In this document: one piece after another, positions 1 to 37,861 of the stretch
Numbering within the stretch: position 1 is the first letter of the stretch
Layout: every line of letters starts with the position of its first letter
Assembly: GCA_017469275.1 (NCBI GenBank)
Contig: JAFUGT010000119.1
Span: forward strand, 1 to 37,861
DNA from: Lachnospiraceae bacterium
GTDB lineage: Bacteria > Bacillota > Clostridia > Lachnospirales > Lachnospiraceae
Direction of reading: 5' to 3'
DNA: 37,861 nucleotides
The notes under the pieces: model-generated
The model's database searches: none
Told to the model about the DNA's origin: nothing
Seen by the model: only the letters and a program-made list of their open reading frames with translations
Translations under genes and position numbers: made by a program

Positions 1-463
1 GGGTCTTTTTCCCGTCGAACCGACCGACGAAGGAGCTTCGCTCCGAGGAGACCTTGAACCCATGGGGGCAAAATGCGCCGACCGAAACGGAATGTAGACT
101 GAACCCTAATGGGGTATGGCAGGCACCAGCCGGTGATGGGGCGCATGAAGTCCGGGGGACTTCAGTTCTGCGCCGACCGAGCGGCATCCCTCCTGCCGCG
201 AGATTGAACCCTAATGGGGTATAGCAGGCTCCAGCCGGTGATGGGGTGAGACGGTTTTTGAAAAAGACCCTGTGGGTCTTTTTCCCGTCGAACCGACCGA
301 CGAAGGAGCTTCGCTCCGAGGAGACCTTGAACCCTAATGATTATATCACGCTCCTGCCGGTGATGGGGCGCATGAAGTCCGGGGGACTTCAGTTCTGCGC
401 CGACCGAGCGGCATCCCTCATGCCGCGAGACTGAACCCTAATGGGGTATGGCAGGCACCAGCC
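1..463. repeat. GC-rich array of imperfect hairpin-rich direct repeats
   Basis: Two repeat types alternate. Type A is 61 nt and identical at 1-61 and 274-334. Type B is 108 nt at 129-236 and 356-463 with four mismatches (193/420, 204/431, 223/450, 230/457). Every unit contains the words GAACCCTAATG and/or CCGGTGATGGGG and at least one short perfect hairpin: GAAGTCC/GGACTTC, GCGGCA/TGCCGC, GGAG-cttcg-CTCC, GAAAAAGACCC/GGGTCTTTTTC. The word GCCGGTGATGGG also forms the 3' acceptor/T-stem end of the tRNA-Leu gene at 514-597. The stretch is visibly richer in G and C than the rest of the window. A short plus-strand ORF inside it is not credible as a gene. The window begins exactly inside a type A unit, which suggests a contig edge in repeated DNA. 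Function is unknown. Confidence 0.8.
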
Positions 464-466
464 TGC

Positions 467-510
467 TAGTAAGAAAAGACGGATGCTTGTACATCCGTCT
501 TTTCTTACTA
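467..510 (-). terminator. Strong intrinsic terminator after tRNA-Leu
   Basis: A perfect 19-bp inverted repeat (467-485 with 492-510) encloses a 6-nt loop. Its GC core is GACGGATG/CATCCGTC, followed on the minus strand by TTTTCTT. It starts four bases after the tRNA discriminator base and should end the tRNA transcript. Because the stem carries both A and T runs it could also work in the other direction. Confidence 0.85.
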
Positions 511-513
511 CCA

Positions 514-597
514 TGCCGGTGATGGGACTTGAACCCATACGATGTTGCCATCAACAGATTTTGAGTCTGCCTCGTCTGCCAATTCCGACACACCGGC
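514..597 (-). tRNA. tRNA-Leu (anticodon CAA)
   Basis: Read on the minus strand, the gene has a 7-bp acceptor stem (GCCGGTG at the 5' end, CACCGGC at the 3' end), discriminator A, and an anticodon loop CTCAAAA giving anticodon CAA, which reads the UUG leucine codon. It has the long variable arm of a class II tRNA (TGATGGCAACATCG) and a T-arm with GGTTCAAGTCC. The total is 84 nt. CCA is not encoded: the next bases are TGG, so the end must be added after transcription. It stands alone, with a consensus promoter upstream and a terminator directly downstream. Confidence 0.95.
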
Positions 598-636
598 TTA
601 TTAAATTATAAACACTGGAAATTTCCAACACGCGTT

Positions 637-665
637 ATTATATTATGTAAGCAATATTTTGTCAA
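637..665 (-). promoter_or_regulatory. Perfect sigma-A promoter of the tRNA-Leu gene
   Basis: On the minus strand TTGACA (660-665) is followed by a 17-nt spacer and TATAAT (637-642), a perfect match to the vegetative consensus. The predicted transcription start near 630 leaves about 33 nt before the mature tRNA. That leader contains the 12-bp palindrome TGGAAATTTCCA (616-627). Confidence 0.9.
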
Positions 666-676
666 GAACAAATAAA

Positions 677-720
677 CTCGAATATTTTAAAAACGCCGGT
701 GCATTCTTACTAACACCGGC
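677..720 (-). terminator. Terminator after the sortase gene
   Basis: GCCGGTG (695-701) and CACCGGC (714-720) form a 7-bp stem with a 12-nt loop. On the minus strand the stem is followed by GTTTTTAAAATATT. It lies about 90 nt past the sortase stop and just before the tRNA promoter. Confidence 0.65.
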
Positions 721-810
721 AAGTACTTATAGTTATAAAGTATTGATAATTTCACTACATGAACAATTTCATATCAAAAGAATATATTCATACAGTTATC
801 TAATATTACT

Positions 811-1650
811 TCAATCCATCGTATCATCAATCTTTTTAGCTATAACCGCAAATCTGCCATCATCCACATGATAAGCACAAGTCGACAACGTTACAAGTTT
901 ATCACCAAACTTCACATCAACGCCTGTATCTATAATTGACATACTCTTTATATTATCTATATAATTCATGAACTCTTCATTACTTCCTGCATTTACAAAT
1001 TGATAGTATTTAAAATCCTTGGATGCATCAGGAAGAATCTGAGCATAAAACATTGCAACGACTTCATATTCTCCGTCACCGTAAATGGTATCAAATGTAA
1101 ATGTCTTATGACTGTTATAAAAATCTTCGTTTTCATATTTCAATATATCGTGAAACATTTTACCTGAATTCATGTTGTGACCGTAAATGATCGTATTGTC
1201 AGTCGGAAGTTTGAGATCACAATTACGGTCTATAAACGGAAGTCCTGAAGCAGAGTATTTTTCATCAAAATCCAGATGTATATAATGTTCACCACGTTCA
1301 TTATCATTCGGTGTATACATAACCGGATAATCAACATTCGTATCATCGATTTTTATCCATCCTACAAAATCATGATTCGCCCGGTAAAGCTCTTCAAATT
1401 TTTTCTGAACTTTCACTCCGTCAATCTCCACCATTTCAGGCTCCGGTTTGCCGGATGTATTATCGTCATCTACACCGGAAGCATTTTCAGTTGAGCCTTC
1501 AACTTTCGAATCCGTAATCATCCCTCTTAAATCTTCAATATTACTCTCACTTTTGTGACTTGTATAATAATAATAGATCAGGTACCCACCGCAGCCTAAA
1601 GCCACCAGTAAACATATTACCATTAGAATATTGATAACACTCTTCTTCAT
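811..1650 (-). CDS. srtB: Class B sortase (membrane-anchored transpeptidase)
   Basis: Sortases cut a C-terminal sorting signal of secreted proteins and join the product to the cell wall. The protein (279 aa from the chosen start) has an N-terminal membrane helix (about residues 5-29), a variable acidic linker, then the sortase fold. All three active-site residues are visible: His in IYGHNM (~158), Cys in TLSTC (~258) and Arg in DDGRFAV (~266). The class B assignment rests on the TLSTC motif with a close downstream Arg and on the long N-terminal helical region. The frame is open back to a TTG at 1668. I chose ATG 1650 (MKKSV...) because GGAG lies 12 nt before it, whereas ATG 1662 directly abuts that GGAG and the TTG has no RBS. 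No sorting-signal substrate is encoded in the window, so the target is unknown. The gene is flanked by terminators and appears to be monocistronic. Confidence 0.9.
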   Translation of the reverse strand: MKKSVINILMVICLLVALGCGGYLIYYYYTSHKSESNIEDLRGMITDSKVEGSTENASGVDDDNTSGKPEPEMVEIDGVKVQKKFEELYRANHDFVGWIKIDDTNVDYPVMYTPNDNERGEHYIHLDFDEKYSASGLPFIDRNCDLKLPTDNTIIYGHNMNSGKMFHDILKYENEDFYNSHKTFTFDTIYGDGEYEVVAMFYAQILPDASKDFKYYQFVNAGSNEEFMNYIDNIKSMSIIDTGVDVKFGDKLVTLSTCAYHVDDGRFAVIAKKIDDTMD

Positions 1651-1739
1651 ATTGTCAGTCATCTCCAATATATATTTTTATTGATTAATCTATAACAGCC
1701 GGTAATACAGTAGTTGATAAAGCTAATTTCTCATCATAT

Positions 1740-1771
1740 AAAAACCTAGAGACGGTATATACCGGCTCTGG
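1740..1771 (-). terminator. Terminator between Nudix gene and sortase gene
   Basis: An interrupted stem built on the palindrome CGGTATATACCG is extended by AGAG/CTCT and CC/GG (1745-1771) and followed on the minus strand by TTTTTATAT. It separates the Nudix transcript from the sortase gene. Confidence 0.65.
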
Positions 1772-1809
1772 TCATTATAAACTTTAATTACTTTTTTCTG
1801 ACGGGATTA

Positions 1810-2262
1810 TCAGAAGTATTTCTTAGAGCCCCACAGATTACTCTGCTTGAGGTCCTGATATTCACCATACGCCTGCTCTAAGATCTGTTTCTCATTAGGG
1901 AATTTCAATAAATGATATGCCTCATGATACTTGTAGTATCCTGAGTCCATAAAATATTCTTCTCTTTGGGGTTTACTGTAATAACTGTCAGCCATCATCA
2001 GATACCAATGAACATCCTTGTTAACGACATCATATGCCGTATTAAATGTGTAATTACTCTTGTCCACATATTTGATTATCTGAGCACTGACACCGGTCTC
2101 TTCCTTTACCTCCCTAAGTGCCGTCTCCTTGTACTCCTCGCCTTCTTCCACCGTTCCCTTCGGCAGAACCCAGCCTTCATACTTATTCCTGTAATTCTTA
2201 TATAGCAACAACACTTTTCCACGAAAGATTACCACACCACCACAGCTTACTGCTTCTATCAT
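1810..2262 (-). CDS. Nudix hydrolase
   Basis: A 150-residue protein of the MutT/Nudix family, which hydrolyses nucleoside diphosphates linked to another group (X). The Nudix box is complete at residues 36-58: G36, E42, then R50-E51 and E54-E55 with G57, matching GX5EX7REUXEEXGU, so the Mg2+-binding glutamates are present. The preceding WVLPKG is typical of the Ap4A-hydrolase-like/MutT group, but the substrate cannot be read from the sequence. The ATG at 2262 has GGAGG 8 nt upstream. The gene has its own promoter at 2361-2389, a leader of about 90 nt, and a terminator behind it, so it is a single-gene unit. Confidence 0.9.
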   Translation of the reverse strand: MIEAVSCGGVVIFRGKVLLLYKNYRNKYEGWVLPKGTVEEGEEYKETALREVKEETGVSAQIIKYVDKSNYTFNTAYDVVNKDVHWYLMMADSYYSKPQREEYFMDSGYYKYHEAYHLLKFPNEKQILEQAYGEYQDLKQSNLWGSKKYF

Positions 2263-2360
2263 TATCTTTCCTCCAATATTATTATAAAGCTGTTTCCTGT
2301 AAAGATCTTAAATGATTGATCTCTACGCAACATATGGGTGTGTTGCATTAATTACCATAA

Positions 2361-2389
2361 ATTATAACAATATATATCACAAAAGACAA
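2361..2389 (-). promoter_or_regulatory. Promoter of the Nudix gene
   Basis: On the minus strand TTGTCT (2384-2389), a 17-nt spacer and TATAAT (2361-2366). The resulting leader to the start codon at 2262 includes an inverted repeat GCAACA/TGTTGC (2327-2332 with 2341-2346) that lacks a T-run and so is not a terminator. No strong terminator is visible between the upstream PBP gene and this promoter; only a 5-bp AT-rich hairpin near 2452-2465 precedes TTTTATATTT. Confidence 0.7.
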
Positions 2390-2482
2390 GGTAAAGTTTA
2401 CTAAATTATCAGATTTTTGTTAAATCAATCAAAAAATAGTCAAATATAAAATAGATTTCTATTATACAAATATAGACAATTG

Positions 2483-3979
2483 TTAATTATCCTCGGAAAC
2501 TTTATAATATTCATCCATCAACGTTCTTGCAATGGCCGTAGCCTTTACTCCATTGACATCCGATTCCTCCACAACTATACTCACTGCCACCTGTGGATTA
2601 TCTGTGTCTGCAAACCCGATGAACCATGAAAAATCGTGTGCTCCGTCAGCATATTCAGCGGTTCCCGTCTTGCCACAAGCCTTATAATCAGCTCCGGCGA
2701 AATAATCGGCTGCCGTTCCCTCAGTTACAACTTTTCTCATATACTCAGTTAATGTATCCACCTCATCTGATGTCATTAATGTGTCATAGGATGATGGTGA
2801 AAATTTCTTAATACGGGTTCCCTTATAATTTTCAATACTGTCTATCATATAAGGTTTCATCATTAATCCACCGTTGGCAATAGTCGATATTATCATTGCA
2901 TTATGAAGCGGTGTTACTAAAGTGTCACCCTGACCAAATGCAGTCTGTGGAACATAACCTGAATTGGAATCCTTATCTAAATAAAATCTGCTTGTTGCAC
3001 TGGCACCGTTATATGGAAGATTTTTGTTATATAAAAGACTTTCTAAAGTCTCCTTCCATTTACCTACATCAAGTTGTGTTCCTATATCTGCAAAAGCCTG
3101 ATTGCAGGAATAGGCAAGAGCCTGTGACAAATCCTCTTCCCCATGTGTTTTCCTGCCATAGCAATGCACCGACACACTGTTAAATATAGCTTCCTGATTA
3201 CTGCAATTATAACTGTACTTTTCATATTTTCTTGGATATTGTCGCATATATGATAATGCAGTCAGCACCTTAAAGGTTGATCCCGGAGGATATAAGCCCT
3301 GTGTGGCACGATTGAGCAATACCGAACTGGTAGAATCCTCACTATTGGCCTCTTTCCATACTTCATCTATATCATTGGGATCAAAATCCGGTTTGGATAC
3401 CATGGCAAGTATTTTCCCGGTATCAGGTTCCATTACAACAACAGCGCCATTGGCATCGCCAAGAGCATCATAAGCCTTCTTCTGAAGATCAAAATTAATT
3501 GTTGATACAATTGTATCTCCCTGATCACTTTCCTCTCTTAATGTATGAAAAAATTTCTCAAAAAAGTTAGCGTGACTTTCAAGCAGATAATAATTCCCCA
3601 CAAGCTCAATACCTGCCTTGGTGTATTTTGAAAAACCTACCGCATGAGCAAACATATCACCATAAGGATAATATCTGTCATCACCATTATTGGTAGCGAT
3701 AGTTTTACCGTCCTTAGTAACAATATCTCCTCTTTCCACATTAGCAGCAAAGCTGTCCAATCTGCTGTTGGCTGCATTAGCTATCACTTCGTCTTTATCA
3801 ACTATCATAAAATGAAGTATATATGCTATAAGTCCGATAATGAGAAATCCAAAAAGATAAGCTATACCTATAATCGGTCCGTTCAAACGGTCATTTAACT
3901 TATCTATCTTTTCTTCTCTTGCCTGAAACTCTTCCATTGTCATATTCTGTTCGTTCAAGTTTTCTTCTCTCTTCTTCAA
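2483..3979 (-). CDS. Class B penicillin-binding protein (PbpA/FtsI-like transpeptidase)
   Basis: Cross-links peptidoglycan stem peptides on the outer face of the membrane, normally together with a SEDS glycosyltransferase such as the one encoded just upstream. Residues 36-60 form the membrane anchor. All three penicillin-binding motifs are present: STFK with S234 as acyl-enzyme serine, SCN at 291-293, KTGT at 437-440. The length (498 aa) fits the PbpA/FtsI group; there are no PASTA repeats. The start is uncertain. The frame is open to a TTG at 3979 that has AAGAGG 9 nt upstream, but it lies inside the upstream gene. In-frame ATGs at 3943 and 3937 have no recognisable RBS and would give a 24-residue cytoplasmic tail. 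In every case the gene overlaps the SEDS gene by 38-80 nt, so translation is probably coupled. Confidence 0.93.
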   Translation of the reverse strand: MKKREENLNEQNMTMEEFQAREEKIDKLNDRLNGPIIGIAYLFGFLIIGLIAYILHFMIVDKDEVIANAANSRLDSFAANVERGDIVTKDGKTIATNNGDDRYYPYGDMFAHAVGFSKYTKAGIELVGNYYLLESHANFFEKFFHTLREESDQGDTIVSTINFDLQKKAYDALGDANGAVVVMEPDTGKILAMVSKPDFDPNDIDEVWKEANSEDSTSSVLLNRATQGLYPPGSTFKVLTALSYMRQYPRKYEKYSYNCSNQEAIFNSVSVHCYGRKTHGEEDLSQALAYSCNQAFADIGTQLDVGKWKETLESLLYNKNLPYNGASATSRFYLDKDSNSGYVPQTAFGQGDTLVTPLHNAMIISTIANGGLMMKPYMIDSIENYKGTRIKKFSPSSYDTLMTSDEVDTLTEYMRKVVTEGTAADYFAGADYKACGKTGTAEYADGAHDFSWFIGFADTDNPQVAVSIVVEESDVNGVKATAIARTLMDEYYKVSEDN

Positions 3980-5309
3980 CTTTTTTCGCCTCTTTATTCT
4001 CTATTGTACTAATACCCTGCATTATTGAAAACATTACCAGTGAACTAAGCACCGAACTACCACCGTAACTAACAAGGGGAACCGTTACCCCCGTTGACGG
4101 GATAAATTTTGTAACGCCGCCTATTGACAAAAATGTCTGGAAAATATAACAAATAGCAAAACCAACTGCCATGGTTTTATAAAATCTGCTCTTTGCATGC
4201 ATTGCAATTGAAATAAAACAAATAAAACAACTAAAGCAAACAAGTATTAAAAATATAGCGAATATCACTCCAAACTCCTCAGCAATAGCCGAAAATATAA
4301 AATCACTTTCGCTAACCGGTATTACATCCGGAGAACCTTTTGTAAGACCGCTTCCAAAGTATCCGCCACTTCCTATGGCAAATAAGGACTGTGTAATCTG
4401 ATAACCTGAACCGCTTATATCTGACCACGGGTCCTTCCATGCATTTATTCTTACAAAAACATGATTGAACAACCTGTCCTTAAAAAGAAGAAATGCCAAC
4501 CCTGCCATCATCAGGCCGCCCAATACAAACAAAAGGAAATACCTGAATTTGCCGGTTCCTATATAAACCATGAATATAAATATAACAAAGAAAATGAGTG
4601 CGCCACCCAAATCTTTTTCAAGCACAAGAATCCCCATGTGAACAGCCGCTAACAAAGATGTTATCATTACCTGTTTAAAATCACGCTTTTTTGACAGCAT
4701 GCTGGCGATAAAGAAAACAAATAAAATCTTAACAAATTCCGACGGCTGCACGCTTATACCTGCGACAGATATCCAATTGACAGAACCATATTGCTCAACA
4801 CCTATAACAAACACGGAAGACAATGCCAGTATTCCGATAATACCATAGAATATACCATATTTTCTAAGATTCTTATGCCTGTCCATTATAAGAGGTATGA
4901 CTGACACCAGCGCAAGCGATGCCGTTGCAATAATAAACTGTTTTCTTGCCAAAGCAAAATTAAGTCTTGTCAGCATAATATAACCGATAAGTAATAGAAA
5001 ACACATATTATTATTAATCATCCTGGATGAATACGGATAGAAAAAATGATACAGATACATATATAACGTGGCTATTAAAATCTGAAGCCCGTAAAACGTA
5101 ATAATTGTTTTCATGTCATCCGGACTTTGAATTGAAAAAGTGAGATATGACAGAAAATGTATAACAAATACATAAATAATCTGTCTGTTAAGACACATAT
5201 TCTTCTCCCACGGATCTTCTTTTCTGATAACCGTAAAACTTGAAAAGCCGTATAAAATCATCATAAGAAGAATTATATATTTTGATAAGTTAATAATTAT
5301 ATTAGCCAT
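3900..5309 (-). CDS. SEDS-family peptidoglycan polymerase (FtsW/RodA/SpoVE type)
   Basis: A polytopic membrane protein of 469 aa that polymerises lipid II into glycan strands. Family hallmarks are SVQPSEFVKI, KDLGGALIFF, the GSGYQ...AIGSGG region, the VSESDFIFSAIAEEFG segment that contains the conserved catalytic Asp of SEDS proteins, and PLVSYGGSS near the C-terminus. About ten hydrophobic segments are visible. The C-terminal tail is very basic and charged and overlaps the start of the PBP gene. ATG 5309 has GGAG 9 nt upstream. The SEDS-plus-PBP pair forms a cognate synthase. Whether it serves elongation (RodA) or division (FtsW) cannot be decided here; the zapA gene in the same operon is suggestive of division but not proof. 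Confidence 0.93.
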   Translation of the reverse strand: MANIIINLSKYIILLMMILYGFSSFTVIRKEDPWEKNMCLNRQIIYVFVIHFLSYLTFSIQSPDDMKTIITFYGLQILIATLYMYLYHFFYPYSSRMINNNMCFLLLIGYIMLTRLNFALARKQFIIATASLALVSVIPLIMDRHKNLRKYGIFYGIIGILALSSVFVIGVEQYGSVNWISVAGISVQPSEFVKILFVFFIASMLSKKRDFKQVMITSLLAAVHMGILVLEKDLGGALIFFVIFIFMVYIGTGKFRYFLLFVLGGLMMAGLAFLLFKDRLFNHVFVRINAWKDPWSDISGSGYQITQSLFAIGSGGYFGSGLTKGSPDVIPVSESDFIFSAIAEEFGVIFAIFLILVCFSCFICFISIAMHAKSRFYKTMAVGFAICYIFQTFLSIGGVTKFIPSTGVTVPLVSYGGSSVLSSLVMFSIMQGISTIENKEAKKVEEERRKLERTEYDNGRVSGKRRKDR

Positions 5310-5339
5310 GAGCGTTTCTCCAATAGTATATTCGAAGTA

Positions 5340-7859
5340 CTAATCTACACCGCGTGAAAAATGTCCACGGGTATATTCTTTATGAAATCCTTTATCATTA
5401 AAATACGAATCAAGAACAGATGTAACTTCATTTTCCGACTCTGAAACAAAACAAAAGCGCAAAATACCATTATATTTTGCAATATCATCTTTATCATAAA
5501 GCACAGTCGGTATACCGTTATATACAATATTATAACAATATTTGCAGATAGTATTAATGTAAAATTTCTGATTCCGTCTGTCCTTCATCACATAGGAAGT
5601 ATTGGCTCCTTTATTACAACCTGTAGTATTTTCTCTAAAGCATGATGCCATAACCATCAACGGCTGAAAACCATAAACAATCAATTCACTATTACTATCC
5701 GAATACGAAAGCTCATAAAGTTGTTTTTTGTTAAGCTCTACCGGAATGGTTATATCAGCATTCAAAAATTGACTACGGATAAAATGTGCCGCCTGATCAT
5801 TCATGGCATACAAACTGTAATCCGCTATCACATTACCTTCATATCCAATGCTCTTCATATAAGATAATTCATCGATATTTCTGATGATAACGCCCTTGCA
5901 TTTGTTAAGCGGAAGCTCATCAAGTTCTTTTAATGAGTTTTTTCTTAATATCATCGGTAAAGCATAAATGTATTCCGGATAATTGTCCATGAGCGTTATT
6001 ATATCCTCTTTTTCAAAATACTGCAAATCAATCGATATTTTTACTCTATCTCCATACGCCTTTACTGCCTCAAGTTGTTCTTTTTTAGATACCAATACCA
6101 AAATCGGTGATTGACTGTTATTATTAATTCTTTCTTCTGAATTTGATTGAATTAATTTACTGCTTTCATCTTGCGAAACCTTATTATTACTGTTAATCTC
6201 AGGTAAGTTATTGTAATTATTATCACAATTAATTTTATAACAGCTTTCAGTCCGATTGTAGCTATCGCATATAACATCCTTTAATTTTGATAATGCCTTT
6301 CTTCTTATATCTTTAAGCGCTTTAACAGGTATAAAAATATCTTCATCCATATCTATTTTCAGATCAGAAAATTCAAAACATGAATTTCCCGTCTGTCTGA
6401 TTTTCGACAAAATAACCTCTTTTGTGACAGGCTTTGAGGTAGCTTTTTCCACAACCTCGCCACACACAATAACATCATAATTTCTATTATCTGAAATCAA
6501 AGATACTTTAAAAAGCATTTCTGCGCCTGATTTTAATAAGAGTTCACCGGAAACTATTAGTTTTCTGTCTTCCAAATAATACTTGGATAGTTCTGCATCA
6601 AGCGGTGCGTTAAATTTTCTAAAAACGCTCATTCCTTTTTTGAGTTTTTTGGATTTGGAAACATTAAGAATTACCTCACTCCCGTTCTTATCATCGATAT
6701 TAGAAGTCATGGTTATTTCTTCATTACCTGCTTTGACAACAAGAATATCACCTTTATTAAGATTTTTACTCAACCGAACCATTATACTCTTATCATTTAC
6801 TCTTGAAATCTTTCCTATATCAACACCCATATGCCCCGGTTCATTAAAGGACATCATATCTTTACCGTTTTTCTGATAATAATAGCCTGAAGTAAATCCA
6901 CCACGATTAAATATCTCCGTCATTTCATCCTTATATACTAAGGCTTTTTTAACGTAAGTTTCCTGATTATAATCACTGCTAAAGTAATAATCTACTAATC
7001 TTCTGTAACTTCTCACACAGGCAGCAACATATTCAGGTTTTTTCATCCTTCCCTCAATTTTAAATGAATCAACCCCCGCCTCAATCAAATCCGGAAGCTG
7101 AAGTACTCCGCAAAGATCCTTCTGACTCAACAGATATTGACCATCCGTTGTAATATTATTGCCATTTATATCATACAAAGAATAAGGCAGTCTGCAGCTG
7201 CCGGCACATCGGCCTCTATTGCCGCTTCTCCCACCAATAAATGAGCTCATAAGACATTGACCGGAATAACAGATACAAAGTGCGCCTTGAACAAAGACCT
7301 CTATCTCCGGTATAACCATACCGGAAGGTGTCTTTCCCGATTGTTCATCCTTTGATATAGAATCGGTACAGCCTTCTATTTTCATATGATCATTGGTCTT
7401 TTTAAGTTTTCTTATTTCATCCAATGACAATTCTCTTGCGGGTACAATTCTTGTAACTCCATAATCTTTAAGCAATTCATAGGCATAAGGCGTGGTTATT
7501 GTCATCTGGGTGGATGCATGAATACTAAGGTCCGGAAAATGATAATGTATATACTCCATAACACCAAAATCCTGAACAATCACAGCATCCAAGCCGGCCC
7601 TGTAATAAGGAATGAGATAATCATATAATTCACTTATTTCCTCATTACGAAATAAGGTGTTAACGGTCATATACACCTTAACACCATACAAATGAGCATA
7701 TCTTATAGCCTCAATTAATTCTTTTTCATCAAAATTATCTGCAAAGGCTCTTGCACCAAACTTTGAGCCTCCGAGATAACATGCATCAGCACCGGCATTA
7801 ACCGCAGCATGTAATGCTTCAGCTGAACCCACCGGTGCCAATATCTCAGGTTTTATCAT
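5340..7859 (-). CDS. U32 family protein (RlhA/YdcP-like, DUF3656 type)
   Basis: The N-terminal half is a U32 'peptidase' domain, with the signature EVFVQGALCICYSGQC at about residues 187-202, followed by the cysteines of RCAGSC. In characterised members such as E. coli RlhA these cysteines serve an Fe-S-dependent 23S rRNA cytidine hydroxylation rather than proteolysis; assigning that reaction here is inference. The protein (839 aa) is longer than E. coli RlhA (about 650). It has an extra polar loop just before the signature (about residues 157-184) and an Asn/Ser-rich low-complexity linker before the C-terminal domain. I chose ATG 7859 (MIKPEILAPVGS) over ATG 7871 because GGAG stands 6 nt before 7859, while 7871 lies on top of that site. 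It is 30 nt upstream of the SEDS gene, within the ruvA-to-PBP operon. Confidence 0.9.
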   Translation of the reverse strand: MIKPEILAPVGSAEALHAAVNAGADACYLGGSKFGARAFADNFDEKELIEAIRYAHLYGVKVYMTVNTLFRNEEISELYDYLIPYYRAGLDAVIVQDFGVMEYIHYHFPDLSIHASTQMTITTPYAYELLKDYGVTRIVPARELSLDEIRKLKKTNDHMKIEGCTDSISKDEQSGKTPSGMVIPEIEVFVQGALCICYSGQCLMSSFIGGRSGNRGRCAGSCRLPYSLYDINGNNITTDGQYLLSQKDLCGVLQLPDLIEAGVDSFKIEGRMKKPEYVAACVRSYRRLVDYYFSSDYNQETYVKKALVYKDEMTEIFNRGGFTSGYYYQKNGKDMMSFNEPGHMGVDIGKISRVNDKSIMVRLSKNLNKGDILVVKAGNEEITMTSNIDDKNGSEVILNVSKSKKLKKGMSVFRKFNAPLDAELSKYYLEDRKLIVSGELLLKSGAEMLFKVSLISDNRNYDVIVCGEVVEKATSKPVTKEVILSKIRQTGNSCFEFSDLKIDMDEDIFIPVKALKDIRRKALSKLKDVICDSYNRTESCYKINCDNNYNNLPEINSNNKVSQDESSKLIQSNSEERINNNSQSPILVLVSKKEQLEAVKAYGDRVKISIDLQYFEKEDIITLMDNYPEYIYALPMILRKNSLKELDELPLNKCKGVIIRNIDELSYMKSIGYEGNVIADYSLYAMNDQAAHFIRSQFLNADITIPVELNKKQLYELSYSDSNSELIVYGFQPLMVMASCFRENTTGCNKGANTSYVMKDRRNQKFYINTICKYCYNIVYNGIPTVLYDKDDIAKYNGILRFCFVSESENEVTSVLDSYFNDKGFHKEYTRGHFSRGVD

Positions 7860-7904
7860 ATTATTCTCCATCCTGTCTTATCAATTATATGATTCCTGTG
7901 ATAA

Positions 7905-8309
7905 TTATACATCTCTTGTCTTTTCAGCTTCTAACTGAATAATCTTTCTTTGCAGAGCATTGACCTGTTCTTTATATTCCTCTACAAGGCGCATAGACGA
8001 TTCATATTTTATCTGAGTCTCAATGACCTCATGACGAAGATCATATATTTGCTTCTCCTTCTCGTCATCGGCAGCAGCCAACTGACCTGTCTGATTCTTT
8101 GCCTTAAAATAATCATCTGCAATATTGATTGCCAATAATATATTCTGATATTCCGGACTCATTCTTCGAAATCCGTCACTTGCTTTACACTCAGCAATCT
8201 TCGAATTCATATAATTGGCAACTTCCTGAAGATATTCTGTATCTTCATAACCACTTAGATTATATATCCTTCCGTTAATAACAACCGCTATATCATTCTT
8301 GCCGTCCAT
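7905..8309 (-). CDS. zapA: Cell division protein ZapA
   Basis: A 134-aa ZapA homologue, a cytoplasmic protein that bundles FtsZ filaments at midcell. The N-terminal globular part starts with DIAVVINGRIYNLSG and continues into ...LLAINIADDYFKAK, the typical ZapA pattern. Residues from about 75 onward form the long charged coiled coil used for dimer/tetramer assembly. AGGAGG 8 nt before ATG 8309 overlaps the ruvB stop codon, so expression is tied to ruvB. The C-terminal coiled coil is longer than that of E. coli ZapA, as is common in Firmicutes. Confidence 0.9.
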   Translation of the reverse strand: MDGKNDIAVVINGRIYNLSGYEDTEYLQEVANYMNSKIAECKASDGFRRMSPEYQNILLAINIADDYFKAKNQTGQLAAADDEKEKQIYDLRHEVIETQIKYESSMRLVEEYKEQVNALQRKIIQLEAEKTRDV

Positions 8310-8321
8310 TCTCTACTCCTC

Positions 8322-9320
8322 CTATTCATCTTTCATAATTCCAAAATGCCTGTATGCCAAGTCCGTTGCAATCCTGCCTTTAGGTGTCCTTGATAACAAT
8401 CCGTTCTTAATCAGATATGGTTCATAGACCTCCTCTATCGTCCCCGGATCTTCTCCTATGGCTGCCGCTAATGTATCGAGTCCAACCGGTTTACCACTGA
8501 ACTTCTCTATTATTGTCATAATAATATTCCTGTCAATCTGATCAAGTCCAAAGGAATCAACCTCTAACTGATCGAGTGCTTTTCTTGCCACATCACCGGT
8601 AATTACACCGTCATAAGATACTTCAGCAAAATCTCTTACTCTCTTTAACAACCGGTTTGCAAGTCTTGGGGTACCCCTTGATCTTCTTGCAATCTCCATT
8701 GCCCCTTCCTCGTCGATGGATATATTAAGTACATCGGAAGATCTGGTAACAATGGTGGCAAGCTCATTAGTAGAATAGAATTCCAGCCGATTAACCACTC
8801 CAAATCTGTCTCTTAGCGGTGCTGTGAGCATACCTGCTCTTGTTGTCGCACCAACCAATGTAAAATGTGGTAAATCAAGCCTTATACTTCTTGCTGCCTG
8901 TCCTTTACCAATCATTATATCTATCGCAAAATCTTCCATCGCCGGATACAAAACTTCTTCGACCTGACGGTTAAGTCTGTGTATTTCATCAATAAAAAGA
9001 ACATCATGTTCATTAAGATTATTAAGTATTGCCGCTAACTCTCCGGGTTTTTCGATAGCAGGACCTGATGTTATCTTGAGATTACTATTCATCTCATTGG
9101 CAATTATAGACGCCATTGTGGTTTTCCCAAGTCCCGGCGGACCATATAACAACACATGATCTAATGCCTCTCCACGATTCTTTGCAGCTTCTATAAACAC
9201 TTTTAAATTATTCTTTGCTTTCTCCTGCCCGATGTAATCTGATAACATTGTAGGACGAAGATTATTCTCTATCTTGACATCCTCCGGCAGTATCTGGGTA
9301 CTTATCATTCTATCTGTCAT
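8322..9320 (-). CDS. ruvB: Holliday junction branch-migration ATPase RuvB
   Basis: The motor of the RuvAB complex that drives branch migration of Holliday junctions. 332 aa, full length. Walker A is GPPGLGKTT (60-68), Walker B DEIH (111-114), sensor 1 GATTR (157-161) and the arginine-finger region LRDRFG (169-174). The C-terminal winged-helix domain ends in the usual [13 protein letters not shown] pattern. ATG 9320 has only a weak upstream purine match (GGA about 13 nt before it), so the start is less certain than the frame. Lies 60 nt downstream of ruvA and 12 nt upstream of zapA. Confidence 0.97.
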
Positions 9321-9380
9321 TATTATTCACATGTCCAATCTATATATTATGATGTTGTCAACTTATATTATATATTCATA

Positions 9381-9995
9381 TTAAAATATCTTTTTCAGTG
9401 CAGCTTTGAGAAGTTTGTCCGAGTTCATTGACTGTGCATCCGGTATCTGTTTGATAGCTTTCATTGCCTCAAATTCCGAATATCCAAGACTTACCAGTGC
9501 AAGAACCGTATCAGATATATTGTCAGGTTTCCCTTCTGTAGCAGCAATGCTTCCCGAATCAGCTTCACCTGAGGCCACAGACATCAAATCGTCATATTTT
9601 AACTTATCTTTGAGTTCCATAATAATACGATTTGCACCTTTATTACCAACTCCGTTAGCCTTGGTTATAGCTTTAGCATCCCCCATCATTACAGCCATTG
9701 ACAATTCTTTGACTGATAATGCCGACAAAATAGATAACGCAACCTTCGGCCCGATTCCATTAACTGATATTAGCAGCTTAAATGTTTCCATTTCTTCAGC
9801 GGTCGGAAAACCATATAGGGATAATTCATCCTCCCTTACATGCAAATATGTATATAGTATAACACTTTGATGTAATTTCCCTATGTCGGCAAGCGCTTTG
9901 CCGGATGTAAATATTCTATAACCGATACCATTATTCTCAACTAATATATATTCGTCAGAGATACCTTCCACTGTTCCTTTCACATAACCGATCAT
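9381..9995 (-). CDS. ruvA: Holliday junction DNA-binding subunit RuvA
   Basis: Binds four-way junctions and loads RuvB. 204 aa with three domains: an N-terminal OB-fold (MIGYVKGTVEGI...HVREDELSLYGF), tandem helix-hairpin-helix motifs (LISVNGIGPKVALSIL and ITKANGVGNKGANRIIMELK), and a flexible acidic linker before the C-terminal RuvB-contact domain (TVLALVSLGYSEFEAMKAI). ATG 9995 has AAGGA 10 nt upstream. It is the first gene of the six-gene operon and has a putative promoter at 10051-10059. Confidence 0.97.
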   Translation of the reverse strand: MIGYVKGTVEGISDEYILVENNGIGYRIFTSGKALADIGKLHQSVILYTYLHVREDELSLYGFPTAEEMETFKLLISVNGIGPKVALSILSALSVKELSMAVMMGDAKAITKANGVGNKGANRIIMELKDKLKYDDLMSVASGEADSGSIAATEGKPDNISDTVLALVSLGYSEFEAMKAIKQIPDAQSMNSDKLLKAALKKIF

Positions 9996-10050
9996 TAATC
10001 AAGTATCCTTTCACATCTTTGATAAAACTATTCAATAATAAATATAAAAC

Positions 10051-10059
10051 AGTATATCA
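10051..10059 (-). promoter_or_regulatory. Putative extended -10 promoter of the ruvA operon
   Basis: On the minus strand TGA-TATACT is an extended -10 element. The -35 position is poor. A start near 10044 would give a leader of about 48 nt. The region is AT-rich and shared with the divergent plus-strand promoter. Confidence 0.4.
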
Positions 10060-10074
10060 CATTTTATCAAAATA

Positions 10075-10083
10075 TGCTATTAT
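10075..10083 (+). promoter_or_regulatory. Putative extended -10 promoter of the YprB-like gene
   Basis: TGC-TATTAT is an extended -10 element on the plus strand, about 54 nt before the chosen start codon. The -35 region is weak. It sits back to back with the ruvA promoter, so the two polymerase sites overlap. Confidence 0.4.
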
Positions 10084-10136
10084 ATTATTTACAAAAACAC
10101 ATCATATTGTATTTTGACTTTTTAAAAGGGATAATT

Positions 10137-11240
10137 ATGAAGATTATAGACTATACACACGAAAATAATAATATAGAACAATACTCCTTATGTTTGAAGC
10201 ATTTATATGATATTCATAGTGGTCGTATACTATATTTCGATATAGAAACTACCGGACTTTCAGCCAGAAACTCTACCTTATATCTAATCGGAGCTTTGTG
10301 GTTTGAAGATAATATGATTTGCATAAGACAATGGTTCAATGAAGACGGATATACAGAAAAAGAAATTATAGAATCATTTAATACTTTTTGCAGTGATTTT
10401 ACTTATCTTGTACATTTTAACGGGACAACCTTTGATGTCCCATATATCAGGGAAAAAGCATTAAAACACAATTTAACCATAGATAATATTGAGAGACTTA
10501 TTCAGATAGATATCTTTAAAGAAATTCGTACTTATAAGAAAATGTTCGGTCTTGAAAACATGAAACAGGTCACAATCGAAAAATTTCTAAAAATCTATCG
10601 TGAAGATACCTATTCCGGCGATGAACTTATCAATGTGTATCAACGCTATGTTGCAAGACCTGATGAAGAACGTGAACATTTATTGCTATTACACAATCAC
10701 GATGACCTAATAGGAATGATTAATATAACTACTATTCTTAATTACAAGATATTATTCGAACGTCCTTTAATCGAATCACATGTAATACATTTTAACGATG
10801 ATAATACCCAAATTGAAATTGATATTATATTCCCAAAGCACATTATCATTCCACAAAGAATATCCTTCACCAACCAATATGGTACATATATCAATGCTTC
10901 GGATAATCAGGCTATTATCATTATACCTGTTATCAAAGATACACTTAAACACTTCTTCAAAGACTATAAGAATTATTACTATCTTCCAGGGGAAGATATG
11001 GCAATTCACAAAAGTGTTTCATCCTATGTGGAACCTGAAAACAGGATAAAGGCTACAAAGAAGAATTGCTATATAAAAAAGACTGATTCATATGTAATAT
11101 GCTTTGATAAAGAATATCCTGAAATATTTATGTTTAACTACTGTGACAAAGTGACCTATCGCACCTGTTCATCATTAATTAATGCCGATGACAATACTCA
11201 GATAAAATATATCCGCGAAACACTATTATCTCTTATATAG
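10137..11240 (+). CDS. YprB-like RNase H-fold 3'-5' exonuclease
   Basis: A DnaQ/RNase H-fold exonuclease of the YprB family, predicted to trim nucleic acid 3' ends with two metal ions. Acidic residues of the DEDD motif are visible: D35 and E37 in YFDIETTG, D100 in HFNGTTFDVPYI, and D189/D190 in HNHDDLIGM. Residues 1-205 form the nuclease domain; residues about 210-367 are a C-terminal extension I do not recognise. The frame is open back to 10074, but ATG 10137 (MKIIDYTHEN) has AAAAGGG 6 nt upstream and is the better start. It is the only confident plus-strand gene in the window, divergent from ruvA and convergent with cheR. The substrate is not known. Confidence 0.85.
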   Translation: MKIIDYTHENNNIEQYSLCLKHLYDIHSGRILYFDIETTGLSARNSTLYLIGALWFEDNMICIRQWFNEDGYTEKEIIESFNTFCSDFTYLVHFNGTTFDVPYIREKALKHNLTIDNIERLIQIDIFKEIRTYKKMFGLENMKQVTIEKFLKIYREDTYSGDELINVYQRYVARPDEEREHLLLLHNHDDLIGMINITTILNYKILFERPLIESHVIHFNDDNTQIEIDIIFPKHIIIPQRISFTNQYGTYINASDNQAIIIIPVIKDTLKHFFKDYKNYYYLPGEDMAIHKSVSSYVEPENRIKATKKNCYIKKTDSYVICFDKEYPEIFMFNYCDKVTYRTCSSLINADDNTQIKYIRETLLSLI

Positions 11241-11275
11241 AATATCATTTATATAGATTAACTTTTAATACATTA

Positions 11276-12052
11276 TCACTTCTTAACATAGAAGAATGAA
11301 TCCATTGAACCGAAGCCTATCTCTTTGGCGTGAACAATCTGCTCTGTATTACCAATGAAAAGGATTCCATCTTTAACTAAAGTATTGTGGAACTTAGTAT
11401 ATACCTCATCTTTTGCCTCATCTGTAAAATAGATTACCACGTTACGACATACGATCATATGCATATTGACCGGATATCTATCCTTTAACAGATTATGCTT
11501 CTTAAATTCCACGCATTTCTTAATATCATCATTGATTATATAATTACCGCCGTCCTGCTTAAAATGCTTAGAAAGAAGGTCCTTGGGAAGCCCCGCAACA
11601 CTTTTGGCGGAATATATTCCCTCTTTTGCAAATGCAATTACATCTTCATCTATATCAGTTGCCAAAATCTTAATCTGGCTTAACGGATAGTGTTTTGAAA
11701 GAATCATTGCTATTGTATATGGTTCATCGCCAGTAGAACATGCAGCACTCCAAATGTTAAGTCTCTTACCAAAATTCTTTTCAAGATATGGCATCATCTG
11801 CTTCTCAAATAACTCCCATTGAGCCGGATTTCTGTAAAACTCTGAAACATTAATAGTGAGATAACTTATAAATGTACGAAGAAGCTCATTGTCCTTCTTC
11901 ATGGCATTATAAAAACTTTCGAAATCTTTATGTCCTTTTCTGGCTATGAGAGATTCGATACGACGTTTCATCTGTCTCTCTTTGTATAATGATAAATTGA
12001 TATCTGTTAATTTGTATACATCTTCTTTAAATTTCTCATAATCATATGCCAT
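11276..12052 (-). CDS. cheR: Chemotaxis methyltransferase CheR
   Basis: Transfers methyl groups from S-adenosylmethionine to glutamates of chemoreceptors. The N-terminal four-helix domain contains the basic MKRRIESLIARKG helix. The SAM-binding motif is WSAACSTGDEPYTIAM and the downstream CRNVVIYF is the family's conserved C-terminal motif. The length of 258 aa is normal, and no pentapeptide tether-binding extension is evident. I chose ATG 12052 (MAYDYEKF), with GAGG 9 nt upstream; the GTG at 12067 that extends the frame overlaps this RBS. No other chemotaxis gene is nearby, so it is a lone cheR. It implies a motile, or formerly motile, organism. It sits just downstream of the rpsA terminator and I see no clear promoter of its own. 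Confidence 0.95.
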   Translation of the reverse strand: MAYDYEKFKEDVYKLTDINLSLYKERQMKRRIESLIARKGHKDFESFYNAMKKDNELLRTFISYLTINVSEFYRNPAQWELFEKQMMPYLEKNFGKRLNIWSAACSTGDEPYTIAMILSKHYPLSQIKILATDIDEDVIAFAKEGIYSAKSVAGLPKDLLSKHFKQDGGNYIINDDIKKCVEFKKHNLLKDRYPVNMHMIVCRNVVIYFTDEAKDEVYTKFHNTLVKDGILFIGNTEQIVHAKEIGFGSMDSFFYVKK

Positions 12053-12090
12053 ATTTATATACCTCACTTAAATAATTATTATGCTATCTT

Positions 12091-12122
12091 TTAAAATGCC
12101 CCATCTTATAAAAGATGGGGCA
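12091..12122 (-). terminator. Terminator of the BaiN-cmk-ispH/rpsA operon
   Basis: An 11-bp stem, with GCCCCATCTT (12098-12107) paired with AAGATGGGGC (12112-12121) and an outer T-A pair, closes a 4-nt loop. TTTT follows on the minus strand. It lies 26 nt past the ispH/rpsA stop codon. Confidence 0.9.
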
Positions 12123-12147
12123 ATAATGATTAAAATAAAGAATATTA

Positions 12148-14253
12148 TTATTCTTCAGATGTTTCTTCTTTCTCCTCAGCAGGTGCCTCTTCTGCTTCTT
12201 CAGCAGCAGTTTCCTCTGCACCTTCTGCAGATGCCTCTTCTGCTTCTTCAGTAGCGACCTCCTCAACTTCTGTGGCAGCAGCTTCTTCTGCCTCTGTAGC
12301 AGGTGCCTCCTCTACGGGAGCTTCGTCAACATAAGCATCTTCATCTTCTGCAGGAACTTCCTCTACTTCAGGAAGAAGTGCCTTCATGCTAAGACTGATC
12401 TTTCTCTCTTCCGGCTTAAAGTCAACAACTTTAACTTCAATCTCCTGTCCTACAGAAAGAACACTTGACGGCTTATCAATACGTTCTCTTGAAATCTGAG
12501 ACACATGAAGTAACGCATCAACACCCGGCTCTAATTCAACAAATGCACCAAAATCTGTCATTCTGGCAACACGACCTGTAACCACATTGCCTATAGCATA
12601 TTTGTCAGCTGCCGTAAGCCATGGATTTGAATCTTCAAACTTGAGAGAAAGTGCAATCTTCTCACCTTGAATATCCTTAATAAATGCTTTGACATTATCA
12701 CCAACTTTGAAAAGTTTCTTAGGATTGTCAACTCTTCCCCATGACATCTCAGATATATGAAGAAGACCATCTGCTCCTCCAAGATCTATAAATGCACCGA
12801 AATCAGTAACATTCTTAACAGAACCTTCTACTGTATCGCCAACATTAATTCTTGCAAATAATGCTTCTTTGGCAGCTTTCTTCTCTGCTTCAATAAGAAT
12901 CTTACGATTACCAATGATTCTTCTCTTTCTGGGATTGAACTCAGTCAACTTAAATTCAATCTCCTGATCCTTATACTTAGTAAGATCCTTCTCATAAGTA
13001 TCTGAAACAAGGCTGGCAGGAATGAATACTCTTGCTTCACCAACGGTAACTCCAAGACCACCGTCAACAACCTGAGTAACAACTCCCTTTAATACTTCCT
13101 CATTGTTAAATGCTGCCTCTAACTCCTCGTTAGCCTTCTCAGCAGCTACACGCTTAACAGAAAGAAGAACCTGTCCGTCACCATCGTTTGTTTTGATAAC
13201 CTTTGCTTCAATTACATCATCAACATGAACTTTGTCCTTCAAAACCACATTAGGATCATTAGAGAATTCACTCTTTGTAATAATTCCGTCTGCTTTGTAG
13301 TTGATATTAAGAATAACTTCATCGTCCTTAACATCAATAACTGTTCCTTTCACAATCTTGCCGGGACTTACTCTGTTATCCTCCGCAAAACTGTCTTCTA
13401 ACATTTTTCCAAATTCATCTGCCATGCTACCATGAACCTCCTTAATAATATGATGTGGGGTAGACGCCCCTGCTGTAATACCTACCCTATCAACGGATTT
13501 CAAAGTAGCTAAATCCAAGTCATCGAGTGTCTGAATATAGTAAGTATTTGCACATTCTTTTTTGCTAATGTCATACAGCTTCTGTGTGTTAGAACTGTTT
13601 CTCCCGCCAATGACAATCATAGCATCTACCTGTGCTGCAATCTCCCTGGCTTCTTTCTGCCTAACTGCTGTTGCATTACAGATAGTGTTATAGATAGTTG
13701 TATTATAACCTTTTTCCTTAAAAATATCAACTATCTTATTGAAATTATTGTGATTAAATGTAGTTTGAGCCACTATTGATAAATCTGTATCATTATCAAT
13801 ATTATAATTCATAGCATCTTCAACATTTTCCAATACAACGGGAGAACTATTGCACCATCCGCATATAGCCTGCACTTCAGGGTGTTCTTTACTTCCAATA
13901 ATAACTATCTGTCTACCTTCCCTGCTATCTTTATCGACAATATTATGAATTTTCTTAACAAATGGACATGTGGCATCTACTAATTCGAGATTTTTTTCCT
14001 TTATAATATCATATATATGCCTGTCTACGCCATGTGATCTTATCACAACTGTTCCGGACTTAAGCGCTTTTAGTTCTTCTTCACTGTTAAGAGTCTTAAC
14101 TCCTTTTGACTCAAGATCCTTGACAACTTCTTCATTGTGAATTATGGGACCATATGTATATACATTACCTTTGCCCGTTTGTTCATATACAGTGTCAACT
14201 GCACGTTTAACACCGAAGCAGAATCCGGCAGTTTTCGCAAGTATAACTTCCAT
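12148..14253 (-). CDS. ispH: IspH (HMBPP reductase) fused to ribosomal protein S1
   Basis: One 701-aa polypeptide with two functions. Residues 1-285 are IspH/LytB, the last enzyme of the MEP isoprenoid pathway. Its [4Fe-4S] ligands C12, C96 and C192 are present, as are the substrate-binding histidines in IIHN, RSHG and KEHPEV and the Thr in VAQTTF. Residues about 300-625 contain four S1 RNA-binding domains; the third and fourth (VTDFGAFIDLGGADGLLHIS and MTDFGAFVELEPGVDALLHVS) are the clearest. Residues 630-701 are an acidic Glu/Ala-rich tail of short repeats. The fusion is known in many Clostridia, where the S1 half is thought to act in mRNA binding at the ribosome. ATG 14253 has AAGGAG upstream, and cmk lies 35 nt ahead in the same operon. 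A symbol for the second half would be rpsA. Confidence 0.96.
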   Translation of the reverse strand: MEVILAKTAGFCFGVKRAVDTVYEQTGKGNVYTYGPIIHNEEVVKDLESKGVKTLNSEEELKALKSGTVVIRSHGVDRHIYDIIKEKNLELVDATCPFVKKIHNIVDKDSREGRQIVIIGSKEHPEVQAICGWCNSSPVVLENVEDAMNYNIDNDTDLSIVAQTTFNHNNFNKIVDIFKEKGYNTTIYNTICNATAVRQKEAREIAAQVDAMIVIGGRNSSNTQKLYDISKKECANTYYIQTLDDLDLATLKSVDRVGITAGASTPHHIIKEVHGSMADEFGKMLEDSFAEDNRVSPGKIVKGTVIDVKDDEVILNINYKADGIITKSEFSNDPNVVLKDKVHVDDVIEAKVIKTNDGDGQVLLSVKRVAAEKANEELEAAFNNEEVLKGVVTQVVDGGLGVTVGEARVFIPASLVSDTYEKDLTKYKDQEIEFKLTEFNPRKRRIIGNRKILIEAEKKAAKEALFARINVGDTVEGSVKNVTDFGAFIDLGGADGLLHISEMSWGRVDNPKKLFKVGDNVKAFIKDIQGEKIALSLKFEDSNPWLTAADKYAIGNVVTGRVARMTDFGAFVELEPGVDALLHVSQISRERIDKPSSVLSVGQEIEVKVVDFKPEERKISLSMKALLPEVEEVPAEDEDAYVDEAPVEEAPATEAEEAAATEVEEVATEEAEEASAEGAEETAAEEAEEAPAEEKEETSEE

Positions 14254-14288
14254 CTTTGTATGCTCTCCTTATCTCAGACATATAATCA

Positions 14289-14942
14289 TTATTTTACATT
14301 ATCGAGAATTGCACTCACAACTTCCTCAATCGACATATTAGAACTATCAATAAGCACTGCGTCATCAGCCTGTTTAAGAGGTGCTATATCTCGGTTCATA
14401 TCCCGTTCGTCACGCTCGATTATATCGGCTTTGATTTTATCAAAATCAGCAGATTCACCCTTTTCAATCAATTCCTTATAACGACGATTGGCACGTTCAT
14501 CGGCAGAAGCTGTAAGATAAATCTTAGTCTCAGCATTTGGAAGTACATTGGTTCCTATGTCCCTTCCGTCCATTACCACATTATATTCTACCGCCATATT
14601 ACGCTGAATATCCAAAAGTGCAGCCCGGACAGGTGCTTTTGCAGATGACTTTGAAGCCATATCTCCGGTTTCTTCATTTCTTAGATAAGGGGTAACATTT
14701 TCCCCATTCATATAAACCTGTTGAATACCATTCTCATACTTAATTGCAATTTTCATTTTCGAACATGCATCCGATAAAGCCTTCTCATCTTCTATATCTA
14801 CATTTTTCCGCACAAGTTCATACGCTATTGCCCGATACATTGCACCCGTATCAACATAGATATAATCAAGTTTCTTTGCTACTAATTTGGCTATTGTGCT
14901 TTTCCCTGCACCTGCAGGACCATCGATTGCTATACTCGCCAT
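14289..14942 (-). CDS. cmk: (d)CMP kinase
   Basis: Phosphorylates CMP and dCMP to the diphosphates for nucleic acid and lipid precursor synthesis. The P-loop is GPAGAGKST (about residues 8-16). GRDIGTNVLPNAETKIYLTA is the conserved nucleotide-binding segment, and the basic lid sequence ERANRRYKE follows. 217 aa is the usual length. ATG 14942 has GGAGG 7 nt upstream. The order cmk then ispH/rpsA is conserved in Clostridia. Confidence 0.97.
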   Translation of the reverse strand: MASIAIDGPAGAGKSTIAKLVAKKLDYIYVDTGAMYRAIAYELVRKNVDIEDEKALSDACSKMKIAIKYENGIQQVYMNGENVTPYLRNEETGDMASKSSAKAPVRAALLDIQRNMAVEYNVVMDGRDIGTNVLPNAETKIYLTASADERANRRYKELIEKGESADFDKIKADIIERDERDMNRDIAPLKQADDAVLIDSSNMSIEEVVSAILDNVK

Positions 14943-14960
14943 TTTTATGCCTCCATTTAA

Positions 14961-15065
14961 TTATTTTTTATTCAAACCTGAACTTAACGCATCATTAGTA
15001 TCCGGTTCTAAGGATTCAGGTTCATCCACTTTAGGTTGTTCAAGATATTTTACATTTGCAAACAT
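14961..15065 (-). CDS. Possible 34-aa acidic small protein upstream of cmk
   Basis: A short frame fills most of the gap between the flavoprotein gene and cmk. It starts MFANVKYLEQPKVDEP and ends SSGLNKK, rich in Glu, Asp, Pro and Lys, without a membrane segment. The codons look like those of its neighbours, but no convincing Shine-Dalgarno sequence precedes ATG 15065. It could be a real microprotein, a remnant of a gene, or chance. I do not recognise it. Confidence 0.3.
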   Translation of the reverse strand: MFANVKYLEQPKVDEPESLEPDTNDALSSGLNKK

Positions 15066-15084
15066 AGTTCTGTCAATAATACAA

Positions 15085-16431
15085 TTATTTCGAAATCCCT
15101 GCAAGATATGCTGTTGACCATGCTACTTGAAGATTAAATCCCCCTGTGAGAGCATCTACATCAATAACCTCTCCTGCAAAATATAGTCCTTTTACAATCT
15201 TTGATTCCATTGTTTTAGGCTCAATCTCTTTGACACTAACGCCACCTTTTGTAACTATGGCTTCATCCCATCCGCGAAGACCGGTCACATGCATTTTAAG
15301 ATTTTTAACTGTTTCACCGAGTATTCTTCTTTCCTCTTTGGTAATTTCTGAAATCTTCTTTTCACCAGCTATTCCGGAGCACTCAACAATCACAGGAATC
15401 AACGACTTTAGCAAAAGCTTCTCAAGTCCGTTATTTAACTGTCTGTTTCTAAACATTTCAAAATCACGAAGTATTCTATCATCAAGCTGTTTCTCTGACA
15501 AAGCAGGTTTCAAATCTATTGATAAAACAATATCTTTTCCCAGATATTTGTGTATAGATGCACTTGCTTTGATAACCATGGGACCACTTACTCCAAAATG
15601 GGTAAACAACATCTCGCCAAAATCATTAAAAATTTTTTTCTCTTTCCCTTTATCGTCCTTAACAAAAATCTCCATACCCACATTCTTAAGTGATACTCCC
15701 ATCAAATCTTTGCACCATTTTTCTTTCACTTCAAATGGTACCAAAGACGGCTTAAGATCAACAATTAGATGACCGGCATCTTTTGCAAAACGATATCCCG
15801 AATCGCTTGCCCCGGTACGAGGATAGGAAATGCCTCCGGTCGCAATTATAACTTTATCCGCTGTTAATTTGTATGTTTTTCTTTTATTTGTACTTTTACC
15901 GTTCCCATCATTATTACATATATTTTTATTATCTATATCATTATTTTTTTGTGAATTGCGAATGTTTACGTTACTATTTGTCATTTCGTGAACACAGACA
16001 CCACCCACAACATTATTATCTATTACAAGCTCATCTACTTTTGTATTGAGCCTGATGTCCACATTTAATCTTCGAAGTTCTTTTTCCAGTACCTTTATAA
16101 CGTCAGAAGAATGATCGGATGCAGGGAACACGCGATTGCCTCTCTCCACTTTATACCTTAGACCCAATTCCTCAAAAAAATCCATGACCTGTTTATTAGA
16201 AAAAGAATAAAAAGGGCTATACATAAACTTCGGATTAGACACAACATTACCAAAAAAATCTTCCAATTCGCAAGCATTAGTAAAATTACATCTTCCCTTT
16301 CCTGTAATAAAAAGTTTCTTACCCATCTTCTCATTCTGTTCAATCAATATTACGTTGTTATTATTTCTGGCAGACCATATTGCTGCCATCATTCCGGCGG
16401 CACCTCCACCAATTACAATTACTTTACTCAA
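15085..16431 (-). CDS. BaiN/HI0933-family NAD(P)/FAD-dependent oxidoreductase
   Basis: A soluble flavoprotein of 448 aa. The N-terminal FAD-binding motif is VIVIGGGAAGMMAA, followed by the family hallmark GKKLFITGKGRCNFTN. The second conserved block is TGGISYPRTGASDSGY, and the C-terminal block is GLYFAGEVIDVDALTGGFNLQ. BaiN itself acts in bile-acid metabolism, but most family members have no known substrate, so no reaction is claimed. The start is a TTG at 16431 with GAGG 7 nt upstream. Residues about 150-180 are an Asn/Asp/Lys-rich low-complexity insertion in the middle domain. First gene of the operon that continues into cmk and ispH/rpsA, driven by the promoter at 16484-16512. Confidence 0.92.
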   Translation of the reverse strand: MSKVIVIGGGAAGMMAAIWSARNNNNVILIEQNEKMGKKLFITGKGRCNFTNACELEDFFGNVVSNPKFMYSPFYSFSNKQVMDFFEELGLRYKVERGNRVFPASDHSSDVIKVLEKELRRLNVDIRLNTKVDELVIDNNVVGGVCVHEMTNSNVNIRNSQKNNDIDNKNICNNDGNGKSTNKRKTYKLTADKVIIATGGISYPRTGASDSGYRFAKDAGHLIVDLKPSLVPFEVKEKWCKDLMGVSLKNVGMEIFVKDDKGKEKKIFNDFGEMLFTHFGVSGPMVIKASASIHKYLGKDIVLSIDLKPALSEKQLDDRILRDFEMFRNRQLNNGLEKLLLKSLIPVIVECSGIAGEKKISEITKEERRILGETVKNLKMHVTGLRGWDEAIVTKGGVSVKEIEPKTMESKIVKGLYFAGEVIDVDALTGGFNLQVAWSTAYLAGISK

Positions 16432-16483
16432 TAATATACCTCAACTATCATTATATACATTTATGAATTTTGATACCTATAGT

Positions 16484-16512
16484 ATTTTAATATTTTTTCC
16501 TCTTTCTGTCAA
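16484..16512 (-). promoter_or_regulatory. Promoter of the BaiN-cmk-ispH/rpsA operon
   Basis: On the minus strand a perfect TTGACA (16507-16512), a 17-nt spacer and TAAAAT (16484-16489). The leader to the TTG start is about 45 nt. The -35 box overlaps the end of the T-run of the terminator that closes the upstream decarboxylase operon. Confidence 0.8.
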
Positions 16513-16570
16513 AAAATTATAAAAAAGCGAAACACCAATAAGCATCTTTCAACTAATCAGCGTTTCGCTT
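16511..16570 (-). terminator. Terminator of the decarboxylase operon
   Basis: AAGCGAAAC (16525-16533) pairs with GTTTCGCTT (16562-16570) across a 28-nt loop. On the minus strand the stem runs into TTTTTTATAATTTTTT. It lies about 60 nt past the stop of the last decarboxylase gene. Confidence 0.8.
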
Positions 16571-16629
16571 AATCTTAAACTATAAAAACTACCGGTTTCT
16601 CATTATTATAAACCTATAATTTCTCTAAA

Positions 16630-18078
16630 TTATACAGGATATACCCCATTCTCCGTATCAGCTACACTGGCATCCACCTTAGTCTGCTGAGCCTCACGAT
16701 ATTTAAAGAAGTCTGTAGCAACCTGAGGGAACAATGCATATGACAATACATCCTCATCCTGCTGCTTATACTGAGCCATCTCCTTCTCTAACTTCTCAAG
16801 CTGTGGCTCGATGTCATCTGCAGGACGATATGTGATAGGCTTATCCATACCCATAGCATCAAGAGCTTTCTTCTGAACCTCAGGATTCATAGGCTTAACC
16901 GTTTGACCGTATTTACCTACCAAAAGATCTCTTGACTCCTTTGTCATCTGCTTATATCGTTCACCCATAACAACATTTAATACTGCCTGAGTTCCAACTA
17001 TCTGTGATGATGGAGTAACAAGAGGCGGCTCACCGAAATCTTTACGAACACGAGGCACTTCCTCTAACACCTCATCAAACTTATCCTCCTGCTTCATTTC
17101 TTTTAGCTGTGAAACAAGATTTGAGAGCATTCCACCGGGAACCTGATAAAGAAGTGTCTTAATATTAACTCCCATTACTTTTGGACTAAGAAGTCCGGAC
17201 TCCAGCCATTCCTCACGCATCGGACGGAAGTAATCAGCTATCTCAGCAAGTAACTTCTGATCAAATCCCGGATCATACGGAGTTCCTTCGAAGGATTTGG
17301 CCATAACCTCTGTAGCCGGTTGTGAAGTACCCATTGAAAGAGGTGACATTGCAGTATCAATAACATCACAACCCGCTTCAACAGCCTTCATATATGTCAT
17401 TGATGCAACACCTGATGTATAATGTGTATGAAGCTGGATAGGAAGATCAGTACCTGATTTGAGTGCCTGTACAAGCTCTGTAGCAGCAGTAGGTACAAGA
17501 AGACCTGCCATATCTTTGATACAGATTGAATCTGCACCCATGTCTTCTATCTTCTTAGCCATATCCTTCCAGTAATCCATTGTGTAAGCATCACCCAATG
17601 TATACGAAAGAGCAACCTGAGCATGGCCTTTTTCTTTATTAGCTGCCTTAACTGCAGTCTCTAAGTTACGAATATCATTCAAACAGTCAAATATACGGAT
17701 TATATCAATACCGTTAGCTATTGACTTCTGAACAAAATATTCTACAACATCATCTGCATAAGGACTGTATCCCAAAATATTCTGTCCGCGGAACAACATC
17801 TGAAGTTTTGTATTCTTAAATCCGTCTTTAAGCTTTCTAAGCCTCTCCCATGGATCCTCTTTCAAGAATCTAAGGCAGGCATCAAATGTCGCACCACCCC
17901 AACACTCAACTGAGTGATAACCAACTTTATCCATCTTATCTATGATAGGAAGCATCTGCTCTGTTGTCATTCTTGTTGCAATCAAAGACTGATGCGCATC
18001 ACGAAGGACTGTCTCTGTAATGCCAACATGTTTAGCTTGTACCTTCGGTGAAGTATTATCTTTATCTTTCTTACCCAT
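16630..18078 (-). CDS. Pyruvate/oxaloacetate carboxyltransferase subunit (OadA/5S type)
   Basis: A carboxyltransferase that moves CO2 between oxaloacetate/pyruvate and biotin. The TIM-barrel carries the metal-binding LRDAHQSL near the N-terminus, the catalytic Lys in DSICIKDMAGLL and the metal-binding HTHYTSG. It is followed by the conserved carboxylase domain (VPGGMLSNLVSQL...VTPSSQIVGTQAV). It has no C-terminal biotin domain: the carrier is the separate protein at 19307. This matches the 5S subunit of transcarboxylase and two-part OadA proteins. The frame is open to a TTG at 18093, but that overlaps GGAGG; ATG 18078 (MGKKDKDNTSPK) with GGAGG 8 nt upstream is the better start (482 aa). Last gene of the operon. 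Confidence 0.92.
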   Translation of the reverse strand: MGKKDKDNTSPKVQAKHVGITETVLRDAHQSLIATRMTTEQMLPIIDKMDKVGYHSVECWGGATFDACLRFLKEDPWERLRKLKDGFKNTKLQMLFRGQNILGYSPYADDVVEYFVQKSIANGIDIIRIFDCLNDIRNLETAVKAANKEKGHAQVALSYTLGDAYTMDYWKDMAKKIEDMGADSICIKDMAGLLVPTAATELVQALKSGTDLPIQLHTHYTSGVASMTYMKAVEAGCDVIDTAMSPLSMGTSQPATEVMAKSFEGTPYDPGFDQKLLAEIADYFRPMREEWLESGLLSPKVMGVNIKTLLYQVPGGMLSNLVSQLKEMKQEDKFDEVLEEVPRVRKDFGEPPLVTPSSQIVGTQAVLNVVMGERYKQMTKESRDLLVGKYGQTVKPMNPEVQKKALDAMGMDKPITYRPADDIEPQLEKLEKEMAQYKQQDEDVLSYALFPQVATDFFKYREAQQTKVDASVADTENGVYPV

Positions 18079-18140
18079 TCCTTTTTCCTCCAAATATTTT
18101 TTATGAGTTTATTATGTTCAATAACCGATATATTTTTTCT

Positions 18141-19271
18141 TTAGAATACTCCGAATATAGCCATAAATGTACCTGCTGCAACCGCAGTACCTATAACACC
18201 GGCAACATTAGGTCCCATGGCATGCATCAATAAGAAGTTTGTCGGATCTGCCTCAGAACCTACCTTCTGTGATACACGTGCTGCCATAGGTACGGCAGAA
18301 ACACCTGCTGAACCTATAAGTGGATTAACTTTACCATGTGTAGCTACACACATAAGTTTTCCGAAGAGAACACCTGCTGCAGTACCGATAATAAATGCGA
18401 TAAGACCAAGTGCAACAATCTTTAATGTATCAAGATTAAGGAACGACTGTGCTGTTGTAGTAGCTCCAACTGAAGTACCAAGAAGGATAACCACTATATA
18501 CATAAGAGCGTTAGAAGCAGTTTCTGTAAGCTGTTTAACAACTCCTGATTCTCTGAAAAGATTACCTAACATAAGCATACCAACAAGTGGAGCTGTTGTA
18601 GGAAGAATCAATACAACAACAATAGTAACTACTACAGGGAAAAGAATTCTTTCAAGTTTTGAAACAGGTCTTAACTGCTCCATCTTGATTTTTCTCTCTT
18701 TCTCAGTTGTGAGAAGCTTCATTACCGGCGGCTGTATAACAGGTACCAGCGCCATGTATGAATAAGCAGCCACCGCAATAGGTCCCATAAGTGTTCCACC
18801 CATACCCAGCTTACCTGCAAGGAAAATTGATGTAGGACCGTCAGCTCCACCGATAATAGAAATAGCTGCTGCTGCCTTATCACCAAATCCCATAAGTATT
18901 GCAAAGAAATAAGCAGAATAGATACCGAACTGTGCTGCCGCACCAAGTAAGAAACTCTTAGGATTGGCAATCAGCGGTCCAAAATCCGTCATAGCTCCTA
19001 CACCCAGGAAAATCAATGACGGTAAAATACTCCATTCATCCAACATATAGAAGAAATGGAACAGTCCGCCCTCTGCGATAATGCCGGGAAACATATTTGC
19101 CAAAAGCATACCGAAAGAGATTGGGACTAAAAGTAATGGCTCAAAACCAAATTTGATTGCAAGAACAAGGAAGAAACAGGCAACAGCAATCATTACAAAG
19201 TTTCCCCAGTAAAGATTAGCAAATGCGGTCTGGCCGGCCAGGTTCTGCAATGTAGTCCATATATAATCCAT
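18141..19271 (-). CDS. Na+-translocating decarboxylase beta subunit (OadB/MmdB/GcdB)
   Basis: The integral membrane subunit that decarboxylates carboxybiotin and exports Na+. 376 aa with about ten membrane segments. Conserved blocks are [18 protein letters not shown], the ion-site segment [10 protein letters not shown] and [16 protein letters not shown] near the C-terminus, ending in the pattern [18 protein letters not shown] 19271 has AGGAGG 8 nt upstream. The beta subunits of oxaloacetate, methylmalonyl-CoA and glutaryl-CoA decarboxylases are closely similar, so the substrate of the complex cannot be decided from this gene. Confidence 0.95.
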
Positions 19272-19306
19272 TTACACTTCCTCCTATTAAAGTCTACTCA
19301 AAAAGA

Positions 19307-19678
19307 TTAGTTCAAGGTAGCAAGTGTATCGCCAGACTCAACGCTATCACCAACACCAACATTAATACTTGCAACTGTGCCATCCTCAGGAGCTGTAATT
19401 TCATTCTCCATCTTCATAGCTTCAAGGATCATAATAACTTCGCCCTTCTTAACGGCCTGTCCGTTATTAGCTTTGATAGCAAGAATCTTGCCGGGCATAG
19501 GAGCTGCAACCTTGATTGAACCTGCTGCTCCACTTGCAGCCGGTGCTGTTGCAGGTGCCGGTGCTGACGGTGCTGCTACCGGTGCCGCTACCGGTGTTGC
19601 AGGTGTCGTACCTGCGCCCAACTCCTCAACTGCTACATCATAAGCTGTTCCATTAACTGTAATTCTATAATTTTTCAT
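19307..19678 (-). CDS. Biotin carrier protein of the decarboxylase complex
   Basis: A 123-aa swinging-arm protein. The C-terminal biotinyl domain carries the target lysine K89 in EAMKMEN. Ahead of it lies a flexible Ala/Pro/Thr linker (about residues 23-50) and an N-terminal stretch starting MKNYRITVNGTAYDV, typical of the 1.3S/MmdC/GcdC group. It should shuttle the carboxyl group between the carboxyltransferases and the Na+ pump. AGGAGG precedes ATG 19678. It lies 35 nt ahead of the beta-subunit gene. Confidence 0.96.
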   Translation of the reverse strand: MKNYRITVNGTAYDVAVEELGAGTTPATPVAAPVAAPSAPAPATAPAASGAAGSIKVAAPMPGKILAIKANNGQAVKKGEVIMILEAMKMENEITAPEDGTVASINVGVGDSVESGDTLATLN

Positions 19679-19705
19679 GATATAATTTCCTCCTAATAAT
19701 TAATC

Positions 19706-20632
19706 TTATCTTCTGGCTTTACGGATAGAACGAACTATAAGATTATCACTTCCACCACTTGCCACATTAGCTGCCACAACAGCCGCTGTAATAACTGCAA
19801 CCAGCTCACCGTCATTCATCACATTTGTGCTTGACACATTATTAACAACTACCGGCTGTGCCTCTTTTGCGTTATCACTATTATCATCTTTGTTTGCCTT
19901 TGCGTTGGCAATCTTTGTAGCAAGGTTACCAACCTTTTCAAACTGTCCGATTATAATGGAAATAAATATCAATACAATAAATACGGTACCCATTCCCATC
20001 AATGTATTAGCGCCGGCCTTGCCCATTATCTCTTTGGTAGAATAATCCGGTGTTACGGTAATTTCTTTAACCTTATAGGCAGTAGCGTTCTGTCCTGTAA
20101 GTGCATAAGAATATGCAGCCTCAGGATTTTCTTCATATACAAAACTATAATTTGCTGTACGTTTCTCATAAGCTGCTTTAATATTAACAATCACATTGCC
20201 GTTATTATCCTCCTCGATAACGTAATCCAGATTACCGAGAGAAGAATTCAATTCATTCTGTGCATTATCATACTCTTCCTGTGTCTGAGCATTTGATAAC
20301 GCATTAGAAATCTGTGAAATGTCAAATTCTTTAGTACTGCCATCCTGCATTACATATCCGATAAAGTCTCCACAATCATCTTTGGCACTATCGAAATTAG
20401 ACACACCTGTAAGCAATGTTTCTGCCATAGGGTTTTCTTCTTTCTGATCTTCCAGATATGCACGATAAGCATCATCGATATTATTCAACTGATATGCCTG
20501 ATATACCGTAGAATATACGATATCTGAATCAGAATACTTAAATGATACTTCTTGTGTAGCACTGCTACATGCAGTTAAAGCACCAAGGACAGCAATCATA
20601 GAAAACAATAAAACATATTTTTTCATTTTCAT
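19706..20632 (-). CDS. OadG-family subunit with lipoprotein ectodomain
   Basis: A 308-aa protein with a lipoprotein signal peptide (lipobox LTAC, C22), an extracellular region of about 190 residues, one membrane segment around TVFIVLIFISIIIGQF and a cytosolic tail. The part from NTLMGMGTVFIV to the C-terminal ELVAVITAAVVAANVASG...VRSIRKARR is the OadG/MmdC-delta pattern that tethers the soluble subunits to the beta pump. The long extracellular domain is absent from short classical OadG proteins; its function is unknown to me. AAGGAG lies 11 nt before ATG 20632, and a second in-frame ATG is at 20626. Confidence 0.85.
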   Translation of the reverse strand: MKMKKYVLLFSMIAVLGALTACSSATQEVSFKYSDSDIVYSTVYQAYQLNNIDDAYRAYLEDQKEENPMAETLLTGVSNFDSAKDDCGDFIGYVMQDGSTKEFDISQISNALSNAQTQEEYDNAQNELNSSLGNLDYVIEEDNNGNVIVNIKAAYEKRTANYSFVYEENPEAAYSYALTGQNATAYKVKEITVTPDYSTKEIMGKAGANTLMGMGTVFIVLIFISIIIGQFEKVGNLATKIANAKANKDDNSDNAKEAQPVVVNNVSSTNVMNDGELVAVITAAVVAANVASGGSDNLIVRSIRKARR

Positions 20633-20651
20633 ATGGTATTATTCTCCTTCC

Positions 20652-22079
20652 TTACACTGTCCCATGTTTTTTCAAAGGTCTGAAATCAGCCTTTGTATAA
20701 AGCATTTCAAATGCAGCAATAAGTCTCTTTCTTGTCGCTGCACCATCAATTATATCATCAACATATCCACGCTTAGCAGCTGCCATAGCACTTGACATTT
20801 TATCCGTATATTCCTTTGTCAGCTCAGACAGTTTGCTGTTATCAAACTTTGAACCGGCTAAATCATCTGCATACATGATCTTAACTGCCGCCTCAGGATC
20901 CATTGTACCGATTCTTGCAGTTTTCCATGCATACTCTATATCAGCACCAATCGACTTGGAATTCATAGCAAGATAAGCACTTCCGATTCCGTCGCCCATT
21001 ACAAGATTAACCTTAGGAATATCTGCGTTGGCAAATGCAAATGTGAGTTTTGCAGAAGCCTTGGCAATAGTTGCCTCTTCACCTATTGTAGCCTTAAACC
21101 CTTTGACATTCGTAAGAGTAAGTACAGGAATATTAAATGAATCAAGGAAATTTACGAACTCAGCAGCGATATATGCTCCGGCTGTCGAAAGAACGCTTCC
21201 TCCATCAGATACCTGATTGGCAACACATCCAACGGTTGTTCCTCCAAGCTTGATAAGACCTACAACCATATCCTTTGCATAATCCTTCTTAAGCTCGATA
21301 AATACGTTATTATCTGCGATATTAGCAAGAACTGCTCTCGCATCATCTTCAAGACTTTCAAGATTAGGAATCTCTCTGTTGAGATCATCCGTTACATCAG
21401 AATAATTAGAATCATCTTCATTATTAGAAGGAAGCATTGCTATCACCTGACGGATTCTTCCTAATAGTGACGCTTCATCTTCTAACACTTCATCAACAAC
21501 TGCGCTTTTTCCTGCCTGATAATCAGCAGATGCAGTATCTAATTTCTCGGCATAGTTGCCATCTAACGCATTAGGGCTATTAACAAATAACTTTGCGCTA
21601 TCCTTAACCATAAATGTAATATCTGACAATGCAGGAATAAATGCACTACCGCCACCACAGACACCAAATACACCTGTTATCTGAGGAATAACTCCGGAAG
21701 CCACTGCCTGCTTAGCAAAAATATTACCAAACGCATTAAGGGAATCTGTTGCCTCCTGTAATCTAAGTCCGGCACAATCGATAAGACCGATAACCGGTGC
21801 ACCCATCTTAAGTGCCATATCATAAATTCCGGAAATCTTCTTAGCATGCATCTCACCAATAGAACCGCCAAGCACCTTGGCATCCTGGCTGTAAACAAAG
21901 CAAAGTCTTCCATCAATCGTACCATAACCAGTGATAACACCATCTTTAGGCGTATCCTGATCATTCATGTTGAAATCAGTACTTCTCGATGTAACATAAG
22001 CGCCAACTTCAACAAAGCTACTGTCATCAAGTCATGAAGCTATTCTGTCACTTGCTGACAACGTTGTTTTACTGCTCAT
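20652..22079 (-). CDS. 12S/MmdA-like acyl-CoA carboxyltransferase, interrupted by in-frame TGA
   Basis: A carboxyltransferase of the acetyl/propionyl-CoA carboxylase beta family, close to MmdA and the 12S subunit of transcarboxylase. Blocks such as VYSQDAKVLGGSIGEMHAKKI, GAPVIGLIDCAGLRLQE and TGVFGVCGGGSAFIPAL bind the acyl-CoA and biotin. The natural start is ATG 22079 with GGAGGG 6 nt upstream; translation gives MSSKTTLSASDRIAS, then TGA (22032-22034, codon 16), then LDDSSFVEVGAYVTSRSTDF and on in frame to the stop at 20652. The part after the TGA opens with ATG 21968 (438 aa), which has no RBS, and no other start codon lies between. Thus the gene is either broken near its start, read through, re-initiated, or mis-sequenced. 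First gene of the operon. Confidence 0.88.
22032..22034 (-). other. In-frame TGA at codon 16 of the carboxyltransferase gene
   Basis: Frame arithmetic from ATG 22079: (22079-22034)/3 = 15, so TGA is codon 16. The downstream ATG at 21968 is codon 38 of the same frame. In homologues as I remember them the segment reads Arg-Ile-Ala-Ser/Ala-Leu-Leu-Asp-Asp, so the TGA sits at a Leu position (TTA to TGA is one change). The following base is C, a weak context for UGA termination. Confidence 0.9.
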
Positions 22080-22110
22080 TTCTAGCCCTCCGTTTAAATA
22101 TTTATTGACA

Positions 22111-22128
22111 GGTCTGCAACCGCAAACC
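22111..22128 (-). other. Hairpin in the leader of the decarboxylase operon
   Basis: A 7-bp stem (one G-T pair) with a GGTT loop lies between the promoter and the RBS of the carboxyltransferase gene. It has no T-run, so it is not a terminator. It could stabilise the mRNA or affect translation; nothing more can be said. Confidence 0.4.
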
Positions 22129-22146
22129 AAATTTTAGCCAATGTAT

Positions 22147-22175
22147 ATTCTATTACTTTCTAATTGGGATTGCAA
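22147..22175 (-). promoter_or_regulatory. Promoter of the decarboxylase operon
   Basis: On the minus strand TTGCAA (22170-22175), 17-nt spacer, TAGAAT (22147-22152). Transcription would start near 22140, giving a leader of about 60 nt ahead of ATG 22079. This supports 22079, not 21968, as the designed start of the first gene. Confidence 0.65.
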
Positions 22176-22243
22176 GTGTGAAATGAAACAAATTATCATT
22201 AGATTTTCTATTATTTTGTATAGATATGAATAAAAGAATCAGA

Positions 22244-22290
22244 CAAAAAAAGACAGGGCAAGAATATATGAATTATATAATTCTCTCCCC
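22244..22290 (-). terminator. Terminator after the TIGR03936-like gene
   Basis: An interrupted stem (CCC/GGG plus a 6-bp AGAAT-rich block, 22256-22265 with 22280-22289) spans the stop codon of the gene and is followed on the minus strand by TGTC and seven T residues (22245-22251). Confidence 0.5.
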
Positions 22291-23040
22291 GGTCTCTAAC
22301 AAAGAAACAAGGTTATTATCTTCATTTTTGTAGTAGGTTTCTATTCTGTGAATATGGTAATCAAACTTATTGTATTCCACTCCCGCTTCATTACACAAAG
22401 CTTCAAGAACGGATTCCGGTTTCAGATTATATTCACTGCCTGTGGCAAGGAACATATATATATTATCTTTCCTTACTTCAAGTTTGTATATCCCCTTCTT
22501 GATATCTTCAACTTTCTCGTTTTTCTTTGTTTTTCTGAAGACCTCTATAGTTTCCTTTTCAAGTAAATAAGGAACAACTTCAAGAATTTTCTTCTTTTTA
22601 TCTGCGATATCGGACACTTTCCTCTTTTCGGTTTTGTTATCATCAGTAAAATCCAAGTCGTCCTCAGACTTAAATGTGATTACATAATCAGATGCCGCTA
22701 CAATCGACATAGCCTTCTTTGCCTTTTCCGGAAGAAGGATCACATCTTTCACGTACACACCATCGACCATCTGCTCGTTGAATTTTCTAACAAATTCATC
22801 CGAAGGAATAAGACTGTTGAACTGCGCATCAAAATACTCTCCTTCACTGGTAACTCCAAGAGCAAGTGGAGCTGCAAAGGACATTAACTGGTGGGGCGAA
22901 TAGCCCTGTGAATAAGCAATATCAAAGTCGGCGCGTTTCACGGCTTTCTGAAAGAAACGCATCAGGTCCAAATGTCCTATATATTTTAGAACACCCATCT
23001 TCGCATATTTAATTCTTATCTTATATGTTTCTTCACTCAT
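22273..23040 (-). CDS. TIGR03936-type radical-SAM-associated protein (DUF2344)
   Basis: A 255-aa cytosolic protein beginning with IRIKYAKMGVLKYIGHLDLMRFFQKAVKRA and continuing YSQGYSPHQLMSFAAPLALGVTSEGEY, the pattern of the DUF2344/TIGR03936 family. The family is regularly encoded next to a TIGR03960 radical-SAM protein, as here, and a tRNA/rRNA-related role has been suspected, but the biochemical function is not established. GAGGAG lies 6 nt before ATG 23040. The usual downstream partners in related genomes (rng, rplU, rpmA) are not found: a terminator and an unrelated operon follow. Confidence 0.88.
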   Translation of the reverse strand: MSEETYKIRIKYAKMGVLKYIGHLDLMRFFQKAVKRADFDIAYSQGYSPHQLMSFAAPLALGVTSEGEYFDAQFNSLIPSDEFVRKFNEQMVDGVYVKDVILLPEKAKKAMSIVAASDYVITFKSEDDLDFTDDNKTEKRKVSDIADKKKKILEVVPYLLEKETIEVFRKTKKNEKVEDIKKGIYKLEVRKDNIYMFLATGSEYNLKPESVLEALCNEAGVEYNKFDYHIHRIETYYKNEDNNLVSLLETGERII

Positions 23041-23107
23041 GAAACGCTCCTCATACTATTTATTGATTTTCTCCAGCTCTTTAAGTTTAGTTATACTCTT
23101 AACAAAA

Positions 23108-24973
23108 TCATTTACCCCTCTCAAAGCACACTCCGCCTCCGAACTTGGCAGCCCCACATCCGGAACATTTCTCCCGGCAGTTAGGTGTCACAACACCCTT
23201 CTTTGCCTGTTTCCACTCTGATAAGAGAAAACGCTTAGTAACGCCAATATCTATGAAATCCCAGGGGAAAAGCTCGTCCTCATTTCTCTCCCTGGTAGTG
23301 TAGAATTCCTTGTCAATACCGTTCTTTTCAAAAGCAGCCATCCATTTATCATTGTCAAAGAAGTCTGTCCATGCATCGAATATACAACCGCTCTTATATG
23401 CATCATATATGACCTTTGAAAGTTTTCTGTCACCTCTTGCGAAAACTCCCTCCAAAACAGACACATAAGACTCATGGTAGGTGTATTTCAAGGACTTGGC
23501 ATTTAACTGCTGTCTGAATGTATCCTTTACATGATGCGCCCGTTCTATATAGGTATCCGGATCAAGCATGGCGGCCCACTGAAATGGAGTAAATGGTTTC
23601 GGCACGAAAAATGATGATGATGCCGTAATGGAAATCTTTCCGTTTCGCTGATCTTTGGGAATATCATAATACGCCTCAGCCACTCTCTCACAAAGAGCAG
23701 GAATTCCTTCCGCATCTTCCATGGTCTCTGTTGGCAGCCCCAGCATGAAATAGAACTTCACCTTATTCCAGCCTCCATGAAAAGCCTGCATGGCACCATT
23801 TAATATAACCTCTTCAGTAAGTCCCTTGTTGATAACATCTCGAAGGCGCTGCGTTCCCGCCTCCGGTGCAAAAGTCAGTGAGCTTTTCTTGATGTCCTGA
23901 ACCTTCTTCATAACATCTAATGAAAAGGCATCTATTCTAAGGGAGGGAAGGGATATATTCACATGCTGATTACCCATCTCTTCTATCAGAAAATAGGTGA
24001 ATTCCTTGAGACACTCATAGTCCGAAGAACTAAGAGAACTAAGGGAAATCTCCTCATGTCCTGTGGAACGAATCATCTTAACAGCATAATCCTTGATAAG
24101 ATTGACGTCTTTCTGCCTTGTGGGACGATATATCATTCCCGCCTGACAGAAACGGCACCCTCTAATACAGCCCCGCATTATCTCTAACGTAACTCTGTCC
24201 TGCGTCACTTGAATAAATGGCACAAGAGGTTTTTCAGGATAATGCACATCATTAAAATCCATGACAACTTCTTTGGTAACGGTTCTCGGAACATCCTCAT
24301 GAATCGGTTCAAAGGAGGCTAACGTTCCATCCTCGTTATAAGAAACCTCGTACATGGAAGGCACATACATTCCCGGTATCTTGGATATGGCATGAAGAAT
24401 ATCAACTCTACTTGAACCGTCATCCTTCATGGCCTTGTAACATTCAAACACATCATCATATCTTGTCTCACCCTCGCCTATATAGAACACATCAAAGAAA
24501 TCCGCGATAGGCTCAGGATTGTAGCTGCAGGGGCCTCCCCCTACAACAATGGGATCATCAAGTGTTCTATCCTTCGCATATATAGGAATACCGGAAAGAT
24601 CCAACACCTGCAATATATTGGTATAGCACATCTCATACTGTAAAGTAATTCCAAGAAAATCAAAGTCTTTAACCGGTGATTGAGTCTCCAATGAAAATAG
24701 AGGAATATTCTTATCCCTCATGACCCTGTCAAGATCCGGCCACGGCGAATAGACACGTTCACAGTACACATCATCCCGTCTGTTAAACGTGTCATATAAA
24801 ATCTGGATACCAAGGTGGCTCATTCCAATCTCATACACATCAGGAAAGCACATGCAAAACCTGATATCCACATCATTAGGATTCTTTCTTACCATATTCA
24901 CTTCATTACCGATATATCTTGCCGGTTTCTCGATTCCCATAAGAATCTCATCCGAAAGTGCAAGTTCACTCAT
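23108..24973 (-). CDS. TIGR03960-type radical-SAM protein with B12-binding-like N-terminus
   Basis: 621 aa. The radical-SAM [4Fe-4S] motif CIRGCRFC occupies residues 269-276 (C269, C273, C276). The N-terminal 260 residues contain DVYEIGMSHLGIQILYDTFN and VVGGGPCSYNPEP, a vitamin-B12-binding-like Rossmann region that lacks an obvious cobalt-ligating His motif. The C-terminus ends in a cysteine cluster (CREKCSGCGAAKFGGGVC). Substrate unknown. ATG 24973 has TAGGAG 6 nt upstream. It shares a transcript with the DUF2344 protein (67-nt gap) and probably with the small membrane protein upstream. Confidence 0.9.
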   Translation of the reverse strand: MSELALSDEILMGIEKPARYIGNEVNMVRKNPNDVDIRFCMCFPDVYEIGMSHLGIQILYDTFNRRDDVYCERVYSPWPDLDRVMRDKNIPLFSLETQSPVKDFDFLGITLQYEMCYTNILQVLDLSGIPIYAKDRTLDDPIVVGGGPCSYNPEPIADFFDVFYIGEGETRYDDVFECYKAMKDDGSSRVDILHAISKIPGMYVPSMYEVSYNEDGTLASFEPIHEDVPRTVTKEVVMDFNDVHYPEKPLVPFIQVTQDRVTLEIMRGCIRGCRFCQAGMIYRPTRQKDVNLIKDYAVKMIRSTGHEEISLSSLSSSDYECLKEFTYFLIEEMGNQHVNISLPSLRIDAFSLDVMKKVQDIKKSSLTFAPEAGTQRLRDVINKGLTEEVILNGAMQAFHGGWNKVKFYFMLGLPTETMEDAEGIPALCERVAEAYYDIPKDQRNGKISITASSSFFVPKPFTPFQWAAMLDPDTYIERAHHVKDTFRQQLNAKSLKYTYHESYVSVLEGVFARGDRKLSKVIYDAYKSGCIFDAWTDFFDNDKWMAAFEKNGIDKEFYTTRERNEDELFPWDFIDIGVTKRFLLSEWKQAKKGVVTPNCREKCSGCGAAKFGGGVCFERGK

Positions 24974-25029
24974 ATGCTGCTCCTACTTTAATCAGTATTT
25001 ATCTTATGACATTCTAATTTAATATACGG

Positions 25030-25443
25030 TTACTCTGTAGTATCATTATCGATATACTCTCCCACTAAATCCTTTGTCTTGTGCCACGCATTACGAACAT
25101 ATCCCATGGTTTCCCTGACCGTCTCGTTCTCATTTTCAAGCTTTGTAATCTCGGTATTAGCATCATGAAGTGCCATACCGGCTCCCTTTTTCAAATCCTG
25201 TCCCCCATAGATATAAAAGGAAAACAGAAGTACGGCAGCAAGAAAAACCATCACCTTACAGAAAAATATAAGATTAGAAAATGCCGATGGCCGATATCCT
25301 TTTGCATCCTTGCCGTAATCTTCTTCTATGTCCTCATAGTTATAGACATATCCGTTTCCATGATATCTTCCACGAACATCTGTAACATTAGCATTATGCT
25401 GCTTTCTTAGATAATCACGAATCTCGCCATATTGATTCTCCAC
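25030..25443 (-). CDS. Small single-pass membrane protein of unknown function
   Basis: I do not recognise a family. The protein (about 137 aa) has a charged N-terminal cytoplasmic part rich in Tyr, Asp and Glu (about 60 residues), one membrane helix around FFCKVMVFLAAVLLFSFYIYG, and a C-terminal segment with Leu/Glu-rich coiled-coil character (ANTEITKLENENETV). The frame is open to GTG 25452, but GTG 25443 (MENQYGEI) has GGAG 8 nt upstream, whereas the earlier GTGs lie almost on the RBS. It is 56 nt upstream of the radical-SAM gene and probably co-transcribed. Confidence 0.7.
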   Translation of the reverse strand: MENQYGEIRDYLRKQHNANVTDVRGRYHGNGYVYNYEDIEEDYGKDAKGYRPSAFSNLIFFCKVMVFLAAVLLFSFYIYGGQDLKKGAGMALHDANTEITKLENENETVRETMGYVRNAWHKTKDLVGEYIDNDTTE

Positions 25444-25628
25444 ACACACCACTCCATATACTTATAATGAATTAATCCTATATATAATAAACGCAGATAA
25501 TTCATTTACTTATTACAAATATATGAAGAAATGTATATGATATATTCCAAAACACTAAATTATATTATTCCGGATTTATGACAAATAACATTAAAACCTT
25601 ATTTTCCCCGGTTCACCGGTATAACATG

Positions 25629-25775
25629 TCAGATATCAAATTCATCATCATCAAAGAATTCATCGAATTCGTCAAATTCATCATCTTTCTTTTTCTTACT
25701 GATGAAAAATACCACTGCCCCAACTACTGCTGCAACACAAGTCAAAGCTACAACTACCTTTAATACCTTCTTCAT
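25629..25775 (-). CDS. 48-aa membrane microprotein with acidic tail
   Basis: It starts MKKVLKVVVALTCVAAVVG, one membrane helix continuing to about residue 25 (VVFFI), then SKKKK and an Asp/Glu/Phe tail (DDEFDEFDEFFDDDEFDI). AGGAGG sits 9 nt before ATG 25775 and a good promoter lies at 25860-25889, so it is very likely a real gene. The basic patch after the helix predicts that the acidic tail stays in the cytoplasm. I do not recognise a family. It is separated from the next gene by about 185 nt of AT-rich DNA (25444-25628) in which I see no gene or clear terminator. Confidence 0.75.
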   Translation of the reverse strand: MKKVLKVVVALTCVAAVVGAVVFFISKKKKDDEFDEFDEFFDDDEFDI

Positions 25776-25859
25776 AATAATGTACCTCCTGGAATGTAAT
25801 TATAATATTATCATCTCACTCATTCATATGAGACTTATATATCAGTTCATATATTGTAT

Positions 25860-25889
25860 AGTATAAATCAAAAATATATAATCTGACAA
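25860..25889 (-). promoter_or_regulatory. Promoter of the 48-aa microprotein gene
   Basis: On the minus strand TTGTCA (25884-25889), an 18-nt spacer and TATACT (25860-25865). The start would be near 25853, leaving a leader of about 78 nt that holds a small CTCAT/ATGAG hairpin. Confidence 0.65.
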
Positions 25890-25939
25890 GTATTATCTAA
25901 TTTTGTTATTTTATTTTGCATAAGCAGATAATTTATGTC

Positions 25940-26194
25940 TTATATATATGGAGTTCTATGAATAGTAACATAAATGAATAGTTTACAAATGTCAAACAGT
26001 ATACAAATACACTTAACAACCTCAGGCATTCCACCGACAACGTAATACTCCTTGAGCAATTGAATATATCTATCCGAAAAAGCCGATGCTTCTCCACAGG
26101 TATAATCCGGAGCATCCTCACAATAATATTTTAACGATTCCAAAACATTAGGTGCATACTGCACTTCATCAAAAATAATAGTAAAAAACAACAC
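25940..26194 (-). pseudogene. Remnant of a DUF4143/AAA-type ATPase gene
   Basis: An 84-codon frame begins inside the terminator at 26184-26221. The stretch IIFDEVQYAPNVLESLKYYCEDAPDY matches the Walker B region of the prokaryotic AAA ATPases that carry DUF4143. It jumps directly to SDRYIQLLKEYYVVGGMPEVV, a motif that lies far downstream in intact proteins, then dissolves into unrelated sequence (CICILFDICKLFIYV). Intact members are roughly 400 residues or more; the P-loop and most of both domains are missing and no RBS precedes the frame. I therefore read it as two fused pieces of a decayed gene, left by an internal deletion. Confidence 0.7.
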
Positions 26195-26221
26195 TTTTTC
26201 GTCGGAAAAAGTGTTGTTTTT
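26184..26221 (-). terminator. Strong terminator of the ACT/PFL operon
   Basis: A perfect 17-bp stem (26184-26200 with 26205-26221), loop GTCG, core CAACAC-TTTTTC, with T-runs on the minus strand. It lies 10 nt past the stop of the PFL gene. The stem is symmetric in A and T runs and could act on both strands. Confidence 0.9.
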
Positions 26222-26231
26222 GCATTAATCT

Positions 26232-27596
26232 TTAATTCTTGAAACTGTGTATCGGTGCAGGAATTCTTCCGCCCCTGTTTATAAATGCATCACAGCTGTA
26301 TTCATTGACCTTCATAATAGGCGCATATCCCAAAAGCCCACCAAAGTTAAGAACCTCTCCCGCCTTCTTGCCAACAGCAGGGATTACACGAACTGCCGTG
26401 GTTTTCTGATTAACCATACCGATTGCCATCTCATCCGCTATTATCCCGGAGATTGTGGTTGCCTTCGTATCCCCGGGTATCGCAATCATATCAAGTCCCA
26501 CAGAGCATACACAGGTCATTGCCTCGAGCTTCTCCAAAGTAAGCGCGCCGCAGGATGCTGCATCGATCATTCTCTGGTCTTCGGATACAGGAATAAATGC
26601 TCCCGAAAGACCGCCGACATATGAAGATGCCATAACTCCACCCTTCTTAACCTGATCATTCAAAAGCGCAAGTGCTGCTGTTGTTCCCGGTGCTCCCGCA
26701 TACTCCAGTCCGATTTCTTCTAATATTTCACCAACCGAATCTCCAACCGCAGGAGTCGGAGCCAGTGATAAATCGATAATACCGAATGGTACTCCAAGCC
26801 TCTTAGACGCTTCCTTTGCTACAAGCTGACCAACTCTTGTAACCTTAAATGCTGTCTTTTTGATAGTTTCACAAAGCACCTCAAAATTCTCGCCTCTAAC
26901 CGCTTCAAGAGCACGCTTTACAACTCCGGGACCCGATACACCCACATTGATAATTCTGTCTGCCTCAGTCACACCATGAAAAGCTCCTGCCATAAACGGA
27001 TTATCATCCGGTGCATTACAAAATACAACGAATTTGGCCGGTCCGATACAGTCCCTGTCAGCCGTGAGTTCAGCACTTTTCTTGACAATCTCGCCAACCA
27101 GTTTCACTGCATCCATATTGATTCCTGTTTTGGTGGAGCCAACATTTACACTACTACAGACATATTCGGTAACATTAAGTGCTTCAGGAATCGACTTAAT
27201 AAGCATCTCATCATAAGGTGTCATTCCCTTTGAAACCAGAGCAGAATAACCGCCGATAAAATTAACCTTACAGGTCTTTGCCGCCTCATCCAAAGTCTTT
27301 GCAATTTCTACATAATCTGTAGAAGACTTGCAGCAGGCACTTCCCACAATTGCTATCGGTGTAACGGATATTCTTTTGTTAACTATCGGAATGCCATATT
27401 CCATCTCCAGTTCTTTTCCAACCTTCACAAGATCTTTGGCAGAGGTTGTTATCTTCTCATATACCTTATCACAGGTAGTCTTCAAATCATCAGATATGCA
27501 GTCAAGTAAGGAAATCCCCATTGTAATTGTACGTACATCGAGATTTTCCTCATGTATCATGGCATTGGTTTCCATGACCTCATTAATGTTAATCAT
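26232..27596 (-). CDS. PFL-like family protein (UPF0210/DUF711)
   Basis: A 454-aa cytosolic protein of the UPF0210 family, with the characteristic N-terminal [11 protein letters not shown]-like segment (here [16 protein letters not shown]), the [19 protein letters not shown] block and the Gly-rich C-terminal [13 protein letters not shown]...[14 protein letters not shown]. The fold is related to pyruvate formate-lyase-like proteins, but no reaction has been established to my knowledge. It is almost always encoded next to a small ACT-domain protein, as here, which suggests an amino-acid- or ligand-responsive pair. ATG 27596 has AAGGAG 10 nt upstream. Confidence 0.92.
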
Positions 27597-27628
27597 TTTC
27601 TATATTCTCCTTCTACAATGTTTGTTAT

Positions 27629-27673
27629 ATAGGTAAAGGCAAAACAAAGAAAAGAAGTTTTGCAATCACCTAT
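27629..27673 (-). other. Intercistronic hairpin between the ACT and PFL genes
   Basis: GCAAAAC/GTTTTGC (27639-27645 with 27657-27663) and outer ATAGGT/ACCTAT (27629-27634 with 27668-27673), separated by a symmetric 4x4 internal loop, fold into one long stem. No T-run follows, so it is not a terminator. It may protect or process the mRNA between the two genes. Confidence 0.5.
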
Positions 27674-27678
27674 TTAAT

Positions 27679-27951
27679 CTACAGTCTGTGCATCATATCA
27701 AAAATCTCTTCCTGCTGCAGAGTTATATTCACTCCTATCTCCTCACCGATCTGCTTTAACTCATCGGCTATCGTTGCAAAATCTTTCTCAGAATCCTGAA
27801 TATTAACTATCATTATCATATTGAACCAGTCGGAAACTATTGTCTGTGCAATATCAAGAATGTTGATCTGATTACCCGCCAAATATTTACATACATTGTA
27901 AATGATTCCTACCTTATCCTTACCTACTACTGAAATAACTGTCTTTTTCAT
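27679..27951 (-). CDS. ACT-domain protein (UPF0237)
   Basis: A 90-aa stand-alone ACT domain starting MKKTVISVVGKDKVGIIYNVCKYLAGNQINILDIAQTI, the ligand-binding fold used to sense amino acids and related small molecules. It matches the UPF0237 group that travels with UPF0210/DUF711 proteins. It probably forms dimers and may regulate the PFL-like partner encoded 82 nt downstream; this is inferred from conserved pairing. ATG 27951 has AAGGAG 9 nt upstream. Confidence 0.92.
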   Translation of the reverse strand: MKKTVISVVGKDKVGIIYNVCKYLAGNQINILDIAQTIVSDWFNMIMIVNIQDSEKDFATIADELKQIGEEIGVNITLQQEEIFDMMHRL

Positions 27952-27998
27952 CTCTTATTTCTCCTTAATTAGTATTTCGCAATTATCTAAGTTATTGC

Positions 27999-28104
27999 GT
28001 TATATTATTATAAAAGTTATCTATTGGTAAAATATTATATTATTATAAATGTTACCTATTGGTAAAATGTTATATTATAATAAAACGTTATTTTTCGTAA
28101 AAAT
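27999..28104. repeat. Three tandem 35-bp imperfect repeats in the ACT gene upstream region
   Basis: Units at 27999-28033, 28034-28068 and 28069-28104. Each holds a TATTATAAT-type AT block and a short inverted repeat: TTATCTATTGGTAA, TTACCTATTGGTAA (perfect TTACC/GGTAA) and a diverged TTATTTTTCGTAA. On the minus strand each unit contributes a TATAAT hexamer. There are no spacers, so it is not a CRISPR array. A further inverted repeat CGCAAT/ATTGCG lies at 27978-27983 and 27994-27999. Confidence 0.85.
28074..28101 (-). promoter_or_regulatory. Putative promoter of the ACT/PFL operon
   Basis: On the minus strand TTTACG (28096-28101), 16-nt spacer, TATAAT (28074-28079), within repeat unit three. 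The two other units have TATAAT but no -35 at proper distance, so the upstream copy is the best candidate. Confidence 0.45.
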
Positions 28105-28120
28105 ATCTGCAACATAACCT

Positions 28121-28921
28121 TTAACATTCAATCACAGGCGATCTTCCAAATCTGTCCGCAACCATCATATTGAAATCCCTTACATCATTACTGTATGGGT
28201 TCCCGTAAAGTTCTCCTTTTACAGCTTCATAGGCAAGATCGGGAAAATTATTTTCCTTTGATAAATGCCCTAAGTAAATTCCCTTGATGTGGTCATTTAA
28301 CAGTTCACGAACAAGTTGTCCACCTTTCTCGTTACATAGGTGTCCGTACTTTCCTAGTATTCTTTTCTTTAGCTCATACGGATATGGTCCAACCTCCAAC
28401 ATTCTTATATCGTGGTTTGCTTCAATCAACATGGCGTCCGACCCGGACAAAGCATCCACAATATGACTGTCGTAATCTCCCATGTCAGTGGCAACAGATA
28501 CCTTCTTATCACCATCTGTCACTGTATAACACACCGGATCAACAGCATCATGCCATATACTGACAGGCTTTACCCACAGATCATCAATAGCAAAACTTTT
28601 TTCAGGTTCAATACCATGAAACAATGAAAAATCAACTTTTCCAAGTCCTTTATATCTGCTTATTGCCTCTAACGTCTTAGCTGTAGCATATACCGGTATC
28701 CCATATTTTCTAAGAAACACTCCAAGTCCCTGAATGTGGTCGGAATGTTCATGGGTAATCAAAATACCTTTAAGCTCTTCAGGCTTGACATCCATCTCTT
28801 CTAAAGCAGTAACCACCTTTTTCATACTTACACCGACATCAATCAACAGACTCGTGTGGTCTGAACCGACATAAACACAGTTACCGCTGCTTCCACTATA
28901 TAAACTGCATAGTCTCATCAT
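28121..28921 (-). CDS. MBL-fold metallohydrolase (WalJ/YycJ-like)
   Basis: A 266-aa cytosolic metallo-beta-lactamase-fold enzyme. The metal-binding HEHSDH motif is at residues 57-62, with further ligands likely in SIWHDA, ATDMGDY and YLGHLSKENN. The start MRLCSLYSGSSGNCVYVG is the WalJ/YycJ pattern; in Firmicutes that protein is usually associated with the WalKR two-component locus and has nuclease-like features. Here it stands apart from walKR. Two adjacent ATGs (28921, 28918) are possible starts; neither has a strong RBS. The upstream palindrome TGTCATTATGACA (28930-28942) lies just before the start. About 140 nt upstream to the ASKHA gene hold only this and a 9-bp inverted repeat (28965-28973 with 29000-29008). 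Confidence 0.9.
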   Translation of the reverse strand: MMRLCSLYSGSSGNCVYVGSDHTSLLIDVGVSMKKVVTALEEMDVKPEELKGILITHEHSDHIQGLGVFLRKYGIPVYATAKTLEAISRYKGLGKVDFSLFHGIEPEKSFAIDDLWVKPVSIWHDAVDPVCYTVTDGDKKVSVATDMGDYDSHIVDALSGSDAMLIEANHDIRMLEVGPYPYELKKRILGKYGHLCNEKGGQLVRELLNDHIKGIYLGHLSKENNFPDLAYEAVKGELYGNPYSNDVRDFNMMVADRFGRSPVIEC

Positions 28922-29059
28922 TATACTTATGTCATTATGACACCTTTCTCTTATATGTTAATGGTTAATTGCAGAACTCTTTTTCATTTTTGTGAATTGT
29001 GCAATTAAGTAATATGTTAATCCTGCCAAAAAATATGTAATATATAATCCTTCATAATT

Positions 29060-30259
29060 TCAAAATTCAAGAGCCTCTATATACAGCTCCTGAAACTTTT
29101 CATACTCAGCAAGTTCAAAAGGTTCCGTTCTGTTACGAATACTCTCATAATTTGATAACATATTGTTTCTCTTTGCTATTATCTCAGCCTCATTATCCCT
29201 ATGACTATCAAAGGCTTCATCTGTAATACCTATTACATCACGCAATTCGGAATCAAGAAATTTCTTTGCACCTTCAAGGGATGTATTACCCGATACAGTT
29301 ATCTTACTCCGAAAGTCTTCCGGTATCATTTTCGTAATAAATGCGTCCCTGATATCAAGATAAAATCCAAGTCCTCCGCTAATATATACCTTGCCAATAT
29401 TAGTATAATCTATATCAGCTTTATGCATAAGACATATTATCCCGGCATATATGGCTGCTTTAGCCATCTGGAATCGTCTCACCTGTTCCTGCTTTATCAC
29501 AAAGCCTTTGTCCAGTTCAATGCCTTTCTCAAAAAAAGGTTCCTTTATAAGTCCTGTGCTGTCAATAAGACCTCTTTTTACACAACCTGCTATTGCGTGA
29601 ATACATTCACTTCCATATACCGCCCCTGAAACCCCATAGTCGAACACCGGACCACAGGCCGTTGAAGTTGCATACCCGCATTTTTTATTAAGTAACAACA
29701 TCTCTCCGTTAGTTCCAAGGTCTACCAGCAGATCAAACTCATCATCTTTTCCCATACCAAGATATTCGGCTCCGGCAAGAATATCAGCACCAACAAATGC
29801 AGAAAAACACGGCAGGAACATCTCTGTTACATCAGAAGATTTATCCTCATGTGTAACCCTGCATTCAAAATAATCCAAAGATACCGGAGAAAAAGGCGCC
29901 CGCGAAAGCCCTTCTACAGAAAGACGCCTTAATATATGAAGCATAGTTGTGTTGCCGGAATAACATAACTGTGTAATCCTATCATAGCTTTCAAAAAGTC
30001 TGTTCTTCAATTCTTCATTAAGTCTTAACAAAAGCATATCAGACATATTCTTCTCGGCTGAAGATTCATCAATACAGTTCTTGATCCTGGTTATGACATC
30101 AGCTCCATATATCTTCTGTGGATTGGAAAATGAAAATTCTGTAATAACCCTTTTCGTACATATATCTATGCAGGATACTCCTATTGTTGTGGTCCCAATA
30201 TCAACCGCAACACCTATTTCATTAATTAAATTAGAGGCTTCAAATTTATCTGTTTTCAT
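29060..30259 (-). CDS. Stand-alone ASKHA (DUF4445) protein, RACo-like without ferredoxin domain
   Basis: A 399-aa protein matching the C-terminal ATPase half of reductive activators of corrinoid proteins (RACo/RamA). It begins directly with the ASKHA phosphate-binding segment GVAVDIGTTTIG (about residues 16-27) and has YSGNTTMLHIL, VDLGTNGEMLLL and YISGGLGFYLD. Full-length RACo proteins have an N-terminal [2Fe-2S] ferredoxin domain and are about 600 residues long; that part is absent and there is no room for it, since the ilvA-like gene ends 29 nt upstream. No corrinoid protein or methyltransferase is encoded in the window. Whether it still activates a corrinoid protein with a separate reductase is open. 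The start at 30259 has GTAGG 6 nt upstream. Confidence 0.82.
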   Translation of the reverse strand: MKTDKFEASNLINEIGVAVDIGTTTIGVSCIDICTKRVITEFSFSNPQKIYGADVITRIKNCIDESSAEKNMSDMLLLRLNEELKNRLFESYDRITQLCYSGNTTMLHILRRLSVEGLSRAPFSPVSLDYFECRVTHEDKSSDVTEMFLPCFSAFVGADILAGAEYLGMGKDDEFDLLVDLGTNGEMLLLNKKCGYATSTACGPVFDYGVSGAVYGSECIHAIAGCVKRGLIDSTGLIKEPFFEKGIELDKGFVIKQEQVRRFQMAKAAIYAGIICLMHKADIDYTNIGKVYISGGLGFYLDIRDAFITKMIPEDFRSKITVSGNTSLEGAKKFLDSELRDVIGITDEAFDSHRDNEAEIIAKRNNMLSNYESIRNRTEPFELAEYEKFQELYIEALEF

Positions 30260-30288
30260 CCATTACCTACTGTTATATGGTCAAAATT

Positions 30289-31506
30289 TCAATATATACT
30301 CTTCGGTTTCTTTTCCATCGGTCTGTAACCCTTCTCTGCCAACACATGCATTATCTTATCCTTATGCTCCGGACCGAATGCTTCCATTGTGATTATTAGT
30401 TCTACTGCAGCATTACGATTAAGGTTAACAAACTGATTATGCTCAAGTTTGATTATATTACCCTGAAGGTCTGCAATTATGGAGCTGACATTCTTAAGCT
30501 CACCCGGTTTATCAGGCAACAATACGGATACGGTGAATATTCTGCTTCTTGCAATAAGTCCATGCTGTACTACGGAAGCAAAAGTGATTACATCCATATT
30601 ACCTCCACTTAAGATACTTACCACCTTCTTATCATTAAATGGGAGATTCTTAACTGCTGCCGCTGTCAAAAGTCCTGAATTTTCAACAAGCATTTTATGA
30701 TTTTCAAGCATATCAAGAAATGCTACAATAAGTTCGCTGTCGTCAACAGTGATTATTTCATCAATATTTTCCTGAATATAAGGGAATATATTAGAACCTG
30801 GGGTCTTGACCGCAGTACCGTCAGCTATTGTATCTACGGTAGGCAAAGTCGTAACTTTTCCGTTCTTAAGTGATTCCTTCATACATGCTGCACCCTTTGG
30901 CTCAACACCAATAACCTTTATATGCGGATTCAGCATTTTTGCAAGAGTAGATACGCCTGTAGCAAGCCCACCTCCACCGATAGGAACAAGAATATAGTCA
31001 ACCGTCGGCAATTCCTTTATTATCTCCATAGCAATCGAGCCCTGTCCACATGCAACATCAAGATCATCGAAAGGATGAATAAATGTATATCCTTTATCCT
31101 CAGCAAGTTCTAATGCATACTGACAGGATTCATCATACACATCCCCATATAAGATAACCTCAGCACCATAGGACTTGGTTCTGTTGACCTTAATAAGAGG
31201 AGTTGTGGTAGGCATTACAATAGTTGCCTTCACTCCATATGCCTTCGCCGCAAATGCAACACCCTGTGCATGATTTCCGGCAGAAGCTGTAATAAGCCCC
31301 TTATTTCTTTCTTCTTCTGACAATGTAGATATCTTATAGTAAGCCCCTCGTATCCTATATGCTCCCGTCACCTGAAGATTCTCCGGCTTGAAATATACCT
31401 TATTACCGGATATTTCGCTGAAATATTCGCTATATATTAATTTTGTCGGATTAACTACTTTCTGCACTGTATTATATGCTTCTTCAAATTTATCCATTGT
31501 AAGCAT
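30289..31506 (-). CDS. ilvA: Threonine ammonia-lyase with ACT domain; PLP lysine replaced by Arg
   Basis: A fold-type II PLP enzyme that normally deaminates threonine to 2-oxobutyrate for isoleucine synthesis or catabolism. Family blocks are clear: FKPENLQVTGAY-RIRGAYYK, SAGNHAQGVA, PIGGGGLATG, the Ser/Gly pocket SILSGGNMD, and a C-terminal ACT domain from about residue 325. In the family the residue after TGAY/GSF is the Schiff-base lysine. Here codon 51 is AGG (31354-31356), arginine, where AAG is expected. If real, the enzyme should not form the internal aldimine and would be inactive or very weak. Otherwise the gene is intact: 405 aa, AGGAGG 9 nt before ATG 31506. It is followed after 29 nt by the ASKHA gene. 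Confidence 0.9.
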   Translation of the reverse strand: MLTMDKFEEAYNTVQKVVNPTKLIYSEYFSEISGNKVYFKPENLQVTGAYRIRGAYYKISTLSEEERNKGLITASAGNHAQGVAFAAKAYGVKATIVMPTTTPLIKVNRTKSYGAEVILYGDVYDESCQYALELAEDKGYTFIHPFDDLDVACGQGSIAMEIIKELPTVDYILVPIGGGGLATGVSTLAKMLNPHIKVIGVEPKGAACMKESLKNGKVTTLPTVDTIADGTAVKTPGSNIFPYIQENIDEIITVDDSELIVAFLDMLENHKMLVENSGLLTAAAVKNLPFNDKKVVSILSGGNMDVITFASVVQHGLIARSRIFTVSVLLPDKPGELKNVSSIIADLQGNIIKLEHNQFVNLNRNAAVELIITMEAFGPEHKDKIMHVLAEKGYRPMEKKPKSIY

Positions 31507-31654
31507 GGGGTATATCCTCCTATATATAATCTAAAACGATATATTTTTAAGTATCAAATGTCATAAATCATTTTCTAATAATTATTATTCCCGGAAAAAG
31601 CTATGATATATTATTACAATCGAACATTCGTCATAATGTTATAATAACAAATAA

Positions 31655-33316
31655 TTAATCCTCCGGAATAAGTATCTCAATATCAGATCTTGTATCCATA
31701 TCCGCAAACAGTGCATTTACATAGGCATCCGGATCAAATTTCTGAAGGTCATTTATCTGTTCTCCAACACCAATGTATTTAACAGGAACATTTAATTCCG
31801 CCTGGATGGCTATTGCTATTCCACCCTTCGCAGTTCCGTCAAGTTTGGTCAAAATGATTCCGTCAATCTGTGTCACATTAGAGAACTGTCTTGCCTGCTC
31901 TAATGCATTCTGACCTGTAGAACCGTCAAGAACAATTAACGTTTCAAGATGCGCATCAGGATCTTCTTTCTCAATTATACGCTTCATCTTGGCAAGCTCA
32001 TCCATAAGATTTTTCTTATTATGAAGCCTTCCTGCCGTATCCACAAGAAGTATATCAACTCCTCTTGCCTTTGCTGCACTTACAGCATCAAAAGTTACAG
32101 CAGCGGGATCAGCCCCTTCGCCCTGTGCTATTATCTCAACACCGGCTCGATTAGCCCATGTCTTTAACTGATCAATTGCAGCAGCTCTAAATGTATCCGC
32201 AGCACACATCATCACTTTCTTACCGCGTTTCTTATACTGCGATGCTAACTTTCCGATGGATGTGGTCTTTCCTACGCCATTTACTCCAATAATAAGCATT
32301 ACCGTCTTCTGATCTTCAAAATCATACGCCTCATCTTCAACAAGCATCTGATCTTTAATTATATTGATTACAAGCTCTTTGCACTCAGAAACTTCCTTAA
32401 TGTGATTTTTCTTAACAAGGTCTTTAAGATTATCTATAATCTTCTCTGTTGTATCAAGTCCTAAATCAGCCATTATAAGAGTCTCTTCGAGCTCTTCATA
32501 GAAATCATCATCTATTGATGAAAATCCTGAAAACAGGTTATTGAAACTCTCATTAAGACTGTTTCTTGTCTTTGTAAGACCGGCTACAAGACGTGAAAAG
32601 AAACCACCTTTGGTTTCCTGTTCGGGTTCTTCTGCATTGTCTTCCTGCTTGGGTTCTGAAACCGGAGATTCATCTTTTTTCTCTGTTTTAACTTGCCCCT
32701 CTTTACCTGCCGACTTATCTTCAACTTCTTCATAAACTGCCGGCTTCCCGGTCGCATCCTCACTTGCAGGTTCTTCGTCCGTCTCTTCTTCGACTTCTTT
32801 ATCTAATGCCGTTTTTTCGGTTTTATCTACACTAATCGGTTCTTCTTTACCTGTCGGCTTATCTTCGGCTTCTTCATAAACTGCCGACTCCCCGGTCGCA
32901 TCCTCACTTGCAGGTTCTTCGTCCGTCTCTTCTTCAACTTCTTTATCTAATACCGTTTTTTCGGTTTTATCTACACTAATCGGTTCTTCTTTATCTGTCG
33001 GCTTATCTTCGGCTTCTTCATAAACTGCCGACTCCCCGGCCGCATCCTCACTTACAGGTTCTTCTTCCGCAGGTTCTTCTTCCGCTACCTGCTTATCTTC
33101 TTTCTGCTCATCTAAGTCAGCAGTTTTATCATTTTTCTTTTGAATTATACTGCCTATCACTATTCCTAAGATTCCGGATACAAGTAAGCAAAACACACCT
33201 GTCAATATACCTGCATTAGAATGGTTAATGCTAAGCGTTAAAATCATCAATATAACACCAATAATTACTCCTATAATTGCTCCCATTCTCAAATATGACT
33301 TTTCGTTATTCATCAT
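31655..33316 (-). CDS. ftsY: Signal recognition particle receptor FtsY, membrane-anchored form
   Basis: The SRP receptor GTPase that docks ribosome-SRP complexes at the membrane. The NG domain (about residues 235-553) is complete: G1 GVNGVGKTT (344-352), DTFRAAA (374-380), DTAGR (426-430) and TKLD (490-493). The N-terminus is unusual in having two membrane segments (about 12-30 and 36-58), followed by an acidic linker of nearly 180 residues. Most of that linker is a 48-residue unit repeated about 2.5 times (residues 87-134, 135-182, 183 to about 205). ATG 33316 has AAAGGGG 6 nt upstream, with a second ATG directly after it. It follows smc after 115 nt, in the conserved rnc-smc-ftsY order. Confidence 0.97.
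   Translation of the reverse strand: MMNNEKSYLRMGAIIGVIIGVILMILTLSINHSNAGILTGVFCLLVSGILGIVIGSIIQKKNDKTADLDEQKEDKQVAEEEPAEEEPVSEDAAGESAVYEEAEDKPTDKEEPISVDKTEKTVLDKEVEEETDEEPASEDATGESAVYEEAEDKPTGKEEPISVDKTEKTALDKEVEEETDEEPASEDATGKPAVYEEVEDKSAGKEGQVKTEKKDESPVSEPKQEDNAEEPEQETKGGFFSRLVAGLTKTRNSLNESFNNLFSGFSSIDDDFYEELEETLIMADLGLDTTEKIIDNLKDLVKKNHIKEVSECKELVINIIKDQMLVEDEAYDFEDQKTVMLIIGVNGVGKTTSIGKLASQYKKRGKKVMMCAADTFRAAAIDQLKTWANRAGVEIIAQGEGADPAAVTFDAVSAAKARGVDILLVDTAGRLHNKKNLMDELAKMKRIIEKEDPDAHLETLIVLDGSTGQNALEQARQFSNVTQIDGIILTKLDGTAKGGIAIAIQAELNVPVKYIGVGEQINDLQKFDPDAYVNALFADMDTRSDIEILIPED
32702..33058. repeat. 144-bp tandem repeat inside ftsY
   Basis: Two full copies and a partial third of a 144-bp unit (48 codons) encode the acidic linker (SEDA-GESAVYEEAEDKP...DKTEKT-LDKEVEEETDE). 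The first two copies are nearly identical at the DNA level; the third diverges after about 70 bp. Near-identity suggests recent duplication, and copy number may vary between strains. Confidence 0.9.
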
Positions 33317-33431
33317 TTATTACCCCTTTTATAATTTAAGTAACTTTTGTTGTCACTGACTACTTATTACTGCGCAATAGTTCATTTTTAATCATATAAA
33401 AATCAAGCAGCTTTCTCATAATCTATAACAA

Positions 33432-36400
33432 CTAGTCATCCAGTTCATTCTCAATAAGATTAACCGAAACAAGAGTTGATACACCTTTTTCCTGCATCGT
33501 AATACCGTAAAGTACATCTGCCGCCTCCATTGTACCTTTTCTGTGCGTAATAACAATGAACTGTGTATCTTTGGTAAGTTTGTTAAGATACTTTGCATAT
33601 CGTGTAACGTTAGAGTCATCAAGTGCCGCTTCAATCTCGTCAAGAAGACAGAACGGTGACGGCTTGAGACTTTGAATTGCAAATAAAAGCGCAATCGCTG
33701 AAAGTGCTTTTTCTCCACCGGATAACTGCATCATATTCTGCAGCTTCTTTCCGGGCGGCTGAGCAATAATTCTAATTCCAGCCTCTAATATGTCCTCACT
33801 ATCGACAAGCTCTAATGACGCTTTACCACCTCCAAAGAGTTCCTTGAACACCTTCTCAAACATTACCTGAATCTCTTTGAATTTCTCTTCGAACTGAGTA
33901 CGCATTGCAGTATCCAATTCTTCTATAATCTTCATAAGATTAGTCTCTGCCTTAACAATATCGTCATGCTGTCCTTTAAGGAATTCATATCTTTCAGATA
34001 CCTCTTTATAATCCTCTATGGCATTGACATTAACATCACCTAACGACTTAATCTTTGCTTTTACAGCCGATACCTCCTGCTTGAGTTTCGCAAGGTCATC
34101 AAGCGATTCATCTCGAAGTTCAATAGCTGATTGATATGTAAGTTCATATTCCTCCCACATATACTTGCTAAGGGACTCCGACTGTTCATTGATTTTTTCC
34201 AACTGAGCACTAAGTCTAAATGCAGATTTATCTAATTTTGTAATCTCTTCGTTAAGATTTTCACGCTTAGAGAAAAATTCCTTATGTTTCGCATTTAATT
34301 CTTCCTTATCGGAAATGTCCTTATTAAGCGCTTCCTCTAAAGCAGTAATCTTTTTAGTGTCTGTATCTATCAGTAATTTGAAATGATTGATCTTAGCCAC
34401 CAGCTCCTCAATCGCGCGTCCCGAATTACTCATCTGAGAGCGATACAACTCTAATTCTTCTTTGAGTTTTGTCTCTTCTGTACGTATACGTCTCAAATTT
34501 TCAATAAGGAAATCATCCTGTTGTTTCATGGTGTTGAATTCAAGCATAAGTTTTGAAACCTTCTCGTTTGCTTCCTTTAATTCGTCACGCTTTGAAGCAA
34601 CTCTCTCTTCAAGGACAACAATACGCTCTTCCAACGCCTTCTTGGCTTCTTCTGCCTGCTTGTGATTTTCATACAATTCATTCTTGTTGTTATTGATTTC
34701 TTCTATCTGTGCCTCTAACTCTTTGTTTTCCTTGTTAACCGAAGCATAAGCGTTAGCGGTCTCCGCAAGATTTTTTGAGACCTGTTCTATATTCATGGTG
34801 ACGGTATTCTTAGAGAGATATAACTCCTGAAGTTTTAGGTTCATATCCTCTTTTTCAGTCTTTAAGGCCTCGCGTTTTGTACGAAGCTCCGTCTCCTCCT
34901 TAGTAAGATTAGTTATCTCATTAGAAAGCTCTGTCAGCTCTTTTGACAGTTCATCCAACTCTCTTTTCCTGCCGAGAAGATTAGAAGAATTCTTGAATGC
35001 TCCACCGGTCATGGCACCACCCGGAGTAAGTAATTCCCCTTCCTTAGTTACAATTCGTAATGACTGGTGAAACTTCTTATTGAGAGCTATAGCATGGTCA
35101 ATATCCTCACATACTATAATCCTGCCAAGTAAATGATTCACCACCGCTGTATATTTGTCATGGACTTTAACAAGATCTTTGGCAAGTCCGATGACACCCG
35201 GTTCATTTAATGCCTCTTTGTATGTAAACTCGCTGTGCTTTCCGCCTATTGTCGTTAGCGGAAGAAATGTGGCACGACCGAATTTGTTGCGCTTTAAGAA
35301 TCCGATAAGTTTCTTGGCTGTAGTCTCATTGTCAGTAACAATATTCTGAATACTTCCGCCAAGAGCAGTCTCAACGGCAATCTCATACTCTTTGTTAACC
35401 TGAATAATATCTGCAACAACACCGATAATTCCCGGATTTGTCTGTTTCTGCTCCATTACACGTTTAATAGAATTGCCGTAACCATCATATCTCTCTGTTA
35501 TATTCCTTAACGCCTCTGCCTTAGATTTCACACCGGCGTATTCGTTATTGGCAGTGAACAGCCCCTGCTTATTTCGATTGGTATCTATGGTATTCTGATC
35601 AAGTTCCGCATCAACCTTTTCAAGCCTTGATAAAATACCGGCCACTTCTTCCTCAATCTGCTTTAAAGATTCATTATGCTTGTCATATTCCTCTTTATCC
35701 TTCATCTCATCGGATTTGAACTGAAGAAAACGCTGATTGAGCTGTGTTTTTCTGTAACTGATATTTTCAAGCATCGTGTCATAACGCCCGACTTTGGCTT
35801 TAAGGTTGGATTCACCTGTCATGAACTCAATAATATCAGCTTTGCTCTTTTCTATATCTTCAAGTAAATTATTAATCTCTTCCTCTATTGCTTCAGAAAC
35901 TTCTCTAGCCTCTTCAACCACATCATCAGCACTGTCCATCTTCTCATCGAGAACAGCCTTCTTATCCTGATATCCTTTTTTCTCCGCCTCTGATGCAGCA
36001 AGACTCTGATTGATTCTGTCAATCTGTTCACTCATATGAACATCAGATGATTTTGCATTGGATATCTGCTGGTTAAGGACATTAACCTCACCTTCATTAT
36101 GCTCCTTATTAAGTTTCAGTTCATGAATTTTATTACGATTCTCATCTATGGAGATATTGCACTGTTCAAGTACAGTCTCAATACGTTCATATTCATTTTT
36201 AGTATCTTCAAATTCCTTCTTAAGACGTTCACTGTCATCATTAACAATATGAAGTTTTTCTTCATTGTCTTTGAGGTCCTTCTCAATTCTCTCGTTTTCC
36301 ATGAGAAATACATTGACATCAAAACGCTTTAATTCACCTTTGTATAGAAGGTATTTCTTAGCCACTTCAGATTGTTTCTCCAAAGGGCCGACCTGTTTCT

Positions 36401-36995
36401 CAAGCTCAGACAAAATGTCATTGACACGTGAAAGATTCTCTCTCTCTGCCGCTAATGATTTCTCAGTAGCCGCCTTATTTTTCTTATATTTAACAATACC
36501 TGCGGCCTCATCAAAAAGTTCACGTCTCTCTTCAGGTTTTCCTGAAAGGATTCGTTCTACCTGTCCCTGTCCGATAATTGAATAACCTTCTTTACCGATA
36601 CCTGTATCAAAGAAAAGTGCATTGACATCTTTCAAACGACTCACCACACCATTAATAAGGTATTCACTTTCACCTGAACGGTATACACGTCTTGCGACAG
36701 TAACTTCCTCATAGTCAATGGGTAAAGAATGGTCGCTGTTGTCAAGGGTAATGGCAACATAGGCAGAACCATGAGGTTTACGAAGCTCTGTTCCAGCAAA
36801 AATGACATCCTGCATATTAGAACCTCGAAGCTGTTTTGCACTCTGCTCACCTAACACCCATCTGACGGCATCACCCACATTACTCTTACCCGAACCGTTA
36901 GGTCCTACAATACCGGTAATTCCCTCATTAAATTCAAAAACTATTCTATTGGCAAATGACTTGAAGCCATACACTTCAATACTTTTCAAATACAT
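33432..36995 (-). CDS. smc: Chromosome segregation ATPase SMC
   Basis: The core of the condensin complex that organises and segregates the chromosome. 1187 aa, the normal length. Walker A GPNGSGKS is at residues 31-38; a long coiled coil follows; the hinge lies at about residues 515-665 (with TPGGAMTGGAF). A second coiled coil leads to the signature LSGGEK (1091-1096) and Walker B FCLLDEIEAALDD (about 1115-1127). ATG 36995 has only a weak GGA about 9 nt upstream. It is placed between rnc and ftsY. The kleisin partners ScpA/ScpB are not in the window. Confidence 0.98.
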   Translation of the reverse strand: MYLKSIEVYGFKSFANRIVFEFNEGITGIVGPNGSGKSNVGDAVRWVLGEQSAKQLRGSNMQDVIFAGTELRKPHGSAYVAITLDNSDHSLPIDYEEVTVARRVYRSGESEYLINGVVSRLKDVNALFFDTGIGKEGYSIIGQGQVERILSGKPEERRELFDEAAGIVKYKKNKAATEKSLAAERENLSRVNDILSELEKQVGPLEKQSEVAKKYLLYKGELKRFDVNVFLMENERIEKDLKDNEEKLHIVNDDSERLKKEFEDTKNEYERIETVLEQCNISIDENRNKIHELKLNKEHNEGEVNVLNQQISNAKSSDVHMSEQIDRINQSLAASEAEKKGYQDKKAVLDEKMDSADDVVEEAREVSEAIEEEINNLLEDIEKSKADIIEFMTGESNLKAKVGRYDTMLENISYRKTQLNQRFLQFKSDEMKDKEEYDKHNESLKQIEEEVAGILSRLEKVDAELDQNTIDTNRNKQGLFTANNEYAGVKSKAEALRNITERYDGYGNSIKRVMEQKQTNPGIIGVVADIIQVNKEYEIAVETALGGSIQNIVTDNETTAKKLIGFLKRNKFGRATFLPLTTIGGKHSEFTYKEALNEPGVIGLAKDLVKVHDKYTAVVNHLLGRIIVCEDIDHAIALNKKFHQSLRIVTKEGELLTPGGAMTGGAFKNSSNLLGRKRELDELSKELTELSNEITNLTKEETELRTKREALKTEKEDMNLKLQELYLSKNTVTMNIEQVSKNLAETANAYASVNKENKELEAQIEEINNNKNELYENHKQAEEAKKALEERIVVLEERVASKRDELKEANEKVSKLMLEFNTMKQQDDFLIENLRRIRTEETKLKEELELYRSQMSNSGRAIEELVAKINHFKLLIDTDTKKITALEEALNKDISDKEELNAKHKEFFSKRENLNEEITKLDKSAFRLSAQLEKINEQSESLSKYMWEEYELTYQSAIELRDESLDDLAKLKQEVSAVKAKIKSLGDVNVNAIEDYKEVSERYEFLKGQHDDIVKAETNLMKIIEELDTAMRTQFEEKFKEIQVMFEKVFKELFGGGKASLELVDSEDILEAGIRIIAQPPGKKLQNMMQLSGGEKALSAIALLFAIQSLKPSPFCLLDEIEAALDDSNVTRYAKYLNKLTKDTQFIVITHRKGTMEAADVLYGITMQEKGVSTLVSVNLIENELDD

Positions 36996-37063
36996 AATAC
37001 TTTATCCATTCTTTTATTATTATCTGTATATAAATCTGATTATCAGAGCATTAAATGTAATAA

Positions 37064-37771
37064 TCAATTCGCTTCGTCTACTGCACTCTTTTTAAGTAAT
37101 AAAATCGCTTCGTATGCAGCCATCTGTTGAGCATTCTTTTTGGAACTTCCCTTACCGGTGGCAAGTTTATTCCCGTCAACCAATACATTCATCACATAGC
37201 ATTTATTATGATCGGGACCGGATTCACTTACCAGCTCATAAGTCACTGAACTTTTCCCATCCTTTTGCACAATCTCCTGAAGGGTGGTCTTTGCATCATA
37301 AAACAGGGATTTGTGCTCTATGTCGGTAAGCAGAAAAGTTTTGACATATTTCTCGGCTGGCTCCATTCCACCATCCAGATAAATGGCACCAAGTACCGAT
37401 TCAAACAAATCGCAGAGAATTGAATCTCTGTTTCTACCCCCTGTCATCTCCTCACCCTTAGAAAGCAATACATAATCTCCAAGATGAAGCATTCTCGATA
37501 CAGAAGACAGTGTAAATTCGCAAACTATTGAAGCCCGAAGTTTAGTAAGTTTGCCCTCCGGCATATCCTTATATTCGTTAAATAGAAATTCGCTTGATAT
37601 AAGCTCCAAAACCGCATCACCAAGATACTCCAGTCTCTCGTAGCTTTCCATTCCTTTATTCTTCATTTCATTAATAAATGAACTGTGTGATAATGCCTGT
37701 TTCAGAAGAGACTTATCTTTGAATACATATTGAATATTATTCTCCAGTTCCTGCTCATTATAATTTAACAT
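37064..37771 (-). CDS. rnc: Ribonuclease III
   Basis: Cleaves double-stranded RNA during rRNA and mRNA processing. 235 aa: the RNase III domain has the signature ERLEYLGDAVLEL (about residues 45-57) and the second acidic site in DLFESVLGAIYLDGG. The double-stranded RNA-binding domain follows from about residue 155, ending GKGSSKKNAQQMAAYEAI. ATG 37771 has GGAG 8 nt upstream. It opens the rnc-smc-ftsY cluster. The 90 nt upstream to the window edge are AT-rich with no feature I can support; in related genomes acpP often precedes rnc. Confidence 0.97.
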   Translation of the reverse strand: MLNYNEQELENNIQYVFKDKSLLKQALSHSSFINEMKNKGMESYERLEYLGDAVLELISSEFLFNEYKDMPEGKLTKLRASIVCEFTLSSVSRMLHLGDYVLLSKGEEMTGGRNRDSILCDLFESVLGAIYLDGGMEPAEKYVKTFLLTDIEHKSLFYDAKTTLQEIVQKDGKSSVTYELVSESGPDHNKCYVMNVLVDGNKLATGKGSSKKNAQQMAAYEAILLLKKSAVDEAN

Positions 37772-37861
37772 TACTATTACTCCATCTACTTGACTAAATT
37801 CAGAAATATAATATTCCTGCTATATATCAGCATTTATTTCAATAAAACTTCTTTTATCTAA

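Follow-up and report, generated by a model that had tools for sequence, protein, structure and literature searches.

An in-frame TGA sixteen codons into an otherwise open gene can be read as a wrong base, a fresh nonsense mutation, a codon that ribosomes pass or a stop behind which translation begins again. Which of these readings applies is the question raised by a carboxyltransferase gene on the minus strand (positions 20652 to 22079) of the window analysed here, the whole 37,861-nucleotide stretch of a Lachnospiraceae contig. The gene, 475 codons plus a stop, opens with ATG at 22079-22077, followed by 14 further codons and then by TGA as codon 16 (22034-22032, minus strand), in a column that is leucine in nearly all relatives read. 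In the window translation the frame after this codon stays open until the TAA ending at 20652, and codon 16 is the sole premature stop, as the initial annotation had described. Intact proteins of five relatives (472-475 residues, 91-95% identity) align across the stop, and on the alignments this continuity is more than chance.

The identity of the interrupted gene is clear at the level of the family. The frame of 438 codons that begins at the first start codon past the TGA (20652 to 21968, minus strand) matches the carboxyl transferase domain PF01039 with 359.1 bits against a curated cut-off of 22.3, which is also passed by P0001, an intact relative of 475 residues (387.6 bits, positions 5-491 of 493). 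P0001 also matches the solved chains 3n6r, 1vrg and 1on3 across nearly its full length and resembles PF01039 subunits of biotin-dependent decarboxylases and acyl-CoA carboxylases, of which the window carries an interrupted copy. P0001 falls below the cut-off for mmdA, the methylmalonyl-CoA decarboxylase alpha subunit (TIGR01117; 443.6 versus 998.8 bits). Two more carboxyltransferase-like genes, of 39% and 34% identity, are found in the genome.

The interrupted gene is the first of an operon whose four downstream members are intact and lie on the same minus strand: a decarboxylase gamma-like subunit (PF04277, 19706 to 20632), a biotin carboxyl carrier protein (PF00364, 19307 to 19678), a sodium-pump decarboxylase beta subunit (PF03977 and, over its cut-off, TIGR01109; 18141 to 19271) and an oxaloacetate decarboxylase alpha-like subunit (PF00682, PF02436 and, over its cut-off, NF008985; 16630 to 18093). 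When the neighbours in the window were compared with the proteins of five relatives, a stop inside a gene was found only in the carboxyltransferase gene. The other flags were set aside by hand: they concern open reading frames lying across larger genes, on the opposite strand or in a different frame, and in one case a stop upstream of the start of the gamma subunit. The gamma-like subunit is itself long, with 308 amino acids (306-319 in complete relatives); its OAD_gamma match lies in the C-terminal part, a weak DUF3887 match in the N-terminal part stays below the cut-off, and its start looks lipoprotein-like by eye.

Where translation begins was examined on both sides of the TGA. A GGAGG ribosome-binding site (22087 to 22091, minus strand) lies 7 bases 5' of ATG 22079 and is present with identical spacing in all five close relatives checked, in support of the start assigned initially. 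The strong promoter that had been proposed along with it is unsupported, and we rejected it: both strands of 21900-22300 contain three promoter-like sites, against 1.6 (s.d. 1.5) in shuffled sequences, and only one of the three is upstream on the strand of the gene, with 9 of 12 matches. Between the TGA and ATG 21968 a scan for in-frame ATG, GTG, TTG, CTG or ATH found no start codon, and no usable ribosome-binding site precedes ATG 21968; both had been stated before and both hold.

These observations bear on re-initiation, by which ribosomes restarting at ATG 21968 would make a working protein of 438 residues. ATG 21968 is the first in-frame start past the stop, and what follows it still matches PF01039. 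Against this reading stand the lack of a usable ribosome-binding site and the column of ATG 21968, where just 28 of the 62 public loci that can be read have methionine. The 37 residues that would be lost also cover positions 5-41 of the PF01039 profile and include R12, I13, L16, L17, D18, F22, E24 and G26, which are among the invariant columns in an alignment of 20 of 120 listed proteins. ATG 21968 was rejected as the normal start on the first two of these grounds, and a functional product by re-initiation is quite improbable.

Codon 16 was also compared across relatives. A scan of public genomes yielded 63 loci, and in all 62 that reach codon 16 (L049 is cut off before it) the codon is a sense codon: leucine in 59, phenylalanine in two and methionine in one. 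Within the genus, a search of 26 genomes that included the present one turned up 24 close loci outside it (L067-L090), and the 23 that reach the codon, all but L090, have leucine there (18 TTA and 5 TTG). From this count paralogue rows of 31-39% identity were excluded, among them genome G020, which has paralogues only; several genus genomes are identical to genomes of the public set, so that the two counts overlap. At the protein level, column 16 is leucine in 118 of the best 120 of 3,532 matches, the other two lacking the motif. None of these 120 listed proteins exceeds 92% identity; the protein database is clustered at 90%, and independent copies of the same species' allele are therefore invisible there. 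Of the five closest among eight relatives compared, four read TTA at codon 16 and the fifth TTG. As far as these alignments reach, the TGA differs by one base from a conserved leucine codon and is private to this genome among those compared, where private refers to a sampling of a single genome for each species and to a public scan from which very near records may be missing. A stop conserved at this column, as expected for programmed read-through or recoding, was found in none of the 62 public and none of the 23 genus loci, and the TGA is most probably not a programmed recoding signal. Sense codons in the relatives are compatible with a sequencing error and with a recent nonsense mutation alike.

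The state of the gene around the stop limits the age of the lesion. Against the five closest relatives dN was 0.042-0.057 and dS 0.79-1.03, a range that leaves out L009 (saturated dS) and L017 and L018 (different length). Counting columns where the other five agree, and without L008, which is three codons shorter, the branch of this genome carries five private amino-acid changes to 14 synonymous ones; the same ratio in the five relatives was 1:17, 5:22, 3:12, 10:21 and 15:26. Signs of an old pseudogene, namely relaxed constraint and extra lesions, were not found, and 5:14 is within the range of the five intact relatives. By rough arithmetic, which depends on the tree used for the private changes, a neutral phase would occupy at most about 2% of the branch with the five changes counted, or 4% if 13 are assumed. 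Since the gene has not decayed, the stop is recent, or it is wrong, or the product is still made. The last of these corresponds to functional read-through, in which some ribosomes insert an amino acid, probably tryptophan, at the UGA and the gene stays active. It draws on constraint before and after the stop: across codons 17-37, the differences from the five relatives are synonymous in 5 of 5, 5 of 6, 6 of 6, 6 of 8 and 6 of 7 cases. This mostly synonymous pattern fits a recent stop, a wrong base and a continued product equally, and a recent origin accounts for the constraint just as well as read-through does. Since the stop is absent from every relative examined, a functional role for read-through is disfavoured.

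The literature offers read-through a general precedent. Belinky et al. (2021, PMC7918605) describe genes that have a dN/dS below 1 despite an in-frame stop as widespread in bacteria, and another study (PMC11126739) gives UGA as the most read-through stop in Escherichia coli reporters, decoded mostly as tryptophan. On the base after the stop, the latter study reports that T favours termination and G read-through in the E. coli reporters, cites earlier experiments in bacteria that found termination favoured by T and C, and names C as the leakiest context for mammalian cells. The leaky UGA-C site suggested in the initial annotation is accordingly a weak argument, and TGAC ends 12 of the 110 TGA-terminated open reading frames sampled in this genome. 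No transfer RNA with a UCA anticodon was seen among the 18 tRNA genes found, which speaks weakly against read-through in a set that is incomplete and has no tRNA-Trp either. Rfam families gave no match around the site at E values up to 1, and an RNA element at the TGA was rejected. Taken as a whole, read-through is unlikely. A more elaborate form of it, in which the UGA would be a real strain-level switch that keeps carboxyltransferase output low while the rest of the sodium-pump operon is active, is very doubtful.

That UGA might be selenocysteine or a reassigned sense codon has nothing in its favour beyond the in-frame TGA itself. TGA terminates 110 of 363 sampled open reading frames of at least 150 amino acids in the genome; in the window the figure is 7 of 25, with no TGAC among them. 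The gene for release factor 2, prfB, was found with a score above its cut-off and has an in-frame TGA early in its sequence. The CTTTGAC stretch near the start of this prfB (L250:1451-1600) resembles the known release factor 2 frameshift site. The 110 TGA-terminated frames and prfB thus support the earlier view that the code is unchanged, and a changed genetic code was rejected. For selenocysteine, the best match to tRNA-Sec (RF01852) scores 40.9 against a threshold of 47 bits and falls on a tRNA-Ser gene called by ARAGORN, in an assembly that is 82.6% complete; cysteine, expected at the column of a selenoprotein, is absent from the 62 public and 23 genus loci, as is TGA. With no tRNA-Sec over the cut-off in this incomplete assembly and no cysteine among the loci read, selenocysteine was rejected as well; either form of recoding has a negligible probability.

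A consensus or assembly error is a serious candidate. The assembly is a draft of 182 contigs, with completeness 82.6 and contamination 3.5, and is probably metagenome-assembled, to judge from its nearest relatives, whose titles say so or name uncultured isolates. The lack of decay in the carboxyltransferase gene is what an error would leave. On the other side, the TGA is about 15.8 kb away from the nearest contig end, and the window contig has no excess of private amino-acid changes. In 7 of its 16 genes (four or more genomes each, with codon 16 excluded and 15 multi-change codons unclassed) there are five amino-acid against 154 synonymous private changes, the lowest ratio of seven genomes; the six others have 1:10, 4:63, 6:19, 6:68, 5:102 and 6:120.

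The rest of the genome was compared with that of a relative, G002, using open reading frames of at least 100 amino acids and matches of at least 60% identity, with overlapping frames removed (a count before this removal, 12 flags in 122 matches, is superseded). In this sample 143 frames of G002 match the present genome, which has interior stops in the form of the codon-16 TGA, a TAA on contig C71 and a TAG close to the end of C95. Two more flags fall at gene ends, one at a gene start (L151, TsaE-like by eye) and one in a C-terminal tail (L150). The reverse comparison, also of 143 matches, revealed no interior stop in G002; its three flags each fall on a first or last codon. A third comparison, with four other relatives, gave 24 matches and a single flag in a C-terminal tail. 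Interior stops in 2 of 143 versus 0 of 143 matches do not differ significantly (Fisher P=0.50). The TAA lies in a uracil-5 methyltransferase-like gene (L128:13161-14777, at about 93.6 kb of C71), where G002 has glutamate; no stop was marked in this gene in other genomes, although many matches start near the column and some may not cover it. On C95 (L244:6828-7177) the TAG is about 65 bases from the end, and the 21 residues after it differ from G002 at four positions, which is probably an assembly artefact. A stop together with four differences within the last 22 aligned residues, on another contig of the same assembly, lends some weight to an error at codon 16 too.

Taken together, the TGA is very probably one of two things: a nonsense allele of very recent origin or an error in the consensus. 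Of the four options listed in the initial annotation, sequencing error and recent nonsense mutation survive, and read-through and re-initiation are disfavoured. Between the two survivors we slightly prefer the nonsense allele, which comes close to an even chance; a wrong base in the draft, the other half of this joint explanation, is a substantial possibility. What speaks against a real loss is that the gene is constrained and that relatives keep the frame open. A nonsense allele would cut short, at 15 residues, the product of the gene that heads a biotin-dependent sodium-pump decarboxylase operon. If it is real, ribosomes would start at ATG 22079 and halt at codon 16, accidental read-through or restarting would yield little full-length protein, and the downstream subunits may continue to be produced from starts of their own.

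The closest parallels are ordinary ones. Short-lived in-frame stops in bacterial genes, as discussed by Belinky et al. (PMC7918605), are alike in being single nonsense codons in a constrained frame; that paper concentrated on stops common to two or more species, whereas the codon-16 TGA is found in one assembly. A literature search found no paper that combines premature stops with assembly errors in metagenome-assembled genomes. The programmed frameshift of prfB, a gene that this genome also has, shares an in-frame UGA early in the gene. Its signal is widely conserved and shifts the frame. The codon-16 TGA, by contrast, lacks conservation, and the reading frame after it is the same as before. 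The observation of the codon-16 TGA is accurate but of an ordinary kind, and its main use is as a warning: before recoding is put forward for a single in-frame stop in a draft genome, the site should be checked against relatives. The close relatives are assemblies of uncultured Lachnospiraceae or Clostridia, with roe deer rumen named as the source in the title of one, and the carboxyltransferase is intact in all five compared. If the nonsense allele is real, one carboxyltransferase of a sodium-pump decarboxylase is dispensable to a strain of this lineage.
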